DNA of 55,218 nucleotides, taken from the NCBI GenBank assembly GCA_016201275.1, contig JACQDB010000026.1:1-55218 (forward strand), read 5' to 3'. Each line of letters begins with the position of its first letter. Positions within the stretch are counted from its first letter, which is position 1. Made by a program: the position numbers and the translations under genes. The notes below the pieces were generated by a model. The model was given only the letters and a program-made list of their open reading frames with translations. It was not told the DNA's origin and made no database searches. The DNA comes from Acidobacteriota bacterium. Its GTDB lineage: Bacteria > Acidobacteriota > Blastocatellia > UBA7656. Below are positions 1-55,218 of the stretch, one piece after another.

Positions 1-68
1 CGCCCACTTCGCGGGCTAAAAAACTATCGCAGTTGATGAAGTTCTGACTTATGGGTAAAAGTAAGATC

Positions 69-117
69 GTTGAGCAGCGGTCTTCGACCGTGCGCCGGTC
101 TTCGACCGCCGCTCAAC
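69..117. repeat. Double triloop palindrome (REP-like)
   Basis: Two copies of a 13-base palindrome (cggtc-ttc-gaccg, at 78-90 and 96-108) sit inside a 14-base inverted repeat (69-82 and 104-117, one mismatch). Both inner hairpins have exactly three unpaired bases, like the triloop hairpins at 9902-10062 and 18341-18357. It lies in non-coding sequence downstream of the minus-strand cytochrome gene and has no U-run, so it looks like a dispersed repeat and not a terminator. Confidence 0.6.
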
Positions 118-176
118 GGGTTTGATGTTTCAGTAATCTCAAACAAAAACCGCTCTAGGATTGTGGATGAAATAAA

Positions 177-255
177 GTGTAACCCTGTACGGGCGACCAC
201 CGCAGGGTCGCCCGTACAGGGCTTTGGAAAAGCACTCAAGTTTTGCAGGTTATTG
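177..255. repeat. Dispersed hairpin element, copy 1
   Basis: A perfect 16-bp inverted repeat (183-198 and 206-221, 7-base loop) is followed by a conserved flank ending around 'actcaagttttgca'. The same unit, with a decayed hairpin, recurs at about 19490-19577. A 79-codon minus-strand reading frame crosses it, but the similarity between copies follows the DNA and the hairpin, so I treat it as a non-coding repeat. Confidence 0.6.
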
Positions 256-293
256 CAGCACAATCCTTAATCTTTATAACTGCTGCCGACGGA

Positions 294-563
294 TTACGTT
301 TTGCCTTTTTTGACTTTGTAATCGGCCAGCCATTCCGGGTCAACGGCGTCGGCGTTGCGTTTAGCTTTTTCGCTAATCAACCATTTGCCACGCGCATTGA
401 ACGGTTCGCCGCCCTCAGCTTTGACGTGACAGAAACGGCAATCTTTCGCGCCGAACTTTTTCGCTTTCGCTAAGAACGGCGGATAGGCCAAGGATTGATT
501 GGCTAGTATGGTGACGATGGCGGCAAGGAAAACCACTACCGCGATAGCTCGAAAAATCTTCAA
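294..563 (-). CDS. Small secreted mono-heme c-type cytochrome-like protein (copy A)
   Basis: This 89-residue protein has an N-terminal hydrophobic signal peptide (residues 1-26, likely cleaved after LA before YPP) and one CXXCH heme-binding motif, CRFCH at residues 42-46. The heme would be attached in the periplasm, so the product is probably a tiny electron carrier; its partner is unknown. The start is TTG, with AGGAG seven bases upstream. The mature part is nearly identical to the protein at 7297-7566, while the signal peptides differ. The two copies flank gltB-gltD. With a single CXXCH and no visible distal Met ligand I cannot name a cytochrome class. A non-heme zinc or structural role is possible but less likely. 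Confidence 0.75.
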   Translation of the reverse strand: MKIFRAIAVVVFLAAIVTILANQSLAYPPFLAKAKKFGAKDCRFCHVKAEGGEPFNARGKWLISEKAKRNADAVDPEWLADYKVKKGKT

Positions 564-726
564 TGCTATTCTCCTGAAAAGTTGATAATGGGATGAGGCT
601 GCGTCCGACGAAAAATATTACGCAAGCAAAGATTTGAGAGCAAGCGCAAATCAAACCTCTTCCGCCTGAAAACGGGATTACGAAGCGTCTATCTTCATTG
701 ACCTCATGCCCGAAAGACGACACCTT
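564..726. other. Spacer between gltD and cytochrome copy A
   Basis: This 163-base gap on the minus strand holds the ribosome binding site of the cytochrome gene near its left edge. I see no strong hairpin, gene or clear promoter in it. Confidence 0.5.
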
Positions 727-2211
727 TTATGGCAACACCGATTCGCCCATCAAGTATTGGTCAACGCCACGCGCAGCGCGACGGCCATCAGCAATCGCCC
801 ACACCACCAACGATTGACCGCGTGACATATCACCGGCAGCAAAGACGCTCGCTACACTGGTTTCGGAATTTTTGCCTATGGCAACATTGCCGCGTTCATT
901 AATCGTGACGCCCAATTGATCCAACAAGCCGTCTTTTTCCGGCCCCAGAAATCCCATTGCCAGCAACACCATTTGTGCAGGCCAGACCTTTTCCGTATCA
1001 AGAATTTCCTGCGGCGCAAAGCCACCGTTTGCGCCCTTGACCCATTCGATTTGCACCGTGCGTATGCCCTGCACGCGGCCTTGCTCATCGCCGATGAACG
1101 CCTTGCTCATAATGCAGTATTCACGCGGGTCGCTGCCGAATTTGGCCGCCGCTTCTTCCTGCCCATAATCCCTGCGATAAACTTTTGGCCATTGCGGCCA
1201 AGGGTTATCGGCAGCGCGTTCGTTCGGCGGTTGCGGCAAAATTTCAAACTGCACCAAGCTCCGACAACCGTGTCGCATAGACGTGCCTACGCAATCAGTG
1301 CCGGTGTCGCCGCCGCCAATCACAATGACATCTTGATCTTTGGCCGAAAGATAATTGCCATCCTCGTGATTGCTGTCGAGCAGGCTCTTGGTATTGGCGT
1401 GCAGAAACTCCATAGCGAAATGTATGCCCTGCAAGTTGCGGCCTTCGATGGGCAGGTCACGCGCTTTCGTAGCGCCGCCGCACAACACCACCGCATCGAA
1501 TTCTTGCTTCAACTTCTCGACTGGAAAATCTTTGCCGACGTTGGTGCGGGTAACGAAGCGCACGCCCTCTTCACTCATCAAGTCAACGCGGCGCTCGACG
1601 ATGCGTTTGTCGAGTTTCATGTTCGGTATGCCGTACATCAACAATCCGCCTATGCGGTCGGCGCGTTCAAAGACCGTGACCCAGTGTCCGGCGGTATTGA
1701 GTTGCGCGGCGCAGGCAAGACCTGCGGGACCCGACCCGATAATCGCTACCTTTTTGCCCGTGCGTTTGGCGGGAATTTCCGGCGTCACCCAGCCTTCTGC
1801 AAAAGCGCGTTCGATGATTTCGCATTCGATGTTTTTTATGGTGACCGGCGGTTCGCTGATGCCTAAGACGCAAGAGCCTTCGCAGGGCGCAGGACAGACG
1901 CGCCCGGTGAATTCGGGAAAGTTGTTGGTTTTTTGCAGACGGTGCAGAGCTTCGCGCCACTGCCCGCGATAAACCAGATCGTTCCATTCGGGAATCAGAT
2001 TGTTAATCGGGCAGCCTGATGCCATACCGTTGAAGAGCGCGCCGGTGTGACAAAACGGCACACCGCAATCCATGCAGCGTGCGCCCTGTTCGCGCAGCAT
2101 CGCTTCCGGCGCGTGACCATGAAATTCCTGCCAATCATGCAGACGCTCTAGAGGCGCTCGATCAACGGGCAACTCGCGCACATATTCCATAAATCCGGTT
2201 GGCTTACCCAT
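727..2211 (-). CDS. gltD: Glutamate synthase small subunit (NADPH-GOGAT beta)
   Basis: This subunit feeds electrons from NAD(P)H through FAD and iron-sulfur clusters to GltB, allowing 2-oxoglutarate plus glutamine to become two glutamates in the cytoplasm. At 494 residues it has the usual length. The N-terminal ferredoxin-like part shows the cluster cysteines C46, C49, C54 and C106, C110, C114. The FAD-binding GSGPAG is at 159-164 and the NAD(P)-binding GGGDTG at about 299-304, followed by the C-terminal [14 protein letters not shown]. The ATG start has a CGAGG-type ribosome binding site. It lies 31 bases behind gltB in the same direction, so the two are almost certainly cotranscribed. Confidence 0.97.
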
Positions 2212-2242
2212 AACGAACCTCGCAGGGGTTGTATCTCATCGC

Positions 2243-5200
2243 TTATTTTCCTCCCCATCGCGCCGCATTGTGCGAGTTCGACTCGAACGCCGCCATCACG
2301 GCTTGCTCCATAGGCATACCGGCTTCGCGCATCTGTCGCTGTGCATCCAGCACGCGCTGATAATCGTTGGGCATGACGCGGACGAATTTTGCGCCCCACT
2401 CATCCCACGCCGCCAGCATCATACGGGCGCGTCGGCTGTTGGTATAAAAAGCGTGTCGCGCAATCATGGCGCGCACCGTTTCCAATTCTTCGGCCTCTTC
2501 GATGGCGGTCAAGGTCACCATCTCGGTGTTGCAGTGCCGCCAGAAATCGCCCTGTTCATCTATCACATAAGCCACGCCGCCCGACATTCCCGCCGCAAAG
2601 TTGCGCCCGGTTTTGCCCAACACCACGATGCGTCCGCCGGTCATATACTCGCAGCCGTGATCGCCCACCGCTTCCACAACTGCGCGCGCGCCGCTGTTGC
2701 GTACACAGAAGCGTTCCCCCGCAACGCCGCAAACATAGGCTTCGCCGCCGGTCGCGCCGTAAAACGCAACATTGCCGATGATGATATTTTCTTCGGCAAC
2801 GAAGGTGGATTCCTTCGACGGCAGGACGATGATTTTACCGCCCGACAAACCTTTGCCTACATAATCATTGCCGTCGCCTTCCAAGGTGAGCGTGATGCCT
2901 TGCGGCACAAAAGCTCCGAAACTCTGTCCGGCAGCGCCTTTGAAATAGAGTTGAATGGTGTCTTCGGGCAAACCTTTCGCGCCATAACGACGAGTCAATT
3001 CGCTGCCTAGCATCGTGCCTACGGCGCGGTTGATATTGCGAATCGGCAGTTCAGCCGATACCGGCTTGCCTTCTTCAAGCGCCGGTTTACACAGTTCCAG
3101 CAAGGTCGTGCGATCCAACGCCGCTTCAAGTCCATGCTCCTGCGCGATCTGACAATAGCGCCCGACTTCTGCCGACACCTGCGGTTGATAGAGGATGTTG
3201 GACAAATCCACGCCGCCTGCTTTCCAATGATTCACCGCGTCTTTCATCTCCAGACATTCGGTGTGGCCGACCATTTCATTGATGGTGCGAAATCCCAACT
3301 CCGCCATCAACTCGCGCACTTCACGCGCTACAAAAAGCATGAAGTTGACAACGTGAGCGGCGCTGCCTGCGAACTTGTCGCGCAGTTTCGGGTCTTGCGT
3401 AGCGATACCAACAGGGCAGGTGTTCAAGTGACAAACGCGCATCATAGCGCAACCCAGACTGACGAGCGGCGCGGTTGCAAAACCGAACTCTTCCGCGCCC
3501 AACAGCGCCGCTACCACTACGTCGCGTCCGGTCTTCAACTGCCCGTCGGTTTCCACGACGATGCGGCTTCGCAGATTGTTGAGTACCAGAACCTGATGGG
3601 TTTCCGCCAAGCCCAATTCCCAAGGGACGCCCGCGTGCTTGATGCCGGTCAAAGGCGATGCGCCTGTGCCGCCATCGTAGCCGCTGATTAAAACTACATC
3701 GGCGTGCGCTTTAGCGACTCCTGCGGCGATGGTTCCGACGCCGACTTCAGCGACCAGTTTCACGCTGATGCGTGCGTGATGATTGGCGTTTTTCAAATCG
3801 TAAATCAACTGCGCCAGGTCTTCTATGGAATAGATGTCGTGATGCGGCGGCGGCGAAATCAAACCGACACCGGGCGTCGAATGGCGGACGTTAGCAATCC
3901 ACGGATAGACTTTATGGCCGGGCAATTGTCCGCCTTCGCCGGGTTTGGCTCCCTGCGCGATTTTGATTTGCAACTCCTGGGCGTTGACCAGATATTCACT
4001 GGTTACGCCGAAGCGCGCCGAAGCCACCTGCTTGATCCGGCTGTTGCGCGAATCGCCGTTGGCATCGGGCCTATAACGGTCAGGGTCTTCGCCGCCTTCG
4101 CCGGTGTTGCTTTTGCCGCCCAAACGATTCATAGCGATGGCCAAGGCTTCGTGCGCCTCTTGGCTGATTGACCCATAAGACATCGCGCCGGTCTTGAAGC
4201 GTTTGACGATGGCTTCGACCGTTTCCACTTCTTCGATAGAAATCGGCGACCTCGCAGATTTGAACGTCATCAAGCCGCGCAGGGTGTAAAGATTGGACGA
4301 TTGATGGCTGATTAACCGGCTGTACTGTTGATAAACTTCATAGTCGTTGGAGCGACAAGCGTGCTGAAGTTTGTGTATGGTCTCTGGGTTGAACAAGTGC
4401 AACTCGCCATCGCGTCGCCATTGATAGTTGCCGCCGGTGTCCAGCGTGCGCCCGTTTACTTGACGCTCTGGGAACGCATGGTGGTGGCGAAGCTTGACCT
4501 CTGTGGCAACTTCGTCAAGGCCTATGCCGCCGATTCTCGATGCCGTGCCAGTAAAATATTTATTGATGAACGCTTCATCAAGACCAAGCGCCTCGAAGAC
4601 CTGCGCGCCGCAGTAGCTTTGAATGGTCGAGATGCCCATCTTCGAGATCACTTTGACGATGCCTTTGTTGACCGCCTTGATGAAATTCTTGATGGCGCGT
4701 TCGTAGCTCATCCCTGGCAACATTCCCTGTTGAATCATGTCGTAGAGCGTTTCAAATGCCAGGTAAGGATTAATCGCCGCCGCGCCGTAACCGAGCAGCA
4801 AAGCGAAGTGATGCACTTCACGCGGCTCGCCGCTTTCCAACACCAAGCCGACCTGTGTGCGTGTGCCTTCACGAATCAAGTGATGATGCACGCCCGCCAC
4901 CGCCAGCAGCGCCGGAATCCCTGCGTGGTCGCGGTCAATGCCACGGTCAGAGAGAATAATAATATCGTAGCCATCTTTGATCGCCTGACTCGCTTTGCGG
5001 CACACTTCATCCATAGCCTGTTCGAGCGCTGCGCCGCCTTCGTTGACGTTAAACAATATCGGCAGGGTGATGGATTTCCAACCCGACAAACTGCCGTGTT
5101 GTTCGCCCAGATGCCGAAGTTTTTCCAGATTTTCGTTAGTAAAAATCGGCGTCGAGAGTTTGATCTGGCGAGCGCATTCGGGTGACGGTTTCAACATATT

Positions 5201-6856
5201 GGCTTCCGGCCCGATGGTGGTGTCCGAAGACATAATCAATTCTTCGCGGATGCCGTCAACCGGCGGATTGGTCACCTGCGCGAAGAGTTGTTTGAAATAG
5301 TTGTAGAGCAATTGCGGTTTGTTCGACAGCACCGCAAGCGGCGTATCGTTGCCCATCGAGCCAAGCGCTTCGTTGGCGTTGGCGGCCATTGGCCCCATCA
5401 GAATTTTCAAGTCTTCGGCGGTATAACTGAAAGCGTGTTGACGCAACAGCACCGTTGAATGATCCGGCCCGTGAACGAACGGTGGATCGGGGAGTTCTTC
5501 GATCTTCACCATGTTGTCGCGCAGCCACTCGCCATACGGGTGTTCGCTGGCAATGGTGTGCTTCAACTCGTTGTCATCAATGATGCGCCCTTGTTCGAGG
5601 TCAACCAGAAACATACGACCGGGTTGCAAGCGACCTTTCAACACAATCTGATCGGGCGGAATATCCAGCACGCCGACTTCGGAAGCCATCACCACAAGGT
5701 CGTCTTTGGTGACGTAGTAACGCGACGGGCGCAAACCGTTGCGATCCAGCACCGCGCCAATCCACAAGCCATCGGTGAAAGCTATGGAAGCAGGGCCGTC
5801 CCAAGGCTCCATCAAACACGAGTGAAATTCGTAGAACGCTTTTTGCGCTTCGCTCATGGTTTCGTGGCCACTCCACGGTTCGGGAATCATCATCATCATG
5901 GCGTGTGGCAACGCCCGTCCGGTGAGCGTCAACATCTCTAGCACGTTATCGAACATCGCCGAATCCGAACCCTGATCGTCAATCACCGGCAGAATTTTTT
6001 TGATGTCGTCACCGAACAACGCCGATGCGAATATGCTTTCACGGGCGCGTGTCCAATTGATGTTACCGCGCAGGGTATTGATCTCGCCGTTATGCGACAG
6101 GTAACGATAGGGATGAGCGCGTGTCCAGTTGGGAAAGGTGTTGGTTGAAAAACGCGAATGCACCATCACCAGCGCCGACTCTAAATCGCTGTCCATCAAA
6201 TCAGGGAAGTAAACATTGAGTTGATCGGTCTTGAGCATTCCCTTATAGACGATGGTTTTGTAAGACAGGCTCGGCACATAAAACATTTCGCTGTCGGCAA
6301 GGCCAGACGCTTTTACCGCTTTTTCAACCAGTTTTCTAATGACGTAGAGTTTGCGCTCAAAGGCCAGATCGTCGGCCAAGCCTGCGCCGCGTGCGATGAA
6401 GATTTGGCGAATCATTGGTTCGCCGACACGCGCCGAAGCGCCTATGGGTGAATTGTCAGTGGGAACCGTGCGCCAGCCCAAAACGCGCTGCCCTTCGTCC
6501 TGCACAATGCGCTCGAATAATTGTTGCATAGCGGCGCGGGGTTCGGCCTTCACCGGCAGAAACACCATGCCGACGCCGTAGTGGCCAGAATCCGGCAGCT
6601 TAATATCGAGCTTGTCACATTCCCTTAGCAGAAACTTATGCGGCACCTGTAGCAAAACGCCTGCGCCGTCGCCGGTGTTGGGTTCGCTGCCGCACGCGCC
6701 GCGATGATCCAGATTGAAAAGAATCTGAAAACCTTTTTGCACCAGGTCATGCGACTTGCGATTTTTCAGGTCAACAACAAAGCCTACGCCGCACGCATCG
6801 TGTTCGTGCAGCGGGTCGTACAGCCCTTGTTTTTGCGGGAATGCTACTCGCTCCAT
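2243..6856 (-). CDS. gltB: Glutamate synthase large subunit (GOGAT alpha)
   Basis: This 1537-residue enzyme has the full domain order of bacterial GltB. The N-terminal class II glutaminase has its catalytic cysteine at C22 (HDACGVGF), implying removal of a 21-residue propeptide. Then come a central domain, an FMN-binding synthase domain with the 3Fe-4S ligands around residues 1135-1146 (C-x5-C-x4-C in [12 protein letters not shown]), and the C-terminal glycine-rich GXGXG helix domain (for example [20 protein letters not shown]). Ammonia released from glutamine is channelled to 2-oxoglutarate. The start has AGGAG eight bases upstream. Glutamate made here is the amino donor for the branched-chain pathway encoded upstream. 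Confidence 0.98.
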
Positions 6857-7296
6857 ATCAAATCTCCTCTTTCAAAACTTGGCATTGGCGATTCGCTGGC
6901 GGAAAATCGGCTCTCAAAATTTCCGGTCAGGGATTTGCCAATGCGTTGCCGTAGTTGCGGATACCTCCCAAAATCTACGTTGATGGCGGCGTTATACACG
7001 CCTACCTAGTCCACTTCAATGAAGACTTTGCAGAGTCTTCAAGAGCAGAAGGCGCAAATTGCTCCTGAAAATTTAGTCAGGATAATCACCGACCCTGAGA
7101 ATTCAGCGGCACTCTTGGGCGAACGGAACACGACGCCGTTGAGAATGCCGCCCGTTCTGCATCTACTTGATCCCGCTTTTGGGTCGGATGGAATTGATTA
7201 ACAATGCAATCGTATGAGGAATGAACGATGAAGGATAAACGATGAGCGATTCCCAACGCCGGTCACAGCATCGTTCATTCTTCAGGGTTCATCGGA
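6857..7296. other. 440-base intergenic region upstream of gltB
   Basis: I see no convincing gene. The region contains a short perfect hairpin (gaagact/agtcttc, about 7020-7039) and, next to the cytochrome gene, a degenerate heptad-like repeat described separately. The gltB promoter is presumably here, but no clean -35/-10 pair stands out. Confidence 0.5.
7219..7280. repeat. Inverted repeat built of gaacgatgag-like words
   Basis: The 12-mer gaatgaacgatg at 7219-7230 is repeated in degenerate form to about 7250, and its exact reverse complement lies at 7269-7280. The structure (a run of short near-repeats facing its own complement) is the same as in the heptanucleotide spacers of the ilv cluster, but with a different word. 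It sits just downstream of the minus-strand cytochrome gene. Confidence 0.55.
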
Positions 7297-7566
7297 TTAC
7301 TTCTTGCTTTTTGCAGCTTGGTAATCGGCCAGCCATTCCGGGTCAACGGCGTCGGCATTGCGCCGGGCTTTTTCGCTAATCAACCATTTGCCACGCGCCG
7401 CGAAAGGCTCGCCGCCCTCGGCTTTGACGTGACAGAAACGACAATCTTTCGCGCCGAACTTTTTCGCTTTCGCTAAAAACGGCGGATAGGCCATAGACGA
7501 ATTGGCTACCAATACCACCACGCCTGCAAGCAAGATCAGGGTGGTCAAAACTCTCACTCTCTTCAA
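7297..7566 (-). CDS. Small secreted mono-heme c-type cytochrome-like protein (copy B)
   Basis: This 89-residue paralogue of the protein at 294-563 has a signal peptide (residues 1-26), then the same mature sequence with CRFCH at 42-46. It also uses a TTG start with AGGAG seven bases upstream. The mature regions differ at only a few positions (for example N/A after EPF and at the last few residues). The signal peptides share little beyond hydrophobicity and the YPP cleavage region. It follows the LysR gene and precedes gltB, all on the minus strand. Electron transfer is inferred from the heme motif only. Confidence 0.75.
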   Translation of the reverse strand: MKRVRVLTTLILLAGVVVLVANSSMAYPPFLAKAKKFGAKDCRFCHVKAEGGEPFAARGKWLISEKARRNADAVDPEWLADYQAAKSKK

Positions 7567-7650
7567 TGTTGTTCTCCTCTAAAAATAATTGGCGGCGGAT
7601 GCCGCACGAAAATCACTCGAAAGCCTTTCGCAAAGTTTGCCGCTCTCCCG

Positions 7651-8613
7651 TCAGTTGATGGCGGTTAGCTCTTTGACATCCTTCGCGGTTTTTTCTACTG
7701 CTGATAGATTCTGTTCATCTATCGTCGGCACGGCCAACGCTCGAATGACTTTCATAAACGCCTGCGCCGCATGAGAATGCGATTCGGTTTTGCGACGCAC
7801 CGCCCACAAATTGCGTTCGTGATGAAAGCCTTCAAGCGGTATGATGGCCAACTCGCCGCGTGCTACGGCTTCTTCGACGCACATCAACGGCACAAAGCCC
7901 AGACCGATATTCAGCGCCACGAATTTCTTGATCGTCTCCATTGTGGCGATCTCAGTAGTAATGTTGAGCGGCGTCTGAAATTTGCGAAACGTATCTATCA
8001 CTTTTTGCCGCGCCGGTGAATGAGCGTTGTGGGCGATGAAAGCTTCGCCGCCGAGGTCGCGTATATGCACGCGCTTCTCTTGTGCTAGATGATGATCGGG
8101 GCTGGCAATTAACACCAGCTTGTCGCGCATGATTAAGGTGGATTCCAAGTCGCTTTCATCAGGCAGAAACGACAGGATGGCAACATCGAGATTGCGCTGG
8201 CGCACTTCATAAGGCAGCTTGGCCGATAGCTGGCGAAACACTTCGATCTTGATGCGCGGATACTGTTCGCGGAACGCCAGAATGATTTGCGGCAACAGGT
8301 AGAGACTGGTGCTTTCATTCGCGCCTATGCGTATGCGCCCCGCTTGCAGGGTGTGCAATTGTTTGAGCGTGGTCAACGCCTCGTCGCGCAGATTGAGCAG
8401 GCGTCTGGCGTATTCGTACAACACTTCGCCACTGTCGGTGAGCGAATAATCATTGCGATTGGTGCGATCAAAAAGCGGCGCACCGATCTCCTGTTCCAGC
8501 TTGCGTAGCGCCATGCTCAAAGCCGGTTGGGTGCGAAAGACGCGCTCCGCCGCTTTGTGAAAATTGCTTTCCTCAACCATCGCTACAAACATTTCAAGCT
8601 GCATTAAATCCAT
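7651..8613 (-). CDS. LysR-family transcriptional regulator
   Basis: This is a 320-residue protein of standard LysR length. Residues 1-60 are the winged helix-turn-helix (MQLEMFVAMVEESNFHKAAE, then RTQPALSMALRKLEQEIGAPLFDR). The rest is a periplasmic-binding-protein-like effector domain starting near residue 90 (GRIRIGANESTSLYLLPQII). The effector cannot be read from sequence. It is the next gene after leuB (68 bases), in the same direction and followed by a cytochrome and gltBD, so it may control the leu/ilv or glt genes. LysR regulators more often sit divergently from their targets, so this is only a context inference. The ATG has AAGGA upstream. Confidence 0.93.
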   Translation of the reverse strand: MDLMQLEMFVAMVEESNFHKAAERVFRTQPALSMALRKLEQEIGAPLFDRTNRNDYSLTDSGEVLYEYARRLLNLRDEALTTLKQLHTLQAGRIRIGANESTSLYLLPQIILAFREQYPRIKIEVFRQLSAKLPYEVRQRNLDVAILSFLPDESDLESTLIMRDKLVLIASPDHHLAQEKRVHIRDLGGEAFIAHNAHSPARQKVIDTFRKFQTPLNITTEIATMETIKKFVALNIGLGFVPLMCVEEAVARGELAIIPLEGFHHERNLWAVRRKTESHSHAAQAFMKVIRALAVPTIDEQNLSAVEKTAKDVKELTAIN

Positions 8614-8681
8614 GTCAAATTCCTTAACACCTTGTTAAAAATAAACCGCTCTAGTTTCTCCGGCTGACCGTTACATAATCG

Positions 8682-9776
8682 CTATTCGGTAGCCGTTGAC
8701 CACTTGCCGGTGATCCCCTCGCACACCGCATCGCCCATCTGTGTGGTCGAAATATACGCGCCGCCTGCGGCCAAATCTGCTGTGCGTAGTCCTTCGGCGA
8801 GCGCCGCGTCAATCGCCTTTTCAACAGCGTGGGCTTCGGCTTCCAACTCGAACGAATAGCGCAGCATCAGCGCCACCGAAGCAATCGTGCCTAACGGATT
8901 GGCTTTCCCTTGTCCGGCAATGTCGGGCGCGGAACCATGAATTGGTTCATACAAACCAACCGGCCCGCCGAGGCTTGCAGAGGCCAGCATTCCTATGGAA
9001 CCGGAAATCACCGCCGCTTCATCCGACAAAATATCGCCGAACATATTTTCTGTGAGAATCACATCGAAGCGGCGCGGCTCGCGCACCAACTGCATCGCGC
9101 AGTTATCAACCAATATGTGTTCGAGTTTAATGTGCGGATAATCTTTCGCCACGCGCTCGACCACCTGTCGCCAGAGTTGCGAGGTTTCCAACACGTTCGC
9201 CTTATCAACCGAAGCCACCAAGCCGCGCCGTTTTTCCGCTGCTTTGAACGCTACATGAGCAATGCGTTCAATCTCGGCAACGTCGTAGCTCATGGTATTA
9301 AAGCCGCGTGTCCATTGGCCGTTTTCTTCGTCGAAACCGCGCGGCGTAGCGAAATATAAACCGCCCAACAACTCGCGCACGATGAGCAAATCACAGCCTT
9401 TGACAATATCCGCTTTCAGCGGCGAGGCTTCAATTAATTCATCGTAAACTATCACCGGTCGCAGGTTGGCAAACGCCTGCAAAGCCTTTCGCAATCCGAG
9501 CAGGCCGTCTTCCGGTTTCAAGCCGCGCGGGTTCTTGTCGTATTGCGGCCCGCCGACTGCGCCCAGCAAAACCGCTTTGCTTGAAAGACAAGCGGCAATC
9601 GTTGCCTCGGGAAGCGGTGAACCAAACGCCTCTACCGCATTGCCGCCGATGGCGTGTTCGCCGATTTCAACTTCGTGATTGAATTTGTCGGCCACTACGC
9701 GCAGCACTTTGATGGCCTCACGAACCACCTCCGGCCCGATGCCATCCCCCGGCAATGCTGTGATCTTCAGTTTCAT
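8682..9776 (-). CDS. leuB: 3-isopropylmalate dehydrogenase
   Basis: LeuB oxidises and decarboxylates 3-isopropylmalate to 2-oxoisocaproate with NAD, the third step of leucine synthesis. The 364-residue protein starts with [12 protein letters not shown] and carries the substrate-loop signature [15 protein letters not shown]. It also has the metal-binding region [12 protein letters not shown] and [15 protein letters not shown]-type nucleotide-binding residues, all typical of the isocitrate/isopropylmalate dehydrogenase family. It is the last biosynthetic gene of the leuA-ilvBNC-ilvD-leuB run. Only a weak ribosome binding site precedes the ATG, which directly abuts the heptad repeat array. leuC and leuD are not in the window. 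Confidence 0.96.
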
Positions 9777-9778
9777 AG

Positions 9779-9895
9779 TTCTTCGTTCTCGGTTACTTGT
9801 TCTTGGTTACTTGTTCTTGGTTACTTGTTCTTGGTTACTGGTTACTCGTTCTTGGTTACTCGTTCTTGGTTACTCGCTTTTGGTTCGCTGCATTT
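9779..9895. repeat. Heptanucleotide tandem array (ttcttgg/ttacttg)
   Basis: About 15 tandem 7-base units alternate between ttcttgg and ttactYg on the plus strand, starting three bases from the leuB start codon. The words match the TTNNTGG register of the arrays in the ilvD, ilvN and ilvB spacers, but this array has no opposing complement arm. Being directly upstream of leuB, it would form the end of the leuB leader on the minus-strand mRNA. Confidence 0.8.
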
Positions 9896-9901
9896 CATCT
9901 T

Positions 9902-10062
9902 GCGGCTCTGCCGCTTTGATGTACGGATGGGCTTTGCCCTTCCGTCAACTGCTCTGTTTTATTCTTGCGGCTACGCCGCCAACGAGGCGCAGCCTCGAAG
10001 ATTAAAGTAAAGCTTTCATCGGAGAGTCTCTGACTCTCCGCACATCAAAGCGGCAGAGCCGC
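9902..10062. repeat. Cluster of six triloop hairpins bounded by 21-bp inverted repeats
   Basis: Six short palindromes each have exactly three unpaired bases: 9902-9914, 9929-9939, 9967-9979, 9984-9996, 10021-10039 and 10050-10062. The whole is bounded by perfect 21-bp inverted repeats (9902-9922 and 10042-10062). It fills most of the leuB-ilvD gap. No coding potential is evident. It resembles a REP/MITE-type element, but no family can be named. Confidence 0.75.
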
Positions 10063-10079
10063 GAGCAAAAACACCCGCT

Positions 10080-10147
10080 CACCTCCACACTTTCTTCACC
10101 TCTTCACTTTCTTCACCTCTACACTTTCTTCACCTCTACACTTTCTT
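10080..10147. repeat. 17-bp tandem repeat, four units, overlapping the ilvD stop
   Basis: Four units of cacctctacactttctt (with one or two changes in the two outer units) run head to tail. The last unit contains the ilvD stop codon and the codons for its final residues (KKV), which suggests that the repeat grew from the end of the gene into the spacer. Confidence 0.85.
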
Positions 10148-11803
10148 CAATACCGCGCCGGTATTCGCCGAAGTCACCAGATGAGCATAACGCCGCAGGT
10201 ACGAACTCTTGACGCGTACTTCAAAGGGCGGCAAGGCGGCAAGGCGCGCGGCGATTTCGGTCGCTTCCAAATCTACTTCCAGGGTGTTGCGCTGCAAATC
10301 AATAGTGATTCTATCGCCATCCTGCAACGCCGCAATCGGGCCACCGGCTGCGGCTTCCGGTGAAACGTGGCCGATGCAGATGCCGCGAGTCGCGCCGGAA
10401 AATCGCCCGTCAGTGAGGAGCGCCACATCTTTGCCTAATCCCATGCCGACGATGTTGGCGGTCGGCGCAAGCATCTCCTGCATACCGGGGCCGCCGCGTG
10501 GCCCTTCATAACGAATCACTACGACAGCGCCTTTCGTCACTCGTCCTGCAAGAATCGCTACGCAGGCGTTTTCCATCGAATCGAAAACCTGCGCCGTGCC
10601 GACAAAGTAATTCAAATCGGCAGCAGAGCGTTTGATGACCGCGCCATCCGGCGCTAGGTTGCCAAACAACGTACACAGCGCGCCGGTCGCGGAAAACGGT
10701 TCTTCAACCGAGCGAACGACATCGCCATCTGGTTCCAAAGCATCGGCGATATTTTCGCCAAGCGTTTTCAACGTCACGGTCTTTTGACTTAAATCCAAAG
10801 CGCCTTCGCGTTTCGCCAGTTCTTTCAAAATCACGTTGATGCCGCCGACTCTCAAGAGGTCTTCCATGTGAATGTCTGGGCGAGCGGGGCTGATTTTGCA
10901 CAGCGTCGGCACGCGCTCCGATATTTCGTTGAGGCGTTCGAGCGGATATTCAATCCCCGCTTCACGCGCAATCGCCAGTGTGTGCAACACCGTATTGGTC
11001 GAACCACCCATCGCCACATCAAGCGCAAACGCATTATCAAACGACGCCAGCGTGATGAAGTCTCGCGGCTTCAAATCGGCTTTGACGATTTCGATAATCT
11101 GATGCCCGGCACGACGCACCAACTCGCGGCGCTCTTCGGAATCGGCAAGCAAAGTGCCGTTACCCGGCAGCGCAAACCCCAAAGCTTCCATCAAGCAGTT
11201 CATTGAATTGGCCGTGAACATTCCCGAACACGAGCCGCACGTAGGGCAAGCTACGTCTTCGATTTCCTGCAATTCGGCTGCGCTGATTTTGCCCGCCTGC
11301 AATTGACCTACGCCTTCAAAAACGTGCATCAGGTCAACCGCTTTGCCCGCCGCAGTTTTCCCTGCGCGCATTGCGCCGCCGCTGACAAAGATGGTCGGCA
11401 CGTTGACGCGCATAGCGCCCATCAACATCCCCGGCACAATCTTGTCGCAGTTCGGTATGCACACCATGCCGTCGAGGCGATGCGCTTCGATGACCGTTTC
11501 CACCGAATCAGCAATGATTTCACGCGACGGCAGACTGTACTTCATGCCTATGTGTCCCATCGCTATGCCATCGTCCACGCCAATGGTATTAAATTCGAAG
11601 GGAATGCCTCCGGCTTCGCGCACCGCATCTTTCGCCAGTTTGCCAAGCTCCTGCAAATGGCGATGGCCGGGAATGATGTCTATGTACGAATTGCAAATGC
11701 CTATGAAAGGCTTTCGCATATCGCTATCGGTGACGCCGCACGCCTTCAGCAGACTGCGATGCGGCGCACGCTCCGCGCCCAGTTTGATTAAATCGCTTCG
11801 CAT
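10136..11803 (-). CDS. ilvD: Dihydroxy-acid dehydratase
   Basis: IlvD dehydrates 2,3-dihydroxy-isovalerate and 2,3-dihydroxy-3-methylvalerate to the 2-oxo acids, the third common step of valine and isoleucine synthesis. The 555-residue protein has the family's normal length. It shows cluster-ligand cysteines C119 ([10 protein letters not shown]) and C192 ([11 protein letters not shown]), with a further conserved-position cysteine at C37 ([13 protein letters not shown]). The lysine- and Mg-binding region and the C-terminal [19 protein letters not shown] are present. No good ribosome binding site precedes the ATG; the leader immediately upstream is a heptad repeat that can form a hairpin. The 3' end is overlapped by the 17-bp tandem repeat. 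Confidence 0.97.
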
Positions 11804-11805
11804 AA

Positions 11806-11890
11806 TCTTTGTTATTGGTTACTGGTGACTGGTTACTTGAAATTGCGGCGAATCTGCCAGCCAATAACCAGTAACCAATAACCAGTAACG
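11806..11890. repeat. Heptanucleotide inverted-repeat spacer (ttactgg/ttattgg)
   Basis: The 92-base gap between the cupin stop and the ilvD start is almost wholly heptads: ttattgg, ttactgg, tgactgg, ttacttg on the plus strand at 11813-11840, and their complements (ccaataa, ccagtaa) at 11861-11889. The two arms would fold into a long imperfect hairpin in the mRNA. It leaves ilvD without an ordinary ribosome binding site. Confidence 0.8.
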
Positions 11891-11895
11891 AAATT

Positions 11896-12270
11896 CTAAA
11901 CCGCCCACAACAATTGATCGGGATCGTGATGCAGGAAACGGTCTTCGCCGCTGATCCAATCTACTCGTGTGGGTGTGCATATATCAATGGCAACGGTGTC
12001 TTCCAGAACTTCCGAAGAGTGTTCGGTGCCCGAAGGAATCGCCAGCATCTGATTGGCGCGCAACGTCACCTCGCCGGTCGGCAGATAAAATCGCCACGCG
12101 CCTTTTAACACGATCACAACTTCTTCGCTTTCGTGCGAGTGAGTTTGCGTTCGTGCGCCCTCTTTCACTTGCACTTGCGCGACCATGATATTTTCACCGA
12201 GCGCCATTTTTCGGCTATAGAGTTCGGTGATCTCTTCCGGTCTCATCTTGTCCCAATCATAAAAACCCAT
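11896..12270 (-). CDS. Cupin-domain protein of unknown function
   Basis: A 124-residue single-domain cupin. The first cupin motif is visible as THSHESEEVVIVLKGAW (metal-binding H, H, E around residues 42-48) and the second as PSGTEHSSE with its histidine near residue 83. Such proteins bind a metal in a small beta-barrel and may be sensors, isomerases or oxygenases; nothing here fixes the substrate. It lies between ilvC (60 bases upstream) and ilvD in the same direction, so it is probably cotranscribed with branched-chain amino acid genes. A clear AGGAG lies eight bases before the ATG. Confidence 0.85.
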   Translation of the reverse strand: MGFYDWDKMRPEEITELYSRKMALGENIMVAQVQVKEGARTQTHSHESEEVVIVLKGAWRFYLPTGEVTLRANQMLAIPSGTEHSSEVLEDTVAIDICTPTRVDWISGEDRFLHHDPDQLLWAV

Positions 12271-12330
12271 AACAAAAACTCCTGGTTCAGCACACTTATT
12301 TCGGTCTCAGGGGCAAGGTTAAATTGCAGT

Positions 12331-13347
12331 TTAATTCTTGGCCTTGTTGACTAACTGATTCTTTTGCAGCCACGGCATCATGGCGCGCAATTCTTTACCA
12401 ACGGCTTCAATCGGATGCGCTAAGGATGCCGCTTCCATCTCCTTGAAGCGCGGTTTACCGGCTTCGTTTTCCGCCATCCATTCATCGGCAAACGCCCCCG
12501 ATTGAATTTCCGCAAGCAATTGCTTCATCTCCTGGCGCACGCCTTCATTGATGACACGCTTGCCGCGTGTCAAATCGCCGTACTCGGCGGTGTTGGATAC
12601 AGAATAGCGCATATTGGCCAAGCCGCCTTCATAAATCAAATCCACGATCAACTTCACTTCATGCAGACACTCGAAGTAGGCCATCTCTTTCGAGTAGCCC
12701 GCTTCCGTCAATGTATCAAAGCCCGCTTGAATCAGTTCAGCGAGGCCGCCGCACAAGACTGCCTGTTCGCCGAACAAATCGGTTTCGGTCTCTTCCTTGA
12801 AAGTGGTTTCAAGAATCGCTGCGCGTCCGCCGCCGATGGCCGAAGCATAAGCCAAGCCTAGTTGTCTGGTGTTGCCGCTGGGGTCTTGATAAACCGCCAG
12901 CAAGCAAGGGACGCCGCGCCCTTCGCTGTATTCGTGGCGCACCAGATGGCCTGGGCCTTTCGGCGCGACCATGAAAACATTGACGCCTTCGGGCGGCACA
13001 ATTTTTTTGAAGTGAATAGAGAAGCCATGCGCGAAGGCCAAGGTTTTACCCGGCAACAGATTCGGCGCGATGTCCTGCGCGTAAATCTTTGGCGAGAGTT
13101 CGTCGGGCGTCAACATCATCACGACATCGGCATTGAATGCGGCTTCGGCGGTGTCCTGCACCGTAAGGCCGGACGCTTCGGCTTTGGCGCGGGAAGGGCT
13201 GTCGGCCTTGAGTCCGACGATTACTTCAATGCCCGATTCTTTCAAGTTATTGGCGTGCGCGTGACCTTGCGAGCCATAGCCGATGATGGCTACTTTTTTG
13301 CTCTTCAAAAAATCAAGGTCAGCATCCTGGTCATAAAAAATCTTCAT
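12331..13347 (-). CDS. ilvC: Ketol-acid reductoisomerase
   Basis: IlvC isomerises and reduces acetolactate or acetohydroxybutyrate to the dihydroxy acid, using NADPH and Mg. I start at the ATG giving [11 protein letters not shown], which has CGAGG a few bases upstream; an in-frame TTG four codons earlier overlaps that site. The resulting 338 residues match the short (class I) bacterial enzymes. The Rossmann motif [10 protein letters not shown] is near residues 22-31. The helical domain holds acidic metal ligands ([10 protein letters not shown], then [19 protein letters not shown]). It sits between ilvN and the cupin, all on the minus strand. Confidence 0.97.
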
Positions 13348-13366
13348 AATTCCTCGCAAAATGGAT

Positions 13367-13472
13367 TTCTGGTTTCTAGTCTTAAATCGAGTTTCTAGTT
13401 TCTGATTTCTATTTTCTGGTTTGATACCACACGCAATAACCAGAAACTAGAAACTAGAAACCAGAAACCATT
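13367..13472. repeat. Heptanucleotide inverted-repeat spacer (tttctgg/tttctag)
   Basis: Plus-strand heptads tttctgg, tttctag, tttctga, tttctat (13367-13421) face their complements (aaccaga, aactaga) at 13435-13468, forming a long potential hairpin between ilvN and ilvC. The right arm enters ilvN: the last codons of ilvN (Met-Val-Ser-Gly-Phe-stop) are written in the repeat itself. Confidence 0.8.
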
Positions 13473-13963
13473 TTTTCTGCGGCTTCGGGCAAGCGTTGAA
13501 TCGCCACCGCGCCGGTTCGCACGACCTCTTGAACCCCCAAGGGTTTCAAGGCGGTAATCAAACCGCGCACCGTGTTGCAATCGCCCGTCGCCTCTATGAT
13601 GAAGCCTTCTTCGGAGGCATCCACCACTTTGGCATTAAAGACCGAAGCCAGATTCAATACTTTCTGGCGCTCGGTCTCGCTGTTCACTTTCACTTTGATG
13701 AACGCCATCTCGCGTTCGATGTGATCGAGTTTGGTCACATCAAAGGCCGACAGTACGCGCACCTGTTTATTCAAAACTTTGACCATCTTTTCAATGGTCG
13801 GTTCGTCGCCGCTCGTCACAATGGTCAGGCTCGAAATCTTTGCCTCCAGCGTCGGCGATACGGTCAAACTTTCGATGACCTGCCCACGGGCGCTGAATAG
13901 ACCAATGATGCGCGGCAATTCGCCGAAGCGGTCTTCTACCAAAACGGAAATCGTGTGTTTCAT
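13454..13963 (-). CDS. ilvN: Acetolactate synthase small (regulatory) subunit
   Basis: The small subunit activates the catalytic subunit IlvB and makes it sensitive to valine. The 169-residue protein starts with the ACT domain (MKHTISVLVEDRFGELPRII, then ARGQVIESLTVSPT). A C-terminal domain follows with FNAKVVDASEEGFIIEATG and the GDCNTVRGLITALKPLGVQEVVRTG region. Length and order are those of IlvH/IlvN. The final five residues (MVSGF) are encoded by the heptad repeat, so the natural C-terminus has probably been altered by repeat growth. It lies 91 bases after ilvB, separated by another heptad spacer. Confidence 0.96.
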   Translation of the reverse strand: MKHTISVLVEDRFGELPRIIGLFSARGQVIESLTVSPTLEAKISSLTIVTSGDEPTIEKMVKVLNKQVRVLSAFDVTKLDHIEREMAFIKVKVNSETERQKVLNLASVFNAKVVDASEEGFIIEATGDCNTVRGLITALKPLGVQEVVRTGAVAIQRLPEAAEKMVSGF

Positions 13964-13971
13964 ATTTGCTC

Positions 13972-14057
13972 TTTGTTATTGGTTATTTGTTACTGGTTCG
14001 TCACTACAGGAACTTTGTGGCAGCGACAAATACCCAGTAACCAGTAACCAATAACTA
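13972..14057. repeat. Heptanucleotide inverted-repeat spacer (ttattgg/ttactgg)
   Basis: Heptads ttattgg, ttatttg, ttactgg (plus strand, 13976-13999) face complements (ccagtaa, ccaataa) at 14031-14055. On the minus strand the array starts directly at the ilvB stop codon (TAG then TTATTGG). It separates ilvB from ilvN and replaces what is often a translationally coupled junction. Confidence 0.8.
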
Positions 14058-15794
14058 ATTCAATATCATCTCTTTCAATCCGGCTCCTGCCGGAACCATC
14101 GGATAAACATTCAAGTTTTCGGCCACCACTATGTCCATCACCACAACGCCGGGCGTCGCCAGTCCGCGTGCTAAAACGTCGCGCAATTCATCGGGGTGGG
14201 TGGCTCGGAGTCCCGTTGCGCCATAGGCTTCGGCGAGTTTCACGAAATCGGGATTGCCGCTTAAATTGACGCTGGCGTATTTCTTGTCATAGAACATATC
14301 CTGAAGCTGGCGAACCATGCCTAAGAAATTATTATTCATGATGATGATTTTGACATTGGCTCCGGCAAGCACGGCGGTCGCCAGTTCCTGCGAAGTCATC
14401 TGAAAGCCGCCATCGCCGACAAAGGCAATCACCTGTTTTTCGGGATGCGCCAGTTGCGCGCCCAAGGCCGCAGGAAAACCGAAACCCATCGTGCCAAGCC
14501 CACCCGACGTGATGTTTTGACGCGGCCCGTTGAATGGATAATGCTGCGCCAGCCACATCTGATGTTGGCCTACGTCGGTGGTGATGATGGCGTCGCCTTT
14601 GGTCAAACGATGCAACTCGTGAATCAAGTGCTGCGGCATGATTACGTCTTCGGACTTTTCTACTTTCAGCGGCGCGTAAGCTTTCCAGCCTTCAATCTGC
14701 GCCCACCAATCTACCAGACGATTTTTATCTATAGCGATTTCGCCCGCTTTCAATTCGGCGAGCATCTGGCGCAAGACGCTGCGGGCATCGCCGGTGATGC
14801 CTATGTGAGCGCGCACGTTTTTGCTGATCGAAGTCGGGTCTATGTCAACGTGAATAATTTCGGCGCGGGGCGCGAATTTATTCAGCGCGCCGGTAACGCG
14901 GTCATCAAATCGTGCGCCGATGGCGACAATTAAATCGGCTTCCGAAATCGCCATATTCGCCCAATACATACCGTGCATTCCCAGCATACCGAGCGCCAAC
15001 GGATGCCCAGACGGAAAACCACCCAAGCCCATCAAGGTTGGCGTCACCGGCAGGGCGAGGCTTTCGGCCAACTCGACGACTTCATCAAAAGCGTTGGCGT
15101 GAATGACGCCGCCGCCGATGTAGAGAACCGGGCGACGCGCTGCGAGCATTTTGGCGACCGCCTGTTTGACTTTTTCCACTTCGCCGAAAGTTTGCGGCTC
15201 ATAACCCGGCGCGGCAACTGCTTCGGGATAAATGAACGGCGCGTTCTGCATACAAACATCTTTCGGAATGTCTATCAACACAGGGCCGGGGCGTCCGGTC
15301 TGCGCCAGATGAAAGGCTTCTTTGATGATGGCCGGAAGTTCCCGCGCCTCGCGCACCAGATAATTGTACTTGGTGCAGGGTCGCGTGATGCCTACGGTGT
15401 CCACCTCTTGAAACGCATCGTTGCCAATCAAGGCGCAAGGCACTTGGCCGGTAATGATGACGATGGGCGTCGAATCCATGTAAGCGTTAGCGATGCCAGT
15501 GACGGTGTTGGTTGCGCCGGGGCCTGAAGTGACCAAGACGACGCCGACTTTGCCTGTAGCTTTGGCATAACCTTCGGCCATGTGCATAGCGCCCTGTTCG
15601 TGGCGCACCAGTATGTGTTTGAGTTTGTCTTCGAGGCTGAGGAGTTCGTCATAAATGGGCAGCACAACGCCGCCCGGATAGCCGAATATGGTATCCACGC
15701 CCTCGCGCATCAAGGCTTCGCAGACGATGCGCGCCCCGCGCATGATTTGCGGTGCAACTTCGTGTTTGATCAATTCTTTCATTATCGCTGCCAT
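14055..15794 (-). CDS. ilvB: Acetolactate synthase large (catalytic) subunit
   Basis: IlvB condenses two pyruvates, or pyruvate plus 2-oxobutyrate, with thiamine diphosphate, FAD and Mg; it is the committed and usually regulated step of valine, leucine and isoleucine synthesis. The 579-residue protein has the catalytic glutamate at about residue 66 (VRHEQGAMHMAEGYA), the central FAD-associated domain, and the ThDP/Mg motif beginning GDGGFQMTSQEL near residue 459 and ending in NN. The ATG at 15794 is preceded by TAGGAGA. It is the first gene downstream of the candidate attenuator, about 100 bases from the terminator hairpin. Confidence 0.97.
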   Translation of the reverse strand: MAAIMKELIKHEVAPQIMRGARIVCEALMREGVDTIFGYPGGVVLPIYDELLSLEDKLKHILVRHEQGAMHMAEGYAKATGKVGVVLVTSGPGATNTVTGIANAYMDSTPIVIITGQVPCALIGNDAFQEVDTVGITRPCTKYNYLVREARELPAIIKEAFHLAQTGRPGPVLIDIPKDVCMQNAPFIYPEAVAAPGYEPQTFGEVEKVKQAVAKMLAARRPVLYIGGGVIHANAFDEVVELAESLALPVTPTLMGLGGFPSGHPLALGMLGMHGMYWANMAISEADLIVAIGARFDDRVTGALNKFAPRAEIIHVDIDPTSISKNVRAHIGITGDARSVLRQMLAELKAGEIAIDKNRLVDWWAQIEGWKAYAPLKVEKSEDVIMPQHLIHELHRLTKGDAIITTDVGQHQMWLAQHYPFNGPRQNITSGGLGTMGFGFPAALGAQLAHPEKQVIAFVGDGGFQMTSQELATAVLAGANVKIIIMNNNFLGMVRQLQDMFYDKKYASVNLSGNPDFVKLAEAYGATGLRATHPDELRDVLARGLATPGVVVMDIVVAENLNVYPMVPAGAGLKEMILN

Positions 15795-15897
15795 CAGGTC
15801 TCCTAAAGTTGCTTCCCGTTTAAATCCCTTTTTTGCCCTTCGTCGGTGCGTTTTCGGCTGCCGAGTTATGGCTCTGTCAAAATTATTTATCTAAACG

Positions 15898-15935
15898 AAA
15901 AGGCCGTCATCTTGTGGTTTAGGATGACGGCCTTT
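15898..15935 (-). terminator. Intrinsic terminator/attenuator hairpin upstream of ilvB
   Basis: A 13-bp perfect stem (15899-15911 with 15923-15935, 11-base loop) contains GGCCGTCATC/GATGACGGCC and, on the minus strand, ends in CCTTTTCGTTT. It lies 25 bases after the stop of the branched-chain-rich ORF and about 100 bases before ilvB. It could simply terminate leuA transcripts, but the overlapping antiterminator pairing favours attenuation. Confidence 0.8.
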
Positions 15936-15966
15936 GCGAGTAATGCTTTGCAATAGACCGTCATCC
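15922..15966 (-). promoter_or_regulatory. Candidate antiterminator for ilvB
   Basis: The minus-strand RNA segment GGAUGACGGUC (15966-15956) can pair over all 11 positions (one G-U) with GGCCGUCAUCC (15932-15922), which is also the 5' arm of the terminator at 15898-15935. The first segment spans the last sense codon and stop codon (GGA UGA) of the leader ORF, so a ribosome finishing the ORF would mask it and release the terminator. The two foldings exclude one another. Function is inferred from the geometry. Confidence 0.7.
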
Positions 15967-16113
15967 GCTCTTAATAATCAAGCTGATAATTACGACTAGA
16001 ATAGCGGCTACGGCGAGTAGAGTGACGGCAGAAATGGCAACAGGAGAGAACACCACTCCTGCCGTCTGTGCAGAACTGTTCATTGACAATTTTGTTGGTC
16101 TGCCCATGTTCAT
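15961..16113 (-). CDS. Branched-chain-rich short ORF, candidate leader peptide for ilvB
   Basis: This 50-codon ORF starts 10 bases after the leuA stop (ATG preceded by GAGAG) and ends in the antiterminator. Its 3' half is Ser-Pro-Val-Ala-Ile..., then an 18-residue stretch (residues 30-47) with 12 Leu, Val or Ile (VTLLAVAAILVVIISLII), followed by Lys-Ser-Gly-stop. Scarcity of any branched-chain aminoacyl-tRNA would stall a ribosome here, before the antiterminator segment. Alternatively it is a real one-segment membrane protein: the same stretch could span a membrane. The match between codon content, stop-codon position and exclusive hairpins makes the leader reading more likely, but both could be true. 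Confidence 0.7.
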   Translation of the reverse strand: MNMGRPTKLSMNSSAQTAGVVFSPVAISAVTLLAVAAILVVIISLIIKSG

Positions 16114-16123
16114 AAACTCTCGC

Positions 16124-17677
16124 TCAATCCGCCGCGCCCATAAACGCTTTCTCTTTCGGTCTATTGGTATGCCGAGCGTGAATCGCCTTGTTGATGGCGT
16201 GTAAATAAGCGCGCACGCTGGCTTCCACAACATCTGTCGAAGCAGCGCGACCGGTATATTCTTTGCCCTCGAACTCAACGTGAGCGAAGACTTCGCCAAC
16301 CGCATCGCGGCCATTGGTCACCGAATGCACCGAGTAATCCAGCAGCTTGCCGCTCATCCCGGTCAGAAAATCTATGGCGGCATAAGCCGCGCCCACCGGC
16401 CCACCGGCCTGCGCCGTGCGCGACATCATCTGGCCGTCGCGTTCCAGAGTCACCGTCGCCCAAGCATCTTTGGTGGTTCCCGCCAAGGCTTCGACATTGC
16501 GAAGCTTGAAGGTTTCAGGAATCTCGCGCAGGCCGTCCTGCAAAATGGCCATCAAATCTTCGTCGTAAATTTCTTTCTTCTGGTCGGCCAGCTTGATGAA
16601 GAGCTTGTAGGCTTTGTCTAGTTCGCTGCGACTGACCGCATAGCCCATCTCTTCATAGCGTTTTTGCAAAGCGTGACGACCGGAGTGTTTGCCCAAAACC
16701 AGAGCGCTCTGTTTTACGCCTACGGTTTCGGGCCTCATGATTTCGTAAGTCAATTTGTCAGCCAGCACACCGTGTTGATGAATGCCCGCTTCGTGAGCGA
16801 AAGCATTTTTGCCGACGATGGCTTTATTGGGTTGCACGGGAATGCCGATGATGTTGGAGAGCATCTGGCTGCTGCGATAAATCTCTTCGGTCTTGATGCC
16901 GGTTTGGTAATCGAGCAAATCGTGGCGAACGCGCAAGGCCATGACCGCCTCTTCCAAAGAAGCGTTGCCAGCGCGTTCGCCTATGCCATTCAGGGTGCAT
17001 TCCAACTGTCTGGCTCCGGCTTCAATAGCCGTGAGGGAGTTGGCAACAGCTAATCCCAAATCGTTATGGCAGTGAACCGATAGCGTGATGTTTTCGAGGC
17101 CTTCCACACGTTCTTGGAGAGTCGTCAGAATATGCGCGTACTCTCGCGGAATGGTGTAGCCAACCGTATCGGGGATGTTGATCGTGGTGGCTCCGGCTTG
17201 AATGGCAACGCGCACCACCTCGCACAGAAAATCGAGGTTGGTGCGGGTGGCGTCTTCAGCGGAAAACTCCACGTCTTCGGTAAAGCTGCGAGCTAAAGCA
17301 ACGGATCGAGCGATTTGTTCGAGACACTGTTCGCGAGTGATCTTCAACTTGGCATGGAGATGAATATCAGATGTCGCCAGGAAGGTGTGAAGGCGCGGGT
17401 GTTGGGCTTCTTGTAAAGCCTGCCAAGCGCGTTCAATATCCTCGCGGGTCGCGCGAGCCAGAGCCGCGATAATCGGGCGACGCACCGCACCGGACACTTC
17501 GCGCACCGCCGCAAAATCATCATCCGAAGCAATCGGGAAACCGGCTTCGATGACATCTACGCCGAGCGCCTCAAGTTGCACCGCCATTCGCAGTTTTTCT
17601 TCAAGGTTCATGCTGCAACCTGGCGATTGTTCGCCGTCGCGAAGAGTCGTGTCGAATATCTTTACTCTGGCCGTCAT
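16124..17677 (-). CDS. leuA: 2-isopropylmalate synthase
   Basis: LeuA condenses acetyl-CoA with 2-oxoisovalerate, the first committed step of leucine synthesis, and is normally feedback-inhibited by leucine. I start at the ATG giving [20 protein letters not shown], the family's usual N-terminus; a GTG 14 codons earlier has no ribosome binding site. The 517-residue protein has the HMG-CoA-lyase-like TIM barrel with HCHNDLGLA metal ligands. It also has the linker with GIHQHGVL and GKHSGRHAL, and the C-terminal regulatory dimer domain (about 390-505). It is the first gene of the run and lies upstream of the attenuator, so it would escape that control. Confidence 0.95.
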
Positions 17678-17733
17678 CCTTTTCAACCTTTTGCACAAGC
17701 GATCTTTGACAAAATACACTAAGGAGGTCTTTT

Positions 17734-17772
17734 ATGAATAACACTCTTGTTCCGCAACCAGCAAATAGATAG
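17734..17772 (+). other. Twelve-codon ORF with a perfect Shine-Dalgarno, antisense to the leuA leader
   Basis: AAGGAGGT at 17721-17728 is five bases before ATG, opening a 12-codon ORF (MNNTLVPQPANR). The site is a full match to the anti-Shine-Dalgarno complement, but the ORF is tiny and its codons show no pattern. On the other strand the same bases read ACCTCCTT in the leuA leader. Function unknown. Confidence 0.25.
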
Positions 17773-17911
17773 TTTTTATCAACTGATAAGCGTCGCTCAT
17801 TCCCGCCGATTGGCAGCCCAATTTTGAGAGGCCTCTGACCGCTGGCTTGGCTCTCCCGTGCGCCGACAGCGCAACAACGAAGCGACCGGCAATTTTCAAA
17901 CCGGCTGGATG

Positions 17912-18103
17912 TTACGGCACAGGAGCAATAGCGTATATATGGTTCGCCTTGTCACCGCGCTTGCCAAAGCAAATTGATGCCACCAGGTTAAGAACATAAA
18001 GACCCAAAGCCGTTTGCCACCCTCCGCTTTCAATAGCCGCCGCGCCACTGCGTATCAAGGAAGCGAGCAGAATTATATTGAAGCCAGCCAAGCCTCTCTT
18101 ACG
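17912..18103 (-). pseudogene. Remnant or short ORF of a membrane-protein-like sequence
   Basis: Between stop codons the minus strand reads about 62 codons beginning RKRGLAGFNIILLASLIRSG, with two hydrophobic segments separated by ESGGWQTALG and ending in a charged tail before TAA. There is no ATG and no ribosome binding site. The composition looks protein-like, so it may be the debris of an integral membrane protein in the 700-base gap upstream of leuA. The parent family is not recognised. The rest of 17720-18398 holds only the repeats listed next. Confidence 0.3.
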
Positions 18104-18201
18104 TTAGCATCTATACGCCGCCAAATTTTTAGTGGGTTTGAAAAAGAATCGGTAGCGCTAAAAAAGTAAGGCACAAGCGGTGACCAACTTTGCAGCTTTA
18201 G

Positions 18202-18270
18202 TTCCATAGGAGCGACCTGTCTATAGAATTTAGTCTGTGCTGCATTTTATAGGCAGGTCGCTCCTATGGA
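18202..18270. repeat. Long palindromic element (21-bp arms)
   Basis: Arms 18204-18224 and 18249-18269 (ccataggagcgacctg...) are complementary over 21 positions with one G-U type mismatch, around a 24-base loop. It lies in non-coding DNA and lacks a U-run, so it fits a REP or small non-autonomous mobile element better than a terminator. Confidence 0.7.
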
Positions 18271-18334
18271 GTTACACCAAGAATCAAGCGCTACTGCTTC
18301 AGCCTTATAGCGAGTGGCAGAGGTGTATGATTGG

Positions 18335-18375
18335 TTGAGAGGCGGTCTGTGACCGCCGCACGGCGGACGGAGACC
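18335..18375. repeat. Triloop palindrome cluster
   Basis: ggcggtc-tgt-gaccgcc (18341-18357) is a 7-bp stem with three unpaired bases, preceded by gttgag as in the element at 69-117 and followed by further gccg/cggc words. Probably a diverged relative of that element. Confidence 0.5.
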
Positions 18376-18398
18376 ATTTCAAAACAAACCGTTAGTCT

Positions 18399-19187
18399 TT
18401 AATCTTTCTTTTGCAGCGTCGCCTTCAAGTTCAGGTCTGCGCCAGCCGATACTTGAAGTTCTTTTGACCAGTCCACAAAGCCCTCTTTCGATACCTGAAT
18501 CGTATGTTTGCCCACTGGCAATCTTAGTTGTGAGGGTGCATTGCCGACGAAATTGCCATCAATTTTCACATCGGCTCCGTCCGGTTCCGAAACGATTTTA
18601 ATATTGCCCGTCGCCGCATCGGCTTTTGCACTGGCAGCATCTTTCCCGTCTTTCTTGTTGTCCTTGTTTTCAGAAATGACGACTTCAACATTGGCCGGAA
18701 CATATTTTCTATCATCGGAAGCAACGGCTATCGGTGCGCCGGTCGCGCCGCGCAAGGCAACCAACACGGCGCGGTAGTTATCCTTGTCTGCCTGTAACAG
18801 CAAACCGGCTTTCTTGCCGTCTTCAATGTTGTATTCAATACCGATGAAATGATCGCGCTTTTTATGGAAGAGTCCGAACAACGCAATAGGACTAATAAAA
18901 GCGAGCGCAATCATGGTGCCAACGCGTCTATGTGCCTCTTGTCCATAACTCAAGCCGGTTACGTGCTTCGGATCAATTTTCACGCTCTGCCCATCTTTCA
19001 GGTCTAGTTTGATTTCATCTGAACTGACAGTGAGGCGATTGCCCCAATCATCAGGCTTAGTTTTCGTTTGTAAGGTGCCGCCTTGATAGCGAATGTCTTT
19101 GAAAGTATTGCCTTGTCCATAAGTGAAAAGAGTCAGGCATAGCAAAACAGCAAACGCTTGTGAGAGGTATTTTGCGGGTTTTTTCAT
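18399..19187 (-). CDS. Secreted PEGA-domain protein
   Basis: A 262-residue protein with a signal peptide (residues 1-25, ending TYGQG). A middle region contains a hydrophobic segment (about 90-106, MIALAFISPIALFGLF). A low-complexity Lys/Asp/Ala linker (about 175-192) precedes a C-terminal PEGA domain of about 65 residues (GNIKIVSEPDGADVKIDG, then LPVGKHTIQVSKEGF). PEGA domains are small beta modules common on acidobacterial surface and periplasmic proteins; the function of this one is not known. It stands alone, with an AT-rich leader upstream. Confidence 0.8.
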   Translation of the reverse strand: MKKPAKYLSQAFAVLLCLTLFTYGQGNTFKDIRYQGGTLQTKTKPDDWGNRLTVSSDEIKLDLKDGQSVKIDPKHVTGLSYGQEAHRRVGTMIALAFISPIALFGLFHKKRDHFIGIEYNIEDGKKAGLLLQADKDNYRAVLVALRGATGAPIAVASDDRKYVPANVEVVISENKDNKKDGKDAASAKADAATGNIKIVSEPDGADVKIDGNFVGNAPSQLRLPVGKHTIQVSKEGFVDWSKELQVSAGADLNLKATLQKKD

Positions 19188-19876
19188 TTCAGCTCCTTGG
19201 GTCTAAGTAGGATTGGTTTCTGCAAAATTAAGAGACGGAAAATATAAGCAAAATCATGCAAAAATAAAAAAATTTTTTGGCTCTGCGTGTTTCCAACGCA
19301 AATCAGCTAAACCGCAGCATAGAGTTTTCAGAATCGCGGGAAGAAATCAGTAACTGGTTTCGTCCACCCTAGCAAGTTCGGTTTCGGCTTGTTCGCCTTT
19401 GCGCTAAATCGTCTGGCAAAATAGTCTGTGCGCTTTTTGACTATCGCTTTTTCCGCTGTCGCGCCGTAATCGTCCCCGCTTAGGATCGAGGCTTCAATAA
19501 TGTGCAACCCTGCACGAGTGACCACAACCGAGTCACCTGTACAGACCTTTGAAAACCACTCAAGTTTTGCAAGCTGAGGAAGCCTCAAGCCCAGGTGCTG
19601 TATGAATCTCATACTATGGCTCGGCGTGCGCTCGCTTCAAGTGTCGTTGAAGCATGAAAGAATTATGGCGCGATGGCGGTTTTGTAGCGGCTTGCGAAGC
19701 CGCATCTCGTGCGTCGGCAAAAATTAATTCCTCATTATGCAAGGGTTAAACTTTTTCGGCGCAAGTGCCGGACGACCTTGCCACGAATCATAAAAAGCGT
19801 GCGAGATTTATCACGCGCTGTGGGCGCAAATTTGCTTATCTTCACTCCGCAGAAATTTTTTTCGAGCAGGAGAGTT
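19188..19876. other. 690-base intergenic region between divergent genes
   Basis: It contains an A/T-rich stretch (about 19230-19285) next to the PEGA gene, likely its promoter region, and the second copy of the dispersed hairpin element. An in-frame extension of the AsmA gene to 19709 is open, but I regard it as untranslated because the later ATG has a good ribosome binding site. No other gene is seen. Confidence 0.5.
19490..19577. repeat. Dispersed hairpin element, copy 2
   Basis: This segment aligns with 165-255: ataatgtgcaaccctgcacg..., an imperfect inverted repeat around ctgtacag, then ctttgaaaa.cactcaagttttgca. The flank is better conserved than the hairpin. Reading it as protein gives a similar peptide in both copies, but at copy 1 the frame runs into the triloop repeat, arguing against a gene. 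Confidence 0.6.
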
Positions 19877-21370
19877 ATGGCGAAAACCCGGCGTTCGCTT
19901 CTTCGATTTTTTATCATCACCTTGTTGCTGGTCACCATACCGATTGTCATTGCGCCGTTTTTGCCGCTCAACGAAATCAAACCGGCGGTCGAATCCAAGT
20001 TGAGCGATTTACTGGGGCGGCGCGTGACCGTAGGCTCGTTGCGCTTGAGTTTGTTCGGCGGCCCGTTTCTCTACATCAACCAGATGACCGTGCAGGAAGA
20101 CCCGACTTTTGCCGATGGCACTATGTTGCAAGCCAATCAGGTGCGCGCCGATTTTTCGCTCCTCAGTTTCGTGCTGCATCGCCGTGTGGAAATTGACAGT
20201 TTGAAAATTCAGTCGCCGGACATAACCTTCGTTAAAAGTGCTACAGGGGTCTGGAGTTGGACGACGCTGGGCAAGTCTTCAGCGCAATCGAAAGCCACTT
20301 CTCAAGCGCTTATGATGCCGGTCGCAAAAAATTTTCTGGCATTGCAGAATCTGCGCGACGCCAACATCAACAACCTGACAATTGAACAAGCCACGGTGCG
20401 CCTGCTCGACCCGTCGGCGAAATCCGCTAATGAATCGCTCTATCGCCACGTCGGCTTGCAGGCGCACATCAACCGCCAGGGCAACCAGAGTCACCTCACC
20501 GGCACTTTGCGCGCCCAATCCGAAGAGCTTGACGGCGCGGAGTTGTTGCAGGCCGATATGCCTTTCGATTTGACCATTGCGCGCACTCAACCGGCAGAGC
20601 TTGCCGCGCAAGGCAATTTAGGCCCCGGCGCTTTCGCCTCGAAAAATTTTTCCGCCGAGCGCTTTCAATCAAACGTGGAAGTGAAAGGCAACGCGGTGAA
20701 ACTCGAACAGTTGGAGATGGCCTTGTACGAAGGCGCTTGGCGCGGCACTCTGCAACTTGATCTGGCGACGCAACGCTTCACCGCCAACGGTGAGGCGCAA
20801 AATATTAATCTCGACCAGGCGCTGGCCAGCAAGTTGCAAATGCCCGGTCAAGTCGTAGGCAACATCAACGCGCAGTTTCAATGCAGCGGCCTGTTGCGGT
20901 CGTTTCAAGAGATGCTGCCGACGTTGACCGGCGACGGGCGCATCTCGGCCAATCGGCTGTTTATCAGCAGCGTCAATCTCAGCCAGCAAGTGGCGCAGGC
21001 GCTCAAGCTCAAGCAGATTGGCGACATGAACGCAGGCACGGAACTGGGCGCAATCGCCGCCGAATTTCACCTCGAACAAGGCGCGGTGAAAACCCGCAAT
21101 CTGCATATTCAACAACTCGATGGACTAGGCGAAGCGACTGCCGAAGAGGGCTGGTTGCAAATCGGTTCGCCGCCGACCTGCAATTACACGGTCACGGTGT
21201 TGCTGTCGAACGAAGCGACTCAACAGGTCAAAACCACCAGCCCGTTGATTGGCGTGGCGGTCGCGGTGCTGGAAGTCAACAACCGCATAGCCGTGCCGGT
21301 CAACATCAGCGGTGAAGTGCAAAAACCACAAGTCGTCGTGGACGTGAAAAAACTGCTTTTCGGTTTTTGA
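19877..21370 (+). CDS. AsmA-family envelope protein
   Basis: This 497-residue protein has one N-terminal membrane segment (about residues 9-28, LRFFIITLLLVTIPIVIAPF). The AsmA signature follows, with LNEIKPAVESKLSDLLGRRVTVG near residues 30-52 and LSLFGGPFLYINQMTV after it. The long C-terminal part is the repetitive beta-rich region of AsmA/TamB/VPS13-like proteins, thought to bridge the envelope and carry lipids. The ATG at 19877 is chosen because AGGAG lies seven bases upstream and the membrane segment follows at once. It is a standalone plus-strand gene. Confidence 0.8.
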   Translation: MAKTRRSLLRFFIITLLLVTIPIVIAPFLPLNEIKPAVESKLSDLLGRRVTVGSLRLSLFGGPFLYINQMTVQEDPTFADGTMLQANQVRADFSLLSFVLHRRVEIDSLKIQSPDITFVKSATGVWSWTTLGKSSAQSKATSQALMMPVAKNFLALQNLRDANINNLTIEQATVRLLDPSAKSANESLYRHVGLQAHINRQGNQSHLTGTLRAQSEELDGAELLQADMPFDLTIARTQPAELAAQGNLGPGAFASKNFSAERFQSNVEVKGNAVKLEQLEMALYEGAWRGTLQLDLATQRFTANGEAQNINLDQALASKLQMPGQVVGNINAQFQCSGLLRSFQEMLPTLTGDGRISANRLFISSVNLSQQVAQALKLKQIGDMNAGTELGAIAAEFHLEQGAVKTRNLHIQQLDGLGEATAEEGWLQIGSPPTCNYTVTVLLSNEATQQVKTTSPLIGVAVAVLEVNNRIAVPVNISGEVQKPQVVVDVKKLLFGF

Positions 21371-21406
21371 TTTTGGCTAGTGAATTAATTGGGGAGTCAG
21401 GAAATG

Positions 21407-21478
21407 GTTTCGTCGTACCGCCTGTAGGCGAAAAATGGGGACAGCGCTTTCTTCCGCCTACAAGCAGGACAACGAAAC
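21407..21478. repeat. Imperfect 24-base inverted repeat
   Basis: Arms 21407-21430 and 21455-21478 (gtttcgtcgtaccgcctgta and its imperfect complement) enclose a 24-base loop in the gap between two plus-strand genes. There are four or five mismatches and no U-run. It is probably a decayed repeat element; a weak transcription stop is possible. Confidence 0.5.
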
Positions 21479-21553
21479 TTCCCTCCGCCTTGAGCCATTA
21501 CCAGATTGCGAAGGCGAGACAATAAATTTCCGAAGATTCAAGGAGAACATTTC

Positions 21554-22519
21554 ATGATCGAGAATATTGAAACCATCCCTCTCACCAACAAGCAAGGCTT
21601 GCAGCGGTCGCGGTCGTCTGTGGCTATGCGACTGCTGCTGTGGATAATTTTATCAATCAGTGGCGCGTCTTACGCTTGCACTACGGCTCCGAGCAATTCC
21701 AATGCGACCGTGAGCAGCAATACCAACACCTCGGCGGTGCTGAATGCCAACAGCGAATCAACCATGAACGCGAATGCGACAACGGGCGTCAGCAACGCCG
21801 CTTTTGCCACCAGAGAGCCGGAACAATACAGCCTGATGATGACCATTGCCGGGCAAGGTTCGGCCAGCAATAAACAAGGCACGTTGGCTCCGCAGACCAT
21901 AGAATTTGCGCGCCTCGGCGCAGACCGCCGCTGGTCGCTGAATCTTCCGGCCATCGGTCAAGTGGTCTATTTGGAAAAAGCCAATATGCGTTATTTGATA
22001 CTGCCGTCGCGCAGTCAATACGTAGAGATTGCGCCCGATGCTCTGGGCTTTCAACTCGGCAATGTCTTGACGCCCAGCGCCATAGTTGAACACCTCAAAC
22101 CGCATACGCAATATGAACGGCTGGGAACGGAAACCATCAATGGACGCGCCGCTGACAAGTATCGTTTCACCGGCGCTGCCGACACTCACACGCAGGCTGG
22201 AACGGTGCAATCGGAGAGCTATGTTTACCTGGATGAAGTGACCGGCTTGCCTTTGCGCGCCGATGTAAATCTGGCGGCTTCCAGCGGCGGCGAGGCGCGT
22301 GGCACTATCGAAACCCGCGACATCAATTTGAACCCTGACGCCAAATTGTTTGACGCGCCGGTTGGTTATAAAAAGGTGACTGCCGAAGAATTGAAACAAC
22401 AGGTGCAGGGCTTCATTCAATTCATACGCGCCTTTGCGCCGATGATGAATCAACAACCGAACAACAGCGCGCCGACGCCTCCGAATACCACTACGCCGAT
22501 GAATGCCAATCGGCCATAA
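21554..22519 (+). CDS. Secreted protein with a LolA/DUF4412-like fold (putative)
   Basis: I choose the ATG giving MIENIETIPLTNK because AAGGAG lies just upstream; the 321-residue product has a hydrophobic export segment at about residues 25-41 ending in SYACTT. The cysteine is a poor lipobox match, so lipidation is uncertain. A Ser/Asn/Thr-rich linker (about 43-78) precedes a domain with MMTIAGQGSA, NMRYLILPSRSQYVEI, NGRAADKYRF and SYVYLDEVTGLPLRADV. This pattern is seen in outer-membrane lipoprotein-sorting-like proteins that bind hydrophobic ligands. The tail is Pro/Asn/Thr-rich. Function is not established. Confidence 0.65.
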   Translation: MIENIETIPLTNKQGLQRSRSSVAMRLLLWIILSISGASYACTTAPSNSNATVSSNTNTSAVLNANSESTMNANATTGVSNAAFATREPEQYSLMMTIAGQGSASNKQGTLAPQTIEFARLGADRRWSLNLPAIGQVVYLEKANMRYLILPSRSQYVEIAPDALGFQLGNVLTPSAIVEHLKPHTQYERLGTETINGRAADKYRFTGAADTHTQAGTVQSESYVYLDEVTGLPLRADVNLAASSGGEARGTIETRDINLNPDAKLFDAPVGYKKVTAEELKQQVQGFIQFIRAFAPMMNQQPNNSAPTPPNTTTPMNANRP

Positions 22520-22609
22520 GAAAAAATGCGCTGCCACACACGGCGCTTGATGAATTGAGCGCTCGGCAGATGAGCAGATTGGCGGCCCATCTGCATACCA
22601 CAGCATAAG

Positions 22610-22677
22610 GTTTGGAGCCTCGCCGTAAGGCGATGGTTTGATCGTGGTGAAAGTCGCCAGAAAGCGAGGCTCCAAAC
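22610..22677. terminator. Convergent hairpin between the lipoprotein-like gene and cysC
   Basis: A perfect 14-bp inverted repeat (22610-22623 and 22664-22677, gtttggagcctcgc) lies between convergent genes and could stop transcription from both sides. The large loop (40 bases, with a small inner hairpin at 22620-22633) and lack of a U-run make it unusual for an intrinsic terminator; it may be another repeat element. Confidence 0.5.
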
Positions 22678-22686
22678 ATCCTTGCT

Positions 22687-23283
22687 TCACCGTGCCGGAG
22701 CAACCTCCGACACCGCGAAGGGATTGCGTGGCGAAGCCGTTGGCGTGAACAAACCCAACGCTTCGAGCTTCGCGAAAATTTTTGCGGCGCTTTGCTCGAC
22801 GGTCTCGGCAAAGGTGTCCACCAAGACATCGGGCGCAAGCGGTTCTTCATAAGGGTCGCTGACGCCTGTGAAATTTTTGACTTCGCCAGCCAGCGCTTTT
22901 TTGTACAAGCCTTTCACATCGCGTTCGATCAAGGTTTGCAAATCGCAACGCACGAAGACCTCGACAAATTCGGAGCCGTCGTTTTCCACCAACCGCCGCA
23001 CGTCGCTACGGGTGTCGCGGTAGGGCGCGATGACCGGGACTATGACCGTCACGCCGTGGCGCGCTAATAATTTGGCGACATAGCCGATGCGATTCACATT
23101 GGTGTCGCGGTCTGGTTTGGAAAAGCCCAGACCGCGACTTAAATTCTCGCGCACTTCATCGCCGTCCAGCGTTTCGACCAATAAACCTGCGGCTTCCAGA
23201 CGTTGTGACAGGGCGCGTGCAATCGTTGTCTTGCCCGCGCCGGAAAGTCCCGTCAACCAGATTACCGTTCCTTGCTTATTCAT
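22687..23283 (-). CDS. cysC: Adenylyl-sulfate kinase
   Basis: CysC phosphorylates adenylyl sulfate (APS) to PAPS with ATP. The 198-residue protein has Walker A GLSGAGKTT at 12-20, DGDEVRENLSRGLGFSKPDRDTN, and the family hallmark KNFTGVSDPYEEP near residues 136-148. A roughly 20-residue C-terminal tail is unconserved. It is the third gene of the cobA-cysH-cysC operon, 80 bases behind cysH. The reductase next door looks like an APS-type enzyme that would not need PAPS, so the role of CysC here may be PAPS supply for sulfotransferases. No sulfate adenylyltransferase is in the window. Confidence 0.95.
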   Translation of the reverse strand: MNKQGTVIWLTGLSGAGKTTIARALSQRLEAAGLLVETLDGDEVRENLSRGLGFSKPDRDTNVNRIGYVAKLLARHGVTVIVPVIAPYRDTRSDVRRLVENDGSEFVEVFVRCDLQTLIERDVKGLYKKALAGEVKNFTGVSDPYEEPLAPDVLVDTFAETVEQSAAKIFAKLEALGLFTPTASPRNPFAVSEVAPAR

Positions 23284-23363
23284 ATAGGCTTCTATCTCCT
23301 CTTCAGTTTTGTGGGTTGTTAAATTGTTGTCACTTTCAATTGCTAAACAAATCGCTCAATGTT

Positions 23364-24092
23364 TCAGGCGTGCAGTCCGCACTCGGTTTTGGTAAATCCC
23401 GCCCAGCGCCCTGCACGTTCGTCTTCACCAAGCTGCACAGGCCGCGTGCAATGCGTGCAGCCTATGCTGGCATAGCCTTCGCTGTGCAGCGGATTAAACG
23501 GCACCTGATTTTGATAAAGGTAGCGCCACACTTCACGCTTGCTCCAGGTCACCAGCGGATTGACTTTCGCCAGGTTCCAGCGCCTGTCCCATTCGACCGC
23601 CTGCGCGTTGGCGCGTGCTGCGGTCTGGTCACGACGTATGGCGGTCATCCACGCCTTGCGTCCCTGCAAAGCTGCTTGCAAAGGCTCCAGCTTTCGCAAG
23701 CGGCAGCACAAATCGGGATCACGCGCCCACAAGTTGTCGCCATACAGGTGCTCTTGTGCGGTGGGCGTGATAGCAGTTTTGAAAGCGTGAATTTTTATTT
23801 GATAACGCGCTTCCAGGCGGCGGCGCAATTCGTAGGTTTCCGGGAATAGAAAATCGGTGTCGAGAAAAAAGACGTGGAATTGCGGATTGATTTTTGCGGC
23901 GATGTCTATGAGCGCCGCGCCCTCTGCGCCAAAGCCTGTGGCAATGGTGAGGGTGTCGCCATATTCCTGAAACGCCCATTCAAGAATTTGCTGCGGCGTG
24001 CCGTGTTCAAGTTTTCGGGCAGCCGTTTCGATGCGCTCAAGAACGCGACGCGACGCGACGAGGTTAATTAATTCGCTGGTGGTTTGCCCCAT
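23364..24092 (-). CDS. cysH: Assimilatory adenylyl-sulfate (APS) reductase
   Basis: This enzyme reduces activated sulfate to sulfite with thioredoxin. The 242-residue protein has the PP-loop fold (FGAEGAALIDI), catalytic ECGLH with C238 near the C-terminus, and two cysteine pairs, C129-C130 (DLCCRLRK) and C212/C215 (CTHC). That pair set binds a 4Fe-4S cluster and marks the bacterial APS-reducing subtype; enzymes acting on PAPS usually lack it. Residues alone cannot exclude dual use. It follows cobA by 12 bases, so the two are surely cotranscribed. Confidence 0.93.
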   Translation of the reverse strand: MGQTTSELINLVASRRVLERIETAARKLEHGTPQQILEWAFQEYGDTLTIATGFGAEGAALIDIAAKINPQFHVFFLDTDFLFPETYELRRRLEARYQIKIHAFKTAITPTAQEHLYGDNLWARDPDLCCRLRKLEPLQAALQGRKAWMTAIRRDQTAARANAQAVEWDRRWNLAKVNPLVTWSKREVWRYLYQNQVPFNPLHSEGYASIGCTHCTRPVQLGEDERAGRWAGFTKTECGLHA

Positions 24093-24104
24093 AAAATTAT
24101 CCTT

Positions 24105-24911
24105 TCAACGATTGAGCAGCGCGTGAGCGCCAAGCTCAAACGCCTGATGTTTGAACCAATTCAATTTGTCTTTCAAGAGTACGACTTCGCCAACAATGGC
24201 AATTGCCGGTGGGCGTATGTCTAAAGTTTCGTGCGCCTCATTTTCATCAGCCAAGTCTTCGAGAGTTCCGGCAAAGACTTGTTGATCTTCGTAGGTTCCC
24301 CAGCGAATGATGGCGATAGGCGTAGAGGACTTGCGTCCGCCTTCGATAAGCGCACGGGCGATGTCGCGTATGGTTTCGGCGCACATGAAAATCACCAAGG
24401 TGTCGGCAAAATGCGCGGCTTGATGCCAGTCCACATCGGAGCGAGATTTGCGGCTGTCGTGGCCTGTGATAAAGGCGACGCTGGAAGCGTAGCCGCGATG
24501 CGTCAGCGGTATGCCTGCATAAGCGGCAGCGGCGACGCCTGCGGAAATGCCGGGAATCACCTGCCATTCAATACCTGCTTCAACTAAGGCTTCGGCCTCT
24601 TCGCCGCCGCGCCCGAAGATGAAAGGGTCGCCGCCTTTCAATCGTGCGACGATTTGCCCTTGGCGTGCGCGTTCGATGAGGAGGTGATTAATTTCGGCTT
24701 GTGAAATCGAAGGTGCAGCGGCGCGTTTGCCTACATAAACCAACTCTGCGCCGCGCCTTGAATAGGCCAGGACTTCGGGATTGACCAGATAATCGTAAAC
24801 CAGCACATCGCTGGCGGCGATGGCTTCGGCGGCTTTGATGGTAAGGAGTTTCGCCTCGCCCGGCCCTGCGCCGATCAAATAAACTTTTCCGTTGGTGCTA
24901 GTGTTGTTCAT
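24105..24911 (-). CDS. cobA: Uroporphyrinogen-III C-methyltransferase
   Basis: The enzyme methylates uroporphyrinogen III twice with SAM to give precorrin-2, the precursor of siroheme used by sulfite reductase, which explains its place with cysH. Motifs are [60 protein letters not shown] and ATP-independent SAM-pocket residues near FMCAETI. I prefer the ATG at 24911 (268 residues), though no clear ribosome binding site precedes it; a TTG 13 codons upstream is also open, but lies almost inside the terminator. No CysG-type dehydrogenase/chelatase domain is fused. It is the first structural gene after the Cys-rich leader. Confidence 0.92.
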   Translation of the reverse strand: MNNTSTNGKVYLIGAGPGEAKLLTIKAAEAIAASDVLVYDYLVNPEVLAYSRRGAELVYVGKRAAAPSISQAEINHLLIERARQGQIVARLKGGDPFIFGRGGEEAEALVEAGIEWQVIPGISAGVAAAAYAGIPLTHRGYASSVAFITGHDSRKSRSDVDWHQAAHFADTLVIFMCAETIRDIARALIEGGRKSSTPIAIIRWGTYEDQQVFAGTLEDLADENEAHETLDIRPPAIAIVGEVVLLKDKLNWFKHQAFELGAHALLNR

Positions 24912-24950
24912 CGCTTGGATTGGCTCGCGTGTTTCCTTGAGGATTGCCAA

Positions 24951-24992
24951 AAAGAAAAAACCACCGCAGGCTTGGCCGCCTGTGGTGGTTTT
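24951..24992 (-). terminator. Intrinsic terminator/attenuator upstream of cobA
   Basis: A 15-bp stem (24957-24971 with 24978-24992, one mismatch, six-base loop) is followed on the minus strand by TTTTTTCTTTTT. It lies about 45 bases after the stop of the Cys-rich ORF and directly before cobA, where there is no upstream gene to terminate, so an attenuator is the natural reading. The stem also works on the plus strand, but no plus-strand gene runs into it. Confidence 0.8.
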
Positions 24993-25035
24993 CTTTAATT
25001 CCCAGTCTGAGTGTTTCTCAGTTATTGCTTAGGAC

Positions 25036-25131
25036 TTAAATATATGAAGTACCTCCATCAAAGGCTCCGCCCGGTATGCCGAGTCGCATACAACAAGGAC
25101 AACAACAAATGGAAGACATCAATCGAGTCAT
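25036..25131 (-). CDS. Cys-rich leader peptide of the sulfate-assimilation operon
   Basis: A 31-codon ORF reads MTRLMSSICCCPCCMRLG... to a TAA stop. Five of residues 9-14 are cysteine, all TGT codons, a density very unlikely by chance in front of cysteine-synthesis genes. AGAGG lies three bases before the first ATG; a second in-frame ATG (residue 5) is at 25119. It lies between a sigma-70-like promoter and a strong terminator. The inferred role is cis-acting: scarcity of cysteinyl-tRNA stalls the ribosome on the Cys run and relieves termination. Cysteine-rich upstream ORFs with this role are known from mycobacteria; I know of none described in acidobacteria. Confidence 0.75.
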   Translation of the reverse strand: MTRLMSSICCCPCCMRLGIPGGAFDGGTSYI

Positions 25132-25174
25132 AAGCCTCTGAATCTTGAGCAAATAATGTTTAGCAAACCTTGAC

Positions 25175-25204
25175 TGTATAGCATTCGCTTCATGTCAGAG
25201 TCAA
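25175..25204 (-). promoter_or_regulatory. Sigma-70-like promoter of the cobA-cysH-cysC operon
   Basis: On the minus strand TTGACT (25204-25199) and TATACA (25180-25175) are separated by 18 bases. Transcription would start about 30-40 bases before the leader-peptide ATG. Each box matches the consensus at five of six (-35) and four of six (-10) positions. Confidence 0.6.
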
Positions 25205-25373
25205 GCAAGAAATATTTATACCTCCATAAACCGACGCAAAAACGGGCTGGTCTAAGCCGACAACGCCGTGGTCATCGCAAGGCTTACTCTTGCAGGAGCG
25301 TTGGCTTAACGCAGGCGATGGTGAATTGGTGAGGCAGGACATTAAAACAGGAAAAAATTATTCGCGCCGCTGG

Positions 25374-25751
25374 CTACTGCGCCACCGGTAGTTGGCGTGC
25401 ATCTTCCAGTTCTTGGATTTTGGCGCGCAGCCACGCTTTGAAATTCTCTTCCAGGCGCTGCTCGTCGTCCTGCCGTTCCAGTTGAGCTACCGTATCGCCC
25501 ACCGCGTTGAGGGGAATATGATGGCAAGGCACATTTTCCCAACGCCGGGCCGATGGCACGAAATCTATCAACAGGCAGTCCGAACATGGGTGAGGCCGAT
25601 TCGGGTCGGCATAGTTGAGGCACGACAACGAATCCTGAAACATCGAGGTCGCGACTTGCGGCGTATGAACCGAACGCCCGTAGCCACCTTGCTCTAAAAA
25701 ATTGAGTTCCGCTTGCAAAACTTCCAGCACATCACGAGTATCTTTCATCAT
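25374..25751 (-). CDS. Conserved-looking hypothetical protein with cysteine cluster
   Basis: A 125-residue protein starting MMKDTRDVLEVLQAELNF, chosen because AGGAGGTG lies seven bases upstream. The middle part has DSLSCLNY, then HPCSDCLLIDFVP and NVPCHHIPLN, so four cysteines and two histidines within about 45 residues could bind a metal. The last third is predicted helical with charged residues (QDDEQRLEENFKAWLRAKI). I do not recognise the family. It precedes the sulfate operon on the same strand, but the separate promoter at 25175-25204 suggests independent transcription. Confidence 0.6.
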   Translation of the reverse strand: MMKDTRDVLEVLQAELNFLEQGGYGRSVHTPQVATSMFQDSLSCLNYADPNRPHPCSDCLLIDFVPSARRWENVPCHHIPLNAVGDTVAQLERQDDEQRLEENFKAWLRAKIQELEDARQLPVAQ

Positions 25752-25870
25752 CCGTCCGCACCTCCTGTCGCTTGACTTGCGCGACGCCAACGCCGCGCCC
25801 AAGTATAGTGTTTGGAGCGTCGCTTGAATGCCAAATCTCGCAGATCAATAATGCTCTCTGAAGGCGACAC
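25748..25870 (-). CDS. Possible 40-codon ORF coupled to the next gene
   Basis: A GTG start with AGGGGAG 11 bases upstream opens a short basic ORF whose TGA stop overlaps the ATG of the gene at 25374-25751. The overlap suggests translational coupling, and the ORF carries that gene's ribosome binding site. The product is Arg-rich near its end and matches nothing I know. It may equally be untranslated leader. Confidence 0.25.
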   Translation of the reverse strand: MSPSESIIDLRDLAFKRRSKHYTWARRWRRASQATGGADG

Positions 25871-26117
25871 CCCAAACGATTCTCCCCTTTTCATTTCGGC
25901 TAAATCATGGAAAAGGGAGTTATGCAGATACTCAAGCAAAATCAATGCCTGACGGTTTCGACTTTGCTGATGCGAGAATTTCGCCAGTCCAAGCGGTTTT
26001 TTATTACGCGGCGCGCCGATTCATTTGCGATTGCGGAAAGCTGCTCACACGCTTGCGGACAGTCGCGCAGTTGATCTTGCCAGTTGCCACGACGGTTGCG
26101 TGCATAAATAACGCGCT

Positions 26118-26999
26118 TCACGAACTCAAAACATACTTCACTTTCAAATAGAGCGTCACTTGTACAACGGGTTCAACGCCTGCCGGATTGAGTATCATAT
26201 CGAATTCGCCGGGGTGCAGCGGATTGAAATAGAAGGTTGAGACTTTGCGTTTTTCGACGACGCGCATATTGTTGCCGCCTTCGACGTTGTTCGCTTCATA
26301 GGCCACATAGGTGTTGTACATTTCCGATGGTAAAAAGGCGTTGTACTTTTCAATGACGACCGAATGCGGACGCATCTTAAGGCCCAAGAGACGCGCATAA
26401 TCTTCTTCTTTTTTCTTGATAACCTTCGCGGCTTCAGCCAACAGTTGCTGGCGTGCGGCGGTCATATCGCTGACCAGGTAATCAACTTTGATGAGGTCAA
26501 AGATGGACGCTTTGGACGCCGCCAACAGCAGTTTTTCCAGTAGCGATTTATCTTTGTAGCGCACCGCGAGGTTCTTCTTGACTTCAAAACCGGCCAGCTT
26601 TTCTTTAGCCGTGTTACCGGCGACGCCGAAATCATAAACTCGATTTTGAGTAATGAAATCAACGAAAATCTCGCTGTCTTTAAGGCCTAGAGTTTTCAGC
26701 GCGGCAATAAATTCATTGAACTGCGCGTCTATTTTTCGATTGCCATCAATAATCGTTGCGCCTTCCTGTGCGAGGCCGAACACCGCCACATATTCATCGG
26801 CTTTGAGGTTCAGCAAAACATTGGCTTCGATGAACGAAGACTGCACCGAATCTTTCGGGTCGGTTGAAAAGAGATTGCCAACGCTGACGCCGCTGGTCTT
26901 GCGCCGTTGATTGCCATAGGCGGCGTTACCGGCTTCCTGCGCCGAAGCGACGAATTGACAGGCGATGATGAAGAAAAGGAGCAACGCAATTTTTTTCAT
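26118..26999 (-). CDS. Periplasmic SIMPL-domain (DUF541) protein
   Basis: A signal peptide (MKKIALLLFFIIACQFVASA) is followed by a domain with EANVLLNLKADEYVAVFGLAQ near residues 55-75. A helical insert (ARQQLLAEAAKVIKKKEEDYARLLGLK) and a final beta strand (PVVQVTLYLKVKYVL) follow. This matches the SIMPL/DUF541 family of oligomeric periplasmic proteins of uncertain role, some linked to oxidative stress. The ATG at 26999 gives 293 residues; another ATG three codons earlier is close to AGAGG and could be the true start. It stands alone on the minus strand. Confidence 0.72.
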   Translation of the reverse strand: MKKIALLLFFIIACQFVASAQEAGNAAYGNQRRKTSGVSVGNLFSTDPKDSVQSSFIEANVLLNLKADEYVAVFGLAQEGATIIDGNRKIDAQFNEFIAALKTLGLKDSEIFVDFITQNRVYDFGVAGNTAKEKLAGFEVKKNLAVRYKDKSLLEKLLLAASKASIFDLIKVDYLVSDMTAARQQLLAEAAKVIKKKEEDYARLLGLKMRPHSVVIEKYNAFLPSEMYNTYVAYEANNVEGGNNMRVVEKRKVSTFYFNPLHPGEFDMILNPAGVEPVVQVTLYLKVKYVLSS

Positions 27000-27036
27000 A
27001 ATGGACATATCCTCTCGAAAATTTCCGATAAACAAA

Positions 27037-27115
27037 AACGCGGATGATGCAGAAGCGACAGAGTATCACGAATCGAATGATTCGCCACCTCTGACATTTC
27101 GGCATCATCCGCGTT
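27037..27115. repeat. Inverted repeat with 14-bp perfect arms
   Basis: Arms 27037-27050 and 27102-27115 (aacgcggatgatgc) enclose 51 bases with a smaller inner hairpin (gaatc/gattc). It lies between the VIT/VWA gene and the SIMPL gene. There is no clear U-run on the minus strand, so it may be a repeat element that also serves as a stop. Confidence 0.5.
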
Positions 27116-27188
27116 GTCTAGGCGACATTTGGTTGCGCCGCCTATGATTGCCTGAAACCATCTGCTGTCACAGATGGCACAGGCATTT

Positions 27189-29723
27189 TTAATTGCTCGT
27201 CACTGGCGAAAGGTACGTGACGAAATTCTGTTTCGCCAGTTCTTCCAATTGTTCGAGCGCGATGCGACCGATGAGCAGTTTCGGATTCTTCGCATCCAGC
27301 AGCACTTCAAAGCCCAGCTTCTTGAGTTGCGCCAGAGTCGCAGGCGATTTATCGGTCAACCAAAGTTGCACTTCGGCTTTGTTATGGCGAACGAATTTCG
27401 CTTCACCGGCTAGCGGCTGCGTCTTGTTCTTCAAGCGGTCAAGGGTGGCGGCAATAGTCGGATGAAGTTTAGCGCGCAGCGCCCGTTGCTCGGCGTTTTT
27501 GCTTGAAGTCGCGTCATTCGGTTTATCCACCTCAACCGCTTTGTTGTCGCGCCCCGCGCCGCCTCTGCCGGAACCCATGCCTGTGCCGCTGCCCGTACCG
27601 ATGCCGCTGCTTTTGCCCGTGTCGGTCTTGCGTCGCGGCTCTGCGGTAACGGTGACGCTTTCGCTTGCCTTCCGTGCGCTGGTTGGCGAAGCCGGTGAAT
27701 TGATTACGCCTTGAGCATTCGCATAAAAATTGCCTTTGGCTTTTTCTTCGTCTTTACCGAACACGCCATCGTAGCTGACGCCTTCGGGCATCTCTACAGG
27801 CACTTCTAAGCGACGCGGTTGCCCGCCATCGGTCACTGTCATTTCTTCGACTGCGACAAACGAAGTGAACTGCGTCATCAAGCGATATTCAAGGCCGATT
27901 TGCGTGACCGTCTCTTGCAAATCCGTTTTCATATCGCCGTACTGTGCGCCGCGATAATCCTGCGCCATCAAGTCTTCTATGCGAGTGCGCGCCCACAACT
28001 TCGCCAACACCTCGCGGCGCGGTTCGGCTTCCGGTAAATCAACAGCGATCTCTTTTTCATAATCGCGTCCGGCAAGTTTGCCTTTCACACGGATGACGCC
28101 TTTGCCGCTGCCGGTGAAACGCCCGGTTAACACGACGGGCTTGGCGTCAAACAAATCGGGTATGCGTTTGGGATAAACATCGGCCACCGGCAAGCCATTC
28201 CAGTCAACCGAAATATCTGTGAGCAGCGGATTGCGTATGCGCTCGTGAAAGCGTTTCGCCGCCGCCGAGCCATCGTCTTGCAAGGTGACATATTCAACTT
28301 CGCCGCGCCCGTGTTCAGCCATCTTATCGAGCAAGAAACGATTGACCGACGAGCCTATGCCGAAAGAAAAGACTCGCGCCTTCGGATGCTTTTGAATTTC
28401 GGCAATGATTTCCTGATCGTTGCCTACGTAACCGTCGGTCATAAAACAGACGATGCGTAGGTGGTCTTGTTTGTCGGTGGGTTCCAAAGCGGCACGTATG
28501 GCTTTCATCATTTCAGTGCCACCCCCGCCGGAGCGCGAGGCTAAAAATTGTTGCGCTTTTCGCAAGTTCTCTTGCGTTGCCGCGACCGGCTCAGGAAAAA
28601 GTATGTGGGTGTCGCCAGCGAAAGTTATCAAGTTAAAAGTGTCTTGCGGATACAGACCAGCGAGCGCCAGTTTCATAGACTCTTTGGCTTTTTCAATCGG
28701 AAAGCCATCCATAGAACCCGAAGTGTCCAACACAAAGACGATCTCTTTCGGCGTCACGTCTTCAGCGGCCACGCGGTCAGGCGGTTGCAAAATGAAGGAG
28801 AAGAAACCGCCGTTCTTGCCGTGATGCGTCAACAAGGCGTCTTCAATTTTGCCGCCAGCCACATCGTAGCGCAGGATGAAATCTTTGTTGGGAATTTCGT
28901 TGCGGCTTTTCAATTTAATCATCGAACTGTGCGGCGTCAATTTTTCGGTTTCGATTTCATGCAAAGTGGATTTGAGGTTATCAATCGGCACACCGGCATC
29001 AAGCGCGACTTCTATAGAAATATCGTGACCGGCGCGTGTGCCGGGAGGCACGGGTTTGGGCGTGATGCGCGAAGCATCGGCAACCTGTGTGGTGTCGGGC
29101 GCAAAGCCGCCGCCCTGTTTGCCAATGGCTTCGCCGGGGATGTAGCGCGGCCCTACGACCATCGGAAAGACGAATTCATACGCGCCGTTGTCATATTTCA
29201 AAGTCTCGACATAGCTGATGGTGATGACGACTTTTTCGCCCGGCATGATGTTGGCGACCGATTGCGTGAAGATGTTGGCGCGTTCCTGATCGAGCAGGCT
29301 GGCAACGTGACCGGCATTGCGCGCCGCTTCATAAACGGCGCGGGCTTCGGCGCGACGTTTGATGGAGCCGCGAATGATGCGTTCGCCTACGGTCATGGTC
29401 AAATCATCAACCGCCGCGTTGTGCGGCAAGGGGAAGGTATAGACCGCTTCGATTTTATCTTTGAAGGGATTTTCAAATTCCTGCGTCACCATGACGCGGG
29501 AGAGAAAGCCGCTGATTTCGGCTTTGACATTGGTGTGTTTGAGCGGACATTGTGCAGCGAGGTTGCCTTCGCCGCTGAGGACTTGCAGGGAGCCTTGCGT
29601 AACGGTCGAGGCGGTTGCGGTAAATCCCGGAAGCCGATTTTTCGAGGCTTTGACGGCGACCAGATAACCAACCATGCACAGGACAGCTACTAATGCGAGA
29701 CACACATGAATTCTTCTGTTCAT
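27189..29723 (-). CDS. VIT and von Willebrand factor A domain protein, membrane-anchored
   Basis: An 844-residue protein with an N-terminal membrane segment or signal anchor (about 7-24). The VIT domain (about 60-190) includes VTQEFENPFKDKIEAVYTFPLP, RAVYEAARNAGHVASLLDQE and PGEKVVITISYVE. The VWA domain (about 325-500) has the metal-binding MIDAS motif DTSGSM. A Gly/Ser-rich linker (about 690-720) and a C-terminal region follow. The architecture is that of inter-alpha-trypsin-inhibitor-like bacterial surface proteins, thought to bind other proteins. No sortase LPXTG or PEP-CTERM tail is visible. The ATG has GGAGAAG upstream. Confidence 0.88.
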   Translation of the reverse strand: MNRRIHVCLALVAVLCMVGYLVAVKASKNRLPGFTATASTVTQGSLQVLSGEGNLAAQCPLKHTNVKAEISGFLSRVMVTQEFENPFKDKIEAVYTFPLPHNAAVDDLTMTVGERIIRGSIKRRAEARAVYEAARNAGHVASLLDQERANIFTQSVANIMPGEKVVITISYVETLKYDNGAYEFVFPMVVGPRYIPGEAIGKQGGGFAPDTTQVADASRITPKPVPPGTRAGHDISIEVALDAGVPIDNLKSTLHEIETEKLTPHSSMIKLKSRNEIPNKDFILRYDVAGGKIEDALLTHHGKNGGFFSFILQPPDRVAAEDVTPKEIVFVLDTSGSMDGFPIEKAKESMKLALAGLYPQDTFNLITFAGDTHILFPEPVAATQENLRKAQQFLASRSGGGGTEMMKAIRAALEPTDKQDHLRIVCFMTDGYVGNDQEIIAEIQKHPKARVFSFGIGSSVNRFLLDKMAEHGRGEVEYVTLQDDGSAAAKRFHERIRNPLLTDISVDWNGLPVADVYPKRIPDLFDAKPVVLTGRFTGSGKGVIRVKGKLAGRDYEKEIAVDLPEAEPRREVLAKLWARTRIEDLMAQDYRGAQYGDMKTDLQETVTQIGLEYRLMTQFTSFVAVEEMTVTDGGQPRRLEVPVEMPEGVSYDGVFGKDEEKAKGNFYANAQGVINSPASPTSARKASESVTVTAEPRRKTDTGKSSGIGTGSGTGMGSGRGGAGRDNKAVEVDKPNDATSSKNAEQRALRAKLHPTIAATLDRLKNKTQPLAGEAKFVRHNKAEVQLWLTDKSPATLAQLKKLGFEVLLDAKNPKLLIGRIALEQLEELAKQNFVTYLSPVTSN

Positions 29724-30132
29724 AACTTCTCCAACGCTGAAACCGTTTTGCGTTTGCCGTTTTAGGTTTTGAGGTTTCGCCGCTCGTGGCTCTATGGGAT
29801 TGAGAATCTGCGTTGCTTATGGCGATTGAACGGGGCGAGGCAAACGGTCTGCGCCGCACCAAACAAACTCTAAAAAGCCGTAGCTTGGAAAACTGGCACG
29901 ATAAACGGCAAGCGATTTCAACGTACACATCCTTGATTTTTTTATGCGGCGCTGCACGGAGCGCTTGAGTTGAAGACTCAGGCTGGCACACAAGCTCGGC
30001 CTGGCATCAGCCTGATTTCCATTCTTGAATCTATTCCGTAACAGGAACGCCGCCGGAAAATTGACTTGCAAGCGCGAGAGAAAATTTTTGCGAGGAGCGA
30101 GAGTGCCAGAGTGCGTGGACAGTCATGAAAAA
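29724..30132. other. Intergenic region upstream of the VIT/VWA gene
   Basis: About 400 bases between the TonB receptor terminator and the VIT/VWA start. Overlapping open frames exist on the minus strand, but none has a ribosome binding site or recognisable product. No strong repeat is seen. Confidence 0.5.
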
Positions 30133-30160
30133 ACGGCGGCAAGACTTATCTTGCCGCCGT
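30133..30160 (-). terminator. Intrinsic terminator of the first TonB receptor gene
   Basis: A perfect 12-bp stem (acggcggcaaga, 30133-30144 with 30149-30160) with a four-base loop is followed on the minus strand by TTTTTT, 24 bases after the stop codon. Confidence 0.92.
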
Positions 30161-30184
30161 TGACCGTTTCAGCGTGAAGCGGAA

Positions 30185-33100
30185 TTAGAATTGGAAGCGC
30201 GCTCCCAACTGTACCTGGAAGGGACTGCCGGAGTTGTTGGAAAGCAGAAGTTTGCCAAACCGTGCGTTGGTCGGATTCTTCTCAGTCAAGGACAAGAAAT
30301 TGGGGTTGTCCGGTGCCAAGAAGCCGCAGTCCAATTTTGTCGGAGAACTGCAGTAGTTGGTCACCGTAGAACCGGCAAGTTCTATGTTGTTGAGGTTGAG
30401 AATATTGAAGACTTCCGCCGTGAACAGCAGGCGCTTGTTTTCCGAAAGTTGAATACGCTTCTGCACTCGTAAATCTACGTCATACAGGGCGCGGTTGCGG
30501 AAGGCATTGCGCTCGTAAGGTATGCCTGCCGCTCTGTAGGGTCGGTCATTGAAGTTGCCATCACCATTAGCATCGCTGGGAACTGTCGCGTTAATCGGTC
30601 TGCCGGAACGCAGACGCAAGGCCGCAGCCAGGTCTATGCCGAAGGGTAAATAAAAGACCGGACTAGCGGTGAATTGATGTCGCCTATCAAGGTTTGAAGG
30701 GCCATACTCGGACGAAGTGTCAAAGGCGTCATCATACTGTACGCCGCCCGCTTCACGTTCGTTATCGGTATTTGAGAGCGTCTTCGAGAGGGTGTAGAAG
30801 GCATTGAATAATCCCCAGCTCCGTTGAAATTTGCTCCGCAGCGTGAGGGCGCGATAGAGCGAACGTCCAACCGTTTCGCGCACCTGAATTTGACTTAGCC
30901 CAGGAATCGGCGTGGTGGCAGCATTTCTAGTGTAGAAAGGTCTTTTTGCCGGATCGGTAGCGCGAGGCACCGGAATCGGCAGATTCAAGTCCCGATTCTG
31001 CTGTAGGTGCGTGGTATTGACATAGCTGAAATCTGCGCCGACGGTCAACCCTCGCGTTAGTTCGCGCTCGATGCCTATGCCACCTTGAACCGATTTCGGA
31101 TTGGCATAATCTTTGGCAAAAAACAGCGGCGAGATACCCGCCGTGCCCGGATCTACGCCTAAGCGTGCAGCAATCTGTTGGATCTGTTCGACGGTAATGA
31201 TCGGCAGCTTGCCAAGCGCGAAATTGTTCAGGTCAATGCCGATCAATTTCAACTGCTGATAGACGGTCTTGTTGGGATTGCTCATTGGCACACTAAAGGG
31301 AAGCCTTACAGGCAAATCGCCAGCCGGTGTGCGGAAGTTGTTGGTCGGAGTGGATAACAACAAGCCCGGCGTGCGCGAGTAGTAAATTCCGCCGTAGCCG
31401 CGAATCACCGTTTTCCCATTAGAAGTCGGATCCCAGGCAAAGCCTAAACGCGGCCCAAAGTTGTTGGTATCATCGGGAATTTGCGTCGGGTCGGCAACGT
31501 GGCCAGAGGGAAAGCGCACGCCCTTGATAAGATTGATCAGGGCCGTGTTGCCAAGTTCCGGCGACGGATTGTACTGCGCTTCCCAGCGCAAGCCAAAGTT
31601 TATCGTCAGGTTCGGAATCACTCGCCAGGCATCCTGCCCAAAGAAGGCAACTTCTCTTGTCGTGTAGGCAGCTTTGAGATTACCTACCTGTTTGAGAAAG
31701 GTGACACTGCTATCGTCAAAACGATTTGCTTTGGGGCCACCAACGCTCAGTATATCAAGCGCGGCTGCGGTCCCACCGCCCAGAGTAAAGCGACCATTTT
31801 GGTTAAAGCCAAAAAGCTGATCTTGGAAGACGTGGTTATATTCGCCGCCAAATTTGACCGAGTGGCTGCCGCGAGTGAAGGTCAAGCTATCGGCAAGCTG
31901 CACGCGCCAGTCGAATTGTGTGGTGTCCAGAAAACTGACGGTGCCGAATCGGCCAATCGGGCCGACTTCCACAGTGGGTTCTTGAGCATTGGCCAGACGC
32001 GGACGAGTCTCGCGAGAATACTGACCGCGAAATTCATTGACCAGGTTAGAGCTAAAGAAACTGGCCAATTGACCAACCACAGTGTGAGTGCGGTCTTTTT
32101 CCGTGCCGTTGTTTGACAGCGCGTTATTGATGGTGGGAAACAGCGGCACCCCGTTGGACACCGCATTCAAAGCTTCATTGGTGCTATAGCTGTAGCGAAT
32201 ATTCATGCGATGATTGTTGCTGATTTCGTAGTCCACACGCCCCAGCAAAGCAATCGCATCATTGGTCTGAGTAAAGGGAGTTTGCAGGCTGGTGAAGTAA
32301 TTGTAGGCTTCCAATTGATCGGCAGTCGGTGTCACCGATAATAAAGCAGGAAATTGAACTTCACGTTTCTGCCGCAGTCGTTGCTGCTCGTATGCGCCAA
32401 AGAAAAAGAGCTTGTCTTTCTTGATCGGGCCGCCAATCGAGCCGCCGAATTGATGTTGCGTGGGAGCCGCCGCAATGCTTCTCTTCGGTGCGCCGGGCGT
32501 ACTGTTTACACTTTGCTCGACCGCCTTGATGAAGTCATTCTGGCGCGAAAGTTTTTCCGGGCGACCGAGGTAAAAGGCCGAGCCATGATAGCTATTGGTT
32601 CCCGACTTGGTTACCGCATTGACAATGCCGCCGGTTGAACGCCCGAACTCCGCTGAGTAGCCGGAGGCCACCACCTGAAATTCTTTGATGGCTTCTTGCG
32701 GAATGGTGAAAGCGTTGTTGGAGCGTTCGCCGCCGCGTATGCCACCAAAAAACGGTTGGTTGTAATCCACGCCGTCCACGTTCACATTGGTATGAATGCC
32801 AAGTTGCCCGGAAAGCGAAATCTGTCCACGGCGTGGATCCACCTGCGCCCCCGGCGTCAGGGTGACGAAATCCTGAAAGCGGCGACCGTTGATCGGTAAA
32901 TTCTCTATCGCCTTTTCGCCAATCACGGCGTCCGCTTCAGAGCGTGTCGTCTGCACTTGTACCGCGCCTGCTGTCACATTGACGATCTCTTGTACGCCGC
33001 TGGTGGAAAGCGGCAGCTTGACCTCGGCGGTGCGCCCGACGGTGACTTCGACATTCGCTGTCGCTTTTGAAAAACCTGCCGCTTCGATGGTGACTTCGTA

Positions 33101-33352
33101 GCTGCCCGGCGGGAGCAAGACGATGCGGAATAATCCTTCATCGTCGGTGGTGGCGTTTTGGGTTAATCCGGTTTGTTTATTGACGGCCTTAACTTTCGCA
33201 CCGGCAAGGGCGGCTCCTTGAGCGTCGGTAACGGTGCCGACAATTTGACCGGAGGATGCCTGCGACTGCGCCAGTGTGGATACGGCGCTGAAGGCCATAA
33301 CCAGCGCCAGCAATAAGGCGCAAAGTGATTTGCATGAGGTTCCTTTTAACAT
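30185..33352 (-). CDS. Oar-like TonB-dependent outer-membrane receptor 1
   Basis: This 1055-residue protein has a signal peptide (1-29). Next is a carboxypeptidase-regulatory-like Ig module (about 33-120: GQIVGTVTDAQGAALAGAKV, then LLPPGSYEVTIEAAGF). The TonB plug (about 130-245) is followed by a long beta-barrel ending in aromatic QLGARFQF, as outer-membrane barrels do. Acidobacteria carry dozens of such receptors, generally taken to import glycans or peptides; substrate unknown. The start has GGAGAGG upstream. A palindromic site lies about 260 bases upstream. It stands alone, with its own terminator. Confidence 0.9.
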   Translation of the reverse strand: MLKGTSCKSLCALLLALVMAFSAVSTLAQSQASSGQIVGTVTDAQGAALAGAKVKAVNKQTGLTQNATTDDEGLFRIVLLPPGSYEVTIEAAGFSKATANVEVTVGRTAEVKLPLSTSGVQEIVNVTAGAVQVQTTRSEADAVIGEKAIENLPINGRRFQDFVTLTPGAQVDPRRGQISLSGQLGIHTNVNVDGVDYNQPFFGGIRGGERSNNAFTIPQEAIKEFQVVASGYSAEFGRSTGGIVNAVTKSGTNSYHGSAFYLGRPEKLSRQNDFIKAVEQSVNSTPGAPKRSIAAAPTQHQFGGSIGGPIKKDKLFFFGAYEQQRLRQKREVQFPALLSVTPTADQLEAYNYFTSLQTPFTQTNDAIALLGRVDYEISNNHRMNIRYSYSTNEALNAVSNGVPLFPTINNALSNNGTEKDRTHTVVGQLASFFSSNLVNEFRGQYSRETRPRLANAQEPTVEVGPIGRFGTVSFLDTTQFDWRVQLADSLTFTRGSHSVKFGGEYNHVFQDQLFGFNQNGRFTLGGGTAAALDILSVGGPKANRFDDSSVTFLKQVGNLKAAYTTREVAFFGQDAWRVIPNLTINFGLRWEAQYNPSPELGNTALINLIKGVRFPSGHVADPTQIPDDTNNFGPRLGFAWDPTSNGKTVIRGYGGIYYSRTPGLLLSTPTNNFRTPAGDLPVRLPFSVPMSNPNKTVYQQLKLIGIDLNNFALGKLPIITVEQIQQIAARLGVDPGTAGISPLFFAKDYANPKSVQGGIGIERELTRGLTVGADFSYVNTTHLQQNRDLNLPIPVPRATDPAKRPFYTRNAATTPIPGLSQIQVRETVGRSLYRALTLRSKFQRSWGLFNAFYTLSKTLSNTDNEREAGGVQYDDAFDTSSEYGPSNLDRRHQFTASPVFYLPFGIDLAAALRLRSGRPINATVPSDANGDGNFNDRPYRAAGIPYERNAFRNRALYDVDLRVQKRIQLSENKRLLFTAEVFNILNLNNIELAGSTVTNYCSSPTKLDCGFLAPDNPNFLSLTEKNPTNARFGKLLLSNNSGSPFQVQLGARFQF

Positions 33353-33607
33353 TTTTCTGCCTCTCCTGATGATAAAGTGTGGTCACGAGGTTCGAGTCTT
33401 CAAAGCGCGTAGGATTGAAGGCCGAGGTTTGGTCAATGACCGATTTTGCCAGCATCCAGGCAAGAACGAAAAACTGTTGCGGGAAAACAGATTTGCGCCT
33501 TCTCCTAGATTCCTCCCGTTAAAACGGGTCCGTGAATTTGCGATTCATCTTGTCTTAACGGCTGTGAGCATTCATGAAAACTTGAAAAAACCGAACGATT
33601 ATCCCGC

Positions 33608-33650
33608 TTCTGTAACACTTTCAATAATCTATAAAAGTTCTGTTACAGAA
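33608..33650. promoter_or_regulatory. Candidate operator upstream of TonB receptor 1
   Basis: ttctgt-t-acagaa (33638-33650) is a perfect 13-base palindrome. The same half-site ttctgt recurs exactly 30 bases away at 33608, and ttctgtaac/gttacagaa form a 9-bp inverted pair across the region, with an AT-rich tataaaa-like stretch between. The three-helical-turn spacing suggests binding of a dimeric regulator. It lies in the 540-base gap 33353-33895, which otherwise holds no gene. Confidence 0.5.
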
Positions 33651-33895
33651 TAAGGGAAAGGCTACTCGAAGGGCGATAGCAAGTCAAGGAAATCAGCGGT
33701 TAATTCTTTCTAAAAAGCAGGGCGCAAAACCGCGACTTTGTGGGCATTTTGCGGTGCGGTGGACTTGGCGAAACCGTGCGGAACAGCGGCTTGATGACTG
33801 CCGTTGGCAGGCAAAACCGGCAAGGTGAAACTGCCAGCGGTGGCCAACCGAAAGAGCGCCTATGACCAAGACGCTCTTCCGGTTTTTGATAGGGT

Positions 33896-34852
33896 TTAGC
33901 GCAGCGGCGGACGTTGCGGCGCGATTTCAATGACCGCTTTGAACGAGCCGGAATTATCGTTCAGCGTGCCTTCATTGACCGACAGAAAAAGCAGGCCATC
34001 GCGTGTCGCCGTGAATTCGTTGGCGTGACCTATGAAAATAAATTCGTCGTTGTCAGCCCCAATGACGCCTATCAAACCGCCTGTGGGTTTATCGGCGATA
34101 AGCTTGCGCGCATCCGGCGTCTCTATGCCGTCCGGGCCGCTTGCCTGTCCCGCCGGATCAAGCGTGATGCTGCCCGTGGCCGTGATGCGAAGTTTGTCGC
34201 CGCGTTTGACAATCACGCCGGAGCTGGTCCAATCGCGTTTGGCGGCAACTTCAACATTGACGACGCGGGCATTGGGTCCCAAAGGCTTGCGGGTTTCAGG
34301 AACCGTCGTGGTCACTTCCGGCGTCATCACCTTTTCCGCTTCCTTGACCTCCGGCTCTTTGCTTACCGGTGGTTCGAGCGTTTCCACTTTCGGCTGCGCC
34401 TTGCCTTTGCGCGAAGTGTTCAAGGAGGGATTGACCGGCGGTGTTTCTTTGCTTGATTCTTTGCCGGGTTCTTTGACCGTCTCTTTGACCGGAGTACGCA
34501 TGGCGGTCACAGGCTCTCGCGTCTCTTTCATTAGCGGATTGGTGCGCGGCGGATTCTCTTCGCCAGGCGTAGCGTTTGAGGTGACGCTACTGGGTTCCTG
34601 AGTAGCGGTTTCGCTGGCGCTATTGGCTGCCGCATCGAAATCTATCTTGGCAATATCGGCGATATGAATAGTCGCCGTACTCATAAACCGACCCGAGCCA
34701 GAATCAATCTTGATGACAAACTGTTCGTCGGAAAAACTGGTCACACGGCCTTTCAGGACGCTGCCGTTTTTCAGTCGTATGGTGTCGGCCTGCGCCGTGG
34801 TCACCAGTAAAACGATGGCTATCAAACTATTCAAAGAAATTAATTTTCGCAT
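33896..34852 (-). CDS. Secreted protein with C-terminal PA-IL/LecA-like domain
   Basis: The ATG at 34852 has AAGGAG six bases upstream, giving 318 residues. A signal peptide (about 1-22, ending TAQA) leads to a small beta region (DTIRLKNGSVLKGRVTSFSD, about 23-75). A long Pro/Glu/Thr-rich linker (about 80-190) follows. The C-terminal 120 residues (VVNVEVAAKRDWTSSGVIVK, then GDKLRITATGSI and FIGHANEFTATRDGLLFLSVN) have the pattern of the calcium-dependent galactose lectin LecA. Sugar binding is inferred only. It is a single minus-strand gene. Confidence 0.75.
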   Translation of the reverse strand: MRKLISLNSLIAIVLLVTTAQADTIRLKNGSVLKGRVTSFSDEQFVIKIDSGSGRFMSTATIHIADIAKIDFDAAANSASETATQEPSSVTSNATPGEENPPRTNPLMKETREPVTAMRTPVKETVKEPGKESSKETPPVNPSLNTSRKGKAQPKVETLEPPVSKEPEVKEAEKVMTPEVTTTVPETRKPLGPNARVVNVEVAAKRDWTSSGVIVKRGDKLRITATGSITLDPAGQASGPDGIETPDARKLIADKPTGGLIGVIGADNDEFIFIGHANEFTATRDGLLFLSVNEGTLNDNSGSFKAVIEIAPQRPPLR

Positions 34853-35060
34853 CTCGCTCCTTCGCCCATTCTGTAGTTGTCGGGGGTTTTCCAAGCTGAG
34901 GAGGATAAAAAACGCCCGGTTTTATTGGTTATTTTCATCTCTTCATCACCTTTGATGCCACGCCCCGCACGCTTCCGGGTCGCCAATTATAGCAAATCAA
35001 CGAGCGCCAACAAAAAGGCGCGGCACCCCTTGTCGCCAGCCCTTTGTCACCGCGCCCTGC

Positions 35061-35468
35061 TTATTCGCCTTCGTGATTGACGCGCCGCTGATAATCTTCG
35101 GAGGAAGCCGGGTCAAGTTCCCAACGATGACGGTCGCGCTCTTCGACCTTTTCGGTGGTGTGCAAAGGCTCGTCATCTTGATAGACCAAGCCTATCGCCT
35201 CGCCCATTTCATCCACCAGATCATCATCCGTAGTGGTAATGAATCCGCCAATCGCGTCTTCGCCATCCTGATGTAGTTCGTCTTCATGGGTGAGCGGTTC
35301 GGTGGTCAACGGAGTCAATTCATAAAGTGCATCGCTGCTGATCTGATCTTTATTGGTGACCAAACTTTGGGCGGCGGCAAATTCGGCGCTCACTTCTTCA
35401 TCAGGTTCGTAGATTTCGCTTTCAGCTCTACCCGCATCCATAAACTGCCCGGTCTTACTTTCAGGCAT
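35061..35468 (-). CDS. Small acidic protein, DUF6335-like
   Basis: Starting at the ATG preceded by AGGAGG (seven bases), the product has 135 residues and is strongly acidic. The C-terminal half, with GEDAIGGFITTTDDDLVDEM, then EAIGLVYQDDEPL and RHRWELDPASSEDY, resembles the DUF6335 family known from cyanobacteria; no function is known. There is no signal peptide, so it should be cytoplasmic. An upstream in-frame extension of 56 codons is probably not translated. It is transcribed divergently from the SPFH gene, 217 bases away. Confidence 0.65.
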   Translation of the reverse strand: MPESKTGQFMDAGRAESEIYEPDEEVSAEFAAAQSLVTNKDQISSDALYELTPLTTEPLTHEDELHQDGEDAIGGFITTTDDDLVDEMGEAIGLVYQDDEPLHTTEKVEERDRHRWELDPASSEDYQRRVNHEGE

Positions 35469-35685
35469 AACGGTTCCTCCTAAAAAAACGAGACAACCGG
35501 CATCCATTCGAGAGGAAGAAAAGTGTATCACAGACGCCAGAGAAATTTGAGCCGATTTCTTGATTCGATGAATTGCCCTGGTCAGGCTGACGCGGGTACG
35601 GCGTCTTGCGTGTTCCCAAACCGATGAAGCGTACATCAGCTATTGTGCTGGCATCGTCAAACCGCCACGCCAAGAGGAGGAGTGC

Positions 35686-36519
35686 ATGAACAGTAAAAAA
35701 TTTTTGTTGGTCGCCTTAGTCTTTGCTATCGCCGCGATCATTTTTTTCTCAGTCGTCTATCACAATATCCGCTACACCAATGAAGGCAGCGTCAAGGTGG
35801 TGACGCGCTTCGGCTCGATTCAAAGAGTCTATCGTCCGGCGGACGGTTGGTTCACCACCCTCACACCGGGCTGGCAGGCTTATGAAGTGAATCTCAAATC
35901 CTTCACCGAAACCACCACGCCACGAGTCACCTCAAAAGACAACGCCGCATTGCAAGTCCCCATCAGCGTCACCGCTGCCACCAATCAGGAGAATAACGAA
36001 ATCATCGAATACGTTCGCAAGTTCGGCTTCAGCGCAGAGGAGCGCCACAAACGGCGCAATGAAATCCTTCACGGCCTGGTGCAGACCGAAGCCCGCAATG
36101 CCTTTGCCGAATACGGCGCTTATGAAATCTACGCCAATCAGGAAGCCATTCAGAAACGCATCGTCGAAACCCTGCGCCCACAACTGGCCGCGCAACTCCA
36201 TCTGGTGTTGGAAAGCGTGCAGATTGGCAATCCCGATTTTCTCGATGACCGCATCGAACAGGCTGCCTCGGCAGTCGTCGCCAATGAAAAACAGAAGCAG
36301 GCCGAAGAAGCGCGCTACAAAGCGGCAGAAGTCGCCGCCAAGACCAAACAGATTGAAGCACAGACCTATGCGAACCCGGCGCTGCTCGACATTAAAAAAC
36401 TGGAGCTGATGCTGGAGATTGAACGCGCCAGAGCCGAAGGCATACGCGGACATCAAGGTGCCTTGACCCTCGTTTATGAAAACGGCAGAAGCGTGCAATT
36501 GCAGTTGCCCACCAAATAA
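35686..36519 (+). CDS. SPFH/band-7 (prohibitin-like) membrane protein
   Basis: A 277-residue protein with one N-terminal membrane segment (about 5-26). The band-7 domain follows (about 30-210): GSVKVVTRFGSIQRVYRPADGWF and LQVPISVTAATNQEN. A charged helix (EKQKQAEEARYKAAEVAAKTKQIEAQ, about 205-235) would form a coiled coil. Such proteins assemble into rings at the membrane and can regulate proteases or lipid domains. No NfeD or FtsH gene is next to it. The start has GAGGAGG upstream. Confidence 0.85.
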   Translation: MNSKKFLLVALVFAIAAIIFFSVVYHNIRYTNEGSVKVVTRFGSIQRVYRPADGWFTTLTPGWQAYEVNLKSFTETTTPRVTSKDNAALQVPISVTAATNQENNEIIEYVRKFGFSAEERHKRRNEILHGLVQTEARNAFAEYGAYEIYANQEAIQKRIVETLRPQLAAQLHLVLESVQIGNPDFLDDRIEQAASAVVANEKQKQAEEARYKAAEVAAKTKQIEAQTYANPALLDIKKLELMLEIERARAEGIRGHQGALTLVYENGRSVQLQLPTK

Positions 36520-36713
36520 GGCAAACGGCAAAAGGCCCTGGCGCAGCGCGCCGGACAACAGAAACGGTTATTGAAAAATCCTCGTTGGAGATGACAAAAG
36601 AATATGATTGCGAGAAAATGATTGCGCGGGCAAGAAAAAAACGGCAAGCGTGAGGAACGAAGGTGGGAAGGGCAGAGCCTGGCGTATGCAAGGCCCCGCC
36701 TGGAAGTGTACCG

Positions 36714-36917
36714 CTACACGGCAATGACGTTTGAAGCAGCCAGACCTTTCGGTCCCTGGATCAGAGTGAATTCTACTTTTTGCCCTTCATTGAGGGTCTT
36801 GTAGCCTTCCGACTCGATGGCTGAATAATGGACGAACACATCATCACCGCCGGAGCGTGTGATAAACCCATAACCTTTTGTAGCGTTAAACCATTTTACT
36901 GTGCCTTGTTCTTTCAA
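36714..36917 (-). CDS. Cold-shock protein
   Basis: A 67-residue single cold-shock domain that binds single-stranded RNA or DNA and melts RNA structure. RNP1 is [10 protein letters not shown] (about 13-23) and RNP2 is DVFVHYSAI (about 26-34); the end [10 protein letters not shown] is typical. The start codon is TTG, with AAAGGAG eight bases upstream. No intrinsic terminator is obvious downstream. A long non-coding region precedes it, as is common for cold-regulated leaders. Confidence 0.95.
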
Positions 36918-37408
36918 TGCTTTTTCTCCTTTTCATCTTGGGTGAGTCTTGTAGTGATGATCAGAGCTAAAGCAGAGAGCGTCTGCGGGTCTTTCTGAAC
37001 AAACGCGCAAAACTTTAACTTCAACTTCAGTTCTCCTCACACTACTCTACTGTTTTGAGAATCAAAACGCGCCAATCCTACACGCCTGCCTTGCAACTGT
37101 CAAACCGAAATTGAAATTTTTTCAGGGATTTTCCAGCCGTTGTTTTGCGGCATTTTGCCCGTCAAATGTGCTTTTTTTACCGACCCGCCGAGGGCGAATT
37201 TACCCTTGCCGTCGTGCGGCAACTTGCAGCGCCAGTCCATTCCCGCACGGCCTTGTGTACCGCCTGCGGTAGCTTATCAACCGGCGCGCTACCATAGATA
37301 GTGCGGAAGCCTTCAGCGCGATTCCTCCTCAACGCCTGATGACTTGACGATTTTTCGTAAGCGCTGAATTGTCTTGCAAAAATGGGTTCACGAAAAGCTC
37401 ATCCTCGC
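36918..37408. other. 490-base intergenic region upstream of the cold-shock gene
   Basis: It lies between the csp start and the end of the FG-GAP gene (both minus strand). The part next to csp may be a structured 5' leader. No gene, strong terminator or clear repeat is seen. Confidence 0.45.
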
Positions 37409-39763
37409 CTACGGCTTTACCGCCGTGAACTCGTTTGACTGAATCATTGACGGACTAATCACGCGGATTCGCAAGCTGGTGCCGGAAGGCGGCGCAACTG
37501 CCGGAGCGATGACCGCCGAAATCAGTTCACCGGATTCCACGCTAAACGATTTCAAGGTCACCGCCTGCCCGTTGGCCATCACCGAAAGCGTCGAGCCGCT
37601 TTGAAAATTGCTGCCGTTGATAATCAACACCGTCTTGCCTGAAGCCTTTACTTTGACGCGCACCGCAGTGATTTCCGGGCCAATCAATTTTCCGGCGACG
37701 ATTTCATTCGACAAGTTGGTGGTCGGGTTGGTATTGCGCGCCCGCACCGCCAAATTTCCCGCCGAGTTTTTAATCGCCGGGTTTTCATCCAACGCTACGG
37801 TGCGTTGCGTAGCCGCAAGTCCTGCATCCGTCGGCACACGCGCCAGGACGGTCACGCCATTGATAAGAATCTCGGTGCTGGGTTGAAAGCCCGTGCCGTT
37901 TATGGTGACGCGCAAGCCGCTTTGTCCGGCGTTGGCCTGTTGCACGGTTTGCCCATTCAATGCCAGTGTTGCCGCCGTGAGGGTCGGCGGATTGGCGGGT
38001 TCAGTTGGCAGCCCCAAGCGTTGCGCGAGTTTTTTACCGCTGAACACCTGCACCTGTCCGGCATTGGTGAAGCCATCGTTCAAGCCATCGCCGTGCATGG
38101 AGTTCGCCACATAATCTATGAAGCCGTCGCCATCCACATCACTGCCAGCAAGTCGGTAAGAAAATTCATCGCCGCCATCCGGCCCCTGATTGCCGGCCAG
38201 AAAATACAATTTGGGAGAAGGCGGCGGCGCAAAAAATTTGATTACCGGCGGCAGAAAATCACTTTGTCCGAAAATCACCATCGTTGCGCCAGCGTCTTCG
38301 CGTTCCTGTCCACTAATCATAAAGGTGTGTTCCGGCATACCGACGAACAGATCGGACAACCCGTCTTTATTGATGTCGTAAGCGCGCACCGAATCGCCGG
38401 CACAATCGCCCGCTCTATCGCCATAGATGCGCGTGATGCGAATCCCCGTGGGATCGGCGGCAGCTAAATCAATCTGAGCGCCGACGACATTGGGCGCGCC
38501 GTAAATCACATAGACCGCGCCCGTGTTGCCGCGATTATCCGGGGCGCTGGCCTGCAACGCGCCGATGATTAAATCGGTTTTACCGTCGCCGTTGAGGTCA
38601 CCGAAATGCACTTGCGAGCCTAACAAATCACCGGCCTGCGCGCCGATGATGCGCGTAGCGGTTGCCGGTGGCGTTTTCAAATCGGTCAAGACTGGCCAGT
38701 TGCGCTGACCATAAATCACATAGGCTTCGCCGCAACGATTGCGAGTGTTGCCGTTGCTTGCGCCGAAAGAATTGTGACCGCATTGATCGGTAGGCGTAAC
38801 GTAAGAGCCGGAGTCGCGAAATATCGAACCGCCCATGATGACATCGCCTATACCGTCGTTATTGATGTCGCCGACTTGCAGAGCCGCGCCCCAATGGTCT
38901 TCTTGATTGGCTCCCTGTATGACTGCAACCCGGACGTTCGGTCCTGGCGAGGCCAAGTCAATGACCGATGGCAGATTCGCCGAACCGAAAATGATGAACG
39001 CGCCGCCGACGTGTTGCCCGTTGGCATTATTAATTTGATCCGAGCCGATCACCATATCGGCGAAGCCATCGCCATCCACATCGCCCAAGTCGCACCATAC
39101 GCCCAGGCGTCCGCCAAGTTGTGATGGCGTATTACATTGAAATGGAGTCCCACCCTGAGGACCATAAATGGCGATGACTCCCGGCGGCGGATTGCCGTCT
39201 AAAGTAAGCAGGTCGGCGCGCAAGTTGAAATTTTGCGCGCCGTAAACCAGATAAGCCGCGCCGCAATTGAAGCGCGAATTGCCGGGGCCATCATCGGTCA
39301 TCGCGCCGATCAATACATCGGCTATGCCGTCGCCGTTGACATCGCCGTTTGCCGAAACCGAAGTGCCAAGTAAATCGCCGGAGTTGGCCCCAATCAGAGT
39401 GAAGATGTTCGCAGGGTTTTGCGCCTGATCTACGGTTCCGGTGTCGCGCCCGTCGCTGATATAAAAATTGACTTGGCCGTTGTTGATGCGATTGCCCACC
39501 GAAGCGTACATCTCGCAAAAGATCACATCGCCGCGCCCGTCGCCATTAATATCACCCGCACCGACGGGCATACCAATTTCGCCGCCCAGGCGTTGCGCCC
39601 CGTAAATAGTCAACAGGCCGTCATTGGCCACAGCAGTGTCCATAGCAAGTTGTACCAGCGGATTGTTCTGCACGGCGACCGCGTTGCCGTTACCGGAAAC
39701 AAGCAATAGAGCAACGAGCGCGAGGATGACAAAATGGCGAAAAAAACTGGTTCTTCTCTTCAT
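37409..39763 (-). CDS. Secreted FG-GAP (integrin-alpha-like) repeat protein
   Basis: A signal peptide (about 1-28, FVILALVALLLVSGNGNAVA) is followed by at least six FG-GAP repeats from about residue 45 to 560. Each carries a DxNxDGxxD-type calcium loop (GDINGDGRGDVI, DVNGDGIADVLIG, DVDGDGFADMVIG, DINNDGIGDVIMG, DLNGDGKTDLIIG, DINKDGLSDLFVG), giving a beta-propeller. Two IPT/TIG-like Ig folds (about 590-780) form the C-terminus. It is probably a surface protein binding other proteins or glycans. The ATG at 39763 gives 784 residues; a GTG three codons earlier is also open. The gene is divergent from the ECF operon. Confidence 0.87.
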   Translation of the reverse strand: MKRRTSFFRHFVILALVALLLVSGNGNAVAVQNNPLVQLAMDTAVANDGLLTIYGAQRLGGEIGMPVGAGDINGDGRGDVIFCEMYASVGNRINNGQVNFYISDGRDTGTVDQAQNPANIFTLIGANSGDLLGTSVSANGDVNGDGIADVLIGAMTDDGPGNSRFNCGAAYLVYGAQNFNLRADLLTLDGNPPPGVIAIYGPQGGTPFQCNTPSQLGGRLGVWCDLGDVDGDGFADMVIGSDQINNANGQHVGGAFIIFGSANLPSVIDLASPGPNVRVAVIQGANQEDHWGAALQVGDINNDGIGDVIMGGSIFRDSGSYVTPTDQCGHNSFGASNGNTRNRCGEAYVIYGQRNWPVLTDLKTPPATATRIIGAQAGDLLGSQVHFGDLNGDGKTDLIIGALQASAPDNRGNTGAVYVIYGAPNVVGAQIDLAAADPTGIRITRIYGDRAGDCAGDSVRAYDINKDGLSDLFVGMPEHTFMISGQEREDAGATMVIFGQSDFLPPVIKFFAPPPSPKLYFLAGNQGPDGGDEFSYRLAGSDVDGDGFIDYVANSMHGDGLNDGFTNAGQVQVFSGKKLAQRLGLPTEPANPPTLTAATLALNGQTVQQANAGQSGLRVTINGTGFQPSTEILINGVTVLARVPTDAGLAATQRTVALDENPAIKNSAGNLAVRARNTNPTTNLSNEIVAGKLIGPEITAVRVKVKASGKTVLIINGSNFQSGSTLSVMANGQAVTLKSFSVESGELISAVIAPAVAPPSGTSLRIRVISPSMIQSNEFTAVKP

Positions 39764-39950
39764 AAAATTCACAACAGAATCAAGGCAATGAATAAATTCG
39801 GGAGACGTGATTATACTATGTGGTCAATGGCAAATGCTAAGTTGTGATGATACGCAATCGTTAGCGAAAATGAAAACCAAAAAAATGCCAGCGCCAGGGA
39901 AGAAAAGCGAACCGCCCTCCGTCTAAAGACAGACTCGATGGAGCACAGGC

Positions 39951-40535
39951 ATGGAGCAACGCGCTTTGATACGAAGCTATGACCTCGAAACGACTATCGC
40001 CGCCTGCAAGGCAGGTGATCGCCAAGCCTTTCATACGCTCTTTGAAGCGTATAAAGACCGCGTCTATTCCATAGCCTTTCATTTCAGCGGCGAAACCGAT
40101 TTGGCGAAAGACATCACGCAGCAGGTCTTTTTGAAACTCTTTACCTGCATCAATCAATTTCGTCACGATGCGGAATTCACGACGTGGTTGTACCGCCTCG
40201 TCGCCAATGCCTGCGTGGATGAACAGCGCAAACAAAAACGCTTTGTGCCGTTCACCCACGGCGTTGAAGTGCAGAATCTGTTGGCGCACGGTTCCCAGGA
40301 AGAGACCTATGCCAAACGTCAGGTGTCGGCTTCGGTGCAAACGGCGATTGCCGCTTTAAGTCCGAAACTGCGGCTGCCGATTTTGTTGAAGTACGTTGAA
40401 GGGCTGTCTTACGAAGAGATTGCTGCAACCCTCGGCTGTTCCATCGGCACGGTCTCTTCGCGGCTCAATCGCGGCCATAAAGCGTTAGCGCACAAGCTCG
40501 AATATTTGCGCGAGTCTTTCCAGTCAGGAGAGTAG
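39951..40535 (+). CDS. ECF-type RNA polymerase sigma factor
   Basis: A 194-residue extracytoplasmic-function sigma factor. Region 2 runs from about residue 20 to 90 (FHTLFEAYKDRVYSIAFHFS, then DLAKDITQQVFLKLF and TWLYRLVANACVDEQRK). Region 4 (about 130-185) has the helix-turn-helix LSYEEIAATLGCSIGTVSSRLNRG. It directs polymerase to a small set of promoters when released by its anti-sigma. The anti-sigma gene follows three bases after the stop, so the two are an operon. The divergent FG-GAP gene shares the 187-base upstream region. Confidence 0.95.
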   Translation: MEQRALIRSYDLETTIAACKAGDRQAFHTLFEAYKDRVYSIAFHFSGETDLAKDITQQVFLKLFTCINQFRHDAEFTTWLYRLVANACVDEQRKQKRFVPFTHGVEVQNLLAHGSQEETYAKRQVSASVQTAIAALSPKLRLPILLKYVEGLSYEEIAATLGCSIGTVSSRLNRGHKALAHKLEYLRESFQSGE

Positions 40536-40538
40536 GAA

Positions 40539-41870
40539 ATGAGGTTTAAGCAACACCTAACAGCCAGCCTCTCGGCCTATTGCAACGGCGAACTGTCACG
40601 CGCCGATTCGCAAGCCGTTGCCGAGCATTTGCTGGCGTGCCAGAGATGTCGAAACGAGTACGACGAGATTAAACTCGGCGTGCAATTGGCTACGCATTTG
40701 CCGCAACTGTCCGCGCCCGCTTCGTTGTGGAGCGACATCGAAAATTTGCTGGACGCGCCCACCCAGCAAACGCCTGCGACAAAGCCTGTCAAACAAATTG
40801 GCCGCTCGCGTTTTGCTTTGGGCTTCGGCTGGCAGCGTGTAGTTTTCGCCAGCGTGATTTTGTTTTTGCTCGCCGGAGTTGGCACGGTGATTTATCAAAC
40901 TTATTTCGCCAAATCACCGACAACGACGGTTGCCCTCGAACCGGCTGCTCCACCGTTCAAGAATCCCTCACAAGATAGCGTTCCGCCCTCAATACCAAGC
41001 GAAAATTCTCCTCTTACGCCAGATAAAAAATTTTCTGAAGTTGCCTCAGAAGTGCAGAACAACAAGCGTGATAAAGTTGATGAGAACCATCACCTCACGC
41101 CTTCTCATCCTTCAACGCATCAGCCGGTAAACACCACGACTTGGGAAGTGGCGCGGCTTGCCGGTTCGCCCCTCGTCGGCAAATCACGCCTCGCCGACAA
41201 AGGGAAAATCGCCATCGGTGAATGGCTCGAAACCGATAATGCTTCACGCGCTCAAATCACTGTTGGCGAAATCGGCCACGTCGAAGTCGCGCCCAACACC
41301 CGCATCAAAATGGTCGAAGCGCGACCCAATGAACATCGTCTGCAACTGGCAATTGGTCAGCTGCACGCCAAAATTTACGCGCCGCCGCGCCTCTTCTTTG
41401 TGGATACGCCGACCGCCGAGGCCATTGATTTAGGTTGCGAATACACTCTTGAAGTGGACGACGACGGCACTAGCCTGTTGCGCGTGCAATCCGGCTGGGT
41501 GGCTTTTGTGCGCGATGGGCGAGAATCGTTAGTGCCGAAAGGCGCACGCGCCATCACTCGCAAAGGCTTTGCGCCCGGCACGCCATTTTTTGAAGATGCT
41601 TCGCCAAAATTCAAACAGGCTTTGGAAAAATTCGACTTTGAAAAGGGCGGCAAAGGCGAACTCGAGGTGTTGATTCAACAAGCCAGAGCGCGTGACACCT
41701 TGACGCTGTGGCATCTGTTGTCGCGTGTCAAACGCAGCGAGCGCATACGCCTGTTCAATCGCTTGGTGGGCTTTGTGCCGTTGCCCGACATCGTTACCCG
41801 CGCCGGTATTTTGCGACTCGATAAAGAGATGCTGCGCTGGTGGAAACTTGATCTTGAAATCGAGTGGTAA
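40539..41870 (+). CDS. Zinc-finger anti-sigma factor fused to a FecR-like domain
   Basis: A 443-residue protein. The N-terminal anti-sigma zinc finger has H30, C34 and C37 (AEHLLACQRC), which would hold the ECF factor in the cytoplasm. A membrane segment (about 107-130) crosses to the periplasm, followed by a Pro/Ser-rich linker. A FecR-like domain follows (about 195-330: IAIGEWLETDNASRAQITV, then GHVEVAPNTRIKMVEA and LHAKIYAPPRLFFVDTPTA). A C-terminal helical region completes it. The FecR part suggests that a periplasmic or outer-membrane signal controls release. The ATG has GGAG upstream. Confidence 0.88.
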   Translation: MRFKQHLTASLSAYCNGELSRADSQAVAEHLLACQRCRNEYDEIKLGVQLATHLPQLSAPASLWSDIENLLDAPTQQTPATKPVKQIGRSRFALGFGWQRVVFASVILFLLAGVGTVIYQTYFAKSPTTTVALEPAAPPFKNPSQDSVPPSIPSENSPLTPDKKFSEVASEVQNNKRDKVDENHHLTPSHPSTHQPVNTTTWEVARLAGSPLVGKSRLADKGKIAIGEWLETDNASRAQITVGEIGHVEVAPNTRIKMVEARPNEHRLQLAIGQLHAKIYAPPRLFFVDTPTAEAIDLGCEYTLEVDDDGTSLLRVQSGWVAFVRDGRESLVPKGARAITRKGFAPGTPFFEDASPKFKQALEKFDFEKGGKGELEVLIQQARARDTLTLWHLLSRVKRSERIRLFNRLVGFVPLPDIVTRAGILRLDKEMLRWWKLDLEIEW

Positions 41871-41893
41871 GCGCCGCCGAACAAGGAGCAAAC

Positions 41894-43135
41894 ATGAATC
41901 AATCTCTGCTGTTCAAATTCCTCAAGCGGTTATCAATGGCCTGTATTTGCGGGCTTTTCTTCACCACTTTTCTCTTCACCCAACAAGCCATCGAGAAAAC
42001 TTTTCAAGCGCAGGCAGGCCACCCCCTCGATCAGGAAAATCATTTGACGGTTCACGAATGGGGAACCTTTACATCGCTTGCCGGAGAAGATGGCGCGGCG
42101 CTTGAATGGCGACCGTTGAACGGCGCAAGCGATTTGCCGGACTTCGTTTATAAAATTCAAGACCTCGCGCCAAAAGGGCTGCGCCATAATTATCAACAGA
42201 AGCGCAATATGGAAGCCTTCATACGCATGGAGACGCCGGTCATCTATTTTTATGCAGACCGCGAAATCGTGGTCGCCGCGAAAGTAGATTTTCCAAACGG
42301 CAAGATTACCGAATGGTTTCCGCAGGCGCGAAGGGTCAGCACCGGCATTGACTGGGGACGCTTCACGGTGTTGCCCAAGGCAACGATGACCTTGCCCGAA
42401 GAAAACCGCGACAGCCATTACTATCCGGCGCGGGAAACCGACGCGGCGATCTTGCGAGTGTGCGGCCATCAGACGACGCAGCATGAAAAGTTTTTGTTCT
42501 ATCGCGGCGTAGGTAATTTTCATCCGCCCTTGAAGGTGCGACTCGATGGCGAGCAGATGGTGTTGAAAAATACCAGCGCCGAAAAAATTTCTACGGCTAT
42601 CGTCTTTGCAAATCGCCGAGGGCAGAGCGGCTACCGAGTGGTGACCTTCACCAACCGCGAAGCGACCTTGGCCTTGTCTTCCATCACACTCAATTCGACG
42701 GCTCTGGAAGCGGAGTTGGAAAAGCTTTTATTGGCGCAGGGGCTTTATGAAAAAGAGGCGCAGGCGATGCTCAAGACCTGGCGCTCGTCGTGGTTTGAAG
42801 AAGGCTTGCGAGTGTTTTACCTGTTGCCGCGCCGCACTACAGACGCGGTGTTGCCGCTGCACATTGCGCCGCAACCACAGCAGACCGTGCGCGTGCTGGT
42901 TTGTCGCACCGAAGTCATCACGCCGGAAATGGAAGCGCGGGTGCAGGCAAGCGTGGAAAAATTGCAAGCGCCATCTTTGCCGGAGCGCGAAGAAGGCAAG
43001 CGCGAGATGGAACAATACGGCAGATTCGCCGAGCCGATTTTAAAACGCCTGTTGAAAAAGACCTTTGACACCGCACTGCAAACGCAAATCGCCCAACTCC
43101 TCATGGCCTCACAAAACGCTAACGAACGCGAGTAG
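41894..43135 (+). CDS. Secreted protein of unknown function with HEWGTFTS motif
   Basis: The start at 41894 has AAGGAG six bases upstream; the product has 413 residues with a hydrophobic export segment (about 12-32). The mature part begins with LTVHEWGTFTSLAG (about residue 50), then METPVIYFYADREIVVAAKV, TEWFPQARRVSTGIDWGRF and a helical C-terminal third. The EWGTFT opening recurs in predicted secreted proteins of acidobacteria and planctomycetes as far as I know, but no function is established. It follows the anti-sigma gene by 23 bases, so it is probably in the sigma regulon. Confidence 0.6.
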   Translation: MNQSLLFKFLKRLSMACICGLFFTTFLFTQQAIEKTFQAQAGHPLDQENHLTVHEWGTFTSLAGEDGAALEWRPLNGASDLPDFVYKIQDLAPKGLRHNYQQKRNMEAFIRMETPVIYFYADREIVVAAKVDFPNGKITEWFPQARRVSTGIDWGRFTVLPKATMTLPEENRDSHYYPARETDAAILRVCGHQTTQHEKFLFYRGVGNFHPPLKVRLDGEQMVLKNTSAEKISTAIVFANRRGQSGYRVVTFTNREATLALSSITLNSTALEAELEKLLLAQGLYEKEAQAMLKTWRSSWFEEGLRVFYLLPRRTTDAVLPLHIAPQPQQTVRVLVCRTEVITPEMEARVQASVEKLQAPSLPEREEGKREMEQYGRFAEPILKRLLKKTFDTALQTQIAQLLMASQNANERE

Positions 43136-43236
43136 ATAAGACTTGCCGCAACTTACCTCGGTGAAAAATCAGGGAAGAAAAGCGAGTTCGGCTGCGTCTT
43201 AATCAGCGAATTCAAAATTACAAAGGAGACCTTGAA

Positions 43237-43731
43237 ATGCTTAGAAAAATGTTCTTCCAGGCCCTGCTCTGCTCATTGCTGGTGTTGACCGGTTCGACGT
43301 TAATGCCGGTTGCTGCCGGAGGTTTTCAACTCGTCGTCGAGCCGCCTTCAACAAGCGATGCCGAAATGAAAGATGCCGTTTTAGTGGTTCGCACTTTTGG
43401 TTGTCATCAACCCGAAGACGCCAACGTAACCGCTATGGCCGAAGGTTTGGTCAAGGGCAAACGCCAAACCATCCCCGTTCATTTGACCAAGACCTCGAAA
43501 GGCGTTGCCCTTATCAAAGCGCAATGGCCAACAAACGGCGTATGGGTGTTGCACATCACTGGCGCTTATCTGGGCATCACTAGCAGCGCACTGGTCGAAT
43601 TGAACGCCAACGGCAAAGCACCAATCACCCCTGACCACAAGGTTGCGGCTCGCCTCCTGCAACGCAACTTCACAGCAACGGAAATTGATACGACTCTGCA
43701 AAATTTATCCGACAAACTGGCAAGGCGCTAG
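43237..43731 (+). CDS. Small secreted hypothetical protein
   Basis: A 164-residue protein with a signal peptide (about 1-27, ending VAAGG). It then has predicted beta-rich sequence with DAVLVVRTFGCHQPEDANV, one cysteine only, and TNGVWVLHITGAYLG; the C-terminus is helical (ARLLQRNFTATEIDTTLQNL). No family is recognised. It follows the EWGTFT gene by 101 bases with its own AAGGAG ribosome binding site, and ends at a strong terminator, so it is likely the last gene of the sigma-factor operon. Confidence 0.6.
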   Translation: MLRKMFFQALLCSLLVLTGSTLMPVAAGGFQLVVEPPSTSDAEMKDAVLVVRTFGCHQPEDANVTAMAEGLVKGKRQTIPVHLTKTSKGVALIKAQWPTNGVWVLHITGAYLGITSSALVELNANGKAPITPDHKVAARLLQRNFTATEIDTTLQNLSDKLARR

Positions 43732-43850
43732 AAACCCGCTTTGCACCTCGCCCTGCCGCCAGAGGTCAAGCGCCTTGCGGGATTGCCGCTTCGTCAAGAT
43801 ACAAGCCAACAGATATGCGGCTCGCAGAATTTCCAAGCTGTCACCAAAGC

Positions 43851-43894
43851 CAACAGCGAAGGCGTGAAAGTTGCCTCTCACGCCTTCGCTGTTG
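43851..43894. terminator. Bidirectional terminator between convergent genes
   Basis: A perfect 17-bp stem (caacagcgaaggcgtga at 43851-43867 with 43878-43894) and a ten-base loop separate the plus-strand sigma operon from the minus-strand DUF5666-type gene. Weak U-rich flanks on both sides. Confidence 0.75.
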
Positions 43895-43927
43895 CCCTCA
43901 CCAAAACTTCTCTATGGCATTTTAGAA

Positions 43928-44353
43928 CTACTCACGCACTTGAATTTTACTGGCATCCACCGAGCCATCGGTACGCGCTACGCCTTTGCCTTTGATGCGA
44001 ACGCCGACCGCGAAACTGCCGTGTTCACTTCTCAGTTGCGAAAGCGAAGTGACGTGAACGGTGCGTCCGCTGATCGTCCAATCGCCCATCAAGCCGCTGG
44101 GCAGACTTTCAATCGCGCCTTTGAAGCTGACCGCTTCTCCGGTGCTACTGCTGCCACTATCTCCGCCGCTGCTGCTGCTTTTTACTTCAACGGTGGAAGC
44201 GGTGATCGAGCCGTCGCTTTGCGCGGTGCCTTTGACTTCCACTCGTGCGCCAACCGTCGCCTGACCATGCTCTTGATCTATGCGCGTGGCAGAGGTGACG
44301 TGAATGGTGCGTCCGCCGACCTGCCAATCGCCGACGAGACCGCCGCTGGGCAA
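43928..44353 (-). pseudogene. Out-of-frame 3' part of the DUF5666-type repeat gene
   Basis: This 141-codon frame continues the repeat family of the gene at 44278-45444 and overlaps its end in another frame. It begins directly with a unit start (SGGLVGDWQVGGRTIHVTSA) that has no ribosome binding site or signal peptide, and holds two more units, the last ending KIQVRE. It was most likely the end of one continuous protein before a recombination joint at about 44355 changed the frame. Confidence 0.7.
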
Positions 44354-45444
44354 GGTTCAGTGTTGATTGCGGTCGTGGCCGTAACGTGAACCGTGTGACC
44401 ACCAACGCGCCAATCACCAATCAACCCGCCGCCCGGCAGACTTTCAATCGTGCCTTTCAATTCATCACGGCCATCGCCGCCTGCAACATTCGATTTGACT
44501 TCGATGCTGGTCGCGGTCATCGAGCCATCGGTTTGCATAGTGCCTTTGATTTCCACAAAAGCGCCAACCGCGACCGGTCCCAATTCCTGTTCAATGCGGG
44601 TCGTCGCCGTAACGTGAATGGTGCGTCCGCCGACCTGCCAATCACCGACAAAGCCCGATGGAAAACCTTCTATGGTACCTTTGAATTCCATAGGCATAGG
44701 ATCACCACTGCCGCCGCCGCTGCTGCCTTTTACTTCGACAGTGGAAGCGGTGATCGAGCCGTCGCTTTGCGCGGTGCCTTTGACTTCTACTCGTGCGCCA
44801 ACCGTCGCCTGACCATGCTCTTGATCTATGCGCGTGGCAGAGGTGACGTGAATGGTATGATCGGCCACTTGCCAATCACCAACAAGACCGCCGCTTGGCA
44901 GACTTTGAACCACGCCAGTCAATTCGCCAGCATCGTGACTGCCGCCGCCCATGCCGCCGCCGCTGCCACTACCGCCACCCATGCCGCTGCCATCGCCGCT
45001 GCCACTGCTTTTCACTTCAACGGTGGAAGCAGTGATTGAGCCATCGCTTTGCGCGGTGCCTTTGACTTCCACTCGTGCGCCAACCGTCGCCTGACCATGC
45101 TCTTGATCTATGCGCGTGGCAGAGGTGACGTGAATGGTGCGTCCGCCGACCTGCCAATCGCCGACGAGACCGCCGCTGGGCAAGTGCGCGGTGCCTTTGA
45201 CTTCTACTCGTGCGCCAACCGCCGCTTGGCCATGCTCTTGATTGATGCGCGTGGCAGAGGTGACGTGAATGGTATGATCGGCCACACGCCAATCGCCGAC
45301 GAGGCTGCCGCTCGGCAAACTTTGAATTACGCCGGTCAACTCACCAGCGTCATCCTCGCTATCGGCAAAGGTACGAGTAGTTATCACCCCTCCGAAAAAT
45401 AAGACCAATAGCGCTAATATGGTTAAACAAGTTTTTATTTTCAT
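44278..45444 (-). CDS. Secreted DUF5666-type repeat protein, truncated by a frameshift
   Basis: Starting at the ATG after GGAGG, the product has a signal peptide (about 1-27, LLVLFFGGVITTRTFA). It then has four and a half copies of a beta-rich unit of 60-70 residues: LTGVIQSLPSG, GDW.V..HTIHV, then an EHGQAAVGARVEVKGTA block and DGSITASTVEVK. Gly/Ser/Met-rich linkers sit between units. In the fifth unit the frame is lost after INTE and runs on for 17 unrelated residues. An earlier in-frame joint (GTAH then LPSGG) lacks the second half of unit 1. Both joints begin with the same 141-base block. The family resembles DUF5666; function unknown. Confidence 0.72.
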   Translation of the reverse strand: MKIKTCLTILALLVLFFGGVITTRTFADSEDDAGELTGVIQSLPSGSLVGDWRVADHTIHVTSATRINQEHGQAAVGARVEVKGTAHLPSGGLVGDWQVGGRTIHVTSATRIDQEHGQATVGARVEVKGTAQSDGSITASTVEVKSSGSGDGSGMGGGSGSGGGMGGGSHDAGELTGVVQSLPSGGLVGDWQVADHTIHVTSATRIDQEHGQATVGARVEVKGTAQSDGSITASTVEVKGSSGGGSGDPMPMEFKGTIEGFPSGFVGDWQVGGRTIHVTATTRIEQELGPVAVGAFVEIKGTMQTDGSMTATSIEVKSNVAGGDGRDELKGTIESLPGGGLIGDWRVGGHTVHVTATTAINTEPCPAAVSSAIGRSADAPFTSPLPRA

Positions 45445-45760
45445 CGCTGCTTTTTCCTCCGTAAAATTCGCTTCTAAACTAGCAAGAGCAGCGAGCGACG
45501 GGGAAAATACCTGTGCCACAAAAATTAATGTCGAACGGTGGCGAGCGGAAAAATCGCAGCCAAGAACGCCAGATCAGAAGCGCGCCACTGGTGTCGTGGC
45601 AAATAGGCACGGCGCTCCAGTGCACCGCGATGCCACAACCAGTCCTTGCCAACCCCTCCTCCCCGTTTGTGGTAGGCATTCTTTCGAGGTGTCTTTTTTC
45701 ATGGATTTTTACTAGATTGTTATACGCCGACGACCATATCAATACCTAGGAGAATAGAAA

Positions 45761-46945
45761 ATGATAAACCGCTTCACCGCTATATTTTTCACTGCCATCT
45801 TGCTTTTCGCTGCCACCGCCTGCTCAAAGAAAAAAGAGGCACCGACGAGTCTGCCGACTACCACAGGGCAAACCGAAATCAAACCCGATGCGGTCAGCGA
45901 CGCCAATGTCAATATGACGGCGGCTCCCAAGCAATTTCACAAGACCTTCATCGGCACGATGAACGGTAAGCTGGACATAGAGATGACGCTGGAACGTCAG
46001 GGACAGAAAATTACCGGCAGCTATTTTTATACCAACCTCCGCGAGGCCATAGACCTGGAAGGCAGCATTGATAAAGATGGCGTCTGTAAAATCAACGAAA
46101 CGATCAATGACCAAAAAACCGGCGTGTTCAACGGCAAGTTGAACGGCGCGGAAATCAACGGCGTGGTGAGCCTGCGTTTTGACGGCACCTGGGCGAATGC
46201 CAAAGGCGATAAGCCGATGCCGTTTGCGCTGCGCGAGCAGACCTTCAATTTGAGTAACGGCGCGAAACTGGTCACCAAGACGATCAAAGAGGCGAGCAAA
46301 AAAGAGCATTATGATCTTGAAGCCAATTACCCGCAGATTGAAGGCGCAAACACTACGGCGATAACCGCCTTCAACAAAACCGTGTCAACCTTCATCAACG
46401 AGCGCCTGCGCGATTTCAAAAAAGAGACTCCTGATACTGATTTTTACCAGGAGAATCCCGACGCGCCGCCCAGTGGCGTGGTCATCACTCACAACATCCT
46501 GATGGCCAACGATGAAATGATCAGCGTCATCTTTGGCATCTCGACCTTTACCTCCGGTGCGGCGCACCCGAATAACGGCTCGCACACGCTCAACTATGAT
46601 TTGAAAAACAACAAAGAGATTGCCTTGCGCGAATTGTTCACCGCCGGGGCGAATTATCTGCCTACGCTTGCCAGCCTCTGCGCCAAAAGTTTACAGACGA
46701 AGTTGAAGAAGCTTGAGATGAACGACGAGGCCTTGATCGCCGAAGGCACGGCGGCCACGGCAGAGAATTATCAAAGCTGGAATCTGACGCCCAAAGGTTT
46801 GTTGTTTACCTTTGACCCTTATCAAGTCGCCGCCTATGCCGCAGGTCCGCAAGAGGTCTTGATTCCCTACGCCAGTATGAAAACCATCCTCAAAGCCGAC
46901 AGCCCTGCCGGTCAGTTGCTGGCGATGGCAAGCTTGTCGAAATAA
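45761..46945 (+). CDS. Lipoprotein with DUF4163/DUF3298-like (RsiV-like) domain
   Basis: A 394-residue protein with a lipoprotein signal (lipobox AATAC, cysteine at about residue 21) and a low-complexity linker. A beta-rich N-domain (about 55-150: FIGTMNGKLDIEMTLERQGQ) precedes a DUF4163/DUF3298-type module (about 175-390: EANYPQIEGANTTAITAFN, then FTSGAAHPNNGSHTLNYDLK and FTFDPYQVAAYAAGPQEVLI). Relatives include the lysozyme-sensing anti-sigma RsiV and peptidoglycan-associated proteins, but no catalytic role is established. The ATG has GGAG upstream. It is convergent with TonB receptor 2. Confidence 0.82.
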   Translation: MINRFTAIFFTAILLFAATACSKKKEAPTSLPTTTGQTEIKPDAVSDANVNMTAAPKQFHKTFIGTMNGKLDIEMTLERQGQKITGSYFYTNLREAIDLEGSIDKDGVCKINETINDQKTGVFNGKLNGAEINGVVSLRFDGTWANAKGDKPMPFALREQTFNLSNGAKLVTKTIKEASKKEHYDLEANYPQIEGANTTAITAFNKTVSTFINERLRDFKKETPDTDFYQENPDAPPSGVVITHNILMANDEMISVIFGISTFTSGAAHPNNGSHTLNYDLKNNKEIALRELFTAGANYLPTLASLCAKSLQTKLKKLEMNDEALIAEGTAATAENYQSWNLTPKGLLFTFDPYQVAAYAAGPQEVLIPYASMKTILKADSPAGQLLAMASLSK

Positions 46946-46970
46946 GCGGCGCGACCCGGAGGCCCAATAA

Positions 46971-47012
46971 AAAAGCGCGAGAGAAGGTCGCTAGACTTTC
47001 TCTCGCGCTTTT
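46971..47012. terminator. Bidirectional intrinsic terminator
   Basis: A perfect 15-bp stem (aaaagcgcgagagaa at 46971-46985 with 46998-47012) with A and U runs at both ends lies between convergent genes and should stop transcription from both. Confidence 0.92.
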
Positions 47013-47033
47013 GAGGGCAACGGAACTTTCAGT

Positions 47034-50000
47034 TTAGAAGCTGAAGCGTCCGCCGATTTGGAAAGCGCGTGGGCCGCCTGTGCCGAAGTTCTGTCCGGCT
47101 CTGCCCGTAGGTTGACCGAAGCTATTGTCGAGCGTGGTGCTGTACCCTGTGAGGTTCGCTATATTGAAAATATTGAACCCTTCGATAAAGAAATTCGCGG
47201 TGTATCTTTCAGCGAACTTGAAAGCTTTCGAGAAGCGAATATCCTGCGAAATGAAGTTGTCGCCGAAATCAAAATGCGCTGGCAAATTCACCCGCGCAAT
47301 GGTCGCGCCATTTGGCGTTAGCTTGCCGGCAAAATTGGCGTTGAATTCTTGAACGATGCGGATGAAATCGTTTTTACTTACACTACGTCCAAGGCTGTTA
47401 AACTTGATGCCCGGTATAGTGTCGTTGCGCGTTCCATCACCGTTCAAATCCGTGGCGCTGCCAGCCAATTTGGCGTTGAAAGGTTCGCGGCTTGAGTAAT
47501 AAGAGATCAATGAACCTTGTATGCCCCAAGGCAATTCCACCACTCCGCTAATCGTCAAGGTATGTCTGGAACCGGCGGGGAAGGGATTGCCAAACCAGTC
47601 ATTGAGATTTTCGCCGGTGGCGAACTCTGTACGGCTGGCTAAGGCATAGCTGGCGGTTAATTGATAGCGACTCGAGAATCGCTTATCCAATTTCACCAGC
47701 ATGGCTTTGTAGTTGCTGCGCCCGGCGCTTAACGTCACATTGATTGGACCATTGGAGCATTGCGCCGCAGGATTAATGGCGGCGGCACCTACGCATCGTG
47801 GAATGCGCGGACCACCGACACGATCAAATTGATTGAAGTCCTGGTTAGTAATGAGTGAGTGAACACGATTGCGACGCACAAAGTCAACATTCAAAATCAT
47901 GTCTTTGGTGAGTTGACGTTGAACCCCAAAAGTGAACTGTTCCGAGTAGGGTGATTGAAGATTCGGATCAAGTATGCCATTTCCAGACTTGAAGAAATCA
48001 AGTCCAGAGAAGCCTGCTGCGCCTGCCGCTCGCAACCCTGATTGAATGATCGGTCCCTGGGCGTTGTACAACGACAAAAAGTTTGCCGCTGTGAACTTGG
48101 TCGGGATGGTGGTGAAATTGACCGAGGTGCCAAGCGCTGGATTGATTAAGCTGAGTGGCAGAGGAAGACCGGGAATCTGTGGGAAAGCGAAAGTGTTCTG
48201 GAAGTACGCGGTGGGGACGACGGAACGACCATTACCCGCAGGACCGTTGGTAGCGCGTTCTTGCAAGCGCGTCACAAACAGCACGGTGTCGTAGTAGATG
48301 CCGAAGCCGCCGCGAATAACCGTTTTACCTTTGCTGCCCACATCCCAATTGAAGCCTATAGAGGGCGCGATGTTGTTTTTGTCTTTGCCGGGTTTGCCAA
48401 GGTTGCCAAGCAACGGTTTGAGCAATGCCGGTTTAGTCAGGTCGTGATTTGCCAGGTTGGTTTCGTATTGATAGGAAGCGCCGAACAAGAAGGTGAAGTT
48501 CGGACGAATGCGCCACGAATCCTGGGCATAGAAGCGATAGCGGTTGGCTTGTCGGGCGATGCCTTCATTGAATGGCGGTGGTTGTTGCGGATCGCCTATG
48601 CCAACGAATCCTATTGCCAGCGGCAGTTGCAAAATGTCGTTGAGCGTGATGGCTGCACCAGGCGTGGTGAAGGCTGCCGGAAGCGGAATATTCAACGCCG
48701 CAATCAGCCCCGGCTTGGCGGCTGCCGGAATATTGGGGTTGGCGTTGATGGCTGCTGCGACGCCAAAATTTGTGGCGATCACATCATTCGGGTTGTGCAA
48801 AATCAAAAGGCCTGGATCAAGGAATGCCCATTTACCAAAGCCGTAGTCATGCTCAAATTCTCCACCAACTCGTACTCGGTGGGCCCCCTTCTCCCAGCTT
48901 AAATTATCGGTGTACTGCCAACGATTGAGGCGACGGTTTTGTGGTGCATTGGTAGTGTTGCCGAAAGCCAGATTGCTCGACACGATGTTGATATGGTTGC
49001 CTCCCAAACCTATGCAGCCAATCTCCGACGGCGGACATTGCGCGGCGCTGGGCGTCAATTCGTCGTTGGTTATGCGTTGGTAGTTGAAGCGGAAATCGTT
49101 GACCAATTTTTGCGTCAAAATCGTCGTCAACCCGGCTTGCGCGTTATGGTCTCGACTCTTATTGTCGCGCCATCTGGAGGGCAGAATATTGTTGCCATCC
49201 GGGGCTAAGGTCTTGTTGTCATCAAAGCTGTAACGAGAGAACAGAGTATTCTTATCGCTCAGTCTGATGTCGGTTCGCACATTGGCAAGAACACCTTTAT
49301 AGGGGCTTGAAAAATTTGTGTTGAACTGAGTGATGGGAACAAAAGCACCGGCGGCAGGATTAAATTGATTAAATCCGGTCACCACATTTGAGACGATAGC
49401 ATTTTGATTCAACCACTCAATGTTGCCAAAGAAGAAAGCTTTGTCTTTCTTGATTGGACCGCCGACGGAGCCACCGTACTGATAGCGCCGGAAAGCCGGA
49501 TCGAAGGTTTTGCTAGGTTTATTCAAAGTGGGAATCGCCGCCAACTTGTCGTCGCGGAAATAGAGAAAGCCGCTGCCGTGCAGATCATTGCTTCCGGTGC
49601 GCGTCACAATGTTGATAGCGCCTACCGAAGTGACGCCGGTTGACAGATCAAAATTGTATGTGGAGATTTGGAATTCTTGCACGGTTTCGGTAGAGAAGTT
49701 TTGCGCTGCGCCACCGCACACCGGGTCAACGATGCTGCCGCCATCAACCGTCAATCTGGTCAAAGCGGAGTCGGCTCCACCTATAGAAACATTGAACAGA
49801 TTGTTTTGCGCTCCGGGATTCTTCGTAATAACGGAAACGCCTGGCTCAAGTGCTGCCAGTTGCAGGAAGTTGCGTCCGTTGAGCGGCAAGGCTTCAATCT
49901 TTTTCTGATTGATAACCCCGGCAACGGCGGCGCTTTCTTTTTCTAGTGTGGCCGTGCCGGCCACAATGTCCACGACTTCGCCTTTGCCGCCGACCTTTAA

Positions 50001-50333
50001 GCTGACATCACCGGTGGTCGAGGTGCCTACGGATACGGTGACGGGAAGATTGGTGGTAGCAAAGCCTTCAGCCGTGATGCTGATTTCATATTCGCCGGGT
50101 AAGAGATTGGCTACGGTGTAGAGACCGTCGCCGCCGGTGTCGGCGTTTCGTACCTCGCCGGTGGCCTTATTCTTTACGGTGATTTTTGCGTTGGTAACCA
50201 CCGCGCCCTGCGGGTCGGTGACCACGCCTCGGATCGAACCTGTGGGGTTCTGCGCCAAGGCCGGTAAAGCGGTATTCAATACCAGCGCGAGAATGGTTAG
50301 CGCCAGAAACAAGCCCTTGAACTTTTTACGCAT
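47034..50333 (-). CDS. Oar-like TonB-dependent outer-membrane receptor 2
   Basis: This 1099-residue protein has the same plan as receptor 1. A signal peptide (1-27) leads to a carboxypeptidase-regulatory-like module (about 30-120: GSIRGVVTDPQGAVVTNAKI and NLLPGEYEISITAEGF). A plug (about 130-240) and a large barrel ending in QIGGRFSF follow. Similarity to receptor 1 is moderate, so they are paralogues and not a recent duplication. Substrate unknown. The ATG is preceded by AAAGGAGA, and the 560-base upstream gap should contain its promoter. Confidence 0.9.
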   Translation of the reverse strand: MRKKFKGLFLALTILALVLNTALPALAQNPTGSIRGVVTDPQGAVVTNAKITVKNKATGEVRNADTGGDGLYTVANLLPGEYEISITAEGFATTNLPVTVSVGTSTTGDVSLKVGGKGEVVDIVAGTATLEKESAAVAGVINQKKIEALPLNGRNFLQLAALEPGVSVITKNPGAQNNLFNVSIGGADSALTRLTVDGGSIVDPVCGGAAQNFSTETVQEFQISTYNFDLSTGVTSVGAINIVTRTGSNDLHGSGFLYFRDDKLAAIPTLNKPSKTFDPAFRRYQYGGSVGGPIKKDKAFFFGNIEWLNQNAIVSNVVTGFNQFNPAAGAFVPITQFNTNFSSPYKGVLANVRTDIRLSDKNTLFSRYSFDDNKTLAPDGNNILPSRWRDNKSRDHNAQAGLTTILTQKLVNDFRFNYQRITNDELTPSAAQCPPSEIGCIGLGGNHINIVSSNLAFGNTTNAPQNRRLNRWQYTDNLSWEKGAHRVRVGGEFEHDYGFGKWAFLDPGLLILHNPNDVIATNFGVAAAINANPNIPAAAKPGLIAALNIPLPAAFTTPGAAITLNDILQLPLAIGFVGIGDPQQPPPFNEGIARQANRYRFYAQDSWRIRPNFTFLFGASYQYETNLANHDLTKPALLKPLLGNLGKPGKDKNNIAPSIGFNWDVGSKGKTVIRGGFGIYYDTVLFVTRLQERATNGPAGNGRSVVPTAYFQNTFAFPQIPGLPLPLSLINPALGTSVNFTTIPTKFTAANFLSLYNAQGPIIQSGLRAAGAAGFSGLDFFKSGNGILDPNLQSPYSEQFTFGVQRQLTKDMILNVDFVRRNRVHSLITNQDFNQFDRVGGPRIPRCVGAAAINPAAQCSNGPINVTLSAGRSNYKAMLVKLDKRFSSRYQLTASYALASRTEFATGENLNDWFGNPFPAGSRHTLTISGVVELPWGIQGSLISYYSSREPFNAKLAGSATDLNGDGTRNDTIPGIKFNSLGRSVSKNDFIRIVQEFNANFAGKLTPNGATIARVNLPAHFDFGDNFISQDIRFSKAFKFAERYTANFFIEGFNIFNIANLTGYSTTLDNSFGQPTGRAGQNFGTGGPRAFQIGGRFSF

Positions 50334-50896
50334 AGTCTAAGTCTCCTTTCAACTCCTATGAGCGGGTAGGGTTTTCCAGCTTTATACAAGCTGTTCATTG
50401 CCTGCCTCTTGAAAACTTCGACTCGCAGACGAGGCAGATAACGCTGCGAGCCCTCATGAATCAAAACACATAAGGCCGAGAACTATTGACACCAAGTCCA
50501 AGCGATACATTCTACTTTTATCAATGACGATTTATGTCTTTTACTACAGAGAAAAATAAGAGAGCGATCAAACGGCGATAATCATGTTTTTTTCCCGGTG
50601 GATTGTCAAGCCGTTTTCATCATGGGCGAAAGTCCGTGCGACTCGCCAAAGCCCTACCTACAAGGCGCTTTCCCAGTTCTCTCTCGTCGAAAGAACGTGA
50701 AGAGATGAACAACTTTGTCGGCGAAAACCTGAAGTGCAAGTGAGCTTTTGCTCCCGAAAACTGAGCCATTATTCAAAGGCCTGAAGACCAATCAATGGCC
50801 TGCCAGCTTTACCCCTCACACCAGCCCTCGTATTCGGACTATCTGGCTTACCCATATTTTGTAGAAGGCGAGAATCCCAAAAGCCTATTTCCCCAT
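50334..50896. other. 560-base intergenic region upstream of TonB receptor 2
   Basis: It has an AT-rich central part (about 50490-50600) that could hold the receptor promoter and a small hairpin (cagctt/aagctg near 50380). No gene is convincing; a plus-strand frame from 50795 is antisense to the lyase gene. Confidence 0.45.
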
Positions 50897-52000
50897 TCAC
50901 GGATTGGCGATTTCTTGCACCCCCAACTCGGCGGCCAAAGCTTCTTCTATGCGCCCCATCGCATAGGCCAGTTTCAAGGTGCGGCGATGAATGCGGTCAG
51001 TAGCGCGGTCGGCCATCTTGCCGGCGATCATGGTTGCGCCCACGCCCGCTTTTTCGGCCTGCAAAAAAGTTCGCACCTCGTCTATGGCCTGTTGAATTTC
51101 CGCCTCCGGCAAGTGAAACATCTCAACTGCAAGCTGAGTCTGTTCAGGAATCCCCGTCCACTTGCCAACGAAACCATAATCAAGCGCCAAGCGCGCATCG
51201 CGGCGAAACTCTTCGATAGCAGCAAGGCGCTCGGCCTCGCTCTTATTCTTGGTCGGATAATTCGTCGTCATTTCGGCAATCGCCGGAAGGCCCACAGCCG
51301 CAGCGGCCTTGACGATGCGCCCACGCAATTGAGCAATGAGCGGATGATCGGCGCGATACGTTCCGGCGCGCAATCCCAGGCTCGCCCAATAATCATAGGT
51401 TCCCAAAATCAATCCGACTAAGCGTGTTGAGGCTTGGGCAATTTCAAAGACGTTGGCCTCGGCCATGGCCGATTCAATCAGCACTTCGATTTTTATCTGC
51501 CCAACTTTGAGGCCGAGTTTTTTTTCGAGCGCCGCCAGCGTCGCATCTATGGCGCGCACTTCTTCGGCGCTTTCAATTTTTGGATAAATCAAACCGTCGA
51601 GATGCGCCCCCGCCTGTTCGACAATCACTGCTATGTCTTCGTGCGCCGGGTCGAGTTCCAGGCCACGCGGACGAAAAAAGCGCAGCCGCTTTCCCCAATC
51701 CAGTTCCCGAAAAGCGCGTATGATATTGGCGCGTCCCTGTTCAAGCTGTTCTTGATTATCACGCGGAATGGAGTCTTCCAAATCGAGCATAACAAGATTC
51801 GCCTGCGATTTGGTGGCCGCGCCTACGACATATTTCCACACCGTAGCCGGACAAGTCAGATGCGCCATTTGCACATAATATTTCGCCTCAAGCTCGATGA
51901 TTCGGGTGTTGTAGTTTTTGAGTATCGGCGCATTTCTCGCCTTCGCCGCTTGGGTAATTTCGCCATCAGGCGTTGCATTTGTAATTGAGTGTTGTTCCAT
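50897..52000 (-). CDS. CitE-like HpcH/HpaI aldolase/citrate lyase family protein
   Basis: A TIM-barrel lyase of the citrate-lyase beta/malyl-CoA lyase group. MLDLEDSIPRDNQ (metal-binding acids) is followed by FFRPRGLELDPAHEDI, LDGLIYPKIESAEEV, IKIEVLIESAMAEAN and LILGTYDYWASLG. The ATG at 52000 (367 residues) has GGGAG upstream; 24 further codons are open to 52072. It probably cleaves or forms a beta-hydroxyacyl-CoA or malate-type bond, but the substrate cannot be named. It is the last gene of the minus-strand run begun by the ATPase and TPR genes and is more GC-rich than they are. Confidence 0.8.
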   Translation of the reverse strand: MEQHSITNATPDGEITQAAKARNAPILKNYNTRIIELEAKYYVQMAHLTCPATVWKYVVGAATKSQANLVMLDLEDSIPRDNQEQLEQGRANIIRAFRELDWGKRLRFFRPRGLELDPAHEDIAVIVEQAGAHLDGLIYPKIESAEEVRAIDATLAALEKKLGLKVGQIKIEVLIESAMAEANVFEIAQASTRLVGLILGTYDYWASLGLRAGTYRADHPLIAQLRGRIVKAAAAVGLPAIAEMTTNYPTKNKSEAERLAAIEEFRRDARLALDYGFVGKWTGIPEQTQLAVEMFHLPEAEIQQAIDEVRTFLQAEKAGVGATMIAGKMADRATDRIHRRTLKLAYAMGRIEEALAAELGVQEIANP

Positions 52001-52074
52001 AGTCTCCCATCGCCCAAGGGAAATATATTTGAATGTTTCTATTGAAATTCTGCCATTGGGATTTGAAGGCATTA

Positions 52075-53526
52075 TTACTGAATTGAGGCTTCAAGCTGAG
52101 AGCGTTGCATTTTGATTTCTTCTAAAACTTCCTTTGCCTCTATCAATCTTCGTTCATTTTCAGTCTTCTCTAAAATTGCGACGGCCTGTTCAGCCAACGC
52201 TAAAGCCTGTTTAATATCTCCATTATCAAAATGGAGCATAGCCAGATATTTCAGAGCCAGACCTTGCTCGACAAGGTTTCCGGTTTCCTCGAAAATTCTA
52301 AGACTCTGTTGGTGTATGGCTTCGGCCTCTTCCAATCGCCCTTGCCCGTAGTATGTTAGGCCAAGCGCGTCAAGGGTTCTTCCCTCATTGATTCGATCTC
52401 CAAACTGTCTATAAATTTCCAAGCTTTGTTGGAATAGTTTTTCTGCCTCTGGCCAGTTTTCCTGATCGCTTCGAATCATTGCAAGATTACCGAGGGTATA
52501 AGCTTCACCAACACGGTCAGAGTTTTGGCGGAAAAGTTTCAGGCTTCGACAATATGCGGATTCTGCTTCTGCTTCTTTACCTTGTTGAAAATAGATATTC
52601 CCCAAGCTATTTAATATATTTGCTTCTAAGATTTGATTGCCAATTTTGCGTGAAAGCTCTAAGGCTTTTTGAGAAATATATTCCGCTTCTTCCCATCGTC
52701 CCTGATCCGTATAAAGCGAAGCAAGCGCATCTAATGCGCTACTTTCCAATCCATCATCATTTAATCTTTGTGCAATATAGATTGCTTGTTGAAGGTGATC
52801 CTGTGCAGAGGAATAGTCTCCCAAAGAGGCATACAAAAGCCCCAGTCGAATATGCAACCCAAACTCGCTATGATATTCACGCCGTTCATCGGGGAATTTT
52901 TTATAATCAGCGAGCAAGCCTTTAATGGTTTGGATTCGCTCCAGCTTTTCATCGTAAGTCAGGTTGAAATTTGCATTCACATCACCTCTCATCAGTGAAT
53001 GCGCCAAACTGCGTGTGTCCTCAATTTTAGGCGTAAAGAAAAACACGCCGGAACGCACCGAAAAAAAATCAGGTGCGCCTTGAATGATGGCGGTTAAAAC
53101 ATACTCTGGCACCCACAACACCAGCGGACAACGGACGACCTTTGAAAACGAATTGCGCGAGGCGTTGAGATTGGCGACTACTGGCGTTTTGTCAGCTTTG
53201 GCAGCGACTGGCAATGAATATTCCAGACCGGAAACAAAGACAGCTTGCGGCGGCGGGTCGGCTATCTTCCCGCGCAGTTCATCCAGCAGATGATGGATGG
53301 GTTGATTGAAATGAATCTCTTGAATGTGGAATTGCGGCAGCGCCGTTTTGATTGCGGCTATTAAGTGGGCGCGCTGTTTCGGTTGATTGCATTTCGCCAA
53401 CAGCAGCGAGAAGCCTTTCGCCAATGTCAGCGTCGTCTGTAGCGCCTGCAACTCTTCCTCTGCGCCCGGCTCTGGCGGATTAAACGGGTCGAATATTTCT
53501 TCAACCAGTGTTTGCTCGTTGCTCAT
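52075..53526 (-). CDS. TPR protein paired with a P-loop ATPase
   Basis: A 483-residue cytoplasmic protein. The N-terminal 190 residues (QTTLTLAKGFSLLLAKCNQ, then PPPQAVFVSGLEYSLP and CPLVLWVPEYVLTAIIQGAP) look like a degenerate P-loop fold without Walker residues, a module I have seen in front of TPRs in cyanobacterial-type signalling proteins. From about 225 there are six TPR units of about 40 residues (for example SALDALASLYTDQGRWEEAE), which bind other proteins. It starts five bases after the ATPase stop, so the two are coupled. The gene is clearly AT-rich compared with its surroundings, suggesting horizontal transfer. Confidence 0.75.
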   Translation of the reverse strand: MSNEQTLVEEIFDPFNPPEPGAEEELQALQTTLTLAKGFSLLLAKCNQPKQRAHLIAAIKTALPQFHIQEIHFNQPIHHLLDELRGKIADPPPQAVFVSGLEYSLPVAAKADKTPVVANLNASRNSFSKVVRCPLVLWVPEYVLTAIIQGAPDFFSVRSGVFFFTPKIEDTRSLAHSLMRGDVNANFNLTYDEKLERIQTIKGLLADYKKFPDERREYHSEFGLHIRLGLLYASLGDYSSAQDHLQQAIYIAQRLNDDGLESSALDALASLYTDQGRWEEAEYISQKALELSRKIGNQILEANILNSLGNIYFQQGKEAEAESAYCRSLKLFRQNSDRVGEAYTLGNLAMIRSDQENWPEAEKLFQQSLEIYRQFGDRINEGRTLDALGLTYYGQGRLEEAEAIHQQSLRIFEETGNLVEQGLALKYLAMLHFDNGDIKQALALAEQAVAILEKTENERRLIEAKEVLEEIKMQRSQLEASIQ

Positions 53527-53531
53527 TTCGC

Positions 53532-54875
53532 CTACTCTTTTAATGCAGATTTAAATTTCTGCAATTGGCGCACAATCGGGTTGACCGCGTACCACGGTTC
53601 GGCAATCTCAAAAGGGTTTTCCTCACCACCATTGATATATTCCAGAACGGTCAGTTGTTCCAGCATCATCAGGTAATCGTCATCGCCTCCGGGAATTTGC
53701 TGGTCCGCAGAACGATCCAGTTCGGCGAGCTTCTGCCAGTGCTGCTGCGGTATCGCCGTGCTGTAGGAACGCACGGTTTGTTGAATCGCTTTATGAGTTG
53801 CGGGAAGGGGAATGGGCAACTTCTCCGTGTACGCGCAAGCCTCTTGCACAAAAGTCATCAAACTGCGCGTATGACCGCCACTATATTCCAGAAGAAAATT
53901 TAAAGCCTCCGGAGTGAACGCATCTTTGAGCAATACCGCGCCCAGATGTTTTTGTAACAAGTCGCGCAGGCACTGCCAGCCCAGTTCATAAGGTGTATTC
54001 GTACCGCGCTCGAATACTTTAATCATCGGCAAAACGAACGGGTCAACGCCATAGCGCTGTTTCAGCCTTGGCCCATCTGCACGCGCCAGTTCCAAGGGCA
54101 CTGTATAGATGATGTGAGCATCTAGGCTTCGCAATTGTGGAGCGTATTCTATAAAAAATTGCCGTTGTGACTCGATGCCGTCCTGTTTGCCTTCATAGCC
54201 TTGAATCCGCTCAAGGCTGTCCAATATCAACACAAAATCCTTATAAGGGTGTTCACCGGATTTGGCGTTCAAGCTTTTAATGGCCAATCTTGCCTGCTCA
54301 AAAACCAAATTGATTTCGTTTAAAAGCGTTGATTTTTCCGGCTCTAATGTGTCTCGCACTTTTTTTTTGGCGCTTGGATCTTTCTTCAGGCGTTGAATCT
54401 TCAGCTTGAATCCCCATAAGGCGAGATCGCCTTCATTGATTTCAACCTCGCTGAGAAAATATTCTTTCAGTTCATTCAGGCGTTTTTCAAAATAATTATC
54501 CTTGAGTTCAATGCCCAGCTTTTCACGCACGGTTGCCGCAAGTTCACTGACTATCGCCAGCAAGATATCGGTTGACGAAACATTTAACACATCAACGTAA
54601 TCATCCACATCCACCAGCACGGGAAAGTAACGGCCTTCTGATGCGGAAGCATTATCCAGAGCGATTTTCAATTGCCGTAATTCGGAAGATTTCCCGCAAC
54701 CGACATGACCGGAAAAGAGAAAATGCAGGCGACCTTTTGAGAGTGCTAGGTGTTTCATAAAGCGCGGCACTAAAGCATTGCTTCCTCGCGCCGGAGTGCA
54801 ATCGAAGTACGATTCGACAGCGGGTTTGTAAGGATCACACGAATTATAAATATGACTCAAAATATCCGTGTTCAT
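53532..54875 (-). CDS. P-loop ATPase (AAA/STAND-like) of unknown function
   Basis: A 447-residue protein with Walker A GHVGCGKSS (56-64), Walker B LILDSLE (about 214-220), and a later SGGHTRSLMTFVQEA that matches the arginine/sensor region of Orc/STAND-type ATPases. An insert with coiled, charged sequence (about 120-185) separates the two Walker motifs. No DNA-binding or toxic effector domain is seen. Paired with the TPR protein it could be a sensor switch, possibly for phage defence; that is inference from architecture and the neighbouring IS element. The start has AGGAG upstream at a long spacing. Confidence 0.75.
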   Translation of the reverse strand: MNTDILSHIYNSCDPYKPAVESYFDCTPARGSNALVPRFMKHLALSKGRLHFLFSGHVGCGKSSELRQLKIALDNASASEGRYFPVLVDVDDYVDVLNVSSTDILLAIVSELAATVREKLGIELKDNYFEKRLNELKEYFLSEVEINEGDLALWGFKLKIQRLKKDPSAKKKVRDTLEPEKSTLLNEINLVFEQARLAIKSLNAKSGEHPYKDFVLILDSLERIQGYEGKQDGIESQRQFFIEYAPQLRSLDAHIIYTVPLELARADGPRLKQRYGVDPFVLPMIKVFERGTNTPYELGWQCLRDLLQKHLGAVLLKDAFTPEALNFLLEYSGGHTRSLMTFVQEACAYTEKLPIPLPATHKAIQQTVRSYSTAIPQQHWQKLAELDRSADQQIPGGDDDYLMMLEQLTVLEYINGGEENPFEIAEPWYAVNPIVRQLQKFKSALKE

Positions 54876-54955
54876 GGCTTGCTGTCTCCTGAAAGAATTT
54901 CAGCTAAAGCTTACCACCAATTTTTTATTTAGCAGAAGTTCTTTTCGTCGCCAAC

Positions 54956-55000
54956 AACCAGCGCGAGGCTTTTGATGTAGGTCAAAACCTCGCGCTGGTT
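54956..55000. repeat. 19-bp palindrome upstream of the ATPase gene
   Basis: aaccagcgcgagg-(c)-ttttga pairs with tcaaaacctcgcgctggtt around a six-base loop, with one bulged base (54969). It has no U-run on either strand. It lies about 80 bases from the IS1-like end. It could be an operator, a REP-type element or an old terminator. Confidence 0.6.
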
Positions 55001-55080
55001 ACAGCAATTTTACCTTTTCCCTGCCCCTTACTTTTTGTGTGGCGTCGGTGCAGAATTTCTCGCTGCCATTGGCGCTTTCG

Positions 55081-55218
55081 GGTAGTGGCTCATTTAAGAA
55101 TGATAAGCTAAACTATCTAAGTTATGGTCACTATCCAATTACAATGTCGTCACTGCCAAAGCAACAATCTGGTTCGCAATGGCTTGGCTCCCAATGGCAA
55201 ACAAAAATTTCTCTGTAA
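55081..55218 (+). mobile_element. Left end of an IS1-family insertion sequence (cut by the window)
   Basis: The sequence from ggtagtggctcatttaagaa looks like an IS1-family terminal inverted repeat (these often start GGTRRTG), and an InsA-like ORF begins 43 bases inside. The right end and target duplication lie outside the window. Confidence 0.65.
55124..55218 (+). CDS. insA: IS1-family InsA-like protein, N-terminal part
   Basis: The visible 31 codons begin MVTIQLQCRHCQSNNLVRNG and end in FLC at the window edge. The spacing Cys-x2-Cys, VRNG, then K-FLC matches the zinc-ribbon start of IS1-type InsA, which in IS1 is a repressor and part of the frameshifted transposase. No ribosome binding site is visible, as is common for these elements. 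Whether it is intact cannot be judged. Confidence 0.75.
   Translation, partial: MVTIQLQCRHCQSNNLVRNGLAPNGKQKFLC

Follow-up and report, generated by a model that had tools for sequence, protein, structure and literature searches.

A predicted branched-chain amino acid attenuator between leuA and ilvB in an acidobacterial operon, with related leaders elsewhere in the phylum

We analyzed a 55,218-nt stretch of contig JACQDB010000026.1 from an Acidobacteriota bacterium of the class Blastocatellia (hereafter the window) and found that the gap between leuA and ilvB very probably harbors a genuine attenuator that responds to branched-chain amino acids and controls ilvB and the genes following it. 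We consider it highly likely that this element is a ribosome-mediated attenuator sensing charged Leu, Val and Ile tRNAs from inside a leuA-ilvBNC-cupin-ilvD transcript, a mechanism predicted from the leader ORF, its helices, their covariation, the codon bias in relatives and the gene context. Leader-peptide attenuators are well known from the ilv and leu operons of enteric bacteria.

Results

Leader ORF and competing helices

By Pfam, the gene order in the window is leuA, ilvB, ilvN, ilvC, a cupin gene, ilvD and leuB, and then a LysR gene. The features are listed below.

17761-17792, minus strand: block upstream of leuA kept in the relative G002 (CGCTTATCAnTTGATAAAAACnATCTATTTGC), candidate promoter/operator
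16124-17719, minus strand: leuA, 2-isopropylmalate synthase (Pfam), upstream of the attenuator; start more likely at 17677
16024-16066, minus strand: third hairpin, within the leader ORF, candidate pause hairpin (repeat search)
15961-16113, minus strand: leader peptide ORF of 50 codons with the Leu/Val/Ile run (residues 30-47), start 10 nt past the leuA stop
15956-15966, minus strand: segment C, antiterminator 5' arm holding the leader stop codon (GGATGACGGTC)
15922-15932, minus strand: segment D, antiterminator 3' arm (GGCCGTCATCC)
15923-15935, minus strand: terminator 5' arm, overlapping segment D
15899-15911, minus strand: segment E, terminator 3' arm (GATGACGGCCTTT)
15890-15901, minus strand: T-rich intrinsic terminator tail, sharing positions with the end of segment E
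14055-15794, minus strand: ilvB, acetolactate synthase large subunit (Pfam), first putatively controlled gene
13454-13963, minus strand: ilvN, acetolactate synthase small subunit (Pfam)
12331-13359, minus strand: ilvC, ketol-acid reductoisomerase (Pfam)
11896-12270, minus strand: cupin-domain protein (Pfam), recurring beside ilvC in relatives
10136-11803, minus strand: ilvD, dihydroxy-acid dehydratase (Pfam)
8682-9776, minus strand: leuB, isopropylmalate dehydrogenase (Pfam), 359 nt past ilvD

The leader ORF, which begins 10 nt after the leuA stop codon (16126-16124), encodes MNMGRPTKLSMNSSAQTAGVVFSPVAISAVTLLAVAAILVVIISLIIKSG and terminates in GGA-TGA, with its stop codon sitting within segment C, i.e. 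in the antiterminator arm. C pairs with D over 11 positions, one of them G-U, and the terminator comprises 13 perfect pairs running into TTTTCGTTT; as segment D is common to both, the two helices are mutually exclusive. A repeat search of the window recovered both inverted repeats (I1 and I3) and a third one inside the leader ORF, with arms at 16024-16037 and 16053-16066. Upon re-reading of the sequence, the ORF, its GGA-TGA end and the helix coordinates given in a preliminary description of this DNA proved right, but the number of Leu/Val/Ile codons at residues 30-47 is 13 of 18 rather than the 12 stated there. Two of the four Leu codons in this run are CTA, a codon that makes up 3% of Leu codons in six genes counted. 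The fold was more stable than expected both for the 96 nt spanning the hairpins (z = -4.27) and for 236 nt around the element (z = -5.31), with 0 of 200 shuffles as good in either case. The arm motif GGATGACGGCC occurs 6 times in the window with at most one mismatch (1.14 expected), three of these occurrences being arms of the element itself.

Computed energies were -25.0 kcal/mol for C..D and -21.0 kcal/mol for D..E. In a fold model with a ribosome footprint of 12 nt downstream, placed at codons 28-51, all 11 nt of C were free with the ribosome at codons 28-45, C was partly covered at codons 46-48 and wholly covered at 49-51, and the terminator formed once C was masked. Without a ribosome, C:D wins in the static fold; classical attenuators terminate when untranslated. 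With longer flanking sequence the minimum free energy structure is the terminator, and since the structure flips with flank length, which of C:D and the terminator prevails is a matter of context and timing. A ribosome that has just completed leuA may trail the polymerase closely, so that the untranslated state may be rare here.

Predicted course of attenuation

We propose that RNA polymerase would transcribe leuA and then the leader ORF, and that the ribosome finishing leuA would probably reinitiate at the leader start, given that this start lies only 10 nt past the leuA stop. With ample Leu, Val and Ile, the ribosome would reach the stop codon inside C and cover C, allowing D to pair with E, so that transcription would end after leuA. 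When Leu, Val or Ile is scarce, the ribosome would stall in codons 30-45 and leave C free; C:D would then form, the terminator would be blocked, and ilvB and the following genes would be transcribed. The predicted parts of this scheme are ribosome stalling, termination in vivo, a transcript shared with leuA, and translational coupling. leuB, after its 359-nt gap, may be under the same control as ilvB. A TTGACA lies past the terminator at 15880-15875 and a consensus scan placed a promoter-like site at 15910-15882 (9 such sites found vs. 10.3 expected from shuffles); the attenuator could be bypassed by a promoter located within the terminator or past it.

Leaders ahead of ilvB in the class

To define the device at other loci, we used a rule comprising 1) a T-tailed hairpin with a score of at least 24 lying within 420 nt of ilvB; 2) a leader ORF no shorter than 14 codons whose end falls in the interval from 70 nt before to 2 nt after the hairpin start; and 3) a 14-residue stretch near the end of this ORF with 7 or more Leu/Val/Ile. 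Among 56 class loci (the window plus 55 fetched places), 32 satisfied the rule; of 1120 dinucleotide shuffles of these loci 2 did so, and of their 56 reverse strands none did. The rule was not blind, having been written after the same class loci had been inspected. The loci derive from 59 IlvB matches in 57 of the 162 class genomes, leaving out three matches cut by contig ends (G049, G125 and G145). The rule is strict for some of the 24 loci that fail it, as L133 and L152 match the covariance model R1 described below. Over 27 ilvB leaders, the mean Leu/Val/Ile fraction of the last 25 residues is 0.45. Only 1 of 77 ilvB loci mostly from other phyla, i.e. those with enough upstream sequence among 80 fetched from named genomes, satisfied the rule, and this single case appears to be spurious. 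Of 60 ilvB loci picked and read from the other classes of the phylum, 5 did so; as far as ilvB is concerned, the device is therefore concentrated in the class of the window.

At L123, L124, L127 and L130, terminator-like hairpins (GGCCATCAAC...GTTGATGGC and close variants) precede ilvB without a Leu/Val/Ile leader passing the rule, and a LysR gene is divergent upstream at three of them (L123, L127, L130). The second ilvB of the window genome (L111, on another contig) is preceded by a leader of its own, ...IIIVIISIMIIT. In 105 of the 162 class genomes (63 of the 101 better ones), the search for IlvB gave no match at E 1e-100, so that many species of the class may be auxotrophic for branched-chain amino acids or rely on a distantly related enzyme.

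Covarying helices and an unconserved peptide N-terminus

For covariation analysis, we aligned 25 of the 32 class leaders, in which C either overlaps the stop codon or immediately follows it, and left out 7 leaders of families f4 and f6, in which C lies 6-23 nt before the stop-codon end and C and E are alike at 6 of 6 to 7 of 9 positions. In the antiterminator, 86.5% of C:D cells were paired and 7 of 11 pairs had changed on both sides, a covariation score reached by 0 of 500 shuffles, with slid registers pairing at no more than 49.4%. In the terminator, D:E was paired in 95.2% of cells, with double changes in 6 of 10 pairs, values that are inflated since the rows were selected for having a hairpin; C:D was no selection criterion. 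When the D segments of 37 leaders (32 from the class and 5 from outside, in 11 families) were swapped, C paired its own D with a mean of 22.0 vs. 14.6 with the D of other families, an excess matched by 0 of 2000 permutations; some single loci, among them L131 and L134, showed no such excess (0.45 and 0.59 of swapped D at least as good). In the comparison between families, for which C was picked as the best partner of D, C and E shift together (TGACGGC, TGATGGCC, GTAATGAC, CTCGCCG, GGTGGC). Segment B (GCCGTCA), a possible masker of C, was no better than shuffles in the window (104/300); scored at the 37 leaders, B:C stood far above shuffles at L113 (1/300), L116 (0/300) and L136 (2/300) and not at many others.

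The leader peptide has no Pfam match and no NCBIfam match near its cut-off, its N-terminus is not conserved among relatives, and its similarity to the G002 leader is not significant, comprising a BLASTP stretch of 7 residues at E 2.0, despite operon proteins that are 65-87% identical between the two. The preliminary description, which had proposed a branched-chain attenuator here, is thereby supported: Leu/Val/Ile codons are retained in relatives, antiterminator and terminator both covary, and the window and G002 peptides have no significant similarity, the opposite of an ORF kept as a protein beside hairpins that are not. These data also bear on the possibility that the ORF encodes a functional small membrane protein, with the hairpin as the ordinary terminator of the leuA transcript and ilvB served by its own promoter further down. 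The hydrophobic C-terminus of the peptide and the TTGACA after the terminator would be in keeping with this view, which we nonetheless regard as very improbable, since it fits poorly with the dissimilar G002 peptide and the lack of domain matches, and since a plain terminator leaves unexplained both the covarying C:D helix and the Thr- or Phe/Tyr-rich leaders found before aspartokinase and prephenate dehydratase genes (see below).

Place behind leuA

Among the 37 detected leaders, leuA directly precedes the leader in two, those of the window (10 nt) and G002 (5 nt). leuB precedes the leader on the same strand at L132, L142, L145, L148, L163 and L164 (families f4 and f6), the leuB match ending about 120-290 nt before the leader start; at most of the remaining leaders, no leu gene was found just upstream. 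The intra-operon place after leuA noted in the preliminary description is thus real but confined to two leaders, and the position inside an operon is a local variant of a widespread device.

The block at 17792-17761 is near-identical in G002 amid otherwise poorly alignable sequence upstream of leuA, and holds a TTATCA-N-TTGATAA palindrome, a possible promoter/operator. In view of this conserved block, leuA is probably transcribed from its own promoter, with the attenuator gating continuation into ilvB, and leuA may escape the attenuation that would govern the downstream genes; the gap of only 10 nt leaves no room for a promoter between the leuA stop and the leader start. We also considered long-range pairing of the leuA start region (17669-17679), which is fully complementary to segment D, and dropped it, as the motif is absent from the leuA start of G002. 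The LysR homologue closing the ilv/leu cluster of the window (7651-8613) may bind the 17761-17792 block; LysR relatives lie divergent, upstream of ilvB, at class loci L119, L123, L125, L127, L130 and L161.

Related leaders before other amino acid genes

A covariance model (R1) of the 13 terminator pairs, built from 25 ilvB sequences, found 50 places at E ≤0.001, distributed over 40 of 162 class genomes and comprising by coordinates 27 ilvB leaders and 23 others. The latter precede gltB (8), cimA (6), pheA (3), ilvA (2), cupin-like (2) and LysR (2) genes, with one of the ilvA genes assigned from a near-identical leader at a contig end. Ten of these 23 genes were checked by HMM and all fit, the ilvA-like gene at L283 falling below NCBIfam cut-offs, and one cupin-like gene checked by HMM had no Pfam match at 1e-10; the rest were named by eye from similarity. 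In the phylum, R1 found 59 places (47 of 395 genomes), 35 of them outside the class; the 20 of these 35 that were read comprised ilvN (5), ilvD (3), LysR (3), aspartokinase (2), ilvA (1), pheA (1), a transporter (1) and 4 without assignment, and 10 of the 20 genes were checked by HMM. On 698,644 bases covering the 80 ilvB loci of named genomes, R1 gave no full-length match at E ≤1 and two partial matches only (E 0.16 and 0.37). A second model, R2, had 75 matches, 6 being reverse-strand matches of the same hairpins, and was for that reason applied to a single search, that of the window genome, where neither R1 nor R2 found a further convincing member besides the window element and L111.

Leader composition often, but not always, follows the pathway of the downstream gene. 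Both aspartokinases match the bifunctional thrA type best, but are truncated by the end of the fetched stretch and score below the cut-off of that model; in their leaders, Thr makes up 0.44 and 0.24 of the last 25 residues (e.g. SATRTRTSPTCTTLTTTRETSTG), resembling the enteric thr leader. In two of the four pheA leaders, Phe/Tyr accounts for 0.28 and 0.32 of the last 25 residues; one LysR leader has 0.24 Cys in this stretch; the cimA and ilvA leaders have Ile-rich runs. There are also misfits: the pheA leader L302 is Val-rich and L294 reaches a Phe/Tyr fraction of just 0.12, Leu/Val/Ile fractions are 0.16 and 0.12 in the gltB leaders L284 and L286, and LysR leader L295 has two Cys only.

At individual loci, Thr-rich leaders with the same core precede aspartokinase at L307 1911-2000 (-) and L314 702-797 (+) (e.g. 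TCTTLTTTRETSTG); Phe/Tyr-rich leaders with the core precede prephenate dehydratase at L271/L299 and L291 (SPFFRTFGFYYFYLLDG; SFNNFSFYFYF); and a Cys-rich leader (CCCACW...ACACSRGG) with the core precedes a LysR regulator at L287 2001-2102 (-). The core also lies before gltB or gltB-like genes in 8 class genomes (L248 1501-1589 (-), L272/L296, L278/L297, L284, L286, L288, L292, L293), 5 of the 8 leaders having at least 0.28 Leu/Val/Ile near the end; via these leaders, glutamate supply might rise upon branched-chain amino acid shortage. Weak matches at L245 and L246 (about 1501-1600 (+), genomes G005 and G001, E 0.084 and 0.238) hold an ORF with YCICCSAL before a gene that by eye is sirohaem-synthase-like, a possible cysteine leader in the window's own family.

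Over 42 non-ilvB rows, C:D pairing was 81.7% vs. 77.7% in shuffled rows (maximum of 500 shuffles 80.6%), a modest excess. Core likeness between elements before different genes averaged 0.562 within genomes (12 pairs) vs. 0.513 between genomes (102 pairs), and the within-genome value was equalled by 75 of 5000 random draws, the pairs being non-independent and the 18 elements hand-chosen. Whether the attenuators across the phylum form a set with a shared, re-targeted core of common origin is, in our judgment, evenly poised.

In Rfam release 15, 0 families reached gathering score in the window; at the element itself, just two microRNA models, far below cut-off, appeared at E ≤10, and there was no match at its place in the loci of 15 relatives. 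The Rfam search does find Acido-Lenti-1 RNA in a class relative, in keeping with the phylum assignment, and a TPP riboswitch before thiC elsewhere in the window genome (RF00059; G000 contig C162, 23523-23618 (+), L241), where a weak R1 match (E 0.34) was accordingly rejected as false. Since some bacteria are reported to have ppGpp riboswitches ahead of ilvB (PMC10272879), a ligand-binding riboswitch of this sort, with the short ORF as incidental, would be another reading of the element. We find this hardly credible in light of the Rfam results, the codon identity that often tracks the pathway, and an alignment of the 3' part of the element in which the stop-codon arm and the terminator are the parts that stay constant.

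Discussion

The data argue for the attenuator predicted above over an account in which translation alone would couple the genes. Such control without attenuation, with reinitiation at the leader easing leuA-ilvB polarity and the hairpin serving as a 3' stabilizer or leaky terminator, is consistent with the leader start 10 nt past the leuA stop and with the proposal that short leader genes near structural genes aid reinitiation (PMC4833913), but strikes us as extremely improbable, since the 166 nt between leader stop and ilvB start are far beyond the distances discussed in the cited part of that paper, and since mutually exclusive helices and codon bias play no role in it.

As to origin, we see a half-and-half prospect that the core CGGATGATGG ... 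GGCCATCATCCG ... GGATGATGGCCTTTT has spread over the amino acid genes of the phylum with its codons exchanged (Leu/Val/Ile codons at ilvB, ilvD, ilvN, cimA and ilvA and, more surprisingly, at some glutamate synthase genes; Thr codons at aspartokinase, Phe/Tyr codons at pheA and Cys codons ahead of a LysR gene), and that in the lineage of the window it has moved behind leuA and become coupled to its translation. If so, leuA expression would be independent of that of the downstream genes, functions would be assigned to several dozen sites in genomes of this kind, and an attenuator would be acting within an operon with the ribosome already close behind RNA polymerase. There would also be a natural series in which one RNA core is joined to different amino acid sensors, leaving the spread and re-targeting of attenuators open to direct study.

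Almost no acidobacterial attenuator had an assigned function according to the cited part of a 2010 survey (PMC2965389), and we found by title and abstract no published account of such an attenuator in this phylum, the comparative survey of Lopatovskaya et al. (2010), which could contain examples, lying outside this comparison. The shared core with differing control codons and the leuA-adjacent place look new within this comparison. The ilvB-OMG motif, found upstream of ilvB in "various bacterial phyla" with a uORF rich in branched-chain and Thr codons and proposed as an attenuator (PMC10272879), resembles the window element as an ilvB-upstream uORF attenuator, compared here by description and not by alignment. 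The same 2023 paper argues that leader-peptide control of ilvB is common, and equates the ilvBNC attenuator of Corynebacterium with the ilvB-II motif. Leader peptides of ilvB, leuS and cys genes in Actinobacteria (PMC1262725) are likewise a comparative prediction, with terminators before ilvB, but belong to another phylum, and the part of that report cited here describes no core shared across pathways; it also cites a finding that replacing possible ilvB control codons had no effect in Streptomyces coelicolor. In Staphylococcus aureus, the branched-chain operon has a leucine-rich attenuator (PMC5794164), again leader-peptide control of branched-chain synthesis. As far as the cited accounts go, the window element shares with the enteric ilv/leu and Corynebacterium ilvBNC attenuators a short Leu/Val/Ile-rich ORF, a terminator, an alternative antiterminator and a branched-chain operon downstream. 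It differs from them in that its antiterminator arm contains the stop codon of the leader, in that it has no Rfam match, and in that those attenuators precede the first gene of the operon, whereas this one follows the leuA stop by 10 nt and lies before ilvB. Its mechanism is thus an ordinary one of a known kind, and its place is unusual.
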